DNA from: Oscillospiraceae bacterium
GTDB lineage: Bacteria > Bacillota > Clostridia > Oscillospirales > Ruminococcaceae
Assembly (NCBI GenBank): GCA_021769725.1
Contig: JAETSI010000001.1
Span: forward strand, 167,340 to 231,339
DNA: 64,000 nucleotides
Direction: 5' to 3'
Within the stretch, counting starts at the first letter, position 1. Each line of letters opens with the position of its first letter. This document shows, in pieces, positions 1-64,000 of the stretch. Below the pieces are notes generated by a model that was given only the letters and a program-made list of their open reading frames with translations, searched no databases and had not been told where the DNA came from. The position numbers and the translations under genes were made by a program.

Positions 1-101
1 AACATAGGCTGAGGATCAGGAGAAAAGCAGAAAAAACATTTTATGATAGTCAGAATTTGCTCAGTCTTTCTTCAAAAAACATTACAGCGAGGTACGATAA
101 T

Positions 102-902
102 ATGGACGCAAAGAGCATTACAGAAAAAATAAGGTCATTTTTAAAGGAAAATACCATAAATCATAGTACATACTGGTATCCTCTGTCTGAAATAAAAAGC
201 GGAATTCCGGTATCTGCGTATCTTATCACGGAGATTTACAGCGATAACAGGATCGATTTTATTGAAAGTGTTCTGAAAAGGTGTAATATAAGGTTTGGCT
301 ATTGGATACAGGAATATATTGAAGAACTACATAACGGTGATCTGATTGAAATGCTGTATGAAAAAGATGAGGACGGTTATGTTTTTCCGTGGCTTTCTGA
401 AATGTTTATATTTGATCGGTCTGAAAAATGGCTTATATATATTTCGCATGAGGAAACGATTGCCTTTACCGGAGAAGAACTTGTAAAAGCAGCAAGGGAA
501 ATCATACCTGAAAAATATGAAATTCAAGGATCGTATAATTGTCTGACTAACGAACAGATGACTGCGGCACTGATAAAACGTCTTGGATTTGATTTTGATA
601 CGATCCCAAAAGGTGAAATAAAAGATCTGCTGAAAAGAGAAATTGAAAATTTTCATGAAGGCAGTTCAGAATATATCAGATTGTTATGCGGATATCTGTT
701 CTGTCTTGGAGATGCGGAGAATGCTGAATTGATAGAAATGGCAAAGTATGGTATCAACATGGATGTAGGCTGCATGATAGATTATGAATGGGTAGAAAGT
801 TTGAAAAACGGCGGTGTTCAAAGCGAATATATACGTTCACGAGATGAGCTTATAGAGGACTTTGTTAGATATTATAGCAACTTTGAAACGAGTGATGAGT
901 GA
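102..902 (+). CDS. Hypothetical protein, possibly truncated at the left window edge
   Basis: I do not recognise a family. The protein from the ATG at 102 is about 266 residues, acidic, with no signal peptide, membrane segment or cysteine motif visible, so it looks cytoplasmic. A purine-rich GCGAGGT lies 9 bases upstream of this ATG and supports it. The same frame is however open back to position 3 without a stop (TTG at 57 is another possible start), so the gene could begin outside the window. The stop overlaps the beginning of the next gene, suggesting co-transcription with the radical SAM protein. No function is proposed. Confidence 0.6.
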   Translation: MDAKSITEKIRSFLKENTINHSTYWYPLSEIKSGIPVSAYLITEIYSDNRIDFIESVLKRCNIRFGYWIQEYIEELHNGDLIEMLYEKDEDGYVFPWLSEMFIFDRSEKWLIYISHEETIAFTGEELVKAAREIIPEKYEIQGSYNCLTNEQMTAALIKRLGFDFDTIPKGEIKDLLKREIENFHEGSSEYIRLLCGYLFCLGDAENAELIEMAKYGINMDVGCMIDYEWVESLKNGGVQSEYIRSRDELIEDFVRYYSNFETSDE

Positions 903-907
903 TAAAA

Positions 908-1810
908 ATGGATAACCTTTTGAAAAACTGCCGTTTGTGTCCAAGACAATGCGGCATAAATCGCTATGAAAACACTGGGTACTGCGGCGTCGGAGAGGAA
1001 ATTCTCGGAGCGAAGGCTTGTCTGCATCAATGGGAAGAACCCTGTATATCATACAGGAACGGTGCCGGAACAGTGTTCTTTTCAGGATGCAGTCTCCATT
1101 GCTGTTTCTGTCAGAACGCTCCTATAAGCAATGAGATCAAAGGAAAAGCGATCACTGTCCGGCAGCTGAGCGAGGTATTCCTTCGACTTCAGGAACAGGG
1201 AGCAGACAGCATAGAGCTGGTTACGCCGACCCATTATGTGCTGCAGATAATTTCTGCTCTGGATATGGTAAAGCATCGTCTGGGGATTCCTGTTATCTGG
1301 AACAGCGGCGGCTATGAGCTTCCGGAAACGATAAGGCTTCTGGACGGATATATTGACGTTTATCTGCCGGATATAAAGTATTTTTCCTCCGATATTTCAG
1401 CAAAGTACAGCAATGCTCCCGACTACTTTGAGTATTCCTCGGCGGCTGTACTGCGTATGATAAATCAGGCTGGAAAGCTTGTTTACAACGATCAGGGAGG
1501 ACTTATCAGAGGAACGGTTATCCGTCATCTTGTTCTGCCGTCTCACCGTCATGATTCAATGAAAATACTGGACTGGATCGCTGAAAATACCACTCCGGAA
1601 ACGGCTCTGCTAAGCCTTATGAGTCAGTACACTCCGTTTGACGGTATCCCGGACAGCTGTTCTGAGCTGCGTCGCCGTATAACAAAAATGGAATATAATT
1701 CCGTTGTCCGTCACGCACAGGATCTTGGTCTTGACGGATTTATTCAGGAAAAAGCTTCGGCATCTGCCGATTATGTTCCTGATTTCGATTTTTCCGGACT
1801 GCCGGAATAA
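908..1810 (+). CDS. Radical SAM protein, PflX / pyruvate-formate-lyase-activating-enzyme-like
   Basis: About 300 residues. Near residue 55-62 there is a CxxxCxxC motif (CSLHCCFC), the canonical radical SAM iron-sulfur ligand set. An earlier pair of Cys motifs (CRLCPRQCG near residue 7-15, then a YCGVG) is typical of the PflX / COG1313 branch of putative glycyl-radical-activating enzymes. The family uses S-adenosylmethionine to generate a 5'-deoxyadenosyl radical; the substrate of PflX-type members is not established. A GTG at 899 that overlaps the previous stop (GTGA) is an alternative start. No glycyl radical enzyme lies nearby, so the partner is unknown. Confidence 0.85.
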   Translation: MDNLLKNCRLCPRQCGINRYENTGYCGVGEEILGAKACLHQWEEPCISYRNGAGTVFFSGCSLHCCFCQNAPISNEIKGKAITVRQLSEVFLRLQEQGADSIELVTPTHYVLQIISALDMVKHRLGIPVIWNSGGYELPETIRLLDGYIDVYLPDIKYFSSDISAKYSNAPDYFEYSSAAVLRMINQAGKLVYNDQGGLIRGTVIRHLVLPSHRHDSMKILDWIAENTTPETALLSLMSQYTPFDGIPDSCSELRRRITKMEYNSVVRHAQDLGLDGFIQEKASASADYVPDFDFSGLPE

Positions 1811-1905
1811 TTTCGTAACGTTTGTTAAAGATAACAATCTTGTGTCACATCCTTCTTAAAAAAGCTGTTATATTAAGTGAGACGTCTCAAGGAAGAGGTG
1901 ATAAC

Positions 1906-2442
1906 ATGACCAGTAAGGAAACAGAAAAGCTAAAGCAGCTCTACGAAATCTATGAGCAGCCGATGTTCAGAATAGCCTATGCGGTTCTGCACAGTAATGA
2001 GCTGGCAGAAGATGCAGTTTCGGATGCTTTTATACGTATTATCGAACGGCTGGACAGAATAGGTGTTGTTAAAAGCGATAAGACCAAAAACTATATCGTA
2101 AGGGTGATAAAAAGCACATCTATTAATATTTACCGGAAAAACAGGTCGTTTTTCGTCAGGGAAGTTCCTATAGACGATGAAACCATGCAGATCCCGGATA
2201 GTTCTCCCGGGGTGGAAAGAATTGTTATAAACGCTGAAAACAGCCGGGAACTCGATAATATGCTGGAAAAGATCAGCGTAACCGACCGCAATATTGTTTT
2301 ATTAAGATGCCGTGAAGAATTATCGTGGAAAGAAGTTGCAAAAAATCTGTCTCTTACTGAGACTGCCGCCAGAAAGCGTTTTGAAAGAATAAGAAAACGC
2401 CTTATCGGCATGAAAGGAGAACCATCTGATGGAAAGATCTAA
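1906..2442 (+). CDS. RNA polymerase sigma factor, ECF-type (sigma-70 family)
   Basis: 178 residues with region 2 in the first half (YEIYEQPMFRIAYAVL, then LAEDAVSDAFIRIIERL) and a region 4 helix-turn-helix at the C-terminal end (DRNIVLLRCREELSWKEVA, then TETAARKRFERIRKRL). It would direct RNA polymerase to an alternative promoter set. The start at 1906 is chosen because GGAAGAGGTG precedes it by a good distance; the longer open frame from 1822 has no ribosome-binding site. It overlaps the next gene by 14 bases. That gene encodes a single-pass membrane protein, the usual arrangement for a sigma factor and its anti-sigma or sensor partner. The target regulon is not visible here. Confidence 0.9.
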   Translation: MTSKETEKLKQLYEIYEQPMFRIAYAVLHSNELAEDAVSDAFIRIIERLDRIGVVKSDKTKNYIVRVIKSTSINIYRKNRSFFVREVPIDDETMQIPDSSPGVERIVINAENSRELDNMLEKISVTDRNIVLLRCREELSWKEVAKNLSLTETAARKRFERIRKRLIGMKGEPSDGKI

Positions 2443-3937
2443 ATTACCAAGCAAAAAAGAATTTGATAGGATAGTGGAAGAGGCATTCTCCGCAGATGAA
2501 CGTCACAGCTTTTCCCTACAGTACAAGCAGAAGAAGGATAATATACAGAGAGGTATCATTATGAAAAAAACAAACAACAAGCTGGAGCGTGTTTTTGTTG
2601 GCGCTGTAGCTGCTGCCGTGCTGGCTGTAGTTGCCGTTCCTACAGGCGTGGTTCTTAAAAATAAGCTTGCTCCGGCAGAAATAGTTCCCGGAACAGACGA
2701 AAACGCAGTTGTCGTTGAAGCCACAAAAGATCCTGAAGAAATTACCGAGCCTGCAACTGATGTTGACATTGCTCCGGAATTCAATGAAGAACCCAAAACT
2801 TATGAGTTCGGCTGGCTGCCCGATGACATGACATCTGACGGCTGGAAACTCCATAGCTCCGATCATACGTCGTGCATTACGCCTGTCATTTACAGGTATA
2901 CACCGGATCAGGAGCTTCTTCCGAGGGAAAACTTCCCGACTGCTTCCACTGATGAATACACCTTTGAAAATAAAAACGTAAAGATTTTTTATTCGTGCGA
3001 TTTCAGAACTATCGAAGAGAACAATTTCGGACGCAATGTGTGGATCACCTTTGAGGGCAGTCAGTATGCTGTTTTTCTCTATGTTTCAGACGGCGTTGAT
3101 GATGAAGTGCTGAAGCAGATCATTGAGAATATTTCACTTGTTCCGACATCTGAGGATAATTCACAGATATACGAAGAACCTGTTCAGAAGGAACAGCCGG
3201 CAGGGGATACAGGATCTGTATCGGTTGAAATACCGGATGGCATCCCGTCTGAAAATCTGAATCTTATTACGTTAGGCGAAACATATACCGATACTTTTGA
3301 TTTTTGGCAGGATCATACGACGGTAATGGACATTACGGCTACTGATGCATATATTACCAGAAGCCTGGACGGTATTGTTACAGATCCAATCGGTCTGGAT
3401 GCGGATTACAGTAAATTTGCTGACGAAAACGGAAATATAATCAACTGCTATACCGAATGGTTTGAGAATGTTCAGCAGCCCGACGGAACATATAAAAAGG
3501 AAATTATTGATACTGAAACAGTTGGTTCAAAGATCCTTGTGGTAGATATGACGCTTACAAACAGATCAGATATGAGTGATGAATATAATATCCATCCGAC
3601 ACTGATGACTAATTATAGCGGAAAGCTTCTCAGATTGACCGAAGCGGAAAAAGCGGTAAAAAACGGCGATTGTTCCTGTTACTGCAATATGGATGAACTG
3701 TGCGGCGATCGTCAGGCAGCGTTTTCACTTTCGGTAAACGGAACGAAGGGAGATCATAACTCCGTGATTCTTGAGCCCGGCGAAAGCGCAGAAGTACGTC
3801 TTGCATTCCTTCTCCGTGAAGACGAGACCGACAGAAAGCTTTACCTCAGTATGATAGATCAGGGATTCAGCACCGACGACGAATCTTATTTGAATAGTAA
3901 TGTGTTCCTTGATCTCAGCGGAGTTGCCGAAAAATAA
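2429..3937 (+). CDS. Membrane-anchored extracytoplasmic protein, probable anti-sigma partner of the upstream sigma factor
   Basis: 502 residues: a charged cytoplasmic N-terminus of about 50 residues, one hydrophobic span at about 52-75, an acidic Thr/Glu-rich linker, and two extracellular modules. The first (about 125-240) resembles DUF4367-type sensor domains of sigma-factor-linked proteins. The second (about 265-500) looks like a DUF4352/DUF5027-type immunoglobulin-like domain with a cluster of cysteines (CSCYC near residue 415). Its ATG lies inside the end of the sigma gene with AAAGGAG upstream, so translation is probably coupled. Acting as anti-sigma factor is inferred from topology and gene order; no zinc-binding anti-sigma HxxxCxxC motif is present. 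A strong terminator follows. Confidence 0.7.
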   Translation: MERSKLPSKKEFDRIVEEAFSADERHSFSLQYKQKKDNIQRGIIMKKTNNKLERVFVGAVAAAVLAVVAVPTGVVLKNKLAPAEIVPGTDENAVVVEATKDPEEITEPATDVDIAPEFNEEPKTYEFGWLPDDMTSDGWKLHSSDHTSCITPVIYRYTPDQELLPRENFPTASTDEYTFENKNVKIFYSCDFRTIEENNFGRNVWITFEGSQYAVFLYVSDGVDDEVLKQIIENISLVPTSEDNSQIYEEPVQKEQPAGDTGSVSVEIPDGIPSENLNLITLGETYTDTFDFWQDHTTVMDITATDAYITRSLDGIVTDPIGLDADYSKFADENGNIINCYTEWFENVQQPDGTYKKEIIDTETVGSKILVVDMTLTNRSDMSDEYNIHPTLMTNYSGKLLRLTEAEKAVKNGDCSCYCNMDELCGDRQAAFSLSVNGTKGDHNSVILEPGESAEVRLAFLLREDETDRKLYLSMIDQGFSTDDESYLNSNVFLDLSGVAEK

Positions 3938-3958
3938 AAACATGATCTGAAAATTCAA

Positions 3959-3996
3959 GCCCTGCGATATTTTATCTGATATCGCAGGGCTTTTTT
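3959..3996 (+). terminator. Intrinsic terminator after the sigma/partner operon
   Basis: A 12-bp perfect stem (GCCCTGCGATAT pairing with ATATCGCAGGGC) with an 8-base loop is followed directly by six T. It separates the sigma module from the two-component system. Confidence 0.9.
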
Positions 3997-4001
3997 ATGC
4001 A

Positions 4002-4030
4002 TTGACAATTTAGCAAATAAAGGATATAAT
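4002..4030 (+). promoter_or_regulatory. Sigma-A promoter for the two-component system
   Basis: TTGACA at 4002-4007 and TATAAT at 4025-4030 are separated by 17 bases, and an ATG with a GGAGG site follows 35 bases downstream. Confidence 0.85.
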
Positions 4031-4064
4031 ATTCATTGAAAAAAGTTCTGGAGGAATAATAATT

Positions 4065-4736
4065 ATGACAAATATTCTTTTGGTAGAGGATGATAAGAAC
4101 ATTATTTCAAATTTGTGCGAATTTCTTTCGTCCGAGGGATTCAATGTGAGAACGGCTTCCGGACAGAAAGACGCTATTGCTTCTGTTGAAAATGATCCTC
4201 CCGATCTGGTTCTGCTCGATATTTCTTTGGCTGACGGAAACGGTTTTGCGGTATGCTCGGCGATAAAAAGCAGATATAATATTCCCGTTATTTTTCTGAC
4301 CGCTTCCGGCGACGAATACAGTACCGTTACCGGTTTTGATCTTGGTGCGGACGATTATATATCGAAGCCTTTTCGTCCCCGCGAGCTGATCTCAAGAATT
4401 AAAAATATATTAAGACTGACCGGAAGTATCGGAGCAGTCATACAGCTTGGCGATATTACTGTTGATACAATAAAAGGAACGGCTGTCAGAAACGGAAAGG
4501 ATCTGTATCTTTCAGCCCTTGAATACAGACTTCTGCTTACATTTATCAATAACCGGGGCGCTGTTCTTTCAAGGAATCAGCTGCTTGAATCCATATGGGA
4601 TATCGCCGGAGAGTTTGTAAACGACAATACACTGACCGTTTATATAAAAAGGCTGAGGGATAAAATAGAGAATGATCCACAGAATCCGCTTATCATAAAA
4701 ACGGTTCGTGGAATGGGCTATAAGGTGGATCTATGA
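4065..4736 (+). CDS. OmpR/PhoB-family response regulator
   Basis: 223 residues. The receiver domain (1-120) shows the acidic pair EDD at 8-10, the phosphoacceptor Asp in LVLLDISL (about 52), the conserved Thr in FLTAS and the Lys in ISKPF. The C-terminal winged helix (about 130-223) has the usual LTVYIKRLRDKIE recognition helix and the KTVRGMGYKVDL ending. The gene is driven by a strong promoter and its stop overlaps the start of the sensor kinase by four bases (ATGA). It most likely controls the ABC exporter that follows, where GTCAC direct repeats spaced by 11 bases fit the tandem-site mode of OmpR-type regulators. The inducing signal is unknown. Confidence 0.92.
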   Translation: MTNILLVEDDKNIISNLCEFLSSEGFNVRTASGQKDAIASVENDPPDLVLLDISLADGNGFAVCSAIKSRYNIPVIFLTASGDEYSTVTGFDLGADDYISKPFRPRELISRIKNILRLTGSIGAVIQLGDITVDTIKGTAVRNGKDLYLSALEYRLLLTFINNRGAVLSRNQLLESIWDIAGEFVNDNTLTVYIKRLRDKIENDPQNPLIIKTVRGMGYKVDL

Positions 4737-5737
4737 TGAAATTACTGCGTAATACTGAAGTTTTAAGAGGAATTCTGTTCCTTGCGGCAGTTTCAGCCGC
4801 AGCTGTGATATATTCTTTTTATGCGGATGTCAGTTCAGTGATTTTTATTTCTGTGCTTTGTCTGGCATTTATCGTCATCCACATTTTTATAACATGGAAA
4901 AGATACCGCAGGATAAGCAGTCTTGCCTCTGATATAGACAGCATTCTTCACGGAAACGATCATATCATGCGCAGCTCATACGACGAGGGCGAGCTTGCCG
5001 TTCTCGAATGCGAAATATATAAAATGATCGTCTGCCTGCGTGAACAGCGGCAGAGACTGATGAATGACAAGATCTATCTTGCCGATTCCATAGCCGATAT
5101 CTCACATCAGATACGAACGCCGCTGACCTCGATAAATATTATTGTGCAGCTTCTTTCAAAACCCGGGCTTGACGACGACCGCCGCTTCCGGCTCTGTTTT
5201 GAACTCCGGCAGTTGCTCTCACGGATAGACTGGCTGATAACTTCACTCCTGAAAATTTCAAAGCTTGACGCCGGAACGATCACATTCAATCGGGAAAAAA
5301 TCAGTCTTCTGGAGCTTATTGAAAAATCCTGTGCCCCACTGCTTGTTTCGATAGATCTGCGTGAACAGACGCTGGATATAAAAGCGTCCGGAAACGTTTC
5401 GGGTGATATTGCATGGAACTGTGAAGCGATCGGCAATATTGTCAAAAATTGTACGGAGCATACTCCTGCCGGTGGAACTATCTCGATCACTGCCGAGGAA
5501 AACCCGCTTTTTTCAGAAATATGCATCTGCGATAACGGCAGCGGTATTGCGGAGGATGATCTTCCACATATTTTTGAACGTTTTTACAAAGGTGAAAATT
5601 CGGATGAAAGCAGTTTCGGCATCGGTTTGAATCTTGCAAGAATGATAATCACAAATCAGAACGGTACTGTAAAGGCAGAGAATCGGCTGTCGGGAGGGGC
5701 CAAGTTTATTATAAGATTTTATAAAGAGATAATCTGA
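4733..5737 (+). CDS. Sensor histidine kinase, short-loop (intramembrane-sensing) type
   Basis: 334 residues. Two transmembrane helices (about 11-30 and 35-53) are separated by only a handful of residues, as in BceS-like intramembrane-sensing kinases that usually read the state of a partner ABC transporter rather than bind a ligand outside. The HisKA motif is DISHQIRTPLTS at about 122-133. The ATPase domain has an N box (IVKNCTEHTPAGG), a G1 box (CDNGSGI), an F box (HIFERFYKG) and a G2 box (GIGLNLAR). It overlaps the response regulator by four bases and lies directly upstream of an FtsX-type transporter, which matches the cell-envelope or peptide-antibiotic detoxification modules known in Firmicutes. 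Confidence 0.9.
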   Translation: MMKLLRNTEVLRGILFLAAVSAAAVIYSFYADVSSVIFISVLCLAFIVIHIFITWKRYRRISSLASDIDSILHGNDHIMRSSYDEGELAVLECEIYKMIVCLREQRQRLMNDKIYLADSIADISHQIRTPLTSINIIVQLLSKPGLDDDRRFRLCFELRQLLSRIDWLITSLLKISKLDAGTITFNREKISLLELIEKSCAPLLVSIDLREQTLDIKASGNVSGDIAWNCEAIGNIVKNCTEHTPAGGTISITAEENPLFSEICICDNGSGIAEDDLPHIFERFYKGENSDESSFGIGLNLARMIITNQNGTVKAENRLSGGAKFIIRFYKEII

Positions 5738-5771
5738 AAACAACAGCAGACAAATATTCCGGTTCTCCAAG

Positions 5772-5825
5772 GTGACGTTTTTGTAATATTAAAGTCACTT
5801 CAATGTCACCCGGGCATGATATAAT
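5772..5825 (+). promoter_or_regulatory. Probable response-regulator-activated promoter of the ABC exporter
   Basis: TATAAT at 5820-5825 has no good -35 at the right distance (best is TTCAAT with a 15-base gap). Two direct GTCAC half-sites at 5794-5798 and 5805-5809 are 11 bases apart, one helical turn, and overlap the -35 region. A GTGAC at 5772-5776 is in the opposite orientation. A weak -35 plus tandem one-turn repeats is the usual layout for OmpR-family activation, so I infer control by the adjacent regulator. Confidence 0.55.
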
Positions 5826-5854
5826 TGAAGCATAATCTGAAAAGGAGAACAGTT

Positions 5855-6538
5855 ATGGAAATTTTAAAAGTTGAAAATCTATGCAAAACTTACGGTAAAG
5901 GCGAAAATATCGTTCATGCGCTCGATAATGTTTCGTTTTCAGTCAGCAAAGGAGAGTTTGTTGCTATAATCGGACCGTCCGGTTCAGGCAAATCCACTCT
6001 GCTTCATATCCTTGGAGGCGTTGACAAGCCGACCAGCGGAAAGGTCTTTATGGACGGCTGCGATGTCTACTCCCAGAACGAAGATCAGCTTGCAGTATTC
6101 AGGCGCCGTCAGGTAGGACTTATTTATCAGTTCTACAACTTGATACCGGTTCTGAATGTTACGGAAAACATTACGCTTCCGGTACTTATGGACAGCCAGA
6201 AAGTGAATACGGAGAGACTGAACGAGCTTATTGCGACACTTAAACTGAACGGACGTGAAAATCATCTTCCGAATCAGCTTTCAGGCGGACAGCAGCAGCG
6301 TGTTTCTATCGGAAGAGCGCTTATGAATTCTCCTGCCGTAGTTCTTGCCGATGAACCTACCGGTAATCTTGACAGCAAGAACAGTCAGGAGATAATGGAA
6401 CTGCTTAAATATTCCAATGAAAGATATAATCAGACGCTTATTATTATCACCCATGATGAGAATATCGCCCTTCAGGCAGACAGGATACTTACGGTCGAGG
6501 ACGGAAAGATCAAAAATGACGAGGTGATACGCAGATGA
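5855..6538 (+). CDS. ABC transporter ATP-binding protein (LolD/MacB/BceA type)
   Basis: 227 residues from the ATG at 5855, which has AAAGGAG six bases upstream. It contains Walker A (GPSGSGKST), Q-loop (IYQFYNLIP), signature (LSGGQQQR), Walker B ([13 protein letters not shown]) and H-loop (ITHDE). The [10 protein letters not shown] wording is typical of exporters that pair with FtsX-fold permeases. It would energise the next gene product at the cytoplasmic face of the membrane. The stop overlaps the permease start by four bases. Together with the upstream two-component system it forms a self-regulated exporter or detoxification module. Confidence 0.93.
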
Positions 6539-9234
6539 ACATTTTTCATAAAGTCACTTTGCAGTCGCTTAAAAGAAACAAAACACGGACTGTAGTAACA
6601 ATAATCGGAATAGTTCTTTCTACTGCGCTGATATGTGCGGTTTCAACATCGGTTTCGAGTTTCCTTGATTATATGAAGAGATCTATCATATATGAAAACG
6701 GCAATTGGCAGGGAAGCGTTATGGATGCCGATTATGATTCCTACAGCCTTATTAAAGATTCCGATGAAGTATCGGAAACGGTTTATGCTCAGCAGGTAGG
6801 ATATGCTGAAATCGACAGCGATAATAGAGAAAAACCGTTTCTGTATATCCTTGGAGCGGATAAAAAATTTGCAGATACGATGTCTGTACACATAAAGTCA
6901 GGCAGATTTCCGGAAAATGAAAATGAGATAATGCTTCCGGATCATCTTGCGAATAACGCCGGACTTTCATGGTCTGTCGGCGATACTGTTGAACTGGATA
7001 TAGGTCAGCGCACAAGAGACGGGTATATTCTTGGACAGAGCAACCCCTATTATGTTTATGATGACGAGGGGAAAGCAATAGAGGAAAATGAACAGTTTAC
7101 AGTAAATGAGACAAGAACTTTTACTGTTGTCGGGCTATTCAGCCGTCTCGGGTTCGAGGACTGGTTTGCTCCGGGATTTACGGCAATAACAGCTCCGTCT
7201 GCCGACGATGCAGGTACTCTCCGTTACGACGTTTATTTCAGCATGAAAAAGCCGAAGGATATTTTTGAATTCATTGAAAAAAACGAACTTGAGGCTTCTA
7301 CAAATGATGAACTTCTTATATGCTACGGAGCAGCAAAGTATAACGGATTTACAGATGTTCTTTACAGCATTGCGGCAATCATTATTGTGCTCATAATGTT
7401 CGGTTCAATTTCGCTTATTTATAATGCTTTTTCTATCTCCGTATCGGAAAGAACAAAACAGTTCGGGTTGTTATCTTCTGTCGGTGCGACCCGTAAACAG
7501 CTTCGCCGCAGTGTTTTCTTTGAAGCCGGAGTAGTAAGTTTGATCGGCATTCCCATTGGAATACTCGTTGGAATTGCCGGAATTGGCACAACATTCGTTT
7601 TTATAGGCGACAAATTTAATTCGTTCGGCGGCAGTGCGTCAGGTGAAGTCAAAATGAAACTTTGCGTTTCTGTAACTGCTGTGATAATTGCCTGTGCAGT
7701 GGCTCTTGTAACGGTTCTCATTTCAGCCTGGATACCGTCAAAAAGAGCAACGAAAATCTCTGCTGTTGAAGCTATCAGGCAGACAAACGACATAAAATCC
7801 CCAAAAAAGCACATTAAAACTCCTAAAATTATCGGAAAAATTTTCGGACTTCCCGGTATTCTTGCTCACAAATATTATAAGAGAAGCAAAAAGAAGTATC
7901 GGGCTACCGTAGTCAGTCTTTTTATGAGCATTGTGCTGTTTATACCGTCCGCCGCATTTACGGATTATCTTGTAGAAATGGCTGACACAACTTTTGATAC
8001 CTATGGATATGATCTGTCCTATATACCTGATTATGAAGATATGTCCGGATTCAGCGAAGATGAAGTTCTCAGAATTATCAGCAATGAAGAAAATACAGAT
8101 CAGGCGGTTTATTGCAGAAGATGTCTGATGACAGGGGAGTTTAAATCCGAAGATTTGACAGATGAAATTAAAAATATTTATACAAACGATTCGGACAGTG
8201 AAATTCCTGTTTATCTTTATTTTGTAAACAATGATGAGTTCACAAGACTGCTTGACGAAAATAATATAAAAAATAAAGATGATTATATGAATTCTGAGAT
8301 GCCGCTGGCTCTGATATATGATAAAGTCAGCTATTTTGATTACAAGAAGGAAAAATATGCAAAAAGCCATATTCTTAACAAAGACAAATGCAGTCTGGAA
8401 ATTGATTTCAGGAAAAAATTTGACGGATATTATTTTGAAACATATGAATATGAGGATGCAGAAGAATCCGAAGCTCAGGCTGAAGAATATGTAATATACA
8501 GAAATAATGATGATCCGGAAGATTCATTAAAAATAAGATCCGATGAATCCAAAATAAGGATGAATATAAATATCGGCAGAAAAATTGAAGAAGCACCGTT
8601 TTTCTTTGAGTATTCCGGCAGCGTCATGATAATCTACCCCCATAGTGCAATGAAAAAAATAATCCCTGAAGAATCTGACGATGATTTTTATGTATCTTTC
8701 AAGTTAAAGTCAGAAGACCATGCCGAAAGCTATACAGCCTTGAAAGAACTTATTGATAATCAGCTTCTTCCGGCAGGAGATATTACAGATTATGCAGAAA
8801 TAGCTGAATCTGACAGAAATGTCGTGACTATAGTTCAGGTATTTGCTTATGGATTTATAGTTCTTATTTCGCTTATTGCCGCTGCAAACGTTTTCAATAC
8901 CATATCAACTAATATCAGTCTCAGACGGCGTGAATTTGCCATGCTTAAATCTATCGGAATGACCGGCGGCGGATTTAACCGCATGATGAATTTTGAATGC
9001 ATACTTTACGGTATAAAGTCGCTGATGTATGGACTTCCTGTTTCGATAGCCGTGACATATTTTATATATCGTTCTGTTTCAGAAGGATTTGAAACTGACT
9101 TCCGGCTTCCGTGGAAAGCAATAGTGATAGCAGTTTCAAGCGTACTGCTTGTTGTTTTTGCAACTATGATGTACTCCATGAACAAAATCAAAAAAGATAA
9201 TCCCATTGATGCTCTGAAAAACGAGAATCTGTAA
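6535..9234 (+). CDS. FtsX-family ABC transporter permease, two FtsX domains
   Basis: 899 residues. There is a transmembrane helix at about 19-40 and a large outer domain to about 275. A three-helix FtsX core at about 275-410 carries a SVGATRKQLRRSV-like coupling helix. A second hydrophobic span follows near 450-475, then a second outer domain and a second FtsX core (about 760-895, with MLKSIGMTGGGF). Duplicated FtsX modules with big extracellular domains are usual in MacB/BceB-like mechanotransmission exporters. Substrate is not evident; peptide antibiotics or lipids are possibilities suggested by the kinase type. No terminator was found after it; the structured repeat begins ten bases beyond the stop. 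Confidence 0.88.
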   Translation: MNIFHKVTLQSLKRNKTRTVVTIIGIVLSTALICAVSTSVSSFLDYMKRSIIYENGNWQGSVMDADYDSYSLIKDSDEVSETVYAQQVGYAEIDSDNREKPFLYILGADKKFADTMSVHIKSGRFPENENEIMLPDHLANNAGLSWSVGDTVELDIGQRTRDGYILGQSNPYYVYDDEGKAIEENEQFTVNETRTFTVVGLFSRLGFEDWFAPGFTAITAPSADDAGTLRYDVYFSMKKPKDIFEFIEKNELEASTNDELLICYGAAKYNGFTDVLYSIAAIIIVLIMFGSISLIYNAFSISVSERTKQFGLLSSVGATRKQLRRSVFFEAGVVSLIGIPIGILVGIAGIGTTFVFIGDKFNSFGGSASGEVKMKLCVSVTAVIIACAVALVTVLISAWIPSKRATKISAVEAIRQTNDIKSPKKHIKTPKIIGKIFGLPGILAHKYYKRSKKKYRATVVSLFMSIVLFIPSAAFTDYLVEMADTTFDTYGYDLSYIPDYEDMSGFSEDEVLRIISNEENTDQAVYCRRCLMTGEFKSEDLTDEIKNIYTNDSDSEIPVYLYFVNNDEFTRLLDENNIKNKDDYMNSEMPLALIYDKVSYFDYKKEKYAKSHILNKDKCSLEIDFRKKFDGYYFETYEYEDAEESEAQAEEYVIYRNNDDPEDSLKIRSDESKIRMNINIGRKIEEAPFFFEYSGSVMIIYPHSAMKKIIPEESDDDFYVSFKLKSEDHAESYTALKELIDNQLLPAGDITDYAEIAESDRNVVTIVQVFAYGFIVLISLIAAANVFNTISTNISLRRREFAMLKSIGMTGGGFNRMMNFECILYGIKSLMYGLPVSIAVTYFIYRSVSEGFETDFRLPWKAIVIAVSSVLLVVFATMMYSMNKIKKDNPIDALKNENL

Positions 9235-9243
9235 ATAGAAAAA

Positions 9244-9462
9244 ACGAATCATAATTGATATCAACACTTTAGTAGGTACTGTATTCAAACCCAAGTCAAG
9301 AGGAAATTTTCTCTATGGATATTCACTCTAATTATATTCAGTACCTCTTTACGAGGTACTGAATATAATTAATACTGGGATTCCAAAGGGGATGTATTCC
9401 CCTTTGGCAGGGGTGTGGGGACAGCGTCCCCACTAAAGCTGATGATATTGGTTATGATTCGT
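9244..9462 (+). repeat. Structured interspersed repeat, copy 1
   Basis: About 219 bases filling the gap between the convergent permease and thiE genes. The ends are inverted repeats (ACGAATCATAA at 9244-9254 with TTATGATTCGT at 9452-9462, and further inside TTTAGT with ACTAAA). Inside are a conserved GTCAAGAGGAAATTTTC block, a long hairpin around 9331-9372 (CAGTACCTC with GAGGTACTG), a CCAAAGGGG/CCCCTTTGG hairpin and a GGGGAC/GTCCCC hairpin. Copies 2 and 3 are at 12670-12883 and 28335-28508. In the thi mRNA it would be read as the complementary strand. Confidence 0.85.
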
Positions 9463-9470
9463 CCTTTTAT

Positions 9471-10067
9471 TTAATGATTCCTTAATTGGTGTAATAGCAG
9501 TACGGGATCGTCGCAGTTCATGAAACTGCTCATTATACAGGCACCGGATGCTCCGGCATTCCTTATACTGGATATATTTTCCGGATTTATCCCACCGATG
9601 GCGTAGACTGGGATATCAACTCTTTTGCAGACGTTTTCAAGAAAACTGAGTCCACGGGGCGGAAGTCCCTTTTTGCATCCGGTCTCAAAAATATGACCGG
9701 CTGTAATGTAGTTTGCTCCGAGATTTTCAGCCTCAGCGGCTTCTTCCACTGAGTGTACCGAGGCGCCGACCGTCCGGAATCTGCCTGTTATATTTCCGGA
9801 AAAATTTTTTAAAACCGTTATGGGAAGATGAATATCTCCGGCGCCGAGTTTCTCCGCTGTAGCGGCGTATGTATGGATACTGCACGGTATACCGTATTTA
9901 CGGCAGATATTCATTGATTTTTCTGCGAATACGGTGTAGTCTGCATTGCTTAGTTCTTTTTCACGAAGAATTATCCTGTCCGGTTTTGCTGCTGCAATCT
10001 TCTCCAGTCTTGCGAAGTAATCCTCCCGGCAGCTTTTTCTGTCGGTAACGCAGATGATCTCAAACAT
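9471..10067 (-). CDS. thiE: Thiamine phosphate synthase (ThiE/TenI family)
   Basis: 198 residues, a compact TIM barrel of normal ThiE length. It would join HMP-pyrophosphate to thiazole phosphate to make thiamine phosphate. Visible landmarks are ITDR-like ICVTDRKSC at the N-terminus, IILREKELS (pyrophosphate site), GASVHSVEEA, YITAGHIFETGCKKG in place of the usual GPxFxTxTK loop, and YAIGGINPENI. The modified loop is closer to TenI-like members, but its place as the last gene of a complete thi operon makes ThiE the sensible role. It overlaps thiH by eight bases. The repeat copy 1 follows its stop. Confidence 0.85.
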   Translation of the reverse strand: MFEIICVTDRKSCREDYFARLEKIAAAKPDRIILREKELSNADYTVFAEKSMNICRKYGIPCSIHTYAATAEKLGAGDIHLPITVLKNFSGNITGRFRTVGASVHSVEEAAEAENLGANYITAGHIFETGCKKGLPPRGLSFLENVCKRVDIPVYAIGGINPENISSIRNAGASGACIMSSFMNCDDPVLLLHQLRNH

Positions 10068-11313
10068 AAAGATAATCGTTCAGTACGGGCTGAAGTCCTT
10101 CGCCGGACATATCGCTGTACATTTTCCTGAAGCTTCTGCTGTCGTTGATCTCAAATTGTTCGTCGCCGCCCTCACTGACGTTCTCCTTTCCGGTATACTT
10201 GCTTTCGTGGTCGCCGATACCGGTTGAAACTCCGGCGGATACTTTTGTTGCAGCGATTTTAACTATTCCGTTGCGGAATGTTTCGCTTTCTCTTGAAGAT
10301 ACAGTGATGCCGCAGAATGGCATGAATATCCTGTATGCGCAGAGGATCTGGCAAAGCTGTTTTTCATGAACGTCAAGAGGATTTATTGCGTCATTGTTTA
10401 CTATGGGACGAAGTCTCGGGCAGGAGAGTGAAATTTCTGCGTGCGGATATTTTCTCTGGAGATAGTACATATGCAGTGCACTTGCAAGAGCGTCCTTTCT
10501 GAAATCTGAAAGTCCAAGGAGAGCCGAACCTGCAACGCCCCTCATTCCTGCCATCAGCGCTCTTTCCTGAGCGTCAAAGCGGTACGGCCAGACTCTTTTA
10601 TGTCCCATGAGATGAAGCTGTTCGTAACGGTCGCTGTCATAGGTCTCCTGAAAGACGGTAACATAGTCCACGCCGCATTCGTGAAGATAGCGGTATTCAT
10701 CAGTATTGACAGGATAGATCTCAACTCCGACCATTTTGAAGTACTTTCTCGCAAGACGGCATGCCTCACCGATATATTCAACGCTGCTCTGCGTCCTGCT
10801 TTCACCGGTCAGGATGAGAATTTCTTCCATGCCGCTGTCGGCAATTATTTTCATTTCATGTTCTATCTGAGCCGTATCAAGCTTCATTCTTCTGATATCG
10901 TTATAGCAGTTAAAACCGCAGTATACGCAGTAATTTTCACAGTGATTCGCAATATACAGCGGCGTGAACAGATAAACCGTATTTCCGAAATGCTTTTGCG
11001 TCTCAAGCCTTGCACGTTCAGCCATTTTTTCCAGAAAAGGTTCGGCAGCAGGTGAAAGCATTGCTTTCAGATCCTCCACAGTGCAGTTTTCATGAGAAAG
11101 AGCTGCACGGACATCTGCCGCAGTATAGCTGTTGTAGTCGTAGCTTTTCATTTCCGAAATGACCTTGCCGCAGATATCGGAATTTATTTGTTCCATTCCG
11201 CTCATGTATTCCATATGATTTGTGCGTGATTCCGGATTGTTTTCAAGCTCGTGCTTTTTTTTCAAAGCAGCTTCGGAAAGCTTGTCCGAATCAACAAAGT
11301 ATTTATTTTCCAT
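10060..11313 (-). CDS. thiH: 2-iminoacetate synthase ThiH (radical SAM)
   Basis: 417 residues. The motif CENYCVYCGF near residue 124-133 is the CxxxCxxC radical SAM cluster site. The C-terminal half contains SCPRLRP and the GVSTGIGDHESKY-type region characteristic of ThiH rather than biotin synthase. It cleaves tyrosine to dehydroglycine (2-iminoacetate) and p-cresol, supplying the glycine-derived part of the thiazole in anaerobes. It is the anaerobic alternative to ThiO, in keeping with a strict anaerobe. It lies 22 bases after thiC and overlaps thiE. Confidence 0.95.
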   Translation of the reverse strand: MENKYFVDSDKLSEAALKKKHELENNPESRTNHMEYMSGMEQINSDICGKVISEMKSYDYNSYTAADVRAALSHENCTVEDLKAMLSPAAEPFLEKMAERARLETQKHFGNTVYLFTPLYIANHCENYCVYCGFNCYNDIRRMKLDTAQIEHEMKIIADSGMEEILILTGESRTQSSVEYIGEACRLARKYFKMVGVEIYPVNTDEYRYLHECGVDYVTVFQETYDSDRYEQLHLMGHKRVWPYRFDAQERALMAGMRGVAGSALLGLSDFRKDALASALHMYYLQRKYPHAEISLSCPRLRPIVNNDAINPLDVHEKQLCQILCAYRIFMPFCGITVSSRESETFRNGIVKIAATKVSAGVSTGIGDHESKYTGKENVSEGGDEQFEINDSRSFRKMYSDMSGEGLQPVLNDYLYV

Positions 11314-11335
11314 TTGTCATTCTTCCTTTGAAAGA

Positions 11336-12649
11336 TTATTTTTCTGTACAGAATTCAACCTTTTCTCCGTTAAGGATCATATTTGTTGTTCTTACAGCGC
11401 ACATTTTTCCGCACATTGAGCAGGTGTGTCTGTCAGACGGAGGTGTGCTTTCAAAGTATCTTCTTGCCTTATCGCCATCAATAGCGATATCAAACATTTT
11501 CTCCCAGTCCACTGCATGACGGGCTTCTGCCATAGCGTTGTCTGCGTCTGCTGCGTGGGGTATTCCCTTGGCGATATCAGCTGCGTGGGCTGCTATCCTG
11601 CTTGCAATGATACCTTCTTTTACGTCGTCAAGATCAGGAAGTCTGAGGTGTTCAGCCGGCGTTACATAACAAAGGAAATCTGCACCGCTGGCAGCAGCAA
11701 TAGCTCCGCCGATAGCTGATGTGATATGATCGTATCCCGGAGCGATATCCGTGACAAGAGGACCGAGAACGTAGAAAGGAGCGTTATGGCAGATGCGCTT
11801 CTGGAGCTTCATATTGGCTGCAATTTCATTCATTGCCATGTGACCAGGCCCTTCGACCATAACCTGAACATCCTTTGCCCACGCTCTTTCGGTAAGAGCG
11901 CCAAGTTCGATAAGTTCGGATATCTGTCCTGCATCTGTTGAATCGTCGATACATCCCGGACGGAGAGCGTCTCCAAGACTGATCGTCACGTCATATTCAC
12001 GAAGAATTTCAAGCACTTTGTCGTAATGCTCATAGAAAGGATTTTCGTTTCCGGTCATCATCATCCATGCAAAGAGAAGCGAACCGCCTCTGGATACGAT
12101 ATTCATTTTTCGTTTGTCACGCATAAATGCTTCAACTGCACGTCTGTTTATTCCGGCATGGATAGTCATGAAGTCAACGCCTTCTTCCGCATGAGCTCTC
12201 ACGACTTTCAGAAAATCTTCGGCAGTAATTTCAAGAAGATCTTTTTCCAGATAGCCGATAGCGTCATACATAGGAACAGTTCCTATCATTGCCGGTGACT
12301 GTTCGACAAGCTTTTTGCGGAAAGTATTTGTTTTGCCGTAATTGCTGAGATCCATAATAGCTTCTGCTCCGAATTTAAGAGCTGTTTCAACTTTCTGCAT
12401 CTCAATATCATAATTCTTGCAGTCGCCGGAAATTCCGAGGTTTACGTTTATTTTAGTTTTCATGCGGCTGCCTATTCCCTCCGGAGAAATAGACTTATGA
12501 TTGATATTGCAGGGAATGCAGACTTCTCCTTTTGCCACAAGGCTGCAAAGCTCTTCTTCGGAGATGTGTTCCTTTTCTGCAACTATTTTCATTTCAGGGG
12601 TGATTATCCCTTTTTTTGCAGCTTCCATCTGTGTGCTGTAGTTCTTCAT
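11336..12649 (-). CDS. thiC: Phosphomethylpyrimidine synthase ThiC
   Basis: 437 residues, the length of clostridial ThiC without the long plant/proteobacterial N-terminal extension. It converts aminoimidazole ribotide to HMP phosphate by a radical SAM mechanism. Recognisable blocks are [60 protein letters not shown] and [21 protein letters not shown]. The C-terminal cluster site reads CSMCGKMC, i.e. Cx2Cx3C, one residue shorter than the textbook Cx2Cx4C. It is separated from thiD by repeat copy 2, with no promoter recognised between them. Confidence 0.97.
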
Positions 12650-12669
12650 AATTTATAATTCCTTTCATT

Positions 12670-12883
12670 CAGGGAATAATGTCAATAACTTAAGTGATCT
12701 TGTTTCTTATGCCCATGTCAAGAGGAAATTTTCCCTATAGATATTTGCTCTAATTATTTTCAGTACCTCCTTACGAGGTGCTGAAAATAATTAATACCGG
12801 GATTCCAAAGGGGATGTATTCCCCTTTGGCAGGGGGTATGGGGGACAGAGTCCCCCACTTAAGTTGATGACATTAGTTCCCTG
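12670..12883 (+). repeat. Structured interspersed repeat, copy 2
   Basis: About 214 bases between thiD and thiC. Its terminal inverted repeats are CAGGGAA at 12670-12676 and TTCCCTG at 12877-12883, with a further match of TAATGTCA..AACTTAAGTG to CACTTAAGTT..TGACATTA inside. The interior is strongly similar to copy 1 (GTCAAGAGGAAATTTTC, the CAGTACCTC/GAGGTGCTG hairpin, and the CCAAAGGGG/CCCCTTTGG and GGGGGAC/GTCCCCC hairpins). The stems nonetheless differ at paired positions, and TTTAGT of copy 1 is TTAAGT at both ends here. Confidence 0.87.
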
Positions 12884-12890
12884 ATAATTA

Positions 12891-13691
12891 TTAATTTCTG
12901 TAATTGCTTTTCAGGTCGAACGCATGATTAAGGGGGCCGCTTCCTCTGCCGAGATCAAGTCCGTACGCAAGCGCTCCGGATATGTAATCTTTGGCCATGC
13001 CTATCGAATCCTCCAGAGAATACCCTTTTGCAAGATTGGCGGCAATTGCGCTTGAAAGAGTACAGCCTGTTCCGTGAGTATTCGGATTGTCAATGCGTTT
13101 TCCCATGAACCATTTGTACGATCCGTCTGTATTATAAAGCAGATCGTTTGCGTCGTTTATGCTGTGTCCACCCTTGCAGAGTACGCAGCAGCCGTATTTA
13201 TGGCTTATTATTTCTCCGGCGGATAACATATCGCCGCTTCCTGAAATTTTTATTCCCGAAAGCTGTTCTGCTTCCGGAATATTGGGTGTTGTCAGCACCG
13301 CCGCCGGGAGCAGTCTTTCTTTCAGCGCTTCGTAGGCTTCTCTGCTGCTCAGATCGGAACCGCTTGTTGCAACAGCGACCGGGTCTACCACTATATTTTC
13401 GGCATGATAAAATTCAAGCTTTTCTGCAATTACCATGATAAGCTCCGGTGAGGAGACCATTCCAATTTTGACCGCATCCGGACGTATATCCTCAAAGACT
13501 GCGTCTATCTGCTGACCGAGAAATTCCGGTGAAACTTCGCTTATTGCCCTTACTCCCATTGTATTCTGTGCTGTAAGAGCGGTTATTGCGCTCTGTGCAA
13601 AAACTCCGTTAAGAGTCATGGTTTTGATATCCGCCTGAATTCCTGCTCCGCCGGATGAATCGCTTCCGGCTATCGTTAATGCTGTTTTCAT
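12891..13691 (-). CDS. thiD: Hydroxymethylpyrimidine (phosphate) kinase ThiD
   Basis: 266 residues from the ATG at 13691, preceded by AAGGAAT; the longer open frame into thiG is discarded because ThiD proteins begin at MKTALTIAGSDSSGGAGIQAD. Ribokinase-fold motifs seen are the N-terminal GSDSSGGAG, VVDPVAVATSG, LTTPNIPEAEQLSG and the C-terminal THGTGCTLSSAIAANLA anion hole with the catalytic Asp-like position. It phosphorylates HMP and HMP-phosphate to HMP-pyrophosphate, the co-substrate of ThiE. It starts 10 bases after thiG. Confidence 0.95.
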   Translation of the reverse strand: MKTALTIAGSDSSGGAGIQADIKTMTLNGVFAQSAITALTAQNTMGVRAISEVSPEFLGQQIDAVFEDIRPDAVKIGMVSSPELIMVIAEKLEFYHAENIVVDPVAVATSGSDLSSREAYEALKERLLPAAVLTTPNIPEAEQLSGIKISGSGDMLSAGEIISHKYGCCVLCKGGHSINDANDLLYNTDGSYKWFMGKRIDNPNTHGTGCTLSSAIAANLAKGYSLEDSIGMAKDYISGALAYGLDLGRGSGPLNHAFDLKSNYRN

Positions 13692-13701
13692 ATGCAATTC
13701 C

Positions 13702-14478
13702 TTAATCACGCAGAAATCCCGTAAGCGAATCCGACGGTGAAGCTCCTCTTGTGAGAACTCTTCCAAGTCCTGCAAGATATGCTTTTCTTCCCGCTTCAAC
13801 AGCCTGACGGAATGCTTCCGCCATTGCCGGAAGATCGCCTGCTGTAGCGAGGGCGGTGTTGGACATGACGGCTGCCGCTCCCATTTCCATTGCTTCGCAC
13901 GCCTGTGAGGGACGTCCGATGCCTGCGTCTACAATGATCGGCAGATCTATTTCATCAATGAGTATCTGGATAAAATCCTTTGTTGAAAGACCTTTATTTG
14001 AGCCGATAGGGGAGGCAAGAGGCATTACGGAAGCAGCTCCGGCGTTTGCAAGGTCACGGGCTGTGTTGAGGTCGGGATACATATACGGCATTACTGTAAA
14101 TCCCTCCTTGGCAAGGATCTCCGTTGCCCTGATCGTTTCCTGATTATCGGGCAGCAGATATTTTGAATCTCTCATTATCTCGATCTTTACAAAGTCTCCG
14201 CAGCCGAGTTCCCTTGCAAGACGTGCAATGCGAACGGCTTCTTCCGCATTTCGTGCTCCGGAGGTATTCGGGAGAAGGGTGACTCCCTCCGGGATATAAT
14301 CCAGAATATTTTCATTTTCTTTTGAATTCGTGCGCCGGACAGCAAGAGTGATGATCTCTGCTCCTGCATATTTAACGGCAGCCTCGATAAGTTTCATTGA
14401 ATATTTTCCGGAACCAAGAATAAAGCGTGAGCTGAATTCCTTTCCGCCTAAAATAAGTTTGTCGTCATTTTTGTTCAT
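13702..14478 (-). CDS. thiG: Thiazole synthase ThiG
   Basis: 258 residues, full length. It builds the thiazole phosphate ring from deoxyxylulose phosphate, ThiS thiocarboxylate and dehydroglycine. The Schiff-base lysine lies in FVKIEIM (about 98), and the phosphate-binding blocks [12 protein letters not shown] and [28 protein letters not shown] are intact. In the operon it sits between thiF and thiD with short gaps. The protein works as a complex with ThiH, encoded three genes further on. Confidence 0.97.
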
Positions 14479-14492
14479 CTTTAATTCTCCTA

Positions 14493-15134
14493 TCAGATAT
14501 TTCCCTCTGTTATGATCCTGACAGCCGTCAGGGCTTCATGTGCGGCACATATCATAACTCTTGCAGAAACAAGGCTTCCGGCTTCCTCTGTGCCGTTTTC
14601 TTCGTCGCCGCAAATAAAAAAACGTTTTGTGATCTGTCTCGTTTTTATGAGATTTGCCGAACCTGTTCCAGCCATTCCGGAAGCGGCGATAAGATACTTG
14701 TCTGTCAGCTTTTCAAGAACACAGTTGACAAGCATGGCTTTCTGCTCCGCCAGATCAAAAGCCTCGCAGATAACATCGTCATCTTTCAGAAGCTCCGGGA
14801 TATTTTCTTCCGTAAGCTTTATACAGTGGGGTACGATTTCGCAGTACGGTGCAATTCTAATCAGTGTGTCGGCAAGAGCTTTTGTTTTGAACTCGCCGAG
14901 CTGATCGGTGAAGTACTGCTGACGGTTGAGATTTGAGATATCGACTTTATCGAAGTCAATAATATGAAGTCTGCCTATGCCTGCTCTTGCAAGGGCTATT
15001 GCAATGTTTGAGCCAAGTCCGCCGAGTCCGCACACTGCCGCCGATGCCTGTGACATTTTTTTCTGAAAGTCAATGCCATGGCGGACTTCAAGAGCATGAT
15101 ACATCTCTTCTTTTGCAGGAATATTAATGTTCAT
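14493..15134 (-). CDS. thiF: ThiS adenylyltransferase ThiF (short form)
   Basis: 213 residues. The nucleotide-binding glycine motif [14 protein letters not shown], followed by [16 protein letters not shown], is diagnostic for E1-like ThiF/MoeB proteins. This short form lacks the CxxC zinc pair of E. coli ThiF and matches the clostridial ThiF type that goes with ThiH-dependent operons. It adenylates the C-terminal glycine of ThiS before sulfur transfer. Its ATG overlaps the thiS stop (ATGA), so the two are translationally coupled. Confidence 0.93.
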
Positions 15135-15328
15135 CAGCCGCCTCCTACAAATCTGACGATCTCGACTGAATCTCCGTCTTTGAGGAACTTTTCACTGTAT
15201 GTGTTTCTTGGAACGATCGTTTCATTCAGCTCCACTGCAACACGTCCGTCCGGGAAGTTCATTTCCTCAAGCAGTTCGGCGATACTTTTACCGGATGCGT
15301 CAATGATTTCGCCGTTTACCTTGACCAC
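15134..15328 (-). CDS. thiS: Sulfur carrier protein ThiS
   Basis: 64 residues with a GTG start at 15328, chosen because GGAGGTG lies five bases upstream and the beta-grasp fold begins at VKVNGE. The ThiS C-terminus is RFVGGG, the Gly-Gly tail that is adenylated by ThiF and carries the thiocarboxylate. Continuing the frame upstream would run into the terminator hairpin, so longer versions are rejected. It is the first gene of the operon, 17 bases after the riboswitch terminator. Confidence 0.93.
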   Translation of the reverse strand: MVKVNGEIIDASGKSIAELLEEMNFPDGRVAVELNETIVPRNTYSEKFLKDGDSVEIVRFVGGG

Positions 15329-15345
15329 AAAAACACCTCCAATAC

Positions 15346-15375
15346 AAAAAAATGGAACTGCCGCAGCAGTTCCAT
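15346..15375 (-). terminator. Riboswitch-controlled terminator of the thi operon
   Basis: On the minus strand a 10-bp stem (ATGGAACTGC with GCAGTTCCAT, loop TGCG) is followed by seven T. It lies between the TPP aptamer and thiS, so TPP binding probably ends transcription here. Confidence 0.9.
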
Positions 15376-15403
15376 GATAATACATTAAATAATATCTCAC
15401 TGG

Positions 15404-15513
15404 TTCCCTACGTTGGCATTATCCAAATCAGGTTTCAGAATTCTTTTGAGACAGAATTCCCAAGGTCGAAGGTTTCACTGCCTTCCTCTCAGCCTGTAAC
15501 ACAAGCTCCCTCT
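15404..15513 (-). promoter_or_regulatory. TPP riboswitch (THI element)
   Basis: Read on the minus strand, it starts with GGGAGC, has the invariant GCTGAGAGG block, then ACCTGAT, and the GGATAATGCCAACGTAGGGA block. All are the defining conserved segments of the thiamine pyrophosphate aptamer. A variable P3 arm (GAATTCT pairing with AGAATTC) sits between them. It controls thiSFGDCHE. Confidence 0.97.
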
Positions 15514-15519
15514 TTTTTA

Positions 15520-15548
15520 ATTATATCACGTTTCTTTTTTTATTTCAA
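15520..15548 (-). promoter_or_regulatory. Promoter of the thi operon
   Basis: On the minus strand TTGAAA (15543-15548) and TATAAT (15520-15525) are separated by 17 bases, immediately upstream of the TPP aptamer. Confidence 0.85.
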
Positions 15549-15581
15549 GAGCTTTTCCTGATTTTTTCAGAAAATTTGAAA

Positions 15582-18500
15582 TCAGTCCTTAAATCCCAGT
15601 ATATAGCGCTGAAGTGACACAAGATCGGCAATATTGAATTGTCCGTCATTGTTGATGTCTGCTGCCGGCAGAGCTGACTTATTGTCAAAGCCTTTGATAA
15701 ACACCCGTCTGAGAAGTACCATATCGAATGCGTCAATAATATCGTCACCGTTCAGATCACCACGGATGAATTCAATTGTTTCAGTTTCCGTGCAGCCGCA
15801 AAGTTCGCATTCACGTGTACGGAAGCCTTTTATATCTGTTGTCCAGTCTCCGAAATTGTGTCCGGAAGTTTCAGTAAAACCGCAGTCAGCGCAGATATGC
15901 GAATGAGTACCGTCGCCATTGTCCGTCCATGAGGTCATAGCGTGTTCAGAAGTTTCTGTAAATCCGCAGTCAGTACATGAGCGAGAATGAGTGCCGTCAC
16001 TGTTGTCAGTCCATGAGGTCATAGCATGTTCGGAAGTCTCCGTAAAACCGCAGTCAGTACATGAGCGAGAATGAGTGCCGTCACTGTTGTCAGTCCATGA
16101 GGTCATTGTGTGTCCGGAAGTCTCCGTAAAACCGCAGTCAGTACATGAGCGTGAATGAGTACCGTTTTCGTTATCCGTCCATGGTGTCATAGTGTGTTCG
16201 GAAGTTTCGATTACCTTACAGTCAGAACAGATTCTTGAATGAGTGTCGTCGCCGTTGTCCGTCCATGATGTCATTGTGTGTCCGGAAGTCTCCGTAAATC
16301 CGCAGTCAGTACATGAGCGTGAATGAGTACCGTCACCGTTGTCAGTCCATGATGTCATTGTGTGTCCGGAAGTCTCCGTAAATCCGCAGTCAGTACATGA
16401 GCGTGAATGAGTACCGTCGCCGTTGTCAGTCCATGAGGTCATAGCATGTTCGGAAGTCTCCGTAAATCCGCAGTCAGTACATAAGCGAGAATGAGTACCG
16501 TTTTCGTTATCCGTCCATGGTGTCATAGTGTGTTCGGAAGTTTCGATTACCTTACAGTCAGAACAGATTCTTGAATGAGTGCCGTCGCCGTTGTCCGTCC
16601 ATAAGCCAAAGTCATGATCTGCAGATGTAGTAATATGTTCATATCCGCAATCTGAACATATGCGGACGAACGTATCTGCATCTGAATTTTTCCATTCGCC
16701 GTAACTATGCGGAGTAGAGTATTCATCTCCGCACACGTTACATATAACATTGTGATAAACGGGGTCATTCGATGGAGTGATCTGATAAGAATGTGACGTA
16801 TCGGCAAGAATAGTGAATGATGCTATGAAATTATTTCCGCAGTCAAAGCTGTATGTGATCGTCGTATTATCGGGAATAATGATGCCGTTTTTTATTTCAG
16901 CGCCGTTAAGATCGATGATCTTAACCGTATCGACCCCAAGAGTTGCCCATGCCCCACATGACGGCTCGCCGAGATTGCGCAGATTTCCCTCGCAGCTGAG
17001 AACGGAAAGCTTTTTATTTTCGCTGAGATCAAGGCTGATAAGGGAGTTGTTTCCGCAGTTCAGGGAGACAAGCTCTGTAAAATATTCTATTCCTTTAAGA
17101 CTTGCAATTCCCGTAGAGTCAACATCAATATCCGAGACGGCGGAGATCTCTTCTTCGGACAAAAATCCGTCGCCGTCCTTATCAATATTGGCAGAAATGT
17201 AATCACGGAAAGAACCGTCCGGAAAATGCTCGGAATCAATGGCAGTTCCACGTGATGTCAGCGCTTTGATGCAAAGGTTCTGCTCGTATTTTACGGCACA
17301 GTCAGTCCATGAACTGCCTGTTCTGCCGGTTGAAACATTATAGTTCGTGTAATATGTACAGCCGACGTCATCACCGCAGTTGTCACAGTAGAACATGGCT
17401 CCGTTTTTTTTCAGAGTTATAACAATGGAGAAAGACTGCCCCTCGCTGACCGGAACAGGAGTTTCAAGGTCGATAGCGTGATATCCGGCAAACTCTGCCA
17501 AACCGTCCTGTGAAGCTGCGAGAGTGCCACTGGCAGGGGAACTTCCGTTCAGATTAGTATATACTGAGATATTGTACGGTACAGAAGCTTCATGCGTGTA
17601 GAATCCAGCAGCAGCCACGGTTTCGTTTTGTTTGGCCTTGAAAGTATTTCCGGCAGCGATTCCGGCGCTGCTATATCCGACAGCGCTGTATGCCAGACCG
17701 TCATACTGATAAATTCCGTCATATTTGCCCTCCGGCCCGATCTCAAATGATGTTATTCCGCCGATCGAGGCGTCATAATATGAAAGGTAGAAATAACCGT
17801 CCTCGCCGTAGGATGACCCCCAGCTGTTGCGGCATATCCATGCGCCGTCTCCATCGGGAACGTAGTCTCCGAAGTTGTAGCGGCTGAAATCGTCGTCCCA
17901 GCCTACGATATTAACAGCGTGATTGGTATTGTCATTGTTCGGGTCATAATAGGAAAAATGGACTTTGTCGTAGTAAAGAGAGTCCTTGCTGTAGTATGAT
18001 ACCATGAGAGCGCCTGTGTTCATGATATGCTTCTTTATATTTGTCTGATCGCTGCTGTCAAGGAAATCGCTGTTCTGAATATATCCGTGAGAAACATATC
18101 TCTGACTTTCCGGTAAGGCAGGACGATCGGTAACGGGAGGCGTATTCTGTTCAAATTCAATTCCTGACCCACGTGCCAGAACACCGGCCGCATTGGCGGA
18201 ATAGCTTCCTATGTCGTCGTAGCCTGCTGTACCGTAATTCCAGCCTTCATTGTACAGCGGATCATCGGTATCGGTGCTTGCCGAGCAGTTTCCGAACCAT
18301 ACGAGATGAGCTTCGGAAAGATCAACCGATGTGTCCGCGAGTCCCTTTTTGATAAGATTTGTTTCAGCAGCCGCAAGAGCAGCATGAGCCCAGCAGGTTC
18401 CGGTATCGTACTGATTCCGTACGGCAGGAAGCTGATCCTGCTCACGCAGGTCATATCTTGACGGTGTCAGTGAACTCAAGGAATAGAAAGCAAATGTTCC

Positions 18501-18755
18501 ACCAGCAGATATCTTCGGAACAAGTTCTTGAATGATTTCGTTTCCGTTTTCGTCAACAAAGTGTACCGGGCGTTCACCGTATTCAGAAGTCTCGCCTTCA
18601 ACGGAAATCATTCTGATCTCCTGAAAGTCATTTTCTTCTGATTCCTGACCGGGAACATTATTTTTTTCGGTCGCATTGCTGATGGGGATATTCATTATAG
18701 ACAGCGAACCGGAAATAAGAAATGCCGCCAACCTTTTGAATGTATTTTTTTTCAT
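15582..18755 (-). CDS. Secreted papain-like cysteine protease with CxxC tandem repeats and C-terminal dockerin
   Basis: 1057 residues. Signal peptide at 1-29. Peptidase C1A domain at about 105-330 with the catalytic Cys in TGTCWAHAALAA, His in NHAVNIVGWD and Asn in NSWGSSYGEDGYF. A lectin-like beta domain follows, as usual in this clostridial C1 group (about 345-500). Next come an EF-hand loop (DKDGDGFLSEEE, about 530) with a short leucine-rich-repeat stretch, then an array of about 28-residue units each with His, Trp and a CxDC pair. At the C-terminus is a type I dockerin (GDLNGDDIIDAFD and DINNDGQFNIADL loops), so the enzyme probably docks on a cohesin scaffold at the cell surface. It is transcribed with the upstream lipoprotein gene, 42 bases away. 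Confidence 0.92.
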   Translation of the reverse strand: MKKNTFKRLAAFLISGSLSIMNIPISNATEKNNVPGQESEENDFQEIRMISVEGETSEYGERPVHFVDENGNEIIQELVPKISAGGTFAFYSLSSLTPSRYDLREQDQLPAVRNQYDTGTCWAHAALAAAETNLIKKGLADTSVDLSEAHLVWFGNCSASTDTDDPLYNEGWNYGTAGYDDIGSYSANAAGVLARGSGIEFEQNTPPVTDRPALPESQRYVSHGYIQNSDFLDSSDQTNIKKHIMNTGALMVSYYSKDSLYYDKVHFSYYDPNNDNTNHAVNIVGWDDDFSRYNFGDYVPDGDGAWICRNSWGSSYGEDGYFYLSYYDASIGGITSFEIGPEGKYDGIYQYDGLAYSAVGYSSAGIAAGNTFKAKQNETVAAAGFYTHEASVPYNISVYTNLNGSSPASGTLAASQDGLAEFAGYHAIDLETPVPVSEGQSFSIVITLKKNGAMFYCDNCGDDVGCTYYTNYNVSTGRTGSSWTDCAVKYEQNLCIKALTSRGTAIDSEHFPDGSFRDYISANIDKDGDGFLSEEEISAVSDIDVDSTGIASLKGIEYFTELVSLNCGNNSLISLDLSENKKLSVLSCEGNLRNLGEPSCGAWATLGVDTVKIIDLNGAEIKNGIIIPDNTTITYSFDCGNNFIASFTILADTSHSYQITPSNDPVYHNVICNVCGDEYSTPHSYGEWKNSDADTFVRICSDCGYEHITTSADHDFGLWTDNGDGTHSRICSDCKVIETSEHTMTPWTDNENGTHSRLCTDCGFTETSEHAMTSWTDNGDGTHSRSCTDCGFTETSGHTMTSWTDNGDGTHSRSCTDCGFTETSGHTMTSWTDNGDDTHSRICSDCKVIETSEHTMTPWTDNENGTHSRSCTDCGFTETSGHTMTSWTDNSDGTHSRSCTDCGFTETSEHAMTSWTDNSDGTHSRSCTDCGFTETSEHAMTSWTDNGDGTHSHICADCGFTETSGHNFGDWTTDIKGFRTRECELCGCTETETIEFIRGDLNGDDIIDAFDMVLLRRVFIKGFDNKSALPAADINNDGQFNIADLVSLQRYILGFKD
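15861..16616 (-). repeat. Nine tandem 84-bp coding repeats in the protease gene
   Basis: 756 bases equal exactly nine 84-bp units encoding 28 residues each (key positions: initial His, Trp at 6, DN.DGTHSR, CxDC at 18-21, ETS). Degenerate units flank the array on both sides. Units 2-5 and 6-9, counted from the protein N-terminus with the degenerate unit as 1, repeat the same order of variants (ICSDCKVIE then TPWTDNENG), pointing to a recent four-unit, 336-bp duplication. The His and CxxC pattern suggests small zinc-binding modules. Confidence 0.92.
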
Positions 18756-18762
18756 AGCAAAT

Positions 18763-18780
18763 ATACAGAGTACTCTGTAT
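18763..18780 (-). promoter_or_regulatory. Perfect 18-bp palindrome between ribosome-binding site and start of the protease gene
   Basis: The 18 bases centred on GTAC are identical on both strands. They separate a good Shine-Dalgarno (AAGGAAG) from the ATG at 18755. Folding of the palindrome would shorten the spacer to about 13 bases. It may be an operator or a translational control hairpin; function is inferred. Confidence 0.5.
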
Positions 18781-18797
18781 GGTTCACTTCCTTTCGG

Positions 18798-20228
18798 TCA
18801 ATCGTTATATTGATAGACGAATTCCCACCTGAAATCATTTTCTGCCATGGATTTTTTTATATTTTCCATGGATCTTTTCATTTCCTCAATTCCATCTTTA
18901 GTCGCATGATCTGAGTTGACATAGTTGCTGTAGTTGTTCTCCGGCGATGCATAGAGAGCCGCATCTGTCTGTACGGCGGCGTCTGATCTGTAATCCCGGA
19001 TGATCTGGTATTTGCAGCCGGAGGGTTCTGTGCCGTAGAAAATAATCATATCGCCCTTTGAATTTGTCTTTAAGAAGCTGATGTTATTCTGTTCAGTAAA
19101 TTCAACGGGGAGACTATATGAAACAAATGAACCGTCAGTTAAATTTATATCTATCAGATCACCGAGTACCGGTTCATTCTGTCTGAATAGTATATCTGAA
19201 CTGCTGTCAAATGATCCTGCCAGATCATTCAGACGTGTAATTGCAGCAAGTGTTACATGAAGTATATCGTCAGACCTGTCAAAAATAAAATATTCTTCCT
19301 CATTCTCAACACTTGCTTTAAAGCAGTAATAATTATTGTTGATTATAAAGTCCGTGATCTCAAAGGTCTCGTCCCCAAAAAAGCGTTCAAGGTTTACCTT
19401 TTCGGTTTTATGATCGCTGTTGTCGGGATCTATCCATATCAACTGCGTTTTATATGCTTCTTCCCCCGAAGACTGAATCGCAAGAACGATATCTTTTCCG
19501 TCGCTTGCAAGTGCCACAGGGGAAAGCGGCACGTCGTTAAAGTTGGTATGCCGGAAAATTTCCTTTGTTTCGTCTGCTTTGATATCGTAATATTTCACTA
19601 CCCAGTCCTGAGATTCGTTTTCATAATAGCAGTAAGCGATGCCGCTTTCACCGACGGCAGTCACATACTGAACGATATTATGGATCTTATAATTGTCAAT
19701 CGTTCTGAGATCCTTATTTTCAGTATCGCAGACCGTGACCTTTCCGTTCAGTTCACCGTCTGATTCGTCAGCATCTATCATAAAGAAATATCTGTCTGCC
19801 AGCACGACAGTATTGTTTCCGTATGCCGCACAGAACGGCGTTCTGTCTATTTTTTCATAAGTATTATTATAGGGATAAAAAATTCCTGTTTCAATGCAGT
19901 TTTGTTCGTCTGTTGGGTAGGAACAAGTAATGATCTTATCCTTGATACAGGTCAATGAAACAGGTGTGCCGTTAAAAGAAGAATCAAGACTTTTCAATTC
20001 ATATTCATTAAGTTCAATTACTTTCTGATTGCTGTGCTTTAATTCTGTGAAATAGTCGTTTCGCAAATTGAGCTCGGTAATATTATTTTCTATCTGTTTG
20101 GAATAATTTCCTAAATTGCTTTCAATGGAGCTTGAAGAGCTTTTTTTACGGGGCTTATCGTTACAGGAAACAGTACAAAGCAGACAAAGCGACGACATCA
20201 GGGCAAGTGCAGAGGAGAGTTTTTTCAT
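18798..20228 (-). CDS. Hypothetical lipoprotein
   Basis: 476 residues with a lipoprotein signal (basic MKK start, hydrophobic core, lipobox LCTVSC with the acylated Cys at 22) and a Ser-rich linker, so it should be anchored outside the cytoplasmic membrane. The rest is beta-rich with many aromatic and Asp residues at regular spacing (for example IDPDNSD and SPVALASDGKDIVLAI), reminiscent of beta-propeller sensor proteins, but no family was recognised. It lies 42 bases upstream of the dockerin protease and is probably in the same transcript. Its 5' leader contains a 252-bp inverted-repeat element between promoter and gene. Confidence 0.75.
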   Translation of the reverse strand: MKKLSSALALMSSLCLLCTVSCNDKPRKKSSSSSIESNLGNYSKQIENNITELNLRNDYFTELKHSNQKVIELNEYELKSLDSSFNGTPVSLTCIKDKIITCSYPTDEQNCIETGIFYPYNNTYEKIDRTPFCAAYGNNTVVLADRYFFMIDADESDGELNGKVTVCDTENKDLRTIDNYKIHNIVQYVTAVGESGIAYCYYENESQDWVVKYYDIKADETKEIFRHTNFNDVPLSPVALASDGKDIVLAIQSSGEEAYKTQLIWIDPDNSDHKTEKVNLERFFGDETFEITDFIINNNYYCFKASVENEEEYFIFDRSDDILHVTLAAITRLNDLAGSFDSSSDILFRQNEPVLGDLIDINLTDGSFVSYSLPVEFTEQNNISFLKTNSKGDMIIFYGTEPSGCKYQIIRDYRSDAAVQTDAALYASPENNYSNYVNSDHATKDGIEEMKRSMENIKKSMAENDFRWEFVYQYND

Positions 20229-20247
20229 GGTGTAAACCTTCTTTCTT

Positions 20248-20499
20248 AGAGCCTGTTCAGTATCTTTTTTCGCACGTCTTTTCAGAAAATTCGCCGATTA
20301 CTGCGTCAAAAATCCTTGTCATACGTCAGTATGTCTGCGAATTTTTTTCTTTGTAATCGACAAAATTATGTACCCCAAGGGGTACGGATTGTCAGCGGCA
20401 ACCTCTCACGAAATGAGAAACACCGACCGAACCGACAGGTGAGACGCACTTCTTTCGGGCACTCAAAATCCGCACATAAAAAGATACTGAACAGGCTCT
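20248..20499. mobile_element. MITE-like element with 22-bp perfect terminal inverted repeats
   Basis: The ends, AGAGCCTGTTCAGTATC... at 20248-20269 and its exact complement at 20478-20499, enclose 208 bases without a credible gene. Inside are further short palindromes (CATACGTCAGTATG near 20320; GTACCCC/GGGGTAC at 20370-20385). Size, terminal repeats and lack of coding capacity fit a non-autonomous miniature inverted-repeat element. I could not identify a clear target-site duplication. Confidence 0.8.
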
Positions 20500-20541
20500 C
20501 AGGTTTATTTTTCTTTGTGAATTTTTACTCCTTTCAATCAT

Positions 20542-20570
20542 ATTGTATCATATCTTTTACATATTGTCAA
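20542..20570 (-). promoter_or_regulatory. Promoter for the lipoprotein-protease operon
   Basis: On the minus strand TTGACA (20565-20570) and TACAAT (20542-20547) are separated by 17 bases. An orphan AAAGGAG follows just downstream, then the MITE, then the gene, suggesting the element inserted into the leader. Confidence 0.75.
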
Positions 20571-20591
20571 TAGATAATATGCGTTTTTAAC

Positions 20592-20618
20592 AAAAAAGGT
20601 GTACATCAAATGTACACC
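20592..20618 (-). terminator. Intrinsic terminator of the DUF6514-like gene
   Basis: Minus strand: GGTGTACAT, loop TTG, ATGTACACC, then six T. It is located 12 bases beyond the stop at 20631. Confidence 0.88.
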
Positions 20619-20630
20619 CTGAATCTTTTA

Positions 20631-20933
20631 TTAAATAGAAATGCAGAGATAATTAAGAGCCTGATCGTATATATTTCTGGGGCGGATGCGTCCGTTTATC
20701 ATCATTTCTGTAAAATCCACGGCATCCTCGACGTTGCGTGAGAAGTCGGCAATTGTTTCTTTTTCGCCTGTGACGTGATCTTCCGCTTCCACGCCATATG
20801 TACAAATGTTTTCACCGTAAAGATTGATCCAGCCGGCAGTTACCCTGTATGCGACCTTGTTATCCCCGTAAACCTCCATATAGACAGTTCTGTCCCTGAC
20901 TTCCCGCTTTATTTTTCTTACAATTCCGAACAT
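20631..20933 (-). CDS. Small conserved Firmicutes protein, DUF6514-like
   Basis: 100 residues from the ATG at 20933, which has AAAAGGAGG at the right distance; the longer frame is rejected. It reads as alternating beta strands (VYMEVYGDNKVAYRVTAGW, then NICTYGVEAEDHVTGEKETI) followed by an amphipathic helix with the pattern DFSRNVEDAVDFTEMM. This resembles the DUF6514 group of small clostridial proteins, named from memory of the pattern and to be checked. No signal peptide or membrane span. It is monocistronic with its own terminator. Function unknown. Confidence 0.7.
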   Translation of the reverse strand: MFGIVRKIKREVRDRTVYMEVYGDNKVAYRVTAGWINLYGENICTYGVEAEDHVTGEKETIADFSRNVEDAVDFTEMMINGRIRPRNIYDQALNYLCISI

Positions 20934-21055
20934 AGCTGTGCAAGCCTCCTTTTTTATTCTAATATCATTATAACATTTCAAAGGCCGTTTGTGAATGGGT
21001 AAAATATGCTCGTTTACAGATTCTTTTGTCGAAAGCTGATAAATCGGACAAAAGT

Positions 21056-21748
21056 TCAGTCAATGTCATGAATTTTAAGAAAAATATCCTGCATCTGTAT
21101 ATCAGTTTCGGCTATTCTTTCCGCACAGTCACGGAGCTCTTCCGAAATCTCCGGAGTTATCGCAGCTGAAGTTTTGTATTTAAGCTGATGCTCGAGACTT
21201 GCCCAGAAATCCATGGCGATAGTCCTTATCTGGATTTCTACAGGAGCGTAGGATTTTTTTGATGACAGGTAAACGGGAACGTTTACTATGATATGATAGC
21301 TCCGGTAGCCGCTTGGTTTAGGATGCTTTATATAATCTTTTTGCTTTATGACGGTGAAGTCGTCACGGCGGCAGAGCATATCGGCGATTGCATAGATATC
21401 GTTTATATAGCAGCAGGTGACACGTATTCCGGCGATGTCCAGAAGGTTTTTTCTTGCGGATTCCGTGGTGATAGGCAGTTCTTTCTTTTGCAGTTTCCCT
21501 ATTATCGACTGCGGAGATTTAAGTCTGCTGTCAATATTGTGAATGGGGTTTCTCTGAAATTTAACGCTGAATTCGCTGTCTATTATATTGAGATACGTTT
21601 TTACGACTTCGATAGCGGAGTCGTAAAGGTGCTGAAGCTGTATAAAATCGTATACGATAGCAGCGACACGCTCTTTCATGGTTTCGCCGCTGTTGATTAC
21701 GGCCGGAAGGTTTTCCAGAGTTTCCATGTAAAAGTCCATTTCGCTCAT
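21056..21748 (-). CDS. Small alarmone synthetase (RelQ/YjbM-type GTP pyrophosphokinase)
   Basis: 230 residues, a stand-alone RelA/SpoT synthetase domain with no HD hydrolase domain. It transfers pyrophosphate from ATP to GDP or GTP to make (p)ppGpp. Evidence: SRLKSPQSIIGKLQKK (nucleotide-binding K/R motif), DIAGIRVTCCYINDIY, KPSGYRSYHIIV and the EIQIRTIAMDFWASLEHQLKYK block with the catalytic Glu, all standard for YjbM/YwaC. A C-terminal helical tail fits the tetramerising RelQ type. Its ATG overlaps the stop of the upstream TPM lipoprotein gene by one base, so both are in one transcript. Confidence 0.93.
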   Translation of the reverse strand: MSEMDFYMETLENLPAVINSGETMKERVAAIVYDFIQLQHLYDSAIEVVKTYLNIIDSEFSVKFQRNPIHNIDSRLKSPQSIIGKLQKKELPITTESARKNLLDIAGIRVTCCYINDIYAIADMLCRRDDFTVIKQKDYIKHPKPSGYRSYHIIVNVPVYLSSKKSYAPVEIQIRTIAMDFWASLEHQLKYKTSAAITPEISEELRDCAERIAETDIQMQDIFLKIHDID

Positions 21749-22368
21749 TATGTATTCCTCTTTTCTGTCTGTAGTTCAGATGATACAGGGGCGCATTCCT
21801 CACCGAGTTTAAGCATCCTGACGGCGGCTGAACTGTAGTCTTTGTCGACCAAGTCACGTGTAGCCTGATAAAAAGCGTTTTTTTCAGCTTCCGGGTCAAT
21901 ATTTATACCGCCTGCTTTATAGAGTATATCCTCATTGGTATCGTTGTTGATAAGAAAGAGCAGTCCACGGCTGCTGTCGTTTCCGAAGATCTGATTATAG
22001 CACCGTGATGCGTAGTCATACGGCTCTGCGCCGTCAAGCTCGTTTACGGTAACAACAGATGCGTTTATCATGCAGTTTGATTTAAGTTCGGATATCACCT
22101 GGTTACAGGCGGCGACTGTTTCGCTGTCCATAATGTCGGCGTAGTCTATTATGTATTGACCGGACACAGATGCGGAATTTTCGGGAATGTCGGGGACGAC
22201 GCTTTCAGATGTCATGTTTTCTGCTGCATCAGCGGAACTTATTTCCCCGGTTTGAATTTCAGCGCTGCCCGGAACATTACCATTGTCTGCCTTTTCAGTT
22301 TTATGTGCACATCCGCAGAATATTGCTGCGGATAATGTTAAAATAGCGGCTGCAAAAATTTTTTTCAA
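21748..22368 (-). CDS. TPM-domain lipoprotein
   Basis: 206 residues with a TTG start at 22368, preceded by TAGGAGG; the upstream ATG would place the signal peptide too far inside. Signal with lipobox FCGC, then a low-complexity acidic linker and a TPM/YgcG-like domain (about 70-190) recognisable by YIIDYADIMDSETVAACNQVISEL, VSELK..INASVVTVNELDG and NQIFGNDSSRGLLFLINNDTNEDILYKAG. Such domains occur on the outer face of the membrane and are linked to photosystem repair or unknown envelope roles. It is co-transcribed with the alarmone synthetase. Confidence 0.8.
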   Translation of the reverse strand: MKKIFAAAILTLSAAIFCGCAHKTEKADNGNVPGSAEIQTGEISSADAAENMTSESVVPDIPENSASVSGQYIIDYADIMDSETVAACNQVISELKSNCMINASVVTVNELDGAEPYDYASRCYNQIFGNDSSRGLLFLINNDTNEDILYKAGGINIDPEAEKNAFYQATRDLVDKDYSSAAVRMLKLGEECAPVSSELQTEKRNT

Positions 22369-22480
22369 AAAAATCAGTCCTCCTACTTGTAATCTTATTA
22401 ATATTTTAGTATAATTTAATAGAAAAATCAAGTGGATTTATGTATTTCACAAAACTTTCATTTAATAAAAAGGAGATATT

Positions 22481-23296
22481 ATGGATTATAAAATTACAGA
22501 TGCAGGAATTATTGTTTCAGAGGATGATCTTGACCTGGATGAAACCCTTGACTGTGGTCAGGCTTTCCGGTGGAGAAAGATTGCTTCCGATTATGAATGT
22601 ACATATCAGGGCAGATTTCTCAATGATGATCTGGTCGTATCACAGGTAAAAAAAGGAGAATTTCTCTTTCATGATATTTCAGAGGCAGACTTTCTGGGCA
22701 AGTGGAAAGACTATTTCGATTTTGATACCGACTATTCCGAGCTTAAAAAAAGCTTTTCCGAGGATGAAACGCTGTCACGGGCGTGCAGTTTCGCGGGAGG
22801 TATACGGCTTTTGCGCCAGGATAGCTGGGAGTGTCTTATTTCCTTTATTATTTCCCAGAATAATAACATCCCCCGCATAAAAGGAATAATTGACAGACTG
22901 TGCGGTATGTACGGCGGACGTTTTCCGGAAGCCGGAGAACTTTCGGAAGAAACGCCCGACAATCTTGCACCGCTGAGAAGTGGATTCAGGGCAAAGTATA
23001 TCTGCGATGCCGCTGCAAAGACAGCTTCCGGAGTGACGGATCTTGCCGGAATTGCCGCTATGCCCATTGAAGAGGCAAGAACAGAACTGAAAAAGATATC
23101 AGGAGTAGGTCCTAAAGTTGCGGAATGTGTTCTTCTTTTCGGAATGTACCGCACGGAGGCTTTCCCAGTTGACGTATGGATAAAACGTGTACTGTCAGAG
23201 TATTATCCGGGCGGTTTTCCGGAATATCTCAAAGAAAACGCCGGCATTGCGCAGCAGTATCTTTTTCATTATATACGCAATCTGCCGGAAAAATGA
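22481..23296 (+). CDS. ogg: 8-oxoguanine DNA glycosylase (OGG1 type)
   Basis: 271 residues. The N-terminal OGG1-like beta domain contains TLDCGQAFRWRK. The helix-hairpin-helix GPD domain contains LISFIISQNNNIPRIKGIIDRLC, then ISGVGPKVAECVLLFGMYRTEAFPVDVWIKRVL with the catalytic Lys (GPKVAEC) and Asp (PVDVWIKR). It removes 8-oxoguanine from DNA and nicks the abasic site by beta-elimination. Start at 22481 has AAGGAG eight bases upstream. It is divergent from the TPM lipoprotein gene. Confidence 0.94.
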   Translation: MDYKITDAGIIVSEDDLDLDETLDCGQAFRWRKIASDYECTYQGRFLNDDLVVSQVKKGEFLFHDISEADFLGKWKDYFDFDTDYSELKKSFSEDETLSRACSFAGGIRLLRQDSWECLISFIISQNNNIPRIKGIIDRLCGMYGGRFPEAGELSEETPDNLAPLRSGFRAKYICDAAAKTASGVTDLAGIAAMPIEEARTELKKISGVGPKVAECVLLFGMYRTEAFPVDVWIKRVLSEYYPGGFPEYLKENAGIAQQYLFHYIRNLPEK

Positions 23297-23354
23297 ATAA
23301 GTTCCCAGAAACTTCCAATAATAAGATCAAAAGCAGTTATTACAGGAGGTTTTT

Positions 23355-23612
23355 ATGATAAAAGGAGTTACAAAAAAGATAATCGAGATAAACAATCCCG
23401 ACAGCATTTACTTTGAAAAGGCAGTTTTTTATCTGCGCCCGAATGTAAGGGAGCTTCCGCCTGAGATCTCAAGGTCAGAGGCACACCGGTATATTGCAAA
23501 GCTTGGATTGGAATACACAAGTCAGCGGAAAAAAAGAAAATGGGGAAAGATTTTTTTCCTCGCAGCTGCGGCTGTATCGGCAGCTGCCCTGATTTTTATT
23601 TTCCTGCATTAA
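23355..23612 (+). CDS. Small single-pass membrane protein, unknown
   Basis: 85 residues with a good AGGAGG site. The N-terminal 60 residues are soluble and charged, ending in a very basic stretch (SQRKKRKWGK). A hydrophobic helix follows at about 66-84, so it is probably a C-tail anchored protein with its N-terminus in the cytoplasm. No family recognised. It lies between ogg and the AraC-type regulator with gaps of 58 and 10 bases, so it is likely co-transcribed with the regulator. Confidence 0.65.
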   Translation: MIKGVTKKIIEINNPDSIYFEKAVFYLRPNVRELPPEISRSEAHRYIAKLGLEYTSQRKKRKWGKIFFLAAAAVSAAALIFIFLH

Positions 23613-23622
23613 GGAGACGAAA

Positions 23623-24477
23623 ATGGAAGCAATAAGCAAAACAGGAAATATATCGAAACGGATAATCTGCACTCCAAGTCCGTCGGCGAAAAACAGCTTT
23701 TTTTACGTTCAGGAAACGGGATGCCTTGCGGCAGGAGATACGGCGGCAGCGTACAGGAAGGATCTGGAATCCTTTCTGTTTGCCGCTGTTACAAAGGGCA
23801 GGGGAGAACTGAATTTTGGCAGAGAGACGTACACGGTATCAAGCGGAGAATGTTTTTTTATTGACTGCTGGCTGCCGCATTATTATAAAAGTTCCGAGGA
23901 TGAACCGTGGGAGCTGCTCTGGGTCTATTTCAACGGCGCCACATCACGGCAGTATTATGATTTTTTTCTGTCGCAGTCAAAGAATGTGTTCCGGCTTTCT
24001 TCATTTGAAAGGGCAGTATCGGCGATAACAAGGATAATTGAGGTCAATGAAGAAAAAAATCCTAACGGCGAGATACTATCCTCCAAGTATATTATGGATC
24101 TTATGACGCTTGCTCTTATGGTGAACGCCGACGGCGAAAGGTATGACTCGGCTCTGAAAAATAAGCTGATGTCGGTACATAATTATATAAACGATCATTT
24201 CAGTGAGGAGATGTCGCTGGAGATGCTGTCTGCCAAGTTCTATATCAGTAAATTTTACCTTACAAGGGAATATAAGCGGATATATGGAATGACGATCTTT
24301 CAGCATATCATTACAGCAAGAATAAATTACGGAAAGAAACTGCTGAGATTTTCGGATAAATCAATCGAAGATATAGCTCATCTTTGCGGATTTAACGATC
24401 AGAGCTATTTTGCAAGACAGTTCAAAAAGTCCGAGAATATAACGTGTTTTGCATACAGAAAAATGTGGATGGAATAA
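23623..24477 (+). CDS. AraC-family transcriptional regulator
   Basis: 284 residues. N-terminal cupin-like sensor (about 35-110, with GRGELNFGRETYTVSSGECFFI and LPHYYKSSEDEPWELLWVYFNG), which is typical of sugar-responsive AraC regulators of Firmicutes. C-terminal double helix-turn-helix (about 185-284) with MSLEMLSAKFYISKFYLTREYKRIYGMTIFQHI and the second motif SIEDIAHLCGFNDQSYFARQFKKSENITCFAYRK. It would activate a promoter in response to an unidentified ligand. No transporter or glycosidase lies next to it, so the target is unclear. Confidence 0.92.
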   Translation: MEAISKTGNISKRIICTPSPSAKNSFFYVQETGCLAAGDTAAAYRKDLESFLFAAVTKGRGELNFGRETYTVSSGECFFIDCWLPHYYKSSEDEPWELLWVYFNGATSRQYYDFFLSQSKNVFRLSSFERAVSAITRIIEVNEEKNPNGEILSSKYIMDLMTLALMVNADGERYDSALKNKLMSVHNYINDHFSEEMSLEMLSAKFYISKFYLTREYKRIYGMTIFQHIITARINYGKKLLRFSDKSIEDIAHLCGFNDQSYFARQFKKSENITCFAYRKMWME

Positions 24478-24502
24478 CAGGCTCTGAAGCTGCAATAAAA
24501 AA

Positions 24503-24529
24503 AGAGAACCTGTGAAGGTTCTCTTTTTT
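24503..24529. terminator. Bidirectional terminator between the AraC gene and rnpB
   Basis: AGAGAACCT and AGGTTCTCT form a 9-bp stem with GTGA loop, flanked by A-run on the left and T-run on the right, so it works for both convergent transcripts. Confidence 0.9.
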
Positions 24530-24534
24530 AAAAA

Positions 24535-24876
24535 TGACCAGACCGATAAGCCGGGTTCTGTCGAGTGCGGTAATTTATCTACTCCTGTCGTTGCCGGCAG
24601 GCTCAAGCCGCCATTACTTTATATCCGCCGGACAGACGTTAAGATATAAAGCACCAATAGACGTTGCATCGGATAGGGTTTACATAGCAGTACAGTCTCC
24701 TGTACCCTGGTGAGCTCTTACCTCGCCTTTCCACCATCACCTCACGAAGAGGCAGTATATCTCTGTTGCACTTGCCCTAAGGTCGCCCTCGGCTGCCGTT
24801 AGCAGTTATCCTGTCCTGTGATGCCCGGACTTTCCTCATAAACTAAAACGTTTCCGCTACCGCATAGTCTGCTCAT
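24535..24876 (-). ncRNA. rnpB: RNase P RNA, bacterial class A
   Basis: Read on the minus strand, it contains the conserved 5' region GAGGAAAGTCCGGGC, the GGGCGACC/AGGGCAAGTGCAACAGAGA block, GGTGGAAAGGCGAGGTAAGAGCTCACC and the 3' end block ACAGAACCCGGCTTATCGGTC. These are the universally conserved regions of bacterial RNase P RNA. Length about 340 nt is normal. It has a perfect promoter upstream and a terminator downstream. Confidence 0.97.
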
Positions 24877-24882
24877 AATAGT

Positions 24883-24911
24883 ATTATAACATTTTATTTT
24901 TTTTTTGTCAA
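24883..24911 (-). promoter_or_regulatory. Promoter of rnpB
   Basis: Minus strand TTGACA (24906-24911), 17-base spacer, TATAAT (24883-24888), just upstream of the RNA 5' end. Confidence 0.9.
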
Positions 24912-24919
24912 GAAAAATA

Positions 24920-24948
24920 TTGACAAATTGTATTGTTTGTGTTATAAT
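24920..24948 (+). promoter_or_regulatory. Promoter of the polyamine operon
   Basis: TTGACA at 24920-24925, 17-base spacer, TATAAT at 24943-24948. It is back-to-back with the rnpB promoter, with only eight bases between the two -35 boxes. Transcription should begin near 24955. Confidence 0.92.
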
Positions 24949-24954
24949 AATATA

Positions 24955-25230
24955 AACTGCAAAAGAAGCGATTGTTTCAGAGCATGATTTTTGACCACCC
25001 CACATGGGGTCGATGCCATACGGACAGCTGGTCAAATGCCGACTGCCGGATCTCCGGCTGGCAACTTCTGTTGCCTTATTGAATTTGTTTTATGAGTTTT
25101 TCTCAGCTTGTGAAAGGTCAATAAGAGTAGTAAAAGGTATCTTTGCTCAAGGTGGATTTTTCTGCCCTATGCTTCTCATCTTCTTGCTTTTGTCACTCAC
25201 GTACAGGCTGAAAAAGTCTGTACGTTTTTT
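24955..25230 (+). promoter_or_regulatory. Structured leader RNA with terminator upstream of speD; candidate riboswitch or attenuator
   Basis: A roughly 275-nt untranslated leader. Stems readable by eye: TTGACCA (24991-24997) with TGGTCAA (25029-25035) enclosing a CCCC/GGGG hairpin; TGCC..GCCGGA with TCCGGC..GGCA (25037-25063); CTTATTGA (25075-25082) with TCAATAAG (25118-25125) enclosing a smaller hairpin. At the end is an intrinsic terminator, ACGTACAG/CTGTACGT then six T (25199-25230), six bases before the speD ribosome-binding site. A terminator inside the 5' leader implies conditional read-through. I do not recognise any named riboswitch consensus. Confidence 0.7.
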
Positions 25231-25249
25231 ATTTCTGAGGTGTATTTTT

Positions 25250-26032
25250 ATGGAAAACAAGCTTAAGCTTTACGGCTTTAATAATCTTACCAAATCCCTT
25301 AGTTTCAACATTTATGATGTATGCTATGCCCGCACTCCCAAGGCACAGCTTGATTATATCGCTTACGTTGACGAAGTGTATAATTCCGAAAGGATCACCG
25401 ATATTATGACGCATCTTACCGAAATGATAGGGGCACAGGTGCTGAGTATTTCCCGACAGGATTACGATCCGCAGGGAGCTTCGGCAACATTCCTTATCGC
25501 TGACGATACCATGATCCCAGCCGGCGGATCTGAAACAGTCGCTCATCTCGACAAAAGTCACGTCACTGTGCATACCTATCCGGAATATCATCCGGATACA
25601 AGCATCGCCACTTTCCGGGTGGATATTGACGTCGCTACCTGCGGCAAAATAACCCCTCTTACAGCTCTTGATTACCTTATAGGCAGCTTTGATTCCGACA
25701 TAATTACAATGGATTACCGTGTTCGTGGGTTCACACGAAATCTCAGCGGCAAAAAACTGTTTATAGACCACGATATAACTTCGATCCAGAATTACATAAA
25801 CGAAGCTACACTTGATAAATACGATGCAGTTGACATAAACGTTTATCAGGCAAATATGTTTCATACAAAAATGCTCATAAAGGAAATAGAACTTCAGAAT
25901 TACCTGTTCAACACAGATGTCCGGGAATTGTCCCCCAGAAGCCGCCTTGATATCACAAATGCGCTGCGCAGAGAAATGATCGAAATTTTCAGCGGAAGGA
26001 ACGTGTTCGGAAATGGCTCTTTATCAGACTGA
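25250..26032 (+). CDS. speD: S-adenosylmethionine decarboxylase proenzyme, E. coli type
   Basis: 260 residues from the ATG at 25250 (GAGGTG seven bases upstream); the frame extends into the leader but that part is rejected. It makes decarboxylated SAM, the aminopropyl donor for spermidine. The self-cleavage site is in [14 protein letters not shown], where the Ser becomes the pyruvoyl cofactor. The downstream [34 protein letters not shown] block is the E. coli-type large-subunit signature, unlike the short B. subtilis type. It overlaps the decarboxylase gene by 20 bases. Confidence 0.95.
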
Positions 26033-27458
26033 CGCCCCTATTTATGAGGCTTTACGGAAATTAAGACGGATGAGGGTAGTCCCATTTGATGTTCCCGGTC
26101 ATAAACGTGGACGGGGCAACATGGAATTAACGGAGTTCCTCGGCGAGGACTGCGTGAACGTGGATGTAAACTCAATGAAACCTTTGGACAACCTCTGTCA
26201 TCCCGTCTCGGTCATACGGGATGCGGAAACGCTCGCCGCACAAGCCTTTCATGCCGCCAACGCATTTTTTATGGTAGGCGGAACAACTTCCGCTGTCCAG
26301 AGCATGATAATGTACGCCTGCAAAAGCGGAGACAAGATAATTATGCCCCGAAATGTTCACCGGAGCGCAATAAACGCTCTTATTCTTACAGGAGCAGTAC
26401 CGGTTTACGTAAATCCTGACGTCAACGCTCAGCTCGGCATTGCTCTTGGAATGTCGCTCGCCCAGGTAGAACAGGCAATACGTGAAAATCCGGACGCCAA
26501 GGCGATAATGGTCAACAACCCGACGTATTACGGCATCTGTTCTGATCTCCGGCGTATTACCAGACTTGCTCATGAGCACAATATGCTGGTGCTTGTTGAT
26601 GAGGCTCACGGCACTCACTTCTATTTCGGTGAGAATTTCCCCATTTCCGCCATGGACGCCGGAGCTGATATTGCCTCGGTAAGTATGCACAAATCGGGCG
26701 GAAGCCTCACGCAAAGTTCATTCCTTATTATGGGTAAAGCGGTAAATGCCGATTATATGCGGCAGATCATCAATCTGACACAGACCACCAGCGCATCCTA
26801 TCTGCTGCTGTCAAGCCTTGATATATCAAGAAAAAGACTGGCTCTTATGGGACGTGAGATTTTCGCCGAAACCGTTGAAATGGCGGAATATGCACGTTCC
26901 GAGATCAACAGCATAGGCGGTTATTATGCCTATTCCAAAGAACTTATCAACGGTGACAGTATCTTTGATTTTGACGTTTCAAAGCTGAGCGTCTATACAC
27001 TGCCTATCGGTCTTGCCGGCATTGAAGTATATGATTATCTTCGTGACGAATACGATATACAGATAGAGTTCGGGGATATCGGCAATATCCTTGCGTATAT
27101 CTCAGTAGGCGACAGGAAACGTGACATAGAACGTCTGATAAGCGCTCTTTCGGAGATAAAACGGCGGTTCGGCAGATCAGGCGCCGATATGCTTACGCAG
27201 GAATACATCTCCCCCGTCATTGCCGAAACCCCAAGAACGGCTTTCTATGCCGATAAGATCTCGCTGCCCCTGGATGAAGCCCCCGGTCACGTGTGTACGG
27301 AATTCGTTATGTGCTATCCGCCGGGAATCCCCATTCTTGCCCCCGGAGAGCTTATCACAAAAGAGATCGTTGATTATATAGGATACGCCAAGGAAAAAGG
27401 ATGTCAGCTTACGGGCACGGAGGATATCAATATTGAACGGCTCAATGTTCTTGCATGA
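26013..27458 (+). CDS. speA: Arginine (Orn/Lys/Arg group) decarboxylase, fold-type I
   Basis: 481 residues, the short Bacillus-like form without the receiver-like wing domain of the E. coli enzymes. PLP-site evidence: PGHKRGRG near the N-terminus, [20 protein letters not shown], and the Schiff-base Lys in [15 protein letters not shown]. The C-terminal block includes [13 protein letters not shown]. It would decarboxylate arginine to agmatine; arginine rather than lysine is inferred from the agmatinase gene in the same operon. It overlaps speD and is followed 18 bases later by speE. Confidence 0.9.
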
Positions 27459-27476
27459 CATGAAAGGAGTAATTTT

Positions 27477-28328
27477 ATGGAATTATGGTTTACAGAGAGA
27501 CATACCCCAAATGTTAAATTTTCGATAAAAGTGGATCGCCAGCTGTACAGCGGAAACAGCGAATTCCAGCGGATAGATGTGTTTGATTCAAAGGAATTCG
27601 GCAGATTCCTCACCCTTGACGGCTACATGATGCTTACGGAAAAGGACGAATTCATCTATCACGAAATGATAACCCATGTTCCGATGGCGGTGCATCCCGA
27701 CCCGAAAAACATTCTTGTTATCGGTGCAGGAGACGGCGGAGTTATCCGTGAACTCACACGATATCCCGGAATAGAGTCAATCGACCTGGTGGAGATAGAC
27801 GAGCTTGTTATTGAAGTCTGCCGTAAATATCTGCCGTCTACCGCCTGCCGTCTTGACGATGAACGTGTTCATATATTCTGCGAGGACGGAGTGAAATTCA
27901 TACGCAGATGCGAAAATAAATATGATATTATAATTGTTGATTCGACCGATCCGTTCGGGCCGGGTGAAGGTCTTTTTACCAAGGAATTCTACGGAAGCTG
28001 TTCTAAGGCGCTGCGTGAGGACGGCATTATGGTGAATCAGCACGAAAGCCCATTCTACGCCGAAGATGCTGCCGCCATGCAGAGATCGCATAAGCGCATT
28101 GTGGACAGTTTTCCCATAAGCCGTGTATATCAGGCTCATATCCCGACTTATCCGTCCGGGCACTGGCTTTTCGGCTTTGCTTCAAAAAAATGTCATCCTG
28201 TCCATGATCTCAACAGCACCAAATGGAATATGCTCGGTCTGAAAACCGGCTATTATAATACGAAACTTCACGCCGGAGCTTTCTCACTGCCGAATTATGT
28301 AGAAGAAATGCTCAGGGACGTCGAGTAA
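27477..28328 (+). CDS. speE: Spermidine synthase (polyamine aminopropyltransferase)
   Basis: 283 residues. It has the N-terminal beta domain (MELWFTERHTPNVKFSIKV, typical of the family) and the Rossmann core with the dcSAM motif VIGAGDGGVIRELTRY. VEIDELVIEVCRKYLP and the catalytic/putrescine-binding DSTDPFGPGEGLFTKEFY segment are also present. It transfers an aminopropyl group from decarboxylated SAM to putrescine. GGAG ribosome-binding site at proper distance. Repeat copy 3 begins seven bases after its stop. Confidence 0.95.
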   Translation: MELWFTERHTPNVKFSIKVDRQLYSGNSEFQRIDVFDSKEFGRFLTLDGYMMLTEKDEFIYHEMITHVPMAVHPDPKNILVIGAGDGGVIRELTRYPGIESIDLVEIDELVIEVCRKYLPSTACRLDDERVHIFCEDGVKFIRRCENKYDIIIVDSTDPFGPGEGLFTKEFYGSCSKALREDGIMVNQHESPFYAEDAAAMQRSHKRIVDSFPISRVYQAHIPTYPSGHWLFGFASKKCHPVHDLNSTKWNMLGLKTGYYNTKLHAGAFSLPNYVEEMLRDVE

Positions 28329-28334
28329 AGACAG

Positions 28335-28508
28335 CAACTTTAGTGGGGACACCGTCTCCACACCCCTGCCAAAGGGGGAATCCCCCTTTGGAAACCCATT
28401 ATTAATTGTTCTTATTATCCCTTTGGGGCAATAAGAACAATTAGGGTGAATATCCATAGAGAAAATTTCCTCTTGACATGAGCATAAGAAGCAGAGTCAC
28501 TAAAGTTG
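28335..28508 (-). repeat. Structured interspersed repeat, copy 3
   Basis: About 174 bases between speE and speB, in the opposite genomic orientation to copies 1 and 2 and therefore again complementary to the local mRNA. Ends: CAACTTTAGTG (28335-28345) and CACTAAAGTTG (28498-28508). The conserved GTCAAGAGGAAATTTTC block (minus strand) and the GGGGGA/TCCCCC and GGGGAC/GTCTCC stems are kept. The long hairpin is a different sequence (TAATTGTTCTTATT with AATAAGAACAATTA), though it still pairs perfectly along 14 bp. Confidence 0.85.
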
Positions 28509-28543
28509 TTGGCATCGATTGCCTAAAATGAAAGGAGAAAATT

Positions 28544-29395
28544 ATGCTTTCTAAAAATGTATCAACATTTATCGCCTGCGACAGCGAATACAATGAAGCC
28601 GGGATAGTTCTTTTCGGCGTCGGATTCGACAGCACCACAAGCTTTCGTCCGGGAGCACGTTTCGGCCCTTCCGCCATAAGAAACGAAAGCTTCGGAATAG
28701 AGACATACAGCCCCTACCAGGACAAGGATATGACCGATTACCGCTTCTTCGACAGCGGCGACATTGATGTTACTTTCGGCGGCGTAAGGCGTACCATAGC
28801 CGATATTGCCATGAGAACCGATATGATCCTTACTGACGGAAAGCTGCCATTCATGATCGGCGGAGAGCATCTTGTAACGCTTGGCTCTGTTATGGCTGCA
28901 AAGGAAAAAATCGACGATCTTTATATCATCCATTTTGACGCTCATGCCGACCTCCGAGACGACTACCTCGGTCAGCAGCTTTCCCACGCCTGTGTGCTCA
29001 GACGCTGCCATGAACTTGTGGGCGACGGACATATTTTCCAGTTCGGCATCAGGAGCGGCGACCGTGAGGAATTCCGCTTTGCTGGAGAACATACGAAAAT
29101 GCACAGATTCAGCTTTGACGGACTTGAAGAAACGGTGAAAGATCTTAAAGGAAAAAATGTCTATTTTACCCTTGATCTCGACGTGCTTGACCCTTCGGTC
29201 TTTCCGGGAACAGGCACTCCGGAGGCAGGCGGCGTTACATTCGATGAACTTAGAAAAGCCGTTACCCTCGTTTGCAGCAGCCTGAATATCAAGGGCTGCG
29301 ACGTATGCGAACTCAGTCCCGTTTACGATCAGAGCGGCGTTTCCACCGCCGCTGCCTGTAAGATCATCCGTGAAATGCTTCTGGCTCTTTCATAA
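28544..29395 (+). CDS. speB: Agmatinase (ureohydrolase family)
   Basis: 283 residues. The manganese ligands are in GGEHLVT (His), HFDAHADLRDDY (Asp-His-Asp) and TLDLDVLDPSVFPGTGTPE (Asp-Asp), the complete ureohydrolase set. It hydrolyses agmatine to putrescine and urea. SRPG-like STTSFRPGARFGPSAIR near residue 30 is the standard N-terminal block. It has AAAGGAG upstream and follows repeat copy 3; the next gene starts 14 bases later. Confidence 0.94.
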   Translation: MLSKNVSTFIACDSEYNEAGIVLFGVGFDSTTSFRPGARFGPSAIRNESFGIETYSPYQDKDMTDYRFFDSGDIDVTFGGVRRTIADIAMRTDMILTDGKLPFMIGGEHLVTLGSVMAAKEKIDDLYIIHFDAHADLRDDYLGQQLSHACVLRRCHELVGDGHIFQFGIRSGDREEFRFAGEHTKMHRFSFDGLEETVKDLKGKNVYFTLDLDVLDPSVFPGTGTPEAGGVTFDELRKAVTLVCSSLNIKGCDVCELSPVYDQSGVSTAAACKIIREMLLALS

Positions 29396-29409
29396 AAAGG
29401 AGAATAATT

Positions 29410-29958
29410 ATGTATACATACAGAAAAAGCATTCCGCTGAATACTCCGGGTGGAAGAAAAACTGCAAGGCTGATACTCACTATAACTCTTTTGACTATAT
29501 CCGTGGTATTTATTGCTGTCGGAACTATTATTTTTAAGGTGAACAAATCACAGCAAGATAAATGTACGGAGAAAGTTACTGCCAAGGTAGTTGATCTTCT
29601 GGAGCAAACTAATACTTCCAGTCACAAAGGCAGACGAAGAACAAGTATTTCTTATCGTCCGGTATTTGAATATATATACAATGATAAAAAATACGTAACG
29701 GAAAGCAATGTTTCTTCAAATCCGCCCGAATACGAGATCGGTGAAACTGTAGATCTGATGATCGACCCTGATGAACCAAGAAAGATTTACGATCCGGACA
29801 GCAAGCTGCTTCGGCTTATGGGATTTATATTCGGCGGCGTCGGTATATTGATGCTGATAATATACATCATCATCATGATCGTTATGAGCAGATTTAATAA
29901 TAATAAAGAAAATCCGGAAAATACAGAGATTGACTATTACGATGAAAATCAATATTAA
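29410..29958 (+). CDS. DUF3592-like membrane protein
   Basis: 182 residues with two transmembrane helices (about 19-43 and 136-160) enclosing a beta-rich domain of about 90 residues (TAKVVDLLEQ, SISYRPVFEYIYNDKKYVTESNVSSNPPEYEIGETVDLMIDPDEPRKI spread over 50-130). This VxVxYDP-type pattern matches DUF3592 proteins, whose role is unknown. The Ser/His/Lys-rich insert and the acidic C-terminal tail are not conserved features I recognise. It sits inside the polyamine operon between speB and the carboxyspermidine dehydrogenase gene with short gaps, so it may act in polyamine handling at the membrane, though that is only context. Confidence 0.75.
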   Translation: MYTYRKSIPLNTPGGRKTARLILTITLLTISVVFIAVGTIIFKVNKSQQDKCTEKVTAKVVDLLEQTNTSSHKGRRRTSISYRPVFEYIYNDKKYVTESNVSSNPPEYEIGETVDLMIDPDEPRKIYDPDSKLLRLMGFIFGGVGILMLIIYIIIMIVMSRFNNNKENPENTEIDYYDENQY

Positions 29959-29976
29959 AATAAAAGGAGAATAAAA

Positions 29977-31179
29977 ATGGGAAAATGTATGATAATCGGT
30001 TGCGGCGGCGTAGCCTCTGTTGCAATTCACAAATGCTGTCAGAACAGCGAGGTTTTTGAGGGAATAATGATCGCAAGCCGCACAAAATCCAAATGTGACG
30101 CTCTGAAAGAGAAGCTTCAGCCCACAACAAAAACCGTTATCGAGACGGCTCAGGTCAACGCCGACAATGTTGACGAGCTTATAGCGCTGATCGAAAGCTA
30201 CAGACCTGACGTGGTATTGAATCTTGCTCTCCCCTATCAGGATCTGACAATAATGGACGCTTGTCTAGCCACCGGAACTCACTACGTCGATACTGCTAAC
30301 TACGAACCCCTCGATACTGCCAAATTCGAGTACAAATGGCAGTGGGCTTATCGTGAGCGCTTTGAAAAAGCAGGTATCACCGCACTTCTTGGCAGCGGCT
30401 TTGATCCCGGCGTTACGGGCGTTTTCTCAGCTTATGCAATGAAACATCATTTTGATGAGATCAATTATATTGATATTCTGGACTGCAACGGCGGCGATCA
30501 CGGTTATCCGTTTGCAACCAACTTCAACCCTGAGATCAATATTCGTGAAGTTTCCGCAAAGGGAAGCTATATTGAAAACGGAAAATGGATCGAAACCGAA
30601 CCAATGGAAATAAAACGTGTATATAACTTCAAGGACGTAGGCGAAAAAGATATGTATCTTCTTCACCATGAGGAGCTTGAATCACTGGCGCTCAACATCA
30701 AAGGCATCAAGAGGATACGCTTCTTCATGACATTCGGTCAGAGCTACCTTACACATTTGAAATGCCTTGAAAACGTAGGAATGACATCAATCGAACCTAT
30801 CATGTACGAAGGACGGGAAATCGTTCCGCTCCAGTTCCTTAAAGCAGTTCTCCCTGACCCTGCAAGTCTGGGGCCCAGAACGGTTGGCAAAACCAACATC
30901 GGCTGTATTTTCAGGGGCAAAAAAGACGGAAACGATAAATCCTACTATCTCTATAATATCTGCGATCATCAGGAATGCTACAAGGAGGTAGGCTCTCAGG
31001 CAATCTCCTACACCACGGGTGTTCCGGCAATGATCGGTGCAATGATGATAATGACCGGTAAGTGGAATAAAGCCGGGGTTTACAATATCGAGGAATTTGA
31101 TCCTGATCCTTTCATGGAAGCTCTCAACAAATGGGGACTGCCCTGGGAGGAGGATTTTGATCCCGTACTTGTAGAATAG
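29977..31179 (+). CDS. Carboxynorspermidine/carboxyspermidine dehydrogenase (saccharopine-dehydrogenase-like)
   Basis: 400 residues. N-terminal Rossmann motif MIIGCGGVASVAIHKC, then VLNLALPYQDLTIMDACLATGTHYVDTANYEP, and the C-terminal LGSGFDPGVTGVFSAYA. This full pattern is typical of CANSDH (Lys1 family) rather than true saccharopine dehydrogenase. It condenses aspartate semialdehyde with putrescine or diaminopropane and reduces the product with NADPH. The decarboxylase partner nspC is two genes downstream, which strongly supports the call. AAGGAG precedes the ATG. Confidence 0.92.
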   Translation: MGKCMIIGCGGVASVAIHKCCQNSEVFEGIMIASRTKSKCDALKEKLQPTTKTVIETAQVNADNVDELIALIESYRPDVVLNLALPYQDLTIMDACLATGTHYVDTANYEPLDTAKFEYKWQWAYRERFEKAGITALLGSGFDPGVTGVFSAYAMKHHFDEINYIDILDCNGGDHGYPFATNFNPEINIREVSAKGSYIENGKWIETEPMEIKRVYNFKDVGEKDMYLLHHEELESLALNIKGIKRIRFFMTFGQSYLTHLKCLENVGMTSIEPIMYEGREIVPLQFLKAVLPDPASLGPRTVGKTNIGCIFRGKKDGNDKSYYLYNICDHQECYKEVGSQAISYTTGVPAMIGAMMIMTGKWNKAGVYNIEEFDPDPFMEALNKWGLPWEEDFDPVLVE

Positions 31180-31192
31180 AGGGGGAAATTAT

Positions 31193-32710
31193 TTGAGTTT
31201 CAGTGACCTTTTTAAAAAAAATTGCCAATCGCCGCCCATAAACTACTGTGAAAATTTCATATCCGGTTATCACGAATTTTTCTGTGCTGCATTCAATACT
31301 TTAAATGACCTTAAAACTGACAAAATCGGAGAGTTTGCAGCTCAATGCCGTATACTTACAACTGGAAATATACAGGAAATACGAAATCGTTTTTATCGTC
31401 TGCGTCATGTTATGTATGGATATTACTACGGTACAACATACGCTAAACTTAATTTCAAACTATTGAAACAGTATAGCGGCAATGATTTTCCGGCGCTCCT
31501 TGCAGCCGGAATGATGCATCGAAGCGGTTATTGCCGTGAAAAATGCACCGTCCTTATAGCAGATTATCCGGAGTATATCTGCCTGACTCTGCATGGCTTC
31601 AATGACTGGGTACCCCAGGTGCGCAGTGCGTCGGAAGAAAGCTTTTTCAATATGCTACCGAAGGCTGATTTAATTAACGTAATTATGGCATACAGCGAAG
31701 CCGACCGTATCATCAGAAGCAATCGTTTCAGCAAGAAACAGTTTGACAGAGCACGCAGTCAGCTGGCAGAAAGAATAAGCCGGGAGAGCGGCACAGATGT
31801 TATTTCCGCAATTAAAACTGTCATTCAGCCCAATGACCGATGTAATCTGTATTTTCCGCTGCTCCGGGACAGGCTGATATCGCCGGAAACAGCAGAATCA
31901 ATTATCAAAACCGAAAAAGCGGAGATAGCAGACAGACTTGCTCCGCTTGTGATTGAAAAGTATGATCTGCCAGTTGAGCATCTTATTGAAATGACAGAAA
32001 GCCGCTTTCCGAGAATACGATATGTCGCTGCAAGACGGCTCTATGAAAAATCCGGGCTGTGGCAGAATGCCGACAGGCTTCTATTGGACCAAAGCGCTCC
32101 TGTGCGTGATCTAATGCAGTATTATTTTGAGAAATCCGGAAATATCAGTCTGAAAGACTTTTACAGGGAAAATTTCCCAAACCCGGAAGCAATAAAAGGC
32201 TTTGGTGAATGCGGTGCATTTGCAGACGAAATAGAAATAAGATCTTTTGCTTATTCGGATAATGCAAAAATTGCCGCCTCAGCTATTTATTCTCTTTGCA
32301 AGCTTACCTCTGACAGCAATGACGATTTGTACTACGAAATGCTAAGCGACCCTCGAAATCAGGTTTCAAAAGCAGCTTTTCTGGCTATGCAGTGCTGTGG
32401 AAATGTAGTCCCGGAACAAGTGTACATTGATATTCTTAAAAATCGTGACAACGAACTCCGAACCAGACGTCTGGTAAAGCTTCTGTGCCGAAACACCGGA
32501 AGCCTCTGGAACGCAATGCCATATTTTATACGTCTCTATTATGCCCCGGAGGAGTATATACGTCTCCCGGTACGCATGGCGATATCCAAAAGATCCTATA
32601 TATATCTTTCAACAAGGGAGTACGCCGCAGAGATCAGAAGAGCAATAGAGGAAAACCCGCTTCCTGAAAATCTGACGGCACAAATTTACAGAGAGATCGG
32701 AGTGATCTGA
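31193..32710 (+). CDS. HEAT/armadillo-like helical repeat protein in the polyamine operon
   Basis: 505 residues with a TTG start at 31193 and GAGGGGG upstream. The protein is almost all alpha-helical with repeated pairs of amphipathic helices. Examples are FPALLAAGMMHRSGYCREKCTVL, then VPQVRSASEESFFNML, FPRIRYVAARRLYEKSG, APVRDLMQYYFEKSG and NQVSKAAFLAMQCCGN, matching HEAT-repeat spacing of about 35-40. Such scaffolds bind proteins or nucleic acids. No enzymatic motif is visible. It overlaps the start of nspC (TGATG), so it is coupled to polyamine synthesis genes, but its role there is unknown. Confidence 0.75.
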   Translation: MSFSDLFKKNCQSPPINYCENFISGYHEFFCAAFNTLNDLKTDKIGEFAAQCRILTTGNIQEIRNRFYRLRHVMYGYYYGTTYAKLNFKLLKQYSGNDFPALLAAGMMHRSGYCREKCTVLIADYPEYICLTLHGFNDWVPQVRSASEESFFNMLPKADLINVIMAYSEADRIIRSNRFSKKQFDRARSQLAERISRESGTDVISAIKTVIQPNDRCNLYFPLLRDRLISPETAESIIKTEKAEIADRLAPLVIEKYDLPVEHLIEMTESRFPRIRYVAARRLYEKSGLWQNADRLLLDQSAPVRDLMQYYFEKSGNISLKDFYRENFPNPEAIKGFGECGAFADEIEIRSFAYSDNAKIAASAIYSLCKLTSDSNDDLYYEMLSDPRNQVSKAAFLAMQCCGNVVPEQVYIDILKNRDNELRTRRLVKLLCRNTGSLWNAMPYFIRLYYAPEEYIRLPVRMAISKRSYIYLSTREYAAEIRRAIEENPLPENLTAQIYREIGVI

Positions 32711-33837
32711 TGCAGAAGTTTTCATCCTTAAAAACACCGTGCTACGTCATCGACGAAGCACGGCTCATACACAACCTTGAAATACTTCACGGAATGGAAG
32801 AACGCACCGGAGCAAAGATACTCCTTGCCCAGAAAGCCTTTTCATGTTATCATCTTTATTCCACGATAGGAAAGTATATTTCAGGAACAGCTTGCAGCGG
32901 TCTTTTTGAGGCACGTCTCGGATATGAAGAAATGGGAAAGGAAAATCATGTATTTTCCGCCGCCTACCGTGAGGAAGAAATCGGTGAGATAATCAGCTGC
33001 TGCGGTCATATTATCTTCAATTCCTTTGGTCAGCTTGGCAGATATCGCAATCGTGTTCTGGCTGCCGGGAAAAAAATCGGACTGCGTATAAATCCGGAAT
33101 GCTCCACCCAGAATGGACATGAGATCTATGACCCGTGCTCTCCGAAATCTCGTCTTGGCATCACAGACAAGAACTTCCGGCGCAGCGATCTTTACGGTGT
33201 AACAGGGCTTCACTTCCATACGCTGTGCGAGCAGAATTCGGATGATCTTGAAAAAACTCTGGACGCCGTTGAGGAAAAATTCGGCGATATACTGCCCCGA
33301 ATGGAGTGGATCAATTTCGGTGGAGGTCACCACATCACCAGGGAAGATTACGACATCCCCCGACTGGAACGGTGCATAAAGAGGATGCAGGAAAAATACG
33401 GGCTGGAGGTATATCTTGAACCTGGAGAGGCTGTTGCCTTGAATGCCGGATTTCTTGTGACAGAAGTCCTTGACATTACCGAAAACGATATTCCTATTGC
33501 GATTCTGGACACTTCGGCAGCCTGTCATATGCCTGACGTTCTTGAAATGCCCTACAGACCGCCGCTTTTAAACTCCGGAATGCCGTCTGAGAAGTCATAC
33601 ACCTACCGGCTTGGATCACAGACCTGCCTTGCAGGAGATGTTATCGGAGAATATTCCTTTGACACTCCGCTGCATATCGGCAGCAGACTTGTTTTCGGGG
33701 ATATGGCGATTTATTCTATGGTGAAAAACAACACCTTCAACGGAATGCCGCTGCCGGATATCGTTCTGAAAAAAACAGACGGAACACTGGAAATACTAAA
33801 ACAATTCGGGTACAGAGACTTCCGTGAAAGGCTCTGA
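32710..33837 (+). CDS. nspC: Carboxynorspermidine/carboxyspermidine decarboxylase
   Basis: 375 residues, alanine-racemase fold (fold III). The PLP Lys is in KILLAQKAFS near residue 43, the phosphate-binding glycines are in INFGGGHHIT, and the YLEPGEAVALNAGFLV block is present. CLAGDVIGEYSF is the active-site Cys/Asp loop near the C-terminus. It decarboxylates carboxyspermidine (or carboxynorspermidine) to the polyamine. Last gene of the operon; a terminator follows 16 bases later. Its ATG overlaps the stop of the HEAT-like gene. Confidence 0.94.
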   Translation: MQKFSSLKTPCYVIDEARLIHNLEILHGMEERTGAKILLAQKAFSCYHLYSTIGKYISGTACSGLFEARLGYEEMGKENHVFSAAYREEEIGEIISCCGHIIFNSFGQLGRYRNRVLAAGKKIGLRINPECSTQNGHEIYDPCSPKSRLGITDKNFRRSDLYGVTGLHFHTLCEQNSDDLEKTLDAVEEKFGDILPRMEWINFGGGHHITREDYDIPRLERCIKRMQEKYGLEVYLEPGEAVALNAGFLVTEVLDITENDIPIAILDTSAACHMPDVLEMPYRPPLLNSGMPSEKSYTYRLGSQTCLAGDVIGEYSFDTPLHIGSRLVFGDMAIYSMVKNNTFNGMPLPDIVLKKTDGTLEILKQFGYRDFRERL

Positions 33838-33852
33838 ATCACTATAGGTAAA

Positions 33853-33881
33853 ACGGATGCTGATATGGCGTCCGTTTTTTT
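33853..33881 (+). terminator. Terminator of the polyamine operon
   Basis: ACGGATGC and GCGTCCGT pair (one G-T wobble) across a 7-base loop, followed by seven T. Confidence 0.85.
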
Positions 33882-33944
33882 CATATCCTGCGAATTTCGG
33901 TAAATAATACAAATATAGAAAGTCAGATTTGTTCATAATACATA

Positions 33945-34002
33945 TTGACATATACCCTCTACGGGTATATAATTATAATATCTAAAATACCCCGTGAGGG
34001 TA
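33945..34002 (+). promoter_or_regulatory. csoR-copA promoter with two CsoR operators
   Basis: TTGACA (33945-33950) and TATAAT (33968-33973) with a 17-base spacer. The palindrome TACCC-N5-GGGTA occupies the spacer exactly (33953-33967), and a second TACCC-N5-GGGTA lies just downstream (33988-34002). This matches the G-C-rich CsoR operator known from copper-responsive Firmicutes, so apo-CsoR should block both polymerase binding and escape. Confidence 0.9.
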
Positions 34003-34020
34003 TATAATCGGAGGAATAAT

Positions 34021-34332
34021 ATGCATGATAAAACTTCGTCAGAATGCTGCTGCCGGCACAAGGATACACCGAGAAGCGAACAGACGCTCAGGCAGCTGCG
34101 CAACCGCATAAACCGTATTGTCGGACAGCTGAACGGAATACAGAAAATGCTCGACGAAAACCGATACTGCGGCGATATTCTTACACAGATCGCTGCGGCA
34201 GAAAGCGCACTGCAAAGCGTGGGATATATCGTCTTGCAGGAACATATGCAGACCTGTGTTGCAGAACAGATCAGAATGGGCAACACTGAAATAATGACTG
34301 AAGCCGTCGATCTTATCAAAAAACTTAAATAG
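34021..34332 (+). CDS. csoR: Copper-sensing repressor CsoR
   Basis: 103 residues, all helical, DUF156 family. The Cu(I)-binding triad is present: Cys in NRYCGDIL, then His and Cys in EHMQTC. Also conserved are RLRRIEGQ-like RINRIVGQLNGIQKML and the ECCCRHK N-terminal Cys cluster, which is extra. Start at 34021 has GGAGG seven bases upstream; the frame extends further but without a site. It represses its own operon through the two palindromic boxes and releases DNA when copper binds. Confidence 0.94.
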   Translation: MHDKTSSECCCRHKDTPRSEQTLRQLRNRINRIVGQLNGIQKMLDENRYCGDILTQIAAAESALQSVGYIVLQEHMQTCVAEQIRMGNTEIMTEAVDLIKKLK

Positions 34333-34349
34333 TCAAAGGGGATTTTGCG

Positions 34350-36878
34350 ATGCAAAAGAAAAAATATGATGTTACCGGAATGACTTGTTCCGCCTGTCAG
34401 GCTCACGTCGAAAAAGCAGTCAGCCGGATAGAAGGAGTGTCCGCAGTAAACGTAAATCTGTTGAGAAATTTCATGGAAGTAGAATTTGACGAAAACTCTA
34501 CAGGATCAAAAAATATTATACAGGCAGTTGAAAACGTCGGTTATGGAGCCTCTGAAAAAGGAGCAGCAGTTCAATCGGAAAAAATAGAACAGAACAGTGA
34601 AGATGAACAACTGAAAAAAACTAAGCACAGGCTTATACTATCAGTATTGTGGCTCATACCATTATTCTATATATGCATGGGGCACATGGTCAACGCACCG
34701 CTACCGCCGTTTCTGGCAGGACACAAAAACATGATGGTTTTCGCCCTGACTCAGCTTCTGCTCACAATACCGATCATAGCCCTTAACTTTCACTTTTTCA
34801 TGAACGGATTCCGTAATCTTCTTCACCGTACACCCAACATGGACAGTCTTATTGCTCTTGGAGCATCAGCTGCATTTATATACAGTTTATACGGAACGTA
34901 TATGACTGCTTACCATATGGGACGTGGCGATCTTTCAGCTGCCCACGAGTTTATGAAAAATCTCTACTATGAATCCTGCGGAACAATTCTGACTCTTATT
35001 ACTGTAGGTAAATATCTTGAAGCTAAAAGTCGCAGAAAAACTTCTGACGCCGTAAGCAAACTGGTCGATCTTGCCCCGAAAACAGCCATTATTCTCAGAG
35101 ACGGACAAGAAACGGAAATTCCGGCAGCCGAAATAGCCGTGGGAGATATTTTTCTTCTGAAAGCCGGAGCTGCTGTCCCTTGCGACGGAACAGTCCTAGA
35201 GGGCAGCTGTTATGTTGACCAATCGGCGCTGACCGGAGAAGGTCTGCCTGTGGAAAAAACTTTCGGAGACAAGCTGATGAGTGCAAGCGTCTCTACCGGC
35301 GGATTTGTAAAGTGTCGGTGCGACCGTGCCGAAAAAGACTCCACGCTTTCACGTATTATTGCTCTTGTTGAGGATGCTTCGGCATCAAAAGCGCCCATCG
35401 CGCGACTTGCGGACAAGATCAGCGGCGTTTTCGTGCCTGTGGTTATCGGCATTTCTCTGATCTCCGCAATTGTCTGGATAATTGTTACAGGTAATTTAGC
35501 TGCTGCCCTGAACGCTGCAATCTCCGTACTGGTCATCTCATGCCCCTGTTCCCTGGGACTGGCAACACCTACTGCTATTATGGTCGGCACAGGAAAAGGA
35601 GCGCAGAACGGTATTCTTATAAAATCCGCCGAAAGCCTGGAAACAGCTCATCATATCAGCACTGTTGTACTTGATAAAACAGGTACCTGTACAGAGGGAA
35701 AACCGTCTGTGCAAAGGGTATATACCCATAACACATCCGAAGAGGAGCTTATGCCGCTTATCGCCTCTGTTGAGGCAAATTCCTCACATCCGCTTGCACG
35801 TTCCATAACAGAATACTGCACCCGAAAAGGCATCTCCACGGCTTCGTGTACCAATTATTCCGAAACACCCGGAGGGGGGATATCGGGGATTGTGAGCAGC
35901 AGAAAAGTCTTTGTAGGCAATCGCCGTCTCATGGAACAAAATAAAATTGATATCTCGGCATTTGCGGACACAGCAAAAAAAGCCGCATCAGACGGTGGAA
36001 TTCCGCTGTACGCAGCTGTAGACGGTCTGACTGCCGGAATGTTTATCATTGCCGACCCGGTAAAAAAGACTTCAAAAGAAGCCGTATTGTCCTTGAAAAG
36101 AATGGGAATAAAAACAGTCATGCTTACCGGGGACAATACAGGAACAGCAGAATCCGTCCGGGCGAAGCTTGGGATTGACGAGGTATTCGCCGAGCTTCTC
36201 CCCGAAGACAAAACACGCATCATCCGTGAACTTCAATCAAAGGGCGAACTGGTGGCAATGACCGGAGACGGTATAAACGACGCTCCCGCTCTTGCCGCCG
36301 CTGATGTGGGAATTGCAGTGGGGGCAGGTCAGGATATCGCAATAGAATCGGCTGATGTAGTTCTTATTAAAAACGATCTTCGTGACGCCGCCGAGGCAAT
36401 TCGTCTCAGCCGTGCGACGATGAGAAATATCAGGCAGAATCTTTTCTGGGCGCTGATATATAATTCACTTGGCATTCCATTGGCGGCAGGAGTATTCTAT
36501 CCGATTTTCGGCTGGCAGCTTAACCCGATGTTCGGAGCGGCGGCAATGAGTCTCAGCTCCGTATGCGTTGTGACAAACGCTCTGCGCCTGAACTTTTTCA
36601 GGAGTGAAAAAAGCAAAACTGAGGAAACAGCGCCGGCAGAAATAAAAACAACAGAACCGGAGGTGAAAATCGTGAAAAAGACAATGAAGATCGAAGGCAT
36701 GATGTGCAGCCACTGTACAGGAATGGTAACAAAAGTTCTCAACGATGTTAACGGTGTTGCCGCTGAGGTATCGTTGGAGGATAAATGTGCGTATATCGAA
36801 CTTTCAAAGGAAGTTCCGGATGACGTGCTAATTAAAGCAGTTACTGATGCCGGATACGAAGTGACGGGGATGGAATAA
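34350..36878 (+). CDS. copA: Copper-exporting P1B-type ATPase with N- and C-terminal metal-binding domains
   Basis: 842 residues. Heavy-metal-associated domain at 1-70 (GMTCSACQAHVEK). Eight transmembrane helices between about 90 and 740 with the CPC metal-path motif (ISCPCSLGLATP). Actuator TGEGLP, phosphorylation site DKTGTCTEG, SHPLAR, and hinge GDGINDAPALAAADVGIAVG are all intact. A second metal-binding domain (GMMCSHCTGMVTK) sits at the extreme C-terminus (about 775-842) after a Glu/Lys/Thr-rich linker; most CopA proteins lack this. It expels Cu(I) under CsoR control. Confidence 0.95.
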   Translation: MQKKKYDVTGMTCSACQAHVEKAVSRIEGVSAVNVNLLRNFMEVEFDENSTGSKNIIQAVENVGYGASEKGAAVQSEKIEQNSEDEQLKKTKHRLILSVLWLIPLFYICMGHMVNAPLPPFLAGHKNMMVFALTQLLLTIPIIALNFHFFMNGFRNLLHRTPNMDSLIALGASAAFIYSLYGTYMTAYHMGRGDLSAAHEFMKNLYYESCGTILTLITVGKYLEAKSRRKTSDAVSKLVDLAPKTAIILRDGQETEIPAAEIAVGDIFLLKAGAAVPCDGTVLEGSCYVDQSALTGEGLPVEKTFGDKLMSASVSTGGFVKCRCDRAEKDSTLSRIIALVEDASASKAPIARLADKISGVFVPVVIGISLISAIVWIIVTGNLAAALNAAISVLVISCPCSLGLATPTAIMVGTGKGAQNGILIKSAESLETAHHISTVVLDKTGTCTEGKPSVQRVYTHNTSEEELMPLIASVEANSSHPLARSITEYCTRKGISTASCTNYSETPGGGISGIVSSRKVFVGNRRLMEQNKIDISAFADTAKKAASDGGIPLYAAVDGLTAGMFIIADPVKKTSKEAVLSLKRMGIKTVMLTGDNTGTAESVRAKLGIDEVFAELLPEDKTRIIRELQSKGELVAMTGDGINDAPALAAADVGIAVGAGQDIAIESADVVLIKNDLRDAAEAIRLSRATMRNIRQNLFWALIYNSLGIPLAAGVFYPIFGWQLNPMFGAAAMSLSSVCVVTNALRLNFFRSEKSKTEETAPAEIKTTEPEVKIVKKTMKIEGMMCSHCTGMVTKVLNDVNGVAAEVSLEDKCAYIELSKEVPDDVLIKAVTDAGYEVTGME
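36672..36878 (+). other. Possible internal translation start releasing a CopZ-like chaperone from copA
   Basis: GGAGGTG at 36659-36665 is followed, after six bases, by an in-frame GTG at 36672 (codon 775 of copA). Translation there would give a 68-residue protein identical to the C-terminal metal-binding domain, with CSHC at its expected place, which is the size of free CopZ. An in-frame ATG at 36684 is also available. No separate copZ gene lies in the operon. Confidence 0.45.
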
Positions 36879-36881
36879 GAA

Positions 36882-36907
36882 AAAAGGCACCTTTTCAGGT
36901 GTCTTTT
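36882..36907. terminator. Bidirectional terminator between copA and the GGDEF gene
   Basis: AAAAGGCACCT and AGGTGTCTTTT pair over 11 bp with one wobble and TTTC loop; A- and T-rich arms serve both convergent genes. Confidence 0.8.
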
Positions 36908-36916
36908 TATATCATA

Positions 36917-38194
36917 TCAGTATATTGTTCTGACTATGTTTTTTCCGGACTTTTTAGCGTCATACAATGCTTCATCAACACGAGTATACATGGAGATTTC
37001 GGTATCGGAGGGCTTTCCTTGTGTGACGCCAAGGCTTACTGTCTGTGGAGGCAGCGGATTAAGATCGGTGTTACCGAAAGTGAGACGTATCTTTTCGGCA
37101 ATTCTTTCAGCTTCCGTCAATTCTGTATTAAGCAACAGAACCATAAATTCTTCACCGCCCCAGCGTCCGGCAAAATACTCTTTTGCGCTGATAATTTTTC
37201 TGTCTCTGAGCACGTCAGCCAAAGTACAGATAACACGGTCTCCCTCTTTGTGACCGTAAGTATCGTTGACATTTTTAAAATTGTCGATATCCAGCATAAT
37301 GACAGAAACAGGATCACCGCCGTTTTTCATTTTGCGAAAGTTTTTTTCAATTTTTGATTGTATCTTTCGGCGGTTAAGCAAACCGGTAAGACCGTCTGTA
37401 TCAGCAGCTAATTTCAGTTTACTTCGCAGTTTTTCGTGTTCTGTAACATTGTTGATAAGACCGACTATTCCACATATCCTGTTATTTTTATCCCAGATGG
37501 GTTCTTTTATTACCTCAAAGAATTCCTGCTTATCACCGCTTTGTTCCTCAATTATGTAACTGACGCCTTTGCCTGTTTTCATTATTTCTCTGTCAGATTC
37601 CATAGCAGAAGCGGCATTTCCCTTGTTCTTTCTGATGTCAATATCCGTTTTTCCACGTATTGTCCAGTCAGGATCATCTCCGTTATTAAGATGATTCCAA
37701 TAGTGAGTGGCAAAAATATATCTGCAATCGGCGTCTTTAAGATAGATATTTGACGGAAGTGCTCTGAGCATTCGTGCTATTTCATGGAAAGAAGCTGAAT
37801 CTTTAAGCCTTATTGCGTTTTCTATTCTGAGTTCCGTCAGTTTTTTGTGAAACGGTGAAACGATAATATCAACTGCACCCAGTGAAAGACAATTAATTTC
37901 TTCGTTCATGGGAATACCTGATGCTGTAAGAATTATCGGGATAAACATAAACCTTGGCTCATCTGCCACCCATGAAATGAAATCTGTACCCTTTTCCGCT
38001 GCAAGCATAGAATCCAGCAAGATTGCCGATATTTTATCATAATGCAGTTCCAGAAGTGATTCTCCTGCATCAAGTCTGTCAGTAAAATAGAAGCAGTATT
38101 TATCTGCAAGAAGAGTGCGGATTTCATCTGAAACCCTTTGATTTTCTGAAATAAACAGTATTATTCTTTTTTTCTTTTGTTCAGAAGCATTCAT
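36917..38194 (-). CDS. Response-regulator-like diguanylate cyclase (REC-PAS-GGDEF)
   Basis: 425 residues. Receiver-like domain at 10-130 with the phosphoacceptor-like Asp in AILLDSML and PIILTAS, a PAS fold at about 140-255 (LPSNIYLKDADCRYIFAT, then CGIVGLINNVTEHE), and a GGDEF domain at 265-425. The GGDEF signature reads RWGGEEF, an active variant, and DTDGLTGLLNRRK plus LDIDNFKNVNDTYGHKEGD are intact, so it should make cyclic di-GMP. The RxxD inhibitory site that normally lies five residues before the signature is absent (AKEY). No other c-di-GMP gene lies next to it. Confidence 0.92.
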   Translation of the reverse strand: MNASEQKKKRIILFISENQRVSDEIRTLLADKYCFYFTDRLDAGESLLELHYDKISAILLDSMLAAEKGTDFISWVADEPRFMFIPIILTASGIPMNEEINCLSLGAVDIIVSPFHKKLTELRIENAIRLKDSASFHEIARMLRALPSNIYLKDADCRYIFATHYWNHLNNGDDPDWTIRGKTDIDIRKNKGNAASAMESDREIMKTGKGVSYIIEEQSGDKQEFFEVIKEPIWDKNNRICGIVGLINNVTEHEKLRSKLKLAADTDGLTGLLNRRKIQSKIEKNFRKMKNGGDPVSVIMLDIDNFKNVNDTYGHKEGDRVICTLADVLRDRKIISAKEYFAGRWGGEEFMVLLLNTELTEAERIAEKIRLTFGNTDLNPLPPQTVSLGVTQGKPSDTEISMYTRVDEALYDAKKSGKNIVRTIY

Positions 38195-38427
38195 ATTGCA
38201 GAATCACCTCACTTTGACTTCCTATGATATATTATACACTTTTTTTAAATATTTGTCAACTGCTTTGAGCATTTTTCTGTATAATATTTCTATGCAAGAT
38301 GAGGTCAGAAATTCAATCAGGTATCACTTGTATCTGCTTGAAAATATTTTTTAAAATATGTCCTTTTTGAGGAACTTATTTGAATGTTATATATGAATCG
38401 ATTCACATAGAAATTGGAGGACTTACA

Positions 38428-38991
38428 ATGACGGATACTGAATGGTTGACTCTGATGAAAAAATTGCCGCAGCAGGCTCATCGTGCACTTATTAAAGAAT
38501 ACGGAAGTCTTGTTTATGTTATAGTAGTAAGCAAGATAGGAAACTGTACGGTAAGGGAGGAAATTGAGGATTATGTAAGTGATGCCTTTGTTGAAATTTT
38601 CCGTTGTTTGGATAAATTTGACAGCGGAAAGGGAACTCTTAAAACTTTTGTCAGTACCATTGCAAAAAGAACGGCTATTAATGCATTTTCATATATAACG
38701 TATCGACGCCGTACTACGAAGTCAATGGAAGATGGTGAGTTTGAGATTCCTTCGCCTGCTGATGACCCGGAGGAGACGCAAAAGAAATTGTTATGCAAAC
38801 GTCTTTGGGAGATAGTAGAATCCCTTGGAGAACCTGATGCGTCAATAATTGTTTATCAGTATTTTTACGATATGACAGTTCGTGAAATAGCTAAAAAGCT
38901 TTCTATGACGTCAGGTGAGGTACAGAAACGAAGTATAAGGGCACGCAAGCAAATTAAAAAAATACTTATATCCGAAAATTATTTTATGTAA
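38428..38991 (+). CDS. RNA polymerase sigma factor, ECF-type (second in window)
   Basis: 187 residues. Region 2 (RALIKEYGSLVYVIVVSKIG, then EIEDYVSDAFVEIFRCLDKFD) and region 4 (LGEPDASIIVYQYFYDMTVREIAKKLSMTSGEVQKRSIRARKQIKK) are intact. The ATG at 38428 has TTGGAGG upstream. It is followed 13 bases after its stop by the broken partner gene, so this sigma factor may now be uncontrolled or regulated only at transcription. Upstream a GAGGAACTT and a perfect 12-bp palindrome (TGAATCGATTCA, 38392-38403) may belong to its promoter. Confidence 0.92.
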   Translation: MTDTEWLTLMKKLPQQAHRALIKEYGSLVYVIVVSKIGNCTVREEIEDYVSDAFVEIFRCLDKFDSGKGTLKTFVSTIAKRTAINAFSYITYRRRTTKSMEDGEFEIPSPADDPEETQKKLLCKRLWEIVESLGEPDASIIVYQYFYDMTVREIAKKLSMTSGEVQKRSIRARKQIKKILISENYFM

Positions 38992-39004
38992 AGGAGCGTT
39001 TGCA

Positions 39005-40380
39005 ATGAACAACAAAGAAAAAAAGATGAATTTAACGGGCTGACGTTTCTTGATGATGAACAAATTGAGATGATCGCTGAAAAGTATCCGGTCTGTGATA
39101 AGTCTGTCCAGAAACGTATTGCTGCATTATGTGAGGAGAAATTGGCTATGAAAAAAGATGAATTTTTTTATAATTATGACGGCGACGAAATCAAGATCGC
39201 TAAAAAGTTGACGTACACGAAAAAACTCCGTGGTACCGCAGTCGTTTTCTGACGGTGGCTGCTTCTTTCGTAGTAGTTTTCGGAGCTGCGGCAGGAGTTA
39301 TCGCAGGTGTAAAGAAGTTGGGTAATAACGATAAAAAAACACCGTTGTCTGTTGTTGCCGATAAAAGAAATGTGTCGGAATCATCTATTGCCAAAGAGCT
39401 TGAAAAAAGCTCAGGATCGCTGCTTGAATCTTTCAATGTAGTTGACGGGATCTACGGCGGTAAAATAGATAAAGATACATCAAAAACAAGAATGATCGGC
39501 AGCGTTGAATATGCAAAAATAACTGATGCCAGATTCCAGACAAAAAACAATCTTCTTGATTATATGAACAGTTTCATGACTGAAAATATGATTAATAATA
39601 GATATGCAGATATATTTGATTCTGATGATGCATGGTGCGCCGAATTTGACGGGGAACTTTATGGAAAAGTAAGTGCAAGAGCGTCAGGCTATACATTTGT
39701 CGGAACTCCGGTTTTCAGTAACATTACAGAAAATACTGCTGAAATGACTGTTTCCTATGATGATTACGGTAGTACTTCTGATATGATTTTCAATTTGAAA
39801 AAAGTTAATAACATATGGAAAATAGACGATATGCACACACAAGAGAAAGCAGAAATAAATAAAGAAACTGACACAAAGGAAGACGGAAATAAAAACAATA
39901 TTATGGCTGATTACACCAAAAATGAATATGTAACAACACTTCTCGAATCAATTAATCTTGCTGAGCGCATGAGCAGCGGCATTTATTTTTGACACTGCAC
40001 CTTTTAAGGTAAATTATAGAAATGCTTCTGAATATTATGTAGATTTGCTTGTTCCATATGATGATTATGGCAATGAATCAATAGCAACGCTAAAGCTTGT
40101 AAAAGAAGGAGAAGGCTGGAAGCTTGATTCAATAGATATTCCTGTTGTATCAGAAACAGTTCCGGAACCTATCGTCGCTCAGGAGAAAACAACAGAAGCA
40201 ACTACAGTTCCTGTAACGGGAAACGATGCTCCATCTGTTGAACCTCCGGATATTGACAGTTCGTTTATCGGGGCAATAGACTACATTGAATTTATAAGCA
40301 GCGGCGGTTTTCATGCTGATGAAAGCAATATCTATAATTATAATATAGCGTCAAGAGAAAAGGTACTCTTCAGAAAGTGA
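39005..40380 (+). pseudogene. Broken anti-sigma-like membrane protein, three homopolymer frameshifts
   Basis: The ATG at 39005 with AAGGAG upstream starts a frame that ends after 12 codons. One base less in the A7 run (about 39020) would join it to DEFNGLTFLDDEQ... (to 39252). One base more in an A6 run (about 39219) would lead into RSRFLTVAASFVVVFGAAAG, a membrane span (to 39992). One base less in a T5 run (about 39989) would connect to FDTAPFKVNYRNASEYYVDLLVPYDDYG (to 40380). Repaired, it is a single-pass protein like the intact partner at 2429-3937, with two repeated YDDYG-containing extracellular domains. True decay, phase variation or assembly error cannot be separated here. Confidence 0.8.
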
Positions 40381-40448
40381 CTATGCTGCTTTGTTTTCAA
40401 AGCATAAAAATGCACCCTTATTTATACAAAATAAGGGCGCATATGTGA

Positions 40449-40524
40449 TGGTTGGGGCAGCGGGATTTGAACCCACGAGATGACAGAGTCAAAGTCTGTT
40501 GCCTTACCGCTTGGCTATGCCCCA
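40449..40524 (-). tRNA. tRNA-Gln (anticodon TTG)
   Basis: On the minus strand the acceptor TGGGGCA pairs with TGCCCCA, with discriminator A and an encoded CCA. D-arm TAGCCAAGCGGTAAGGCA, anticodon stem ACAGA/TCTGT with loop CTTTGAC (TTG anticodon), and TTCGAATC T-loop all match bacterial glutamine tRNA. Confidence 0.97.
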
Positions 40525-40598
40525 GTTACTTTATTATATCAAAAAAAAACGTCTAAATCAAGAGGAAATAAATATATTTTTTATTTAACTAATATTTG

Positions 40599-40790
40599 TT
40601 GACAAGGTAACAAAAAAATGATATAATATGTATGTGCAGTAAAGATCTGGACTGTAAATAAAATCAGTAACTGGTTATTGACGCCGGCTTTGATCCGGAA
40701 TATAATAAAGACAGTTGAGGCAAAGCTGAAAAAGACCGTTTTACGGCTTTTACTGTACTGCCTGAAAAGAATAAAAAGGAGCAGATCATT
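40599..40790 (+). promoter_or_regulatory. Promoter and long structured leader of the ECF transporter gene
   Basis: TTGACA (40599-40604), 17-base spacer, TATAAT (40622-40627). The leader of about 155 nt from near 40634 can be closed by GCAGTAAA with its complement TTTACTG(T) near 40747. It also contains CCGG..CCGG and CCG-TTTTA-CGG hairpins. Vitamin transporters often have riboswitch leaders, but no named class was recognised. Confidence 0.6.
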
Positions 40791-41303
40791 ATGCACAACA
40801 AAAAAATAAGAAAACTCACGCTTACATCGGTTCTTGCAGCGCTTACCTGTGTTGCAACCATGCTTATACGTGTCCCGACACCGACAAAGGGTTATGTGAA
40901 TCTTGGAGACTGTATGGTAAATATCAGCGCATGGCTTTTAGGGCCTGTTTGTGGAGGCGCTGCGGCTGGTTGTGGCTCTGCGGCAGCAGATATCCTGTCA
41001 GGATATGTTATATATTCACCGGCTACGCTTATTATAAAAGCGCTTATGGCAGTATTTTCTTTTATGATATTTAATCTTGTGGTTAAAAAGCTTCACTCTG
41101 GTGCGGCAAGGGTCATTGCAGCTTGTGCCGCCGAGATCATTATGATCCTTGGATACTTCGCTTTTGAGACGATTATCTATGGTTCTGCCGTTACAGCTTC
41201 AGCTGGAATTGTCGGTAATATATTTCAGGGAATAATGGGCACAGCCAGCTCGGTGATATTGTATGAGGCTGTTATCAGAAGAATTCCGGCAAAAAATATC
41301 TGA
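40791..41303 (+). CDS. ECF transporter substrate-binding (S) component
   Basis: 170 residues, about five or six hydrophobic helices, small-residue-rich and typical in length for vitamin S components. The segment IRVPTPTKGYVNLGDCMVNISAWLLGPVCGG is characteristic of the PF07155-like ECF group in Firmicutes. It would bind a micronutrient and use a shared energising module (EcfAA'T) encoded elsewhere; none is in the window. The substrate is not determinable from sequence. It has a long 5' leader with its own strong promoter and AAGGAG before the start. Confidence 0.85.
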   Translation: MHNKKIRKLTLTSVLAALTCVATMLIRVPTPTKGYVNLGDCMVNISAWLLGPVCGGAAAGCGSAAADILSGYVIYSPATLIIKALMAVFSFMIFNLVVKKLHSGAARVIAACAAEIIMILGYFAFETIIYGSAVTASAGIVGNIFQGIMGTASSVILYEAVIRRIPAKNI

Positions 41304-41363
41304 TATGTATAATCAGTGTCCGACAGTTCGGCGTAAGCGGTGACTGAAAGGAAATGATGATTT

Positions 41364-42125
41364 ATGCCTGACCGTTTTTCGAGGACAGAGCTTATGTTTG
41401 GACAGGCGGCTATGGAAAGGCTTGCTAAAGCAAGAGTAGCAGTATTTGGAATAGGCGGCGTTGGCGGTTACGTCGTCGAAGCTCTTGCAAGATCCGGAGT
41501 GGGGGAGCTTGATCTGATCGACAATGATACAGTATCCGTAACAAATATTAACAGGCAGATAATTGCGCTTGACAGCACTGTCGGAATGTATAAGACCGAC
41601 GCTGCAAGAGCAAGGATATCCGAGATAAATCCAATCTGCCGTGTGAATACATATAATACTTTTTTTATGCCGGATACTTCCTCACAGTTTGATTTTTCCC
41701 TTTATGATTATGTTATTGACGCTATTGATACGGTGACGGGAAAGATCGAGATAATCATGAAAGCTCAAGATGCAGAAGTTCCGGTTATAAGTTCAATGGG
41801 CGCCGGAAATAAGATTGATCCTACGGCATTCAGGGTCACTGATATTTACAGCACATCTGTCTGCCCACTTGCACGTGTCATGAGACAGCAGCTTAAAAAA
41901 AGAGGCGTAAAAAAGCTCAAGGTAGTCTGGTCGGACGAGCCGGCTGTTTCTCAGGCAGAGGATGCCGTTATTACTGAAGAAGCGCTTCCGGGACGTCGGT
42001 CGATTCCCGGATCAAATGCCTTTGTGCCGTCTGTGGCAGGACTTATAATAGCCGGTGAAGTTATAAAGGATATTTGCAGAAGGCAGACCAATTCAGGCGT
42101 TTCTGAAGAAATGAGGATTTTATGA
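41364..42125 (+). CDS. tcdA: tRNA threonylcarbamoyladenosine dehydratase
   Basis: 253 residues, E1-like fold. N-terminal RTELMFGQAAMERLAKARVAVFGIGGVGGYVVEALARSG and LIDNDTVSVTNINRQIIA, then VIDAIDTVTGKIEII, SSMGAGNKIDPT, CPLARVMRQQLKKRG and VWSDEP. This is the complete TcdA/CsdL pattern. It dehydrates t6A37 to the cyclic form in ANN-decoding tRNAs with ATP. The start of the next gene overlaps its stop. Confidence 0.95.
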   Translation: MPDRFSRTELMFGQAAMERLAKARVAVFGIGGVGGYVVEALARSGVGELDLIDNDTVSVTNINRQIIALDSTVGMYKTDAARARISEINPICRVNTYNTFFMPDTSSQFDFSLYDYVIDAIDTVTGKIEIIMKAQDAEVPVISSMGAGNKIDPTAFRVTDIYSTSVCPLARVMRQQLKKRGVKKLKVVWSDEPAVSQAEDAVITEEALPGRRSIPGSNAFVPSVAGLIIAGEVIKDICRRQTNSGVSEEMRIL

Positions 42126-42349
42126 ACATAAAAAATATCGGCTTATATATTATGATGACGCTTATAGCTGTCATGTTTTATTCCTGTTCAGCTGAGAATG
42201 GGGGAACGTCAAAAATAGTAACGACGGTGATTTTTATTGTCCTGTTTCTGGGAGCGTCATTGTGTTCCGCTGTGCTGACCTTTAAATTGAGACGCAAAAA
42301 GAATGCAGACAGCAATGAAAATGATCTGTCAAAGAAAAATGAGGAGTAA
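42122..42349 (+). CDS. Small membrane protein, unknown
   Basis: 75 residues with two hydrophobic helices (about 5-22 and 32-52) and a charged, acidic/basic C-terminal tail, so probably a two-pass membrane protein with both ends inside. A cysteine (YSCS) follows the first helix and could be read as a lipobox but the preceding residues do not fit well. It overlaps tcdA by four bases (ATGA), and the dockerin protein gene starts five bases after it. No family recognised. Confidence 0.6.
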   Translation: MNIKNIGLYIMMTLIAVMFYSCSAENGGTSKIVTTVIFIVLFLGASLCSAVLTFKLRRKKNADSNENDLSKKNEE

Positions 42350-42353
42350 AAAT

Positions 42354-43202
42354 ATGATAAAACCAGTAATTTCCATTATGACGGCAGTCTCGGTTCTGTT
42401 TGGTACTGCGTCATTTGGCGTTTCTGCTGAAACCAATGTCTGCACTGTCAATTTTTTGGATTTTGACGGAAACGTGTATTATTCGCTTACCGTTCCGGAG
42501 GGTCAGCAGATAGACAAGCAGATAATCAGTCAGATCGATACATCAAAGCTCCGCAAGCAGATTGGAACCAGAAGCCAGCAGTGGTTCTCTGAATGGTGGG
42601 GGATTCCGGAATATATTACCGGAAATACGGACATAAAGCCTCTTTCTGTTACCGGAACGATATCGCTTGAAAAAGTTCCTGACAAGCATAAATATTACTC
42701 CAAGGACAGCGAGATCTATAAGGACGGTCTTATTGTGGATATTACGCTGGTTACACAGACGGGGTTAGATACCGAAGGAAATTATACCACAAAAAGCGAG
42801 ATAGTTGACATTTCCTCAACCTGCACTCTAACCCCTAAGACTGCCGGTGAAGCGTTTAAATCTGGAAATAAGGCTGTTGTAAACATTTTTCCGATAAATT
42901 CCGACCAGCCGATCGGTAATTACGAGATCATATATATAGACGGAATAGGCGATGTCAACGAAGATAAGATTGTTACCGGTTCGGATGCGACAGAAGTTCT
43001 TAATGCCTATACAATGCTTTCTTCAAATCCTTCCTATAAGGTGGATGAAGCGATAATGCTTTACGGTGATATGAATTTTGACGGTATTCTGAACGGCTCA
43101 GATGCTACAATGCTTTTACAGTATTATACTATGCTTTCCTCTGACCCGACTTACAATCTTGATAAATTCTTTTCCGACATGAATATGAAAAATGCACTCT
43201 GA
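42354..43202 (+). CDS. Small secreted protein with C-terminal dockerin
   Basis: 282 residues from the ATG at 42354 (GAGGAG upstream). Signal peptide at 1-24 (MKK-less but basic start, cut near VSAET). The unknown N-terminal module spans about 25-195 and contains several aromatics and a QWFSEWWG segment. The dockerin (about 205-275) has two calcium loops, GDVNEDKIVTGSDATEVLNAY and GDMNFDGILNGSDATMLLQYY; the two halves are unusually alike (both GSDATxxLxxYxMLSS). It should be carried on the cell surface through a cohesin. Partner scaffoldin is not in the window. Confidence 0.85.
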   Translation: MIKPVISIMTAVSVLFGTASFGVSAETNVCTVNFLDFDGNVYYSLTVPEGQQIDKQIISQIDTSKLRKQIGTRSQQWFSEWWGIPEYITGNTDIKPLSVTGTISLEKVPDKHKYYSKDSEIYKDGLIVDITLVTQTGLDTEGNYTTKSEIVDISSTCTLTPKTAGEAFKSGNKAVVNIFPINSDQPIGNYEIIYIDGIGDVNEDKIVTGSDATEVLNAYTMLSSNPSYKVDEAIMLYGDMNFDGILNGSDATMLLQYYTMLSSDPTYNLDKFFSDMNMKNAL

Positions 43203-43227
43203 AAATAAAGTTTTTTATGTTTTGCTA

Positions 43228-43256
43228 TTGAAATTATTGTAAAAATATAGTATAAT
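43228..43256 (+). promoter_or_regulatory. Promoter of glyA
   Basis: TTGAAA (43228-43233) and TATAAT (43251-43256) with 17-base spacing; TCTGTG..CACAGA can form a small hairpin in the leader. Confidence 0.8.
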
Positions 43257-43320
43257 GTAAATATCTTCTCTGTGAGGAGACCCCTGCACAGAAAAAAATG
43301 TTAAAGGAGTACGATCAACA

Positions 43321-44577
43321 ATGTACAGTGATCTTATGGATTCAATCGGTTTCGTCAAGGGATACGATCCCGCCGTTGGCGAAGCTATGGGAAAAGAGCT
43401 TGCACGTCAGCAGAGAAATCTTGAGCTTATCGCCAGCGAAAATATCGTTTCGCCTGCTGTTATGGCAGCTATAGGTTCTGTTCTTACAAATAAGTATGCT
43501 GAGGGTTATCCCGGAAAGCGTTACTATGGCGGATGCCAGTGTGTTGACGAGGTAGAGGTTATCGCTATTGAGCGTGCCAAGGAACTTTTCGGCGCTAAAT
43601 TTGCCAATGTACAGCCCCACTCCGGCGCTCAGGCGAATACAGCCGTTTACTTTGCTGTTCTCCAGCCCGGCGATACCGTTCTCGGCATGAGTCTTGCTGA
43701 CGGCGGACATCTTACACACGGTTCCCCGGTAAACCTCTCTGGTAAGTATTTTAACTTTGTATCTTACGGTCTTGATGATGAAACTGAGAGCATCAATTAC
43801 GATACAGTATATAAGCTTGCTGCAAAGCACAAGCCACGTTTGATGGTTGCCGGTGCATCTGCATATCCGAGAGCAATCGACTTCAAGAAGCTTTCTGAGA
43901 TTGCAAGATCTGTAGGCGCACTGTTAATGGTCGATATGGCACATATCGCAGGTCTTGTAGCAGCTGGCTGTCATGAGTCACCTGTACCGTACGCAGATAT
44001 CGTTACAACAACAACTCACAAGACGCTCAGAGGTCCCAGAGGAGGTCTTATCCTCACAAACAATGAATATCTTGCAAAGAAGATAAATTCCGCTATTTTC
44101 CCAGGAACACAGGGCGGTCCTCTTATGCATACGATCGCTGCAAAGGCAGTCTGCTTCGGTGAGGCGCTCAAGCCTGAGTTCAAGGATTATCAGAGACGCA
44201 TCGTTGAAAATGCCAAGGCTCTTTCTGAGGGACTTCTCAAGAGGGGATTCAATCTTGTTTCCGGCGGTACTGACAATCATCTTATGCTTGTTGATCTCCG
44301 TCCTTTCAATATCACAGGTAAGGAATTGGAGCGCCGTCTTGACGAAGTTTATATCACTGTAAACAAGAACGCTATCCACAACGACCCTGAAAAGCCTTTT
44401 GTAACAAGCGGTATCAGGATCGGTACTCCTGCCGTTACAACACGTGGTCTGGGCGTTGAGGAAATGGAAAAGATCGCTGAATACATCTACCTCTGCGCTA
44501 CGGACTTTGAGAACAAGGCTGACGAGATCCGTGCAGGCGTTAATGCTATCTGCGAGAAATTCCCGCTTTATAAGTAA
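43321..44577 (+). CDS. glyA: Serine hydroxymethyltransferase
   Basis: 418 residues, full length. It interconverts serine and glycine with tetrahydrofolate. Motifs: [55 protein letters not shown], and the PLP Lys in [16 protein letters not shown]-terminal [13 protein letters not shown]. Strong codon bias toward common codons suggests high expression. Monocistronic with a clear promoter and terminator. Confidence 0.98.
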
Positions 44578-44585
44578 GTTGCAAC

Positions 44586-44624
44586 AATTTCGGGACGGGC
44601 ATATTGTCTGCCCCGAAATTTTTT
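44586..44624 (+). terminator. Terminator of glyA
   Basis: AATTTCGGG pairs with CCCGAAATT, extended inward by short GC pairs, and is followed by four more T. Confidence 0.85.
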
Positions 44625-44899
44625 AAAAACAAATTCTTCTGTGGTATTGCATTTTTTCGCTGACAGGTTTGATTTTTTTATTTAGGATTTGAAGCTAATT
44701 TACGTCCGGAGCTATCTCTTTGAGCAGACAGATGAATGTTATTCATGGTTATGTTTGAATGGTATCGAGTATTTCATCTTTTCTGCGGTTGTCTTTGGCG
44801 GATTTATTATTTTAGCTGCTTTCTTTCATATTTGAATAGTATTGAAAGTAAAAACCGTTAAGAGGCTGCTGAATTATAATATATAGGAGGAGTGTTATA
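44625..44899. other. Intergenic region without recognised feature
   Basis: AT-rich, no stable hairpin, RNA gene or coding signal seen; a TATAAT-like and AGGAGG near the right end belong to the next gene. Confidence 0.6.
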
Positions 44900-45424
44900 G
44901 TGGTACTCTTAGTTGTTGATACGCAAAAAGCAATTACAAACAGTGCGCTATATAATTTTGAATTATTTGAATCGCATATCATGGAACTGATAAATAAGGC
45001 TCGCAGCAACAATATGGAAATTATTTATGTCAGACATGACGATGGCATCGGCAGTACTCTTACAAAGGGTAATGAAGAATTTGAAATATATGAAAAATTT
45101 AAGCCTGCAGTAAATGAACTTGTTTTTGATAAGAATGTAAACAGCTCTTTTAAAAACACAGGGCTTATGGAATATTTAAAGAATAAAAATGAAAACACAA
45201 TTATAGTTGTGGGTTTGCAGACTGATTATTGCATTGATGCGACAATAAAAGCCGGTTTCGAGCATGGATTCAAAATTATAGTTCCTGCCTATACCAACAG
45301 TACATTTGATAATCAATATATGACTGCCGAATTAACTTACAGGTATTACAATGACTTTATGTGGAACGGAAGATATGCAGAGTGCGTTTCGTTTGAAAAG
45401 GCACTTGAAATGATGACAAGATAA
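44900..45424 (+). CDS. Isochorismatase-family cysteine hydrolase
   Basis: 174 residues with a GTG start and AGGAGG upstream. The catalytic triad is readable: Asp in LLVVDTQKA (about 7), Lys in LVFDKNVNSSFKNTGL, and Cys in GLQTDYCIDATIKAGFEHG followed by the usual cis-peptide region. This family hydrolyses nicotinamide, pyrazinamide, isochorismate and similar compounds. The exact substrate is not evident. It leads a tight group of nucleotide-related genes and could serve in NAD or pyrimidine salvage. Confidence 0.85.
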   Translation: MVLLVVDTQKAITNSALYNFELFESHIMELINKARSNNMEIIYVRHDDGIGSTLTKGNEEFEIYEKFKPAVNELVFDKNVNSSFKNTGLMEYLKNKNENTIIVVGLQTDYCIDATIKAGFEHGFKIIVPAYTNSTFDNQYMTAELTYRYYNDFMWNGRYAECVSFEKALEMMTR

Positions 45425-45488
45425 TCCCTGATTTACAGGATATTATTTCTTATAATCAATGTGAACAGAAGAAGATCATGGAGGTAAT

Positions 45489-46034
45489 ATGCATTATATT
45501 TATTGTCCGCAGTGCGGAATAAAGCTTGTAGATAAAATGGCTGGCGATGATGGAGAAGTACCGTTTTGTCAGCAATGTAATAAGTATTGGTTTGATGCAT
45601 TTTCAAGTTGCAGTATAGTATTAGTTGCAAATCAGTATAACGAGATAGCTCTTTTAAAACAAATATATATGTCGGATAAATTCACATCTTTTGTTTCCGG
45701 ATATATTACCCCTGGAGAAAATGCGGAGGAAACTGCTGTCAGAGAGGTTAAAGAAGAATTAGGAATTGATATTGAAAAACTTGAATATGCCGGGACATAT
45801 TGGTTTGATTCAAAAGATATTCTTATGCATGGATTTATTGGCTTTACCCAAAAATCTGATTTCATTCTTTCAAACGAAGTGGACTCTGCCGAGTGGTGCG
45901 ATGCATTAAAAGCGCCTGAAACAATGTTTCCTGACAGACCGGGAAACGCCATGTATCCAATATATAGAAAATATCTAAAAATAGTAGGTTTATCTGATTT
46001 AAAGGAGAAACAATATGGAAAAAATCTGGAATGA
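45489..46034 (+). CDS. NUDIX hydrolase with N-terminal zinc ribbon
   Basis: 181 residues. N-terminal zinc ribbon (YCPQCG and FCQQCN, four Cys) and a NUDIX box GYITPGENAEETAVREVKEELGI matching G-x5-E-x7-REUxEExGU. Zinc-ribbon NUDIX proteins of this kind are related to NADH pyrophosphatase; they clean up oxidised or damaged nucleotides or decap metabolites. It overlaps the next gene by 20 bases. Confidence 0.9.
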   Translation: MHYIYCPQCGIKLVDKMAGDDGEVPFCQQCNKYWFDAFSSCSIVLVANQYNEIALLKQIYMSDKFTSFVSGYITPGENAEETAVREVKEELGIDIEKLEYAGTYWFDSKDILMHGFIGFTQKSDFILSNEVDSAEWCDALKAPETMFPDRPGNAMYPIYRKYLKIVGLSDLKEKQYGKNLE

Positions 46035-46407
46035 AATGTATGAAGCTGCAAATTCGGTTCTTAACGAACGCAGGATTTCAGAATATGTTTCCTGCGGAGA
46101 AGTTTCGGCAGCTATTCTTTCAAAATCAGGGAAAATATATACAGGAGTATGCATTGATACCTGTTCGACACTCGGTATATGCGCTGAGAGGAATGCAATA
46201 TTCAATATGATAACCAACGGCGAGCAGGAGATAGACAAAGTGCTGTGTATTCTGCCTGACGGCTCTAACGGAGCGCCATGCGGAGCCTGCCGTGAGCTTA
46301 TGGTGCAGATAATGCCCGATACTTACAAGGATATCGAGATCATGCTCGATTACGCTTCGGGACGTACTATCAAACTTGGCGAGATAACTCCTGAGTGGTG
46401 GATATGA
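46015..46407 (+). CDS. Cytidine-deaminase-family protein
   Basis: 130 residues. Zinc site: Cys-Ala-Glu in GICAERNAIFN and PCGACRE with two Cys, the standard CDA set. The N-terminal part (NSVLNERRISEYVSCGEVSAAILS) resembles the short blasticidin-deaminase-like members more than housekeeping Cdd, so the base substrate is uncertain. It is embedded in a cluster with NUDIX, pyrophosphatase-like and RarA genes. Confidence 0.9.
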   Translation: MEKIWNEMYEAANSVLNERRISEYVSCGEVSAAILSKSGKIYTGVCIDTCSTLGICAERNAIFNMITNGEQEIDKVLCILPDGSNGAPCGACRELMVQIMPDTYKDIEIMLDYASGRTIKLGEITPEWWI

Positions 46408-46431
46408 TTGACATTTCGGAGAAATATCAAT

Positions 46432-46764
46432 ATGATCGGTGATATTGTAACAGTGACTGTGGACAGACCTATGGGAAGTTTTCATCCGGAATGCAAAGAT
46501 ATGTATTATCCTGTTAATTACGGATATATCGAGGGGATATTTGCTCCGGACGGCGAAGAACAGGATGCATATATACTCGGCGTGGATATTCCGTTAAAAA
46601 CATTTACAGGAAAAATAATTGCAGTTATCAGACGTGCCGACGATGTGGAAGAAAAATGGGTAGTTTGTCCCACGGGGATGTCATTCACCCGATTTGAAAT
46701 AATGGAGCAGGTCAGATTTCAGGAACAATATTTTAAATCGGAAATAATACTTAGCGAGGTTTGA
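46432..46764 (+). CDS. Short inorganic-pyrophosphatase-like protein
   Basis: 110 residues from the ATG at 46432 (GGAG ten bases upstream). The pattern DRPMGSFHPE, YPVNYGYIEGIFAPDGEEQDAYILG resembles the core of soluble family I pyrophosphatase (YPVNYGF and the DxLDVLV-like Asp positions) but the chain is about 60 residues shorter. Some catalytic Asp positions are replaced. It may be a divergent member acting on another phosphate compound. It is followed two bases later by rarA. Confidence 0.7.
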   Translation: MIGDIVTVTVDRPMGSFHPECKDMYYPVNYGYIEGIFAPDGEEQDAYILGVDIPLKTFTGKIIAVIRRADDVEEKWVVCPTGMSFTRFEIMEQVRFQEQYFKSEIILSEV

Positions 46765-46765
46765 T

Positions 46766-48037
46766 ATGTCAATACCATTAGCAGATAAAATACGCCCCCA
46801 GTCTCTTGATGATGTTGTGGGTCAGGAACATATACTTGCTCCCGGAAAACCTTTGCGCAGAATAATTGAAAGCGGAACTGTGCCAAATATGATATTTTAC
46901 GGTCCGTCCGGTGTCGGAAAAACAACCGTTGCACGTATTATAGCTGAGAACTGCGGCATGACGCTGCATAAGCTCAACGGAACAAGCGCATCTACTGCTG
47001 ATATCAGACAGGTGGTAGGGGAGATAGGAACGTTTGGAACTGAAAATGGAATTTTGCTGTATCTTGACGAGATACAATATCTCAACAAAAAGCAGCAGCA
47101 AAGTCTTCTTGAATACATAGAAAACGGTGATATCACACTGATTGCTTCGACAACGGAAAATCCGTATTTTTCCATATATAACGCTGTTATCAGCCGCAGC
47201 ACCGTATTTGAATTCAAGCCTGTATCGGCGGAACAGATTATTCCGGCAGTAAACCGTGCATTCCGGATAATTTCGGAAGAAAACGGTATGAATATAGAGG
47301 CGGATGACAATATATGCAAAATAATTGCCTATAACTGCGGCGGAGATGTTCGAAAGGCGATGAATACGGCAGAACTTGCAGTTATCTGTGGAGAACCAGA
47401 TCTTGGCAAGGTGCGGATAACTGAAGAATCCATGAAAATAATTGCTCAGCGGAGCAATATGCGATACGACCGTGACGGCGATCAGCACTATGATATTTTG
47501 TCGGCGTTGCATAAGTCGATTCGTGGTTCAGACGAGAACGCCGCACTTCACTATGCTGCACGGCTGATAGAGGCAGGAGATATAATCTCGCTTTGCCGAC
47601 GTCTTTTGTGTATTGCATCCGAAGATGTTGGACTTGCATATCCCATGGCTGTGGTTATCACCAAAGCCTGTGTTGATTCTGCCTTACAGCTTGGGCTTCC
47701 AGAAGCAAAACTGCCTATCGCACAAGCTGTAATATTACTGGCGACATCTCCGAAATCAAACAGTGGAGTAATGGCAATAGATGCCGCACTTGCTGATTTA
47801 AAAGACTGCGATGCACTGGATTTTCCACGTCATCTTCAGAACAAGCATTACGACGGCAAGGGAGCGGCAGTGGTCGGGCAGAATTATTTGTATCCGCACA
47901 ATTTTCACAATCATTATGTTAAGCAGCAGTATATGCCGGATGCCCTGAAAGGTCATGTGTATTATGAATTCGGGGACAATAAGCAGGAACAGTCCGCATA
48001 TCAGTACAGACAAAAGTTGCTGAAGGAAGCAGAATAA
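46766..48037 (+). CDS. rarA: Replication-associated recombination protein A (RarA/MgsA)
   Basis: 423 residues. AAA+ ATPase with LADKIRPQSLDDVVGQEHIL, Walker A GPSGVGKTT, Walker B LLYLDEIQ, sensor 1 ASTTENP, arginine finger ISRSTVF. The C-terminal tetramerisation domain contains HYAARLIEAGDIISLCRRLLCIASEDVGLA and the KHYDGKGAAVVGQNYLYPH block. It acts at stalled replication forks. Association with nucleotide-sanitising enzymes upstream suggests a DNA-damage or replication-stress theme. Confidence 0.96.
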   Translation: MSIPLADKIRPQSLDDVVGQEHILAPGKPLRRIIESGTVPNMIFYGPSGVGKTTVARIIAENCGMTLHKLNGTSASTADIRQVVGEIGTFGTENGILLYLDEIQYLNKKQQQSLLEYIENGDITLIASTTENPYFSIYNAVISRSTVFEFKPVSAEQIIPAVNRAFRIISEENGMNIEADDNICKIIAYNCGGDVRKAMNTAELAVICGEPDLGKVRITEESMKIIAQRSNMRYDRDGDQHYDILSALHKSIRGSDENAALHYAARLIEAGDIISLCRRLLCIASEDVGLAYPMAVVITKACVDSALQLGLPEAKLPIAQAVILLATSPKSNSGVMAIDAALADLKDCDALDFPRHLQNKHYDGKGAAVVGQNYLYPHNFHNHYVKQQYMPDALKGHVYYEFGDNKQEQSAYQYRQKLLKEAE

Positions 48038-48043
48038 CAAAAA

Positions 48044-48064
48044 CCCCCGAAAAATTTTCGGGGG
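48044..48064. terminator. GC-rich palindrome at the rarA / decayed-operon junction
   Basis: CCCCCGAAAA and TTTTCGGGGG around one base; on the minus strand it is followed by TTTTT, on the plus strand by no T-run. It is likelier to have terminated the minus-strand remnants. Confidence 0.5.
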
Positions 48065-48079
48065 AGAATGACTTCATAG

Positions 48080-48190
48080 TTATTCAATTGTAGATTTAAA
48101 ATGACTTTCATCATTTTGCCAAATTACCCTGTGGACTCACCCTTTCTGATTAATTTTTTGAAGAATACCTCGCACTTTCATAAGTATCAT
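48080..48190 (-). pseudogene. Decayed small gene (in-frame stop)
   Basis: The minus-strand frame starts ATG ATA CTT ATG at 48190, overlapping the previous stop, and reads MKVRGILQKINQKG, stop, then VHRVIWQNDESHFKSTIE to a TAA at 48080. Same-frame continuity across one TGA suggests a degraded 36-codon gene. Family unknown. Confidence 0.45.
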
Positions 48191-48563
48191 TCCTTCAAAA
48201 TAAAATTATTGGGTAAAAGATTAATTACTGCATCGGAACCACCTTTGATTTGATATTTCCCGTCTATGTACAGACGGAACAAGCGGTTTATCAGGAAAAT
48301 CAACTTCTCATCGGACTCAACCTTTTCTTTGGATTTTGTTTTATAATATATCTAAAGACTCATTGTCGAAATTTCAGATAATCCTGTATCCAAACTGAGT
48401 TTAGACATGAAGCCATTTTCATTTAGCAATACGTCAGCTTTGTAATCAAATATACTTATTATTTCATTAAATGGAACAAGCATATTGCCTATATTCCCGT
48501 TTTGTGATTCAATTACTCAGCAAGCCCGCTGGCTTCACGCTGTTGCTCTGAACTCTCTTCCAT
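48187..48563 (-). pseudogene. Decayed gene with one frameshift and one in-frame stop
   Basis: Minus-strand ATG at 48563 with AGGTGAG upstream gives MEESSEQQREASGLAE. A one-base shift is needed near 48515 to enter VIESQNGNIGNMLVPFNEII..., which continues through a TAG (about 48353) to KSKEKVESDEKLIFLINRLF...LPNNFILKE and TGA. The composition and continuity look coding; no family recognised. Confidence 0.55.
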
Positions 48564-48572
48564 TGGACTCAC

Positions 48573-48664
48573 TCACCTTTCCGCATAGTATAATTTACAT
48601 TGAGCATTCAGCTCAGTCCAAGTAAATTCAGCTCTTGAAGAATTTTTGCTTTCTTCGTTTTCCT
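48573..48664 (-). pseudogene. Remnant of an upstream gene in the same decayed operon
   Basis: The frame reads KENEESKNSSRAEFTWTELN... to a TGA at 48573, ten bases before the next ATG, with no start codon left. A TTGACA and TAAGAT pair 17 bases apart lies upstream on the minus strand (around 48670-48700). Confidence 0.4.
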
Positions 48665-48932
48665 TGATTATATCTTACCATATCTTTCGGTAAATGTCAA
48701 TAGTATTTTTGAAAAAACATGTATTTTTTAGTGCAAATCGGCACAATGTACAATGAGAGAGTTTGTGTTTTGACATAGTATACAAAAAATAGTCAGTGCG
48801 TACGAAGTATCCTATGTTGACGGATTTTAAGATGTGTCAGCACGCCCTTAAACTTCCTCTTGCTTTTTTTGTGTATACGGTGTATAATTAATATATCAAA
48901 AAAGTGCGGATAACCGCAGAATGGAGAAAAAT
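48665..48932. other. Intergenic region, promoters only
   Basis: AT-rich. A minus-strand promoter for the decayed operon lies near 48670-48700; on the plus strand a TATAAT near 48883 serves the DUF1292 gene. Nothing else recognised. Confidence 0.5.
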
Positions 48933-49235
48933 ATGTCAGATATGAACGAATATACCCCAGATCTTATCGAGTTGGTAGACACTGAGGGAAATAAAAAGAA
49001 TTTTGAGATTGTTGATATTGCAGAATTTCAGGGAGAGATTTATTATGCAATGATTCCAGAGTTTGAAGGCGAAGATATACTTTCTGCCGACTGTGAACTT
49101 GTTATACTTAAAGCTGTTGAGGATGATGGGGAGGAGATCCTTGCGTCCATTGAAGATGATGATGAGTTCGATATGGTATCAGAATTTTTCATGAAGCGTA
49201 TGGATGAACTTTATGATGAGGATGATGAAGATTAA
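48933..49235 (+). CDS. DUF1292 family protein
   Basis: 100 residues from ATG 48933, with GGAG eight bases upstream (ATG at 48921 is possible too). Highly acidic; the pattern LIELVDTEGNKKNFEIVDIAEFQGEIYYAMIP, then ELVILKAVEDDGEE is typical of DUF1292, small cytoplasmic proteins widespread in Firmicutes, often beside the ruvX/yqgF and alaS region. Function unknown. Monocistronic; a terminator follows. Confidence 0.88.
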   Translation: MSDMNEYTPDLIELVDTEGNKKNFEIVDIAEFQGEIYYAMIPEFEGEDILSADCELVILKAVEDDGEEILASIEDDDEFDMVSEFFMKRMDELYDEDDED

Positions 49236-49254
49236 AAAGAATTGCATACAGAGA

Positions 49255-49284
49255 AAACGGCTCAGGATCTTCCTGAGCCGTTTT
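49255..49284. terminator. Bidirectional terminator
   Basis: AAACGGCTCAGGA and TCCTGAGCCGTTT with TCT loop, 13 bp, with T-run on the plus side and A/T-rich sequence on the minus side. It ends the DUF1292 gene and, from the other side, the candidate RNA. Confidence 0.92.
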
Positions 49285-49470
49285 TCAGAGATTGCCTTTA
49301 GGCAAAATAAAACCGCCTTGCCGGCATATAGTGGATAAAACCCGCACAAAGCAGGTGGGTAAACGCCCGAATGCTTCACGCTCCCTTCTTCCGCAGGGCG
49401 GGAGGTCTGCAATTCACACACGGAGTCGAATTCCCTTATAAGAAGTGTTGGATCATACAAACTATAATTA
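49285..49470 (-). ncRNA. Candidate structured small RNA (possibly 6S-like)
   Basis: A GC-rich island of about 185 bases inside AT-rich DNA, without a convincing gene on either strand, ending at a strong terminator. On the minus strand it can form CTCCC/GGGAG, CCGCC/GGCGG enclosing a long region, ACCTGC/GCGGGT and TTGCC-TAAA-GGCAA hairpins. Length and terminator would suit 6S RNA, but I cannot confirm the 6S central bubble. Confidence 0.45.
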
Positions 49471-49957
49471 ATCGAACAAGGCAGTAATATTTATTTGTTG
49501 ACTATATTATATCACAAAAAAATCAGAAAATCAATACCTAATTTCTGTTAAAATTTAAAATTTAATATCCGGACACTTTTTTGTAACTTTTTCTTATCAT
49601 AATATATGTTTGATAATGATATTAAAAACAATTTTGTATAAATTATATAAAGAATAGATAAGGAGTTTGTCAATAAAAATATTGACATTTTTAATAAATC
49701 ATGTTATTATTAAATTAACGTAATTAGATAAATCGTATTATTTTACTCTGTGAGAAAGGCAGGATCAGCGAAAAAGGCAAAAGGTATGAAATGAACTGGA
49801 AATTGACGGTAATTATTTCGGAGTAATTCTGAAGTCATGTACTTTTTGATTATTTCAGAAAAAAAATTTGAAAACCCCTTTAAATTTTTCTTGATATGTG
49901 ATATAATAATTGTGTATGAAACTTACATGGTGTCCCGTGTTGAAATAAGGAGAAAAT
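49471..49957. other. Long AT-rich intergenic region upstream of the carboxypeptidase homologue
   Basis: No gene. A TATAAT near 49902-49907 with a poor -35 (TTTAAA) precedes the next gene; TTGACA occurs at about 49681 without a clear partner. Several A/T tracts. No RNA family recognised. Confidence 0.55.
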
Positions 49958-51394
49958 ATGAAGAGAATTTTATCGATATTATCAGCGTTACTGTTTATTC
50001 TTCCGCTTGTCTGCATTCCGGCTCAGGAAGCAGAAGCAGTAAGTTTTCCGCTCAAAACAACGCTCTACAGTGAATCGGCAGTGCTGATAAATCTTGATGC
50101 CGATATGCTTATTCATGAAAAAAACGCTGACGCAAAGCAGATGCCTGGTCCTCTGGTAAACATCATGACAGCTGTTGTAGTTCTGGAGGAATGCAGCGAT
50201 TTCAGCGAAGAACTTACTGTAGATCCGGCAGTATACAGCAGTGTTTATGATACGCTCAGGGATAACAACAGGATAGATGATCTGCCTTCCTGCGATATTC
50301 TGGACGGTGATGTACTGACTGTAGAGGATCTTCTTTATTGTATGATGCTTACTTCATCAATCGAGGCATCCAATACGCTGGCGTTCAGGTTCGGCGAAAG
50401 CAGTGTTCCTGCTTTTGTTGAAAAGATGAATGCAAAAGCCAGGGAATTAGGAATGACATCTACAAATTTTACCAATCCTGACGGTATGTTTGATCCGAAT
50501 CAGTATACTACTGCCAGAGACATGGCTATTCTCACAAAGTATGCGCTTGAAGTGCCGAAATTTGAAAGTATTGCCGTAACTTACAGCTATACTCCTGTAG
50601 TTCCAAATCCGGAGCGCCATGAACATATTGACGAATGGATCTGGAAACATACGAACTTTATGATGGATATCAACAATGATACCTATTATTATATGGGGGC
50701 AAAGGGAATAAAAACCGGAAATCTTGTTGATGCAGGTCGCAATCTGGTTACTCTTGCAAGCAGGGACGGAAACAATTATCTTGTTATTCTTATGAAAGCT
50801 CCGTTCAATGATGCCGAGGGCGAGCTTAAATATTATCATATTGACGATGCAATGACGCTTTTTGACTGGGCGTTCAATCATTTTTCATATCAAGTGATAC
50901 TTGCAGATACTGCCGAACTTGGTGAACTGCCTGTCAGCCTTGCAGAGGGGAACGATTATGTTCTTGCACGTCCGAATAAAGAATTTTCGATGCTGTGGTA
51001 TGATGAGATAGACACTTCTCTCATAAAAAAAGACAGGATAACTTGGCATAAAAGTTCACTTCGTGCTCCGGTTAAAAAAGGTGATGTTCTGGGTGAAGTC
51101 ACGCTGGAATATTCCGGTGAAGAATTGGGAACGATAGAACTTGTTGCTGTGTCTGATGTCGACAGGTCAAAGTCAAAGTATAATCTGGAGGCTGTCAAGA
51201 AATTCCCGAAGTCAAGGTGGTTTAAGAATGCATTGAAGATCTCTGTGATTCTTTGTCTTATCTATATAGTGATCTGTATTTATGCATGGATTGTTTACAA
51301 GAGCAAGGCAAAGCCGCTGAAGCCGATATATGCTGTACCTAAAATGGATAAAAAGAAAAAGAAGGATTCAGGCAGCAGCCGTAAAGATCAATAA
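49958..51394 (+). CDS. D-alanyl-D-alanine carboxypeptidase homologue (peptidase S11) lacking catalytic residues
   Basis: 478 residues: signal peptide (1-27), S11 domain (about 35-300), PBP5_C-like beta domain (about 300-405), transmembrane helix (about 425-447) and a basic C-terminal tail. The fold markers are clear (SAVLINLDADMLIHEKNADAKQMP, MTSTNFTNPDGM, GIKTGNLVDAGRNLV). But the active-site tetrad SxxK reads PLVN (in GPLVNIMTAVVV), the SxN motif reads SSI (TSSIEASN), and only KTG remains. It is therefore probably an inactive pseudoenzyme bound to the membrane face of the wall. Terminator follows. Start has AAGGAG. Confidence 0.88.
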   Translation: MKRILSILSALLFILPLVCIPAQEAEAVSFPLKTTLYSESAVLINLDADMLIHEKNADAKQMPGPLVNIMTAVVVLEECSDFSEELTVDPAVYSSVYDTLRDNNRIDDLPSCDILDGDVLTVEDLLYCMMLTSSIEASNTLAFRFGESSVPAFVEKMNAKARELGMTSTNFTNPDGMFDPNQYTTARDMAILTKYALEVPKFESIAVTYSYTPVVPNPERHEHIDEWIWKHTNFMMDINNDTYYYMGAKGIKTGNLVDAGRNLVTLASRDGNNYLVILMKAPFNDAEGELKYYHIDDAMTLFDWAFNHFSYQVILADTAELGELPVSLAEGNDYVLARPNKEFSMLWYDEIDTSLIKKDRITWHKSSLRAPVKKGDVLGEVTLEYSGEELGTIELVAVSDVDRSKSKYNLEAVKKFPKSRWFKNALKISVILCLIYIVICIYAWIVYKSKAKPLKPIYAVPKMDKKKKKDSGSSRKDQ

Positions 51395-51402
51395 TCATAT
51401 GT

Positions 51403-51427
51403 AGGGCGAACATAGTTCGCCCTTTTT
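51403..51427. terminator. Terminator between the carboxypeptidase homologue and the amidase
   Basis: AGGGCGAAC, loop ATA, GTTCGCCCT, then five T; lies four bases before the end of the convergent amidase gene and may serve both. Confidence 0.88.
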
Positions 51428-51431
51428 GGTT

Positions 51432-52169
51432 TTACAGATCGATGAAATTTGAGTCGGAATAACCGACAATACCATTATAGCTGACAACATACCAGCCTCC
51501 GGTCTCACCGTTTACCAGAATTGACGCACCGTTCGGAGCTGATCCTATGATTCTTCCGGCAAGCGAAGGGTAGCTTCTGATATTAAGACCGCTGCCGTCT
51601 GTAACGACTGTTCCCCAACGTACTGGTCCGGCGGATACAAAGGGAATGCCGAAGTAATCGCATAAAGAACGGACAATGTTTTTTGCTATAGTTTCAAGTT
51701 TGTTTTTCAGCCATGCTTCGTCGGCGAAATTGTCGTGATAACCCAGTTCGCAGAGAACTGCAACGGCTTTTGTTCTGAGAACTTCTCCAAGATATGTGGT
51801 AGGAACTGCTCTTACCTTGTCTGGGAGTGGATAGATAGTTTTCATATTATTTGCAATAATATTTGCAAGCTGTTCGCTGTACTGACTTTTTGGAGCAAAA
51901 TATATATCAACGCCTCTGAGCTTTCCGGCAAGATTTTCAGGAGCAGCATTTGAATGAAGAGCAAGGTGAACATCGTAATTGCCGGCATTTGAGTCGGCAA
52001 TTGCACCAGTTACATTGCGGTCGGGATCGTTTCGTACATACTGTATTCCAGATGACCGCAGATATGGTTCCATTCTGTCAGCAAGAAGATTCATGTAAAG
52101 TTCTTCATTTCCGCTGGTAGCGTATTCATTCCATTCCTGGGTCGATGGACTTAAAAATACCTTTGGCAT
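51432..52169 (-). CDS. N-acetylmuramoyl-L-alanine amidase (family 3-like) with SH3 domain
   Basis: 245 residues from ATG 52169 (AAAGGAAAT upstream). No signal peptide. Amidase_3-type core at 1-175 beginning FLSPSTQEWNEYATSGNEELYMNLLAD, with LALHSNAA as the zinc His block and a Glu in AVLCELGYHDN. The first zinc His of the usual GHGG motif is replaced here by SPSTQ, as in a family variant seen in Firmicutes. C-terminal bacterial SH3 (about 185-245, GTVVTDGSGLNIRSYPSLAGRIIGSAPNGASI, GWYVVSYNGIVGYSDSNFI) binds peptidoglycan. Lack of export signal suggests release by lysis, holin, or action in the cytoplasm-facing spore space. Confidence 0.87.
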   Translation of the reverse strand: MPKVFLSPSTQEWNEYATSGNEELYMNLLADRMEPYLRSSGIQYVRNDPDRNVTGAIADSNAGNYDVHLALHSNAAPENLAGKLRGVDIYFAPKSQYSEQLANIIANNMKTIYPLPDKVRAVPTTYLGEVLRTKAVAVLCELGYHDNFADEAWLKNKLETIAKNIVRSLCDYFGIPFVSAGPVRWGTVVTDGSGLNIRSYPSLAGRIIGSAPNGASILVNGETGGWYVVSYNGIVGYSDSNFIDL

Positions 52170-52342
52170 AAGACCATTTCCTTTCACTGGATTGAGGATT
52201 TATTCCTCATATTATCTTATGCTTAAAGTTGGATTAATGTTATTTTTTCTTGACTTTTCTTGTTTAAAGCGTTATAATTAATAATGTGATATCAGCGTCT
52301 GCTGATAACTATTTGAATTATGCATCAGAAGGAGTGCTTTTT

Positions 52343-53194
52343 ATGAATATACTTGTAGTGGGACTTGGACTTATAGGCGGATCTCTTTGCAAGGCACTGA
52401 AAAAATATACATATCATACCGTTTATGGCAGCGATATAAATCATGATATTGAGTACGCGGCTTTAAGAGATGTTGCTATCGACAAGCCTTTTAACGGTGA
52501 TTTCACGGATGTTGATCTTGCAGTAATAGCGCTTTTCCCGGATGCAGCCGAGAATTGGCTTCGCAGCAATGCATCAAAAATGAACAAGAACACTCTTATC
52601 ACTGACGTCTGCGGCATAAAGGGCAGATTTGCAGACAGAATGAAAGATATTTCTGAAGAAAACGGTTTAAGATATGTAGGACTACACCCGATGGCTGGAA
52701 AAGAATTTGGCGGTTATCACAATAGTACAGCAGATCTGTTTATTAAGGCAAATTTCATTGTTGCTCCATTTGAAACCAGCAGTGAGGATGATGTCGAGCT
52801 GCTTAAAAGTCTTGCACGTGAACTCGGTGCAGGAAAGATTGTTGTGACAACTCCTGAAAATCATGACAGAATGATTGCATATACGTCGCAGTTGGCTCAC
52901 ATTGTTTCAAGCGCTTATGTAAAAAGTCCGGAACTTGGTCTTGAATGCGGATTCAGCGGCGGAAGTTTCCAGGATATGACCAGGATTGCTACAATGAATG
53001 AGAAAATGTGGACGGAACTGTTTATGCAGAATAGGGAATATCTGATATATGAACTTGATCTGCTTATTGAAAATCTTAGTAAATATAGTGTTGCCCTCAA
53101 GAATGACGACGCCAAAGAGATGAACCGTCTTATTGCAGAGGGCAGGGAACTCAAGGAAAATAATATCCGTAATCGTGTAGGTCAGCCTAATTAA
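52343..53194 (+). CDS. tyrA: Prephenate dehydrogenase
   Basis: 283 residues from ATG 52343 (AAGGAG upstream). NAD-binding GLGLIGGSLCKALKK at the N-terminus, LITDVCGIKG, the substrate-binding GLHPMAGKEFGGYHNSTADLF and the HDRMIAYTSQLAHIVSSA catalytic His region, all standard for TyrA. Makes 4-hydroxyphenylpyruvate for tyrosine. No ACT or chorismate mutase domain. No other aroma-pathway gene adjoins it. Confidence 0.93.
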   Translation: MNILVVGLGLIGGSLCKALKKYTYHTVYGSDINHDIEYAALRDVAIDKPFNGDFTDVDLAVIALFPDAAENWLRSNASKMNKNTLITDVCGIKGRFADRMKDISEENGLRYVGLHPMAGKEFGGYHNSTADLFIKANFIVAPFETSSEDDVELLKSLARELGAGKIVVTTPENHDRMIAYTSQLAHIVSSAYVKSPELGLECGFSGGSFQDMTRIATMNEKMWTELFMQNREYLIYELDLLIENLSKYSVALKNDDAKEMNRLIAEGRELKENNIRNRVGQPN

Positions 53195-53248
53195 AATATG
53201 GCAGTACCGTACAAAGCCGTCAGATGTGATTTGTGGTGCTGCCAATTT

Positions 53249-54196
53249 TCATGCAAAGTATTTCTTTTCAAAATCCGGAGTACCGGCTGTAATTTTAAGG
53301 TGATTCAGATAAAACAGAGGAGAATCCTCTGGTATTTTGAACTCCAACGAAAAGGCACAGAGCTGTTGGGAAAACACTCCGAATTGTTTGTTTATCTCAA
53401 GGTCTCCGTACTTACCATCCCCCAGGATTGGTGCGCCGATATGTGCCAGATGTGCCCTTATCTGATGGGTACGTCCCGTAAACAATGTGACTTCTACGAG
53501 AGTGAGTCTGCCGTTTCTTCCGAGGACTTTGTATCCGGTTTTTATCGGTTTGTATCCAATTTCAGGAATATCTGAAATTAATGCAAGGTTTTCAGAAGCG
53601 TCCTTCCGGTGGTATGCAGAGACGATATCATTGTTTCTTGGCGGCGGTGAAATACACACACAGTGATAAATTTTACGTATATTGCTTTTTTGGATAGCCG
53701 CATTTATTTCTCGGAGAGCAGTGGCGTTTTTTGCTGCTGTCACAAGTCCGGAGGTGTTTCTGTCTAAGCGGCTGCAAAGTGCCGGAGCAAATGAGCTTTC
53801 CTGTTCCGGGATATACTCTTTTTTATTGTAAAGATAGTGCTTTATGCGATTGATGAGGGTATCACTGCTGCCGCTTCCGGAGTGCGAATCAATGCCTGTG
53901 TTTTTGAAAACGACTATGATATTCTTGTCCTCAAAAGCAATATCAAGATCAGTGGGAGCATCCAGAAAAGAAAGATCATGCTTTTTGACTGCGGAAAGAT
54001 CATCTTTGACATAGATCGTTACGGTATCACCTTCATGAAGAACAGTAGATATTTCACATCTTTTGCCGTTGATTTTGATGTCTTTTTTACGAATTAGTTT
54101 ATACATCATATTTTTTGGCAGCTGAGGCATAGATTTTGTAATAAATTTGTCAACTCTCTGACCGCTGTCGTTACTGTTTATTAAAAAAATATTCAT
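53249..54196 (-). CDS. RluA-family pseudouridine synthase with S4 domain
   Basis: 315 residues from ATG 54196. N-terminal S4 RNA-binding domain (QRVDKFITKSMPQLPKNMMYKLIRKKDIKING) and the catalytic motif ALCSRLDRNTSGLVTAAK, where the Asp attacks the target uridine. GRTHQIRAHLAHIGAPILGDGKYG is the second conserved block. Resembles RluC/RluD types that modify 23S rRNA. Target positions not deducible. Confidence 0.9.
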   Translation of the reverse strand: MNIFLINSNDSGQRVDKFITKSMPQLPKNMMYKLIRKKDIKINGKRCEISTVLHEGDTVTIYVKDDLSAVKKHDLSFLDAPTDLDIAFEDKNIIVVFKNTGIDSHSGSGSSDTLINRIKHYLYNKKEYIPEQESSFAPALCSRLDRNTSGLVTAAKNATALREINAAIQKSNIRKIYHCVCISPPPRNNDIVSAYHRKDASENLALISDIPEIGYKPIKTGYKVLGRNGRLTLVEVTLFTGRTHQIRAHLAHIGAPILGDGKYGDLEINKQFGVFSQQLCAFSLEFKIPEDSPLFYLNHLKITAGTPDFEKKYFA

Positions 54197-54309
54197 ATAG
54201 TAATCATCTGCTTTCAAATTAATTTATGCAAGATTAACAAATATTTACTTTGCGTATAGTATAGTATTACAAAGTTATATTTTTACAGGAATTAATTTTC
54301 TGATTATGC

Positions 54310-54338
54310 TTGAAAAAATAATTGGAATACGCTATAAT
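54310..54338 (+). promoter_or_regulatory. Promoter of the lysozyme gene
   Basis: TTGAAA (54310-54315), 17-base spacer, TATAAT (54333-54338). The leader contains an ATGCTAAAA/TTTTAGCAT hairpin around 54370-54402. Confidence 0.8.
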
Positions 54339-54461
54339 TAATGTGTTGGAAATTGTGATTAAAAAAATGAATGCTAAAAAAGTTTTTAATTATTTTAGCA
54401 TGATACATCTTTAAAAATATAAGATTCACAAGGGAAGGAAGAGCAATAGGAGGTGCTTTTT

Positions 54462-56036
54462 ATGAAAAGATATTATCGGATTATCTCATCTATTCTTTCA
54501 ATTGTGATTTCCGGGTCATCAGTTTGTATGTATACTAATGCTGAAGATACATCTTCAGTAAATTATAGCACATTATTGTCGGAAAGTAAAGACCAGGAAA
54601 AAAATTTGTCAGTTATTTCTGCGTCAGATGCAGATATTACGTCTGACAGTGTGTCTTCCGGTGAGATTCCGTTCGATGTATTTGATATCTATAATGCTCA
54701 TATGGCAGTCGGAAACGTAACTGACCCCGACACTCCGGAAGATATCTACCGTGAGTCATGGGGCATTGACGTTTCTCAGTGGCAGGGCGATATAAACTGG
54801 CAGTATGTAAAGGACAGTGGTGTGGACTTCGCCATAATTCGTTCCGGATACGGCAAAGAACTTAGTCAGGAAGATCCTAAATTCCGTCAGAATATGGCAG
54901 GCGCTCAGGCAGCCGGCATTGACTGCGGAACTTACTGGTACAGCTATGCTCTTACTGTTGATGAGGCTTATCAGGAGGCGGAAGTCTGCTATGAGATAAT
55001 CAAAGATTATGATTTTACTTATCCGGTCTACTTTGATATAGAGGATCCGTCGCAGATGAATCTTTCTACGGCAGAGGTTTCTGCCATTGTTGAAGCATTT
55101 TGTACCAGACTTCAGGAAAAGGGATGCTATGTAGGCGTTTACAGCTGTGCAAGCTTTCTGACCACGAAGATCTATGATTCCGTTCTGGAAAAGTATGATG
55201 TATGGGTTGCTCATTATACAAATGCCGATAAGCCTGATTTTTACGGCGATTACGGTATGTGGCAGTATACCAGCAACGGTGCGGCTCAGGTAAACGGAAT
55301 TTATACTGAAACGCTTGACCTTGATTACTGTTATATCAATTATCCATATGTCATTGCAGAAAACATCCAAACTCCGGTTCAGCCGATAACTCCGCCGGCG
55401 TATATTGATCCCGATGTTACAGCAAAGGGTATAGACGTATCGGAATGGCAGGGAGATATAGACTGGAATGCGGTAGCAGCAAATGATATCCAGTTTGCAA
55501 TCATCCGTGCAGGGTATGGTATGTACGAGAGCCAGACAGATTCATCTTTTGCAAAGAATTATACCGATGCCAAAGCAGCCGGACTTGATGTCGGAACTTA
55601 TTGGTATAGCTATGCAAAAACACCGGAAGAAGCAGTTAAAGAGGCAGAAGTATTCTGTAAGGTTATTGAAGGATGTCAGTTTGAATATCCTTTGTATGTA
55701 AACATTGATGATTCTGTCGTTTCCGGATTGAGCAATGACGAAGTTGAAGCAATTGTTGATGCTTTCTGCTCTTATGTTGAATCTAAGGGATATTTTATTG
55801 GTATAATTGGTTCCGTTGAATTAATGAACAGTCGCTTTAATGATGAACTCTTAAAAAAATATGCTGTTTGGATATCGCAGTTCGGAGTTCCTACTCCGGC
55901 TTTCAACAGAATTTACGGTATGTGGCAGTATTCAATGTCAGGTACTGTCAGTGGAATTTCCGGTGCTGTTGATTGTAATTACTGTTATGACGAATATCCG
56001 GAGATCATAAAGAATGCTCATTTAAACGGATTTTAA
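54462..56036 (+). CDS. Secreted GH25 muramidase with tandem GH25 domains, second one degenerate
   Basis: 524 residues from ATG 54462 (AGGAGGTG upstream). Signal peptide 1-28, then a Ser/Asp-rich linker. First GH25 (about 100-300) starts GIDVSQWQGDINW and keeps the catalytic DxE in YFDIEDPS. Second GH25 (about 325-520) starts GIDVSEWQGDIDW but the same position reads YVNIDDS, with Asp to Asn and Glu to Asp, so it is likely inactive and may bind peptidoglycan. Hydrolyses the glycan backbone of cell wall. A hairpin terminator follows. Confidence 0.92.
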   Translation: MKRYYRIISSILSIVISGSSVCMYTNAEDTSSVNYSTLLSESKDQEKNLSVISASDADITSDSVSSGEIPFDVFDIYNAHMAVGNVTDPDTPEDIYRESWGIDVSQWQGDINWQYVKDSGVDFAIIRSGYGKELSQEDPKFRQNMAGAQAAGIDCGTYWYSYALTVDEAYQEAEVCYEIIKDYDFTYPVYFDIEDPSQMNLSTAEVSAIVEAFCTRLQEKGCYVGVYSCASFLTTKIYDSVLEKYDVWVAHYTNADKPDFYGDYGMWQYTSNGAAQVNGIYTETLDLDYCYINYPYVIAENIQTPVQPITPPAYIDPDVTAKGIDVSEWQGDIDWNAVAANDIQFAIIRAGYGMYESQTDSSFAKNYTDAKAAGLDVGTYWYSYAKTPEEAVKEAEVFCKVIEGCQFEYPLYVNIDDSVVSGLSNDEVEAIVDAFCSYVESKGYFIGIIGSVELMNSRFNDELLKKYAVWISQFGVPTPAFNRIYGMWQYSMSGTVSGISGAVDCNYCYDEYPEIIKNAHLNGF

Positions 56037-56063
56037 TACATATAATGGAATTTATCAGCAGAT

Positions 56064-56094
56064 CCGTACAGTCGGTTATCCGATGTACGGGTTT
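56064..56094 (+). terminator. Terminator of the lysozyme gene
   Basis: CCGTACA with TGTACGG, inner TCGG/CCGA pairs, then a T-rich stretch. Confidence 0.7.
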
Positions 56095-56100
56095 GCTTTT

Positions 56101-56284
56101 ATACTCGCCGCTATTGCAAAATATCCAAAGAATGCTAAACAGAAATTTTGTATGTCAAGGCGGAGGAGGAAGGCATACTGTCGTACCCCAAGGGCACTTC
56201 CGTTGGGCGTATGGGGACGACGACAACGCAGGCTGACAAAATTTATGTCAGTAGTACTGAATATTTTGCAATAGCGGCGAGTAT
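56101..56284. mobile_element. MITE-like element with 24-bp perfect terminal inverted repeats
   Basis: Ends ATACTCGCCGCTATTGC... (56101-56124) and its exact complement (56261-56284) enclose 136 bases with internal CCCCA/TGGGG and GTCGT/ACGAC pairs and no gene. It lies between the lysozyme terminator and addB; the addB ribosome-binding site begins eight bases beyond it. It shares the short motif GTACCCCAAGG with the 20248 element but the ends differ. Confidence 0.78.
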
Positions 56285-56301
56285 ATATCTGTGGAGGTTT
56301 T

Positions 56302-59300
56302 ATGGTTGAATTTATAATAGGTCAGGCAGGCAGCGGAAAAACTACTATGATGTTTGAGAAAATCAAGAAAAACGCCGGTAACGTCTGTATTATCGTACCG
56401 GAACAGTATTCATATGAATTTGATAAAACATTGTATTTTTATCTTGGCGCTGATGTATTCAATGAATTGTTTTCATCAACTTTTACTGGACTTTCCAGGC
56501 AGCTTTTCCAATTTTACGGAGAGCCGGGGCGCAGCGGAGAATATGCCGATGAACTTGCTCAGATGATAATGATATATCAAGCGGTGAATTCTGTCCGGAA
56601 TATGCCTGGAGTAATGACCTATTTCCGAACCAGAAGTACTCAGAATGGATTTGCAGAGGAGGTTCTCAATCTTATCAATGACATGAAGAGATCGGGAATT
56701 GAACCGGAGCAGCTTGCTATAAAAATTCCTGCGGCAGATAAGCGCCTGTCGGATAAGATCTTGGATATTTCGATGATCTATCTTGAATATGAGCGGCTGA
56801 TGAAAGAATACGGCTTTAAGAACAGCCTTGACAATATTAAATTGGGTGCGGCGATAGCTGCTGCAAACGGATGGTTTAAGGGAAAAAGTGTCTATATAGA
56901 TGAATTTGAAAGCTTTACCGGCGATCAGCTTGCTATGCTCAAAGTTATTCTGGAACATTCTGACAATGTCACTATAGTTCTTCGTACAGATGACATAAAT
57001 GCAGGAGAATTCACTCTTTTTGAAACAGTCAACAGAACTTTTCGGTGCATTGCAGGCATTTGTGCTGATCTTGGCAAAGAATATCGTGTTACTGTTTGTT
57101 CCGAAAGCCGGAGATTCAAGAATCCGGAGCTTGAATATCTGAGCAGCAGGATTCTGAGAAATCTTGAAAATGATTCAGAAAATGCTCCTGAGCCACATAA
57201 TATTCGTATTTTCGAGTCAAGAGATATGTACGGAGAGGCAGAGTTCGTATGTGCGTCTATAAGACGGCTCATAAACAGTGACCGAACCTTGAAATACCGT
57301 GATATAGCCGTTATTTCTAATGATATATCATCATATACCGGTGTGCTTGAAGGAGCGTTCAGACGATATGATATTCCTTATTTTTTAAGCGTTGAGAGAC
57401 CGGTTAATCATACGGCAGTCATGGTATTCTTTACATCGCTTCTGAGTTTGCTGATTTCAGCTAAAATGTGTTCGGAGCATATTTTCAGAATGATGAAAAG
57501 CGGAATTATGGATCTGTCGTTGACGGATGTATCACTTTTGGAAAATTACTGCTATAAATGGAGCATTGACGGTGATACGTGGTGCAGTCCTTTTACGGCT
57601 GATGATGTGAATCTGAAAAAACTTGAGGGTATTCGCAGGGATTTTATTACGCCTGTAATTTCACTTAAACGAAAGCTTTGCAGAAAGCTGACGGCTGAAA
57701 AAGCAGCTGCACTGTTGTATGAATATCTTATAAATTGCGGTGCAGAGCGGAATACCGGCAGGCTTATGGGAAAGCTGATAAGGGAAAATCTTGACTTTGA
57801 AGCATCCGAGCTGAAACGTTTATGGGGATGCCTTATAGATATTTTGGATAGTATAAGCAGCACTCTCGGAGGAAAAGAGATCAGATTCAGTGATCTGGTT
57901 AAGATTATCCGGTCAATGGTCGGCAGGATAAAATATTCTGTTCCGCCACAGACGCTGGACGCTGTTATTGCTGCCTCGTCACGGACAGCACGTCTCAATG
58001 CGCCCAAAGTAGTTTTTGCTATTGGTTCAAATGACGGAGATTTTCCGAATTTCGTAAATATTCACGGACTTTTTTCGGAATCAGACAAGATGAAGCTGGC
58101 AAAGAACGGAATAGAGATATCACGTCCTCTTTCCGATCTTATTGCATCCGAACGACTGGTGGTATACAAGGCTTTGTCGGCAGCTTCGGAAAAGCTGTAT
58201 ATAACCTATCCGCTGTCAGATCTGTCCGGTCAGGCTAAATACCCGTCTCAGGTAATCGACAGCGTGATCGCAATGTTCGGAGATGATAAAATGCGTCTTA
58301 CCGTCAGGGATACTCCGCCTCATTTCTATGCTGTTACCATGCATTCAACGTTCTATCATTATATGCAGAACAGAGATCCGGGAAGTACAGAATCGGCTTC
58401 GCTTAATCACGTTCTTTGCAGTGATGACAGCTATAAGAGTCGTATCTCATACGTGCTCAGCCGCAGTTCATACAAGCAGGATTTCACGATTGACAGCAGT
58501 ATTATGCAGAAGCTTAAAAGCTTTGATCCGCTGGTTATTTCTCCGTCCAGTCTGGATGAATTTAATCAGTGCCATTTCCGGTATTTCTGCGATAAGTGTC
58601 TGCGTCTTTTCACAAATGAAAAAATGGAGTTTGACGCCAGAGCTGCCGGAGATCTTTTTCATATTTGTTTCAAAAGCATTCTGGCTTCACGTTCAAAGGA
58701 CAGTTTTCTGAAATTATCATATGACGATTTTGCACGAGAAATCAGCATATGTGCAGATAAATTCCGTGAGGAGAGACTTGCCGGAGATTTTGTTAAAGAT
58801 CCAAGGTCTGACATGATATTCAAAAAGATCACCGAGCGTATGACAAATGTTTTTCTTCATACGCAGCAGTCGCTTATGGCATCTGATTTTATTCCGCATT
58901 CGTATGAGCTTGATTTGAGGAATCAGCATTCAGTGTCAATTAATTTTGGTGAAAAATACAGGCTTGAATTCGGCGGCGTGGTGGATAGAGCTGACATCTG
59001 TGAAATAGACGGTGAAAAATACGTCCGCATTGTGGATTATAAGAGCAGCCGTAAAAATATCACACCTGTCACGCTTGGGAGCGGAATAAACTTACAGATG
59101 CTTATGTATCTTTTTTCTGCAACTGATAAAGGCGGAGAATATGAAGATTGTCAGCCTGCCGGGGTTCTTTATTCTCCCGTTCAGCTTCAGGATTTTTCGC
59201 CGGAGAGCTGTAAAATCAACAGTTTCAACAGTGAAATGCTTAATTCCTCGTTGAAAACAAGTGGTCTGGTACTAAGCGATATGAAGGTTCTTGATGCTAT

Positions 59301-59613
59301 GGAAAAGGGAGTGGAAGGAAATTATATTCCTGCAAAGGTGAAGAAATCAGGTGAACTATACGCTGATTCTTCCTGTATTTCACGGGAAGCAATGGAGCGT
59401 CTCCGTGATTTTTCCTATAGAAAGCTGAAAGAAATGGCAGAAATGCTGCTTGCCGGAAATGCAGAGGCTGTGCCGCTTGTTTCCGGTGGAACTGTTCCGT
59501 GTACGTACTGCAATTATGTAAATATCTGCGATAACTCAAAGCTTGAACGGTTCAGGGAGCCTGATCCAGACAGCGTTGCGGAAGCAGCAGAAATAATGGA
59601 GGTCAAAAAATGA
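56302..59613 (+). CDS. addB: ATP-dependent helicase/nuclease subunit B (AddB)
   Basis: 1103 residues. N-terminal Walker A GQAGSGKTT, UvrD-like helicase domains (helicase activity is normally inactive in AddB), and a C-terminal RecB-type nuclease domain with VDRADICEIDGEKYVRIVDYKSSR. The iron-sulfur ligands are a Cys in NQCHFRYFC and the PCTYCNYVNIC set. With AddA it resects double-strand breaks. addA is not next to it in the window; the following gene is a small Spx-like protein, so addA is elsewhere or beyond. Confidence 0.93.
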   Translation: MVEFIIGQAGSGKTTMMFEKIKKNAGNVCIIVPEQYSYEFDKTLYFYLGADVFNELFSSTFTGLSRQLFQFYGEPGRSGEYADELAQMIMIYQAVNSVRNMPGVMTYFRTRSTQNGFAEEVLNLINDMKRSGIEPEQLAIKIPAADKRLSDKILDISMIYLEYERLMKEYGFKNSLDNIKLGAAIAAANGWFKGKSVYIDEFESFTGDQLAMLKVILEHSDNVTIVLRTDDINAGEFTLFETVNRTFRCIAGICADLGKEYRVTVCSESRRFKNPELEYLSSRILRNLENDSENAPEPHNIRIFESRDMYGEAEFVCASIRRLINSDRTLKYRDIAVISNDISSYTGVLEGAFRRYDIPYFLSVERPVNHTAVMVFFTSLLSLLISAKMCSEHIFRMMKSGIMDLSLTDVSLLENYCYKWSIDGDTWCSPFTADDVNLKKLEGIRRDFITPVISLKRKLCRKLTAEKAAALLYEYLINCGAERNTGRLMGKLIRENLDFEASELKRLWGCLIDILDSISSTLGGKEIRFSDLVKIIRSMVGRIKYSVPPQTLDAVIAASSRTARLNAPKVVFAIGSNDGDFPNFVNIHGLFSESDKMKLAKNGIEISRPLSDLIASERLVVYKALSAASEKLYITYPLSDLSGQAKYPSQVIDSVIAMFGDDKMRLTVRDTPPHFYAVTMHSTFYHYMQNRDPGSTESASLNHVLCSDDSYKSRISYVLSRSSYKQDFTIDSSIMQKLKSFDPLVISPSSLDEFNQCHFRYFCDKCLRLFTNEKMEFDARAAGDLFHICFKSILASRSKDSFLKLSYDDFAREISICADKFREERLAGDFVKDPRSDMIFKKITERMTNVFLHTQQSLMASDFIPHSYELDLRNQHSVSINFGEKYRLEFGGVVDRADICEIDGEKYVRIVDYKSSRKNITPVTLGSGINLQMLMYLFSATDKGGEYEDCQPAGVLYSPVQLQDFSPESCKINSFNSEMLNSSLKTSGLVLSDMKVLDAMEKGVEGNYIPAKVKKSGELYADSSCISREAMERLRDFSYRKLKEMAEMLLAGNAEAVPLVSGGTVPCTYCNYVNICDNSKLERFREPDPDSVAEAAEIMEVKK

Positions 59614-59960
59614 AATTTATATGTTATCCTAAATGCACTACTTGTAAAAAAGCTCAGAACTGGCTTGATTCAAAGGGAATTGAGTACAGTCTGAGAAATA
59701 TTAAGGAAGAAAATCCGACCTATGAAGAACTGAAGGAATGGTATGGAAAATCCGGTCTGCCGCTGAAAAAATTTTTTAACACCAGCGGAATGCTCTATCG
59801 TTCAATGAATCTGAAAGACAAACTTGGCGATATGACCGACGAGGAAAAACTCAGACTGCTCGCCGGGGACGGAATGCTGGTAAAAAGACCCATTCTTGTA
59901 ACGGCTGATACGGTTATTCTGGGATTTAAGGAATCGGAATGGGAGAAGCTTTCAGGCTGA
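59610..59960 (+). CDS. Spx/ArsC-family (arsenate-reductase-like) protein
   Basis: 116 residues, thioredoxin-like fold. N-terminal YPKCTTCKKAQNWLDSKGIEY with CxxC (Cys at 8 and 11), Arg and cis-Pro region VKRPILVTAD typical of the ArsC/Spx/YffB superfamily. It may regulate RNA polymerase like Spx or act as a reductase; the short, acidic C-terminus does not decide. It overlaps addB by four bases, so it is co-expressed. Confidence 0.88.
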   Translation: MKFICYPKCTTCKKAQNWLDSKGIEYSLRNIKEENPTYEELKEWYGKSGLPLKKFFNTSGMLYRSMNLKDKLGDMTDEEKLRLLAGDGMLVKRPILVTADTVILGFKESEWEKLSG

Positions 59961-59980
59961 TTTCGTGGTAAAAATTATGA

Positions 59981-60017
59981 AAATCCCCATGACAGATAAT
60001 AGTCATGGGGATTTTTT
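59981..60017 (+). terminator. Terminator after the addB operon
   Basis: AAATCCCCATGAC and GTCATGGGGATTT, 13 bp, then T-run. Confidence 0.92.
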
Positions 60018-60046
60018 ATGTTTGGATCAAATTTTTTTCATGGAAA

Positions 60047-60385
60047 TCAGGCGCCTTTTAATTTGGATTGAGTCTCTATAAGCTCGGACATGAGATATTC
60101 TACTTTTCCCCGGCTGCGTTCTGACAGAGTTCTCCAGCCGCTTAGAAGAGCGGATTCGTCTTCGTTTACAGACATTTCCTGTTTGTGTCTGCATCTTCCG
60201 GCAAGATAATCAAGACTTACGCCGTAGTAATCGGCAAGCTGAATGGCACGTGAAAATGGCAGCTCACGTTCTCCTTTTTCATATTTTCCGTAATACTGAG
60301 CCGTTGTGCCGAGATATTCGGCGATCTCCGACTGCGTTTTGTCTGCGTCTTCTCTTAAATCCCTGATACGCTGGTAAAAAGCCAT
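60047..60385 (-). CDS. Xre-family HTH regulator
   Basis: 112 residues from ATG 60385 (AAAGGATG upstream). HTH at about 5-60 (RIRDLREDADKTQSEIAEYLGTTAQYYGKYEKGERELPFSRAIQLADYYGVSLDYLAGR) as in Cro/CI-type DNA-binding proteins, plus a C-terminal amphipathic tail. It is divergent from the CHAP/dockerin gene and shares its 135-bp intergenic region, which contains TATAGTC-N6-GACTATA (60474-60493), so it probably regulates that gene or itself. Confidence 0.9.
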   Translation of the reverse strand: MAFYQRIRDLREDADKTQSEIAEYLGTTAQYYGKYEKGERELPFSRAIQLADYYGVSLDYLAGRCRHKQEMSVNEDESALLSGWRTLSERSRGKVEYLMSELIETQSKLKGA

Positions 60386-60434
60386 ATGTGACACATCCTT
60401 TCAAAATTATTTTATCATAAATGACTAAAAACTA

Positions 60435-60493
60435 TTGACATATTAATCTAAATAGGTTATAATACTATTACAGTATAGTCGGATGTGACTATA
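60435..60493 (+). promoter_or_regulatory. Promoter and putative operator of the CHAP/dockerin gene
   Basis: TTGACA (60435-60440), 17-base spacer, TATAAT (60458-60463). An inverted repeat TATAGTC-N6-GACTATA (60474-60493) is just downstream, where a repressor such as the divergent Xre protein could block polymerase. Confidence 0.7.
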
Positions 60494-60520
60494 AGTATTA
60501 TGAACAGGAGTTGATATTTT

Positions 60521-62893
60521 ATGAAAAAGAGAAAATCTGTTTCGAGGCTGGTATCCATTTTGACTGCGTTTTTTATATGTTTGATGGTTTTGCCGTTGGT
60601 GACGTCAGATGTGGCTAAAGCAGAGAACAGGTCAGGAAACTTTAGTACGAATTATTCATTAGGGAATAATCCGGCTCAAAATATGGTTAATATTGCCTTT
60701 GCGCAAGAAGGAAAAAAAGGTTCACAATTAGGTTATAATTCTGATTGGTGCGCATGGTTTGTAGCTGATTGTGCAAGGCTTGCGGGACAAGATACAATTA
60801 TTCCGGAGAAAGGCAGGGTGAGAGATTTAGCATCTGCTATAAAAGGCGAAGAGACTTCTACGCCGCAAGTCGGAGACATATGTATTTTTGACTGGAACAG
60901 CGTTTCCGGTCCGTATGACCATGTTGAAATTGTATATAAAGTCAGCGGAAGCACTGTTTATACAATTGGCGGTAATGCCGGCAGTACCGGCAGCTATAAA
61001 ACAAATTATGTAAAAACTCGTAATGCTACTGCAACCGGTCAGGTACAATGTTATATTCATCCGTTTTACAATGGAGCATCTACACCTGAAAACGACGACG
61101 AGCTTGGTATACCATATCCTCGTCCGAGCGGAAATCCTTTGCTGTCAACTGGTTCAAGAGGAAGCGGAGTAAGCTGGTTACAGACGGCTTTAAATAAGGT
61201 AAACAATGCAGGACTTGATGTTGACGGTCAGTTTGGTTCGGGAACAAAGCAAGCGGTAATCAATTTCCAGAAAGCCAACGGTCTTGAAGCCGACGGCATC
61301 GCCGGTCCGGATACGATTAATAAGTTGGTGGAGGTTATAAAGCGAGGTACTAAGCCTAATTTAGAAGCTCCTGATTTAAAAGTTGATGTTAATGGACAAG
61401 ATGTTACTTTTTCATGGAATTCAATCTCAAATGCAACTCACTATGATTTGCGAATATATTATGAAAATGAAAATTCGTACAAAAATTATTGGGGTATAAC
61501 ACAGACATCAGTAACAGAAACTTTACCGGCGAACACTAAATTCAAGGCTCAGGTTTGTTCTGCAAATGCAAATTATGAAAATTGTTGGCAATATTGTTAT
61601 CCAATTGAATTTCAAACAGGTGTGAATGGCGTGCCTATAGATATAGGTACAGATTTTTATGCAATAATTTCTAATGTTAACACAAAATATCTTTTAACAA
61701 ACAATGATTTTAATGCAACATTTAATAGCCCTACAGATGAAAAAAATCAATACTGGTATTTTCATAGAAATGATAACGGAAGTTATACAATAGAATCATA
61801 TAATAGAATGCAGGCTTTGGATGTTGCAGGCGGAGAAACAGAAGATGGAACAAATATTGGTCTATATGAAAAAAATGGAACACTTGCTCAGCAATGGTAT
61901 ATATATTGGGCACCTAATGGTGGAATGTATTTTAAATCAGCATTGGGTAATTATGTTCTTGATATGAATGGTGGAGTAAAAAATGGTGCAAATGCTAATT
62001 TATGGCATTTTTGTGAAAGCACTGCGCAAATATTTGAATTCTATCAAATTGATTTAGACGGAAATATGCCAAATGATATGGGAGAATACTTCTTTGCAAA
62101 AATAATAAACAATGCAACTGGAAAAGCACTTTCAAATATAAATAATGCTAATCTTGCCGGAGAAGTTCCCGAATATAAAAAAGAACAGACATGGTGTTTC
62201 ATCAGATTAGATAATGGCAGTTACAAAATTATGTCATATTATGATGTAGATCAATCACTGGACATTGTCAACTTCGGAACAACAAATGCTACAAATGTCG
62301 GGGTTTGTATAGATAGTAATAATATAGCACAGAGGTTTTTTCTTTACGATATAGATGGAGATGTCTATATCAAGTCCATGTGTTCTAATAATGTGTTTAA
62401 TATGGACATGAATACACTAAATGTTTCGACTTGGAATTATGTAAAAGGTGTAGATCCAGAAAGATTCTCCATAAAAAAATTAGATGAGGATAAGGATGTA
62501 AAAATTGAGATAGTTTCAAAGCCTAATAAACTTATTTATAACGTAGGAGATGAGCTGGATACAGAAGGATTAGTTATAAAGCAAATCTATGAAACGGGTA
62601 CTTCATTCACAACTTCTTCCGGTTTCACAGTTGATAAAAGATTATTAAAAGTGGGAGATAACAAGGTTACAGTAACATATGAAGGTAAAACGACTACATT
62701 TGATATAACAGTAAATTCATTAAGAGGTGACATCAACAACGACGGGAAGGTAAATACTGCCGATCTTGTAATGCTTCAGAAATGGCTTCTTGGTTCAGGG
62801 AATCTGACAAACTGGAAGAATGCCGATCTCTGTGAGGATGGAGTTATTGACGCATTTGACGTTGCAGCGCTGAGACGCCTGATTTTAAATTGA
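60521..62893 (+). CDS. Secreted CHAP-domain protein with peptidoglycan-binding, ricin-like and dockerin modules
   Basis: 790 residues. Signal peptide 1-35. CHAP amidase/endopeptidase domain (about 50-170) with Cys in WCAWFVADCARLAG, His in YDHVEIVYKV and Asn in IGGNAGS. PG_binding_1 repeat (about 205-265, GSRGSGVSWLQTALNK.. DGQFGSGTKQAVINFQKANGLEADGIAGPDTINKL). Fibronectin-like domain (about 280-370), then two ricin-type trefoil blocks with repeated LDxxxG and QxWxxx patterns (about 380-640). Bacterial Ig-like domain (about 650-725) and C-terminal dockerin (GDINNDGKVNTADL and ADLCEDGVIDAFD). It likely cleaves cell wall or its peptide and docks to a cohesin. Confidence 0.9.
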   Translation: MKKRKSVSRLVSILTAFFICLMVLPLVTSDVAKAENRSGNFSTNYSLGNNPAQNMVNIAFAQEGKKGSQLGYNSDWCAWFVADCARLAGQDTIIPEKGRVRDLASAIKGEETSTPQVGDICIFDWNSVSGPYDHVEIVYKVSGSTVYTIGGNAGSTGSYKTNYVKTRNATATGQVQCYIHPFYNGASTPENDDELGIPYPRPSGNPLLSTGSRGSGVSWLQTALNKVNNAGLDVDGQFGSGTKQAVINFQKANGLEADGIAGPDTINKLVEVIKRGTKPNLEAPDLKVDVNGQDVTFSWNSISNATHYDLRIYYENENSYKNYWGITQTSVTETLPANTKFKAQVCSANANYENCWQYCYPIEFQTGVNGVPIDIGTDFYAIISNVNTKYLLTNNDFNATFNSPTDEKNQYWYFHRNDNGSYTIESYNRMQALDVAGGETEDGTNIGLYEKNGTLAQQWYIYWAPNGGMYFKSALGNYVLDMNGGVKNGANANLWHFCESTAQIFEFYQIDLDGNMPNDMGEYFFAKIINNATGKALSNINNANLAGEVPEYKKEQTWCFIRLDNGSYKIMSYYDVDQSLDIVNFGTTNATNVGVCIDSNNIAQRFFLYDIDGDVYIKSMCSNNVFNMDMNTLNVSTWNYVKGVDPERFSIKKLDEDKDVKIEIVSKPNKLIYNVGDELDTEGLVIKQIYETGTSFTTSSGFTVDKRLLKVGDNKVTVTYEGKTTTFDITVNSLRGDINNDGKVNTADLVMLQKWLLGSGNLTNWKNADLCEDGVIDAFDVAALRRLILN

Positions 62894-62943
62894 CGCTCTC
62901 ATCTGCACAACAGAGAGTATCATAGTATCCAGAGGGACAAATG

Positions 62944-62978
62944 AAAAAACTCCGCAGACTTGATTTGCGGAGTTTTTT
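62944..62978 (+). terminator. Terminator of the CHAP/dockerin gene
   Basis: AAAAAACTCCGCA and TGCGGAGTTTTTT over 13 bp with a 9-base loop. Confidence 0.92.
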
Positions 62979-63008
62979 CTGCGTATTTTTAGTTAAAATA
63001 AAAAATGC

Positions 63009-63037
63009 TTGAAAAAAATAAGGATATGTGATAGAAT
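63009..63037 (+). promoter_or_regulatory. Promoter of the GyrB/ParE-type gene
   Basis: TTGAAA (63009-63014), 17-base spacer, TAGAAT (63032-63037), then an AAAGG before the ATG at 63082. Confidence 0.75.
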
Positions 63038-63081
63038 AAAATGTATATTTAAAAAACGTCTCATTGAAAGGCAGAGAATAA

Positions 63082-64000
63082 ATGGCAAAGAAAAAGGATT
63101 ACGGCAACGAAAGCATTACCATGCTCAAAGGTGCGGACAAGGTTCGGAAGCGTCCGGCAGTAATTTTTGGATCGGACGGACTTGACGGATGCGAGCATTC
63201 GATTTTTGAGGTTATTTCCAATTCTATAGACGAGGCACGTGAGGGTTACGGAAACAAGATCATAATAACTCATTTCCGCAATAATGATATTGAAGTTGAA
63301 GACTTCGGCAGAGGATGTCCCGTTGATTTCAATAATTCTGAACAGCGCTATAACTGGGAACTTGTCTACTGCGAGCTGTACGCCGGCGGTAAATATGACG
63401 ATTCTGCTGAATCATATGAGTATTCGCTGGGACTTAACGGTCTGGGTCTTTGCGCAACGCAGTTTTCTTCGGAATATATGGACGTTGAGGTCATTCGTGA
63501 CGGATTCAGATACGGACTTCATTTTGAAAAAGGAGATAATGTCGGCGGTCTTAAAAAAGAGCCGTGCAAAAAGAAGCAGACGGGTACAAAAACACGTTGG
63601 CGTCCTGATCTGGAGGTCTTTACTGATATTGAGGTTTCTGACGAGTTTTTCCGTGATATCCTGAAACGCCAGGCAGTGGTGAATCCCAATATTCTGTTTA
63701 TATTCAGGAGCGAGAATGAAAATGGTGGATTTGACGAAGAGGAATTCATTTATGAAAACGGCATAACTGATTATGTAAAGGAAATCGTCGGGGATATGGC
63801 AATGACCGCTGTCCAGCACTGGACGGCTGAAAGGCGTGGCAGAGACCGTGAGGATAAGCCGGAATATAAGGTCAAGCTTGATGTGGCGCTTACTTTTTCA
63901 AATAAGATAAAATTGACGGAATACTACCATAATTCCAGTTTTCTTGAACATGGCGGTTCTCCGGAAAGAGCTGTAAAACAAGCATTTGTATCACAGCTTG
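63082..64000 (+). CDS. Type II topoisomerase B subunit (GyrB/ParE type), 5' part
   Basis: 306 codons are open to the window edge, beginning MAKKKDYGNESITMLKGADKVRKRPAVIFGSDG. The GHKL ATPase site is visible: Glu in FEVISNSIDEAREG, Asp in VEDFGRGCPVD, and the glycine-rich GLNGLGLCATQF. The N-terminal phrase GADKVRKRPAVIFGSDGL differs from housekeeping gyrB and resembles the second, ParE-like topoisomerase found in clostridia. It is truncated at position 64000 only by the window. Confidence 0.92.
   Translation, partial: MAKKKDYGNESITMLKGADKVRKRPAVIFGSDGLDGCEHSIFEVISNSIDEAREGYGNKIIITHFRNNDIEVEDFGRGCPVDFNNSEQRYNWELVYCELYAGGKYDDSAESYEYSLGLNGLGLCATQFSSEYMDVEVIRDGFRYGLHFEKGDNVGGLKKEPCKKKQTGTKTRWRPDLEVFTDIEVSDEFFRDILKRQAVVNPNILFIFRSENENGGFDEEEFIYENGITDYVKEIVGDMAMTAVQHWTAERRGRDREDKPEYKVKLDVALTFSNKIKLTEYYHNSSFLEHGGSPERAVKQAFVSQL

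What the first reader, a model, noticed from the sequence alone, without database searches (positions are those of the whole stretch)
24955..25230. Structured, terminator-containing leader of the polyamine operon: possible new riboswitch
A perfect promoter is followed by about 275 nt carrying three clear multi-branched stems and then an intrinsic terminator six bases before the speD ribosome-binding site. The genes controlled make SAM decarboxylase, arginine decarboxylase, spermidine synthase, agmatinase and carboxyspermidine enzymes. Conditional termination by a polyamine, SAM or decarboxylated SAM would be a logical control. None of the SAM, guanidine, preQ1 or other classes I can recall fits.
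Basis: partly seen in the sequence, partly recalled or inferred. Interest (0 to 1): 0.78.

Follow-up and report, generated by a model that had tools for sequence, protein, structure and literature searches.

The report
Polyamine-gene leader RNA, likely riboswitch
The stretch of RNA before a gut bacterium's polyamine-making genes is a large conserved switch-like structure, found before polyamine genes in many related bacteria, that probably turns those genes off when polyamines are plentiful; part of it was previously catalogued only as a small RNA of unknown job.

Summary
A consensus promoter, a folded ~275-nt leader and an intrinsic terminator precede speD. The leader belongs to a conserved ~190-nt RNA family of Bacillota.

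Rfam models only a 54-nt 5' module (RF02440 "SpF59 sRNA / ldcC RNA"; 55.2 bits). The ~145-nt core downstream has no Rfam match. In a Bacillota sample 25 of 398 genomes have the core, including all 18 with RF02440. All loci examined that had enough downstream DNA precede polyamine synthesis or uptake genes.

Helices covary above controls. The core's CUUGUG strand is complementary to the downstream terminator's 5' arm: top 5% of core windows in 45 of 61 dereplicated leaders, against at most 8 for eight other conserved motifs. In the window this gives nine continuous pairs. That is the signature of an antiterminator.

Best reading: a polyamine (probably spermidine) OFF riboswitch, with no sequence match to the published SAM-I-variant spermidine riboswitch. 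Ligand binding is inferred, not shown. The pneumococcal "sRNA" F59/SN20/srn235/M7 is probably this leader's terminated form; its sequence was not read here.

The parts
24920..24948 (+). sigma-70 promoter of the leader (TTGACA-17-TATAAT)
   Evidence: 12 of 12 consensus; promoter-like sites of 10/12 or better upstream of 75 of 127 related leaders vs 6.2 expected
24978..24988 (+). 5' strand of outer helix P1 (CAGAGCATGAT)
   Evidence: can pair with ATCTTTGCTC at 25139-25148 (read); P1 columns covary in A2, 78-80% of cells paired
24992..25042 (+). 5' module = RF02440 SpF59/ldcC RNA: TGACC/GGTCA stem, inner hairpin, GC/GC hairpin with CATACGGACA loop, TGCCGA
   Evidence: Rfam 55.2 bits, E 3.5e-7; below the Rfam threshold in 7 of 25 core-bearing genomes, 5 of these 7 without a module-like string
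25054..25161 (+). conserved core: P2 (GGCAAC 25060-25065 / GTTGCC 25070-25075), P3 (TTATTGA 25076-25082 / TCAATAA 25118-25124), AAGAGTAGTAAAAG, 3' strand of P1
   Evidence: CM R1 match 68.9 bits, E 8.4e-14 (the window was one of the 67 training rows); no Rfam match for this part above chance
25104..25112 (+). CAGCTTGTG: 3' strand of P5, proposed antiterminator strand
   Evidence: 9 bp with 25202-25210; conserved complementarity
25199..25231 (+). intrinsic terminator (ACGTACAGGCT..AGTCTGTACGT + T-run)
25250..26032 (+). speD, SAM decarboxylase, first gene of the operon
   Evidence: TIGR03331, 393.8 bits vs cut-off 255.8
26013..27458 (+). speA, arginine/lysine decarboxylase-like
   Evidence: NCBIfam best match LdcC 86.5 bits, below its cut-off of 968
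27477..28328 (+). speE, spermidine synthase
   Evidence: NF002010 395.9 vs 260
28544..29395 (+). speB, agmatinase
   Evidence: TIGR01230 286.9 vs 174.3
29977..31179 (+). carboxy(nor)spermidine dehydrogenase (synthase)
   Evidence: NF043000 404 bits, below its cut-off of 800
32710..33837 (+). nspC, carboxy(nor)spermidine decarboxylase
   Evidence: TIGR01047 491.9 vs 409.05

Best explanation
The leader is a cis-acting transcription attenuator, most likely a polyamine-sensing OFF riboswitch (spermidine the favoured ligand). Shown by sequence: promoter, conserved covarying RNA, terminator, polyamine genes, and a conserved complementarity between the core's P5 3' strand (CUUGUG) and the terminator's 5' arm. 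Inferred: with little polyamine, CUUGUG pairs with the terminator's 5' arm as it emerges (antiterminator) and polymerase reads through. With much polyamine, the ligand stabilises the closed fold (P1/P3/P5), CUUGUG stays in P5, the terminator forms, and synthesis or uptake genes are shut off. The SpF59 module, absent from some members, may tune or co-sense.
For: Gene context: of 175 parsed loci the first recognised gene is speD (65), speA (48) or the carboxyspermidine dehydrogenase (36); of the 26 others, 19 have a potA-like ABC ATPase and 7 had under 400 nt of DNA (potA of two loci and potBC of one matched NCBIfam polyamine-transporter models). All 16 loci missed by my anchor precede speD or speA, and 10 of 10 examined from the presumed Streptococcaceae precede potA-like (8) or speA (2). 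Covariation on structure-naive MAFFT alignments: core 16 of 31 pairs changed on both sides, 77 such cells vs 30.3 +/- 5.9, 0 of 500 shuffles; full element 26 of 54 pairs, 155 cells vs 48.4 +/- 7.5, 0 of 500; slid partners pair 26-45% vs 88-89%. Antiterminator: CUUGUG window in the top 5% of core windows for the terminator 5' arm in 101 of 136 leaders, mean -8.9 vs -4.5 kcal/mol for shuffled arms; dereplicated 45 of 61, eight other motifs at most 8. The base before CUUG and its partner change together: A with T 71, C 17; G with C 9, T 2. In the window the antiterminator is part of the MFE up to base 25216.
Against: No ligand, transcript or termination was measured here. P3 hardly varies, so it has no covariation support of its own, and two minimal members (L159, L160) show no P3 5' strand. 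P7 is paired in only 54-63% of cells on the unfitted alignments. On the core alignment, slides of -1 and -3 exceed the true structure in number of pair types (48 vs 44), and slide -1 in pairs changed on both sides (17 vs 16). 35 of 136 leaders fell outside the top 5% in the complementarity test; 37 of 136 did not enter the A/G x T/C table (34 with no CA[AG]G in the arm), and 17 A-rows carry a mismatching C. By eye the Streptococcus-type leaders pair less clearly. Relatives share ancestry, so counts are not independent. The finished terminator is about 10 kcal/mol better than the antiterminator, so switching must be kinetic. A protein that binds the RNA would give the same signature.
Confidence: 0.72

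Rival explanations
1. A protein (a polyamine-responsive RNA-binding regulator) reads the leader and sets termination; the RNA is its binding site, not an aptamer.
For: Attenuation anatomy is compatible. An AraC-type regulator gene lies just upstream (window 23623-24477), though AraC proteins bind DNA (recalled).
Against: A ~190-nt element with many conserved bases outside helices is much larger than known antiterminator protein sites (RAT, pyr; recalled). I did not test for a co-conserved regulator gene.
Confidence: 0.13
2. A trans-acting small RNA, as the literature on pneumococcal F59/SN20/srn235/M7 treats it.
For: Published as a putative sRNA (PMC3395615, PMC12323649 passages), with 'Lung' entered for it in a virulence table of a review (PMC4387999 passage). 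A terminated leader would be a discrete short RNA.
Against: In the loci read it lies in cis before polyamine genes of four operon types, with a terminator. A trans role in addition is not excluded.
Confidence: 0.05
3. Attenuation through a translated upstream ORF (ribosome stalling).
For: uORF control is proposed for a polyamine gene elsewhere (odc1 motif, PMC8632094 passage). In the window an ATG at 25004 opens a frame that runs into speD.
Against: Ribosome-site-preceded ORFs of 8 or more codons closed within the leader occur in 25 of 127 leaders vs 46.2 expected from Markov shuffles, a depletion. Helix lengths and inserts break any common frame.
Confidence: 0.04
4. A riboswitch for another ligand of the pathway (SAM, decarboxylated SAM, arginine, agmatine, putrescine).
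For: speD and speA lead many operons.
Against: The RNA also precedes the dehydrogenase of the carboxyspermidine route and potA-type genes, so a product common to all, spermidine or putrescine, fits better. Gene context cannot separate putrescine from spermidine.
Confidence: 0.06

Closest known systems
Rfam RF02440, SpF59_sRNA (ldcC RNA); pneumococcal F59/SN20/srn235/Spd_sr49/M7
   Same: Its 54 positions are the 5' module of this leader (55.2 bits). Two papers place it between SP0915 and SP0916; SP_0916 is an arginine decarboxylase (paper title).
   Different: Filed as an sRNA; no function found. The model lacks the ~145-nt core, the outer helix, the terminator and the hairpin around CATACGGACA (consensus line), and it does not reach threshold in 7 of 25 core-bearing genomes.
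Spermidine riboswitch, SAM-I variant (Trichococcus ilyis ldcC; Salvail et al. 2023, PMC10853860)
   Same: Precedes ldcC/speE/speB/speD-type genes; OFF by transcription termination; senses spermidine (passages).
   Different: A SAM-I aptamer variant; its consensus was drawn from 13 representatives. No SAM-clan match in this leader with E up to 5.
potE motif (WRC-18-1) and odc1 uORF motif (PMC8632094), speF motif (PMC11477304)
   Same: RNA elements before polyamine genes.
   Different: Other hosts (Veillonella, alphaproteobacteria) and structures by the papers' descriptions; not compared directly here.

Membership tests
RF02440 SpF59_sRNA | score above the curated gathering cut-off | tested here: met
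   55.2 vs 37.2 bits, 24992-25042
RF02440 SpF59_sRNA | independent trans-acting small RNA | tested here: inconclusive
   seen in cis within leaders; trans action not testable
SAM-I variant spermidine riboswitch | SAM-I aptamer fold and core sequence | tested here: not met
   no SAM-clan match in 24900-25300 with E up to 5
SAM-I variant spermidine riboswitch | association with polyamine genes and an intrinsic terminator | tested here: met
Riboswitch (any class) | conserved, covarying leader RNA | tested here: met
Riboswitch (any class) | expression platform with mutually exclusive structures | tested here: met
   complementarity statistics and fold energies; formation in cells not shown
Riboswitch (any class) | direct, selective ligand binding that changes expression | not testable with these tools
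   needs in-line probing and transcription assays
T-box and other Rfam leaders | match to the family model | tested here: not met
   no other match at gathering in the window leader; other hits up to E 5 are at E 1.8 or worse; no match with E up to 1 in L032 and L130
uORF attenuator | conserved translated ORF in the leader | tested here: not met
   25 of 127 vs 46.2 expected

The most novel reading that the evidence does not exclude
A second, structurally unrelated and apparently far more widespread natural polyamine riboswitch class in Bacillota, controlling both polyamine synthesis and import. It is modular, with a 54-nt 5' domain (so far labelled an sRNA) that some members lack and that may be a second sensor, and its P5 strand doubles as the antiterminator.
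Probability: 0.6. Interest if true: 0.85.

Novelty: new variant of a known kind. Interest (0 to 1): 0.74.

Why it matters
Polyamine riboswitches were long sought; the convincing class reported in PMC10853860 consists of rare SAM-I variants. A commoner, independent class in gut Clostridia, Paenibacillus, Bacillus, Lactococcus and presumed Streptococcus would show how these bacteria sense polyamines and make that directly testable. It would also recast a pneumococcal 'sRNA' with a reported lung phenotype as the leader of a polyamine gene, and correct an Rfam family.

Tried and rejected
Considered and rejected: known Rfam riboswitches, T-box and the SAM-I variant; uORF attenuation; GibS, SpF61 and CRISPR-DR33 weak hits, all at E 1.8 or worse and far below their cut-offs, taken as chance. 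RNAalifold on the core alignment gave only P3 and an AGAGT/ACTCT alternative, 0 of 17 pairs compensated, because variable hairpins misalign. I then named the helices from one member (L005 for A1, L027 for A2) and counted them on the same unfitted alignments; a structure taken from one row tends to beat the slid versions for that reason too. My helix parser searches for complementary arms and is biased, so its pair tables are not used as proof.

Rows dropped: A1 holds 67 of the 69 dereplicated cores (L070 and L080, odd lengths, left out by hand; L021 is misaligned in it). A2 holds 47 leaders that were dereplicated, no longer than 235 nt, and chosen for a parsable SpF59 stem. In the terminator search 2 of 150 leaders had none; 12 of 148 were dropped (4 with the chosen hairpin too far downstream, 8 with the anchor misplaced or cut) before the test of 136. 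Sixteen of 191 loci lacked my anchor and were left out of the gene count, then checked. L138-L157 largely repeat genomes of L001-L018, so locus counts are not genome counts. L206-L212 were not examined for genes. Columns inside TTGTGAA..TCAATAAGAGTNNTAAA are invariant in the named-genome set by construction of the search pattern.

Papers: PMC10853860 read in passages, outline and introduction; PMC3395615, PMC12323649, PMC2887815, PMC8632094, PMC11477304, PMC6296669, PMC7531197, PMC4387999 and PMC8546594 searched for terms only; others seen as listings. Searches listed no paper that I recognised as describing the core. The library lacks most subscription papers and bioRxiv preprints, and two relevant surveys (Weinberg 2017, Greenlee 2018) were not held, so an earlier description cannot be excluded.

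Full report
What is in the window. A 12-of-12 sigma-70 promoter (24920-24948) starts a leader that ends in an intrinsic terminator (25199-25225 plus T-run) just before the ribosome site of speD (ATG 25250). The operon reads speD, speA-like decarboxylase, speE, speB, a small ORF (29410-29958), carboxy(nor)spermidine dehydrogenase, an unknown 505-aa ORF and nspC. Upstream on the other strand lies class A RNase P RNA (24531-24875). The leader folds better than shuffles (z -4.1; -2.5 without the terminator).

Known part and unknown part. Rfam recognises only 24992-25042, as RF02440 SpF59_sRNA 'ldcC RNA' (55.2 bits). Reading the loci of 18 RF02440-bearing Bacillota genomes (18 of 398) showed that what is conserved is far longer. 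A core of about 145 nt follows, with hairpin P2 (GGCAAC/GTTGCC), helix P3 (TTATTGAT/GTCAATAA), hairpin P4 inside it, helix P5 (AAGTT/AACTT) carrying hairpins P6 and P7, and the strings AAGAGTAGTAAAAG and TTGCTATATAGACTCT; an outer helix P1 encloses everything. A pattern from the core returned at least 119 stretches in named genomes (scan stopped at its limit), among them Paenibacillus, Bacillus, Neobacillus, Heyndrickxia, Acetobacterium, Faecalibacterium, Gemmiger, Ruminococcus, Lachnospiraceae, Pectinatus and Thomasclavelia. Of 18 such loci scanned at gathering thresholds, 8 have RF02440 in the leader and 10 have no Rfam family there; among those 10, L123 and L135 keep a diverged module by eye, while e.g. 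L019, L031, L032 and L033 plainly lack it. L032 and L130 give no match with E up to 1.

How common. A covariance model of the core (R1; 67 sequences, 31 pairs) finds 25 of 398 Bacillota genomes, among them all 18 RF02440 genomes. Nine of the 25, the window's included, supplied training rows under their locus names. Of the 7 core-only genomes, 2 keep a module-like CGGACA string and 5 do not. In the window's own family R1 finds 32 of 119. In a family reached through a recalled Streptococcus tuf primer it finds 18 of 59, against 16 of 59 for RF02440 (15 above its cut-off); 15 genomes have both, one only RF02440, three only the core, and two of those three show a diverged module by eye. Three of these loci, read in full, show the whole element before speA. 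That this family is Streptococcaceae is my inference; RF02440 does ring in the Lactococcus lactis control.

Structure. Counted on MAFFT alignments made without structure, 16 of 31 core pairs and 26 of 54 full-element pairs have changes on both sides (77 vs 30.3 +/- 5.9 cells; 155 vs 48.4 +/- 7.5; 0 of 500 shuffles each), and sliding partners by 1-3 columns drops pairing from 88-89% to 26-45%. Not every measure separates: on the core alignment, slide -1 exceeds the true structure in pairs changed on both sides (17 vs 16) and pair types (48 vs 44), slide -3 in pair types (48), and 4 of 500 shuffles reach the pair-type count. The SpF59 stem itself covaries (UA 28, GC 13, CG 5 at one pair). P3 is almost invariant, so without covariation support though 99% paired; P7 is paired in 54-63% of cells. 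Two members (L159, L160) are reduced to P1 plus the CUUGUG..AAUAAGAGUAGUAAAAG segment.

Genes. In 175 parsed loci (some genomes fetched twice) the first recognised gene is speD 65, speA 48, carboxyspermidine dehydrogenase 36. Of 26 others, 19 start with a potA-like gene (by reading the translations) and 7 have under 400 nt of DNA. NCBIfam matches polyamine-transporter models for potA of L037 and L125 and, below cut-off, potB and potC of L125. The 16 loci my anchor missed all precede speD or speA, and 10 examined from the presumed Streptococcaceae precede potA-like (8) or speA (2). Promoter-like sites of 10/12 or better lie upstream in 75 of 127 leaders vs 6.2 expected, while ribosome-site-preceded small ORFs are fewer than expected (25 vs 46.2).

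Mechanism. Terminator-like hairpins were found in 148 of 150 unique leaders with enough DNA. In 136 tested, the core window around CUUGUG is a top-5% partner of the terminator's 5' arm in 101 (best in 57), mean duplex -8.9 against -4.5 kcal/mol for shuffled arms; in 6 it ranks in the worse half. On 62 dereplicated leaders it is top-5% in 45 of 61, while eight other conserved motifs reach at most 8. The neighbour base covaries (A:T 71, A:C 17, G:C 9, G:T 2, the remaining 37 of 136 outside this table; Fisher p 7e-5, not corrected for kinship). In the window CAGCUUGUG (25104-25112) matches UACAGGCUG (25202-25210) over nine pairs, where many relatives have ACUUGU/GCAAGU. The nascent RNA up to 25216 holds this antiterminator in its minimum-energy fold; the finished terminator is about 10 kcal/mol better. 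So CUUGUG can sit in P5 (closed fold, terminator free) or in the antiterminator. A ligand that holds the closed fold turns the operon off, the sensible sign for an end product. That a polyamine is the ligand, and spermidine rather than putrescine, is inference from the gene set.

Relation to what is known. The published spermidine riboswitch is a SAM-I variant before ldcC and spe genes that terminates transcription with spermidine (PMC10853860; passages and introduction). This leader works like it in outline but is not a member: no SAM-clan match up to E 5. The pneumococcal transcript F59/SN20/srn235/M7 (82, 318 and 327 nt in three papers; between SP0915 and SP0916 in two of them) was guessed in 2010 to be an FMN switch. 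It was kept in 2025 among 76 candidate sRNAs from which cis-regulators had been excluded, and appears with 'Lung' in a review's virulence table. SP_0916 is an arginine decarboxylase (title of PMC7531197). The likely reading is that these records describe the terminated form of this leader; I did not read the pneumococcal sequence itself.

Verdict. A real, conserved cis-regulatory RNA of the riboswitch type, with a strong genomic case for transcriptional OFF control by a polyamine, catalogued so far as I could find only as a fragment. Ligand and sign remain to be shown.

Noticed in passing
window 24531-24875 (-): Bacterial RNase P RNA class A (251.3 bits) lies just upstream on the other strand; its likely promoter (12/12, 24911-24883) is back to back with the leader promoter.
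   Followed up: no
window 49306-49490 (-): 6S RNA, 70.1 bits.
   Followed up: no
window 31193-32710 (+): 505-aa ORF with no NCBIfam match sits between the carboxyspermidine dehydrogenase and decarboxylase genes; in most relatives where both were seen the two lie about 1.2-1.4 kb apart start to start, i.e. adjacent.
   Followed up: no
window 25004-26032 (+): A reading frame from an ATG inside the leader is open and in frame into speD, probably by chance, but it makes the listed ORF too long.
   Followed up: partly
G560 contigs C4 and C12: One genome carries two copies of the element, each with the SpF59 module beside the core.
   Followed up: no
L108 2800-2974, L130 2426-2596: An extra hairpin is inserted between P5 and P6; an insert at the same place is seen in the Streptococcus-type loci L193, L199 and L201.
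   Followed up: no
L159 and L160, matches at 1501-1685 and 1501-1661: Apparently minimal members: only the outer helix and the CUUGUG..GUAAAAG segment remain, without P2 or a visible P3 5' strand, yet still before speD.
   Followed up: partly
window 33994-34332 (+): ORF that looks like a CsoR/RcnR-type metal repressor just after the operon (by eye, not searched).
   Followed up: no
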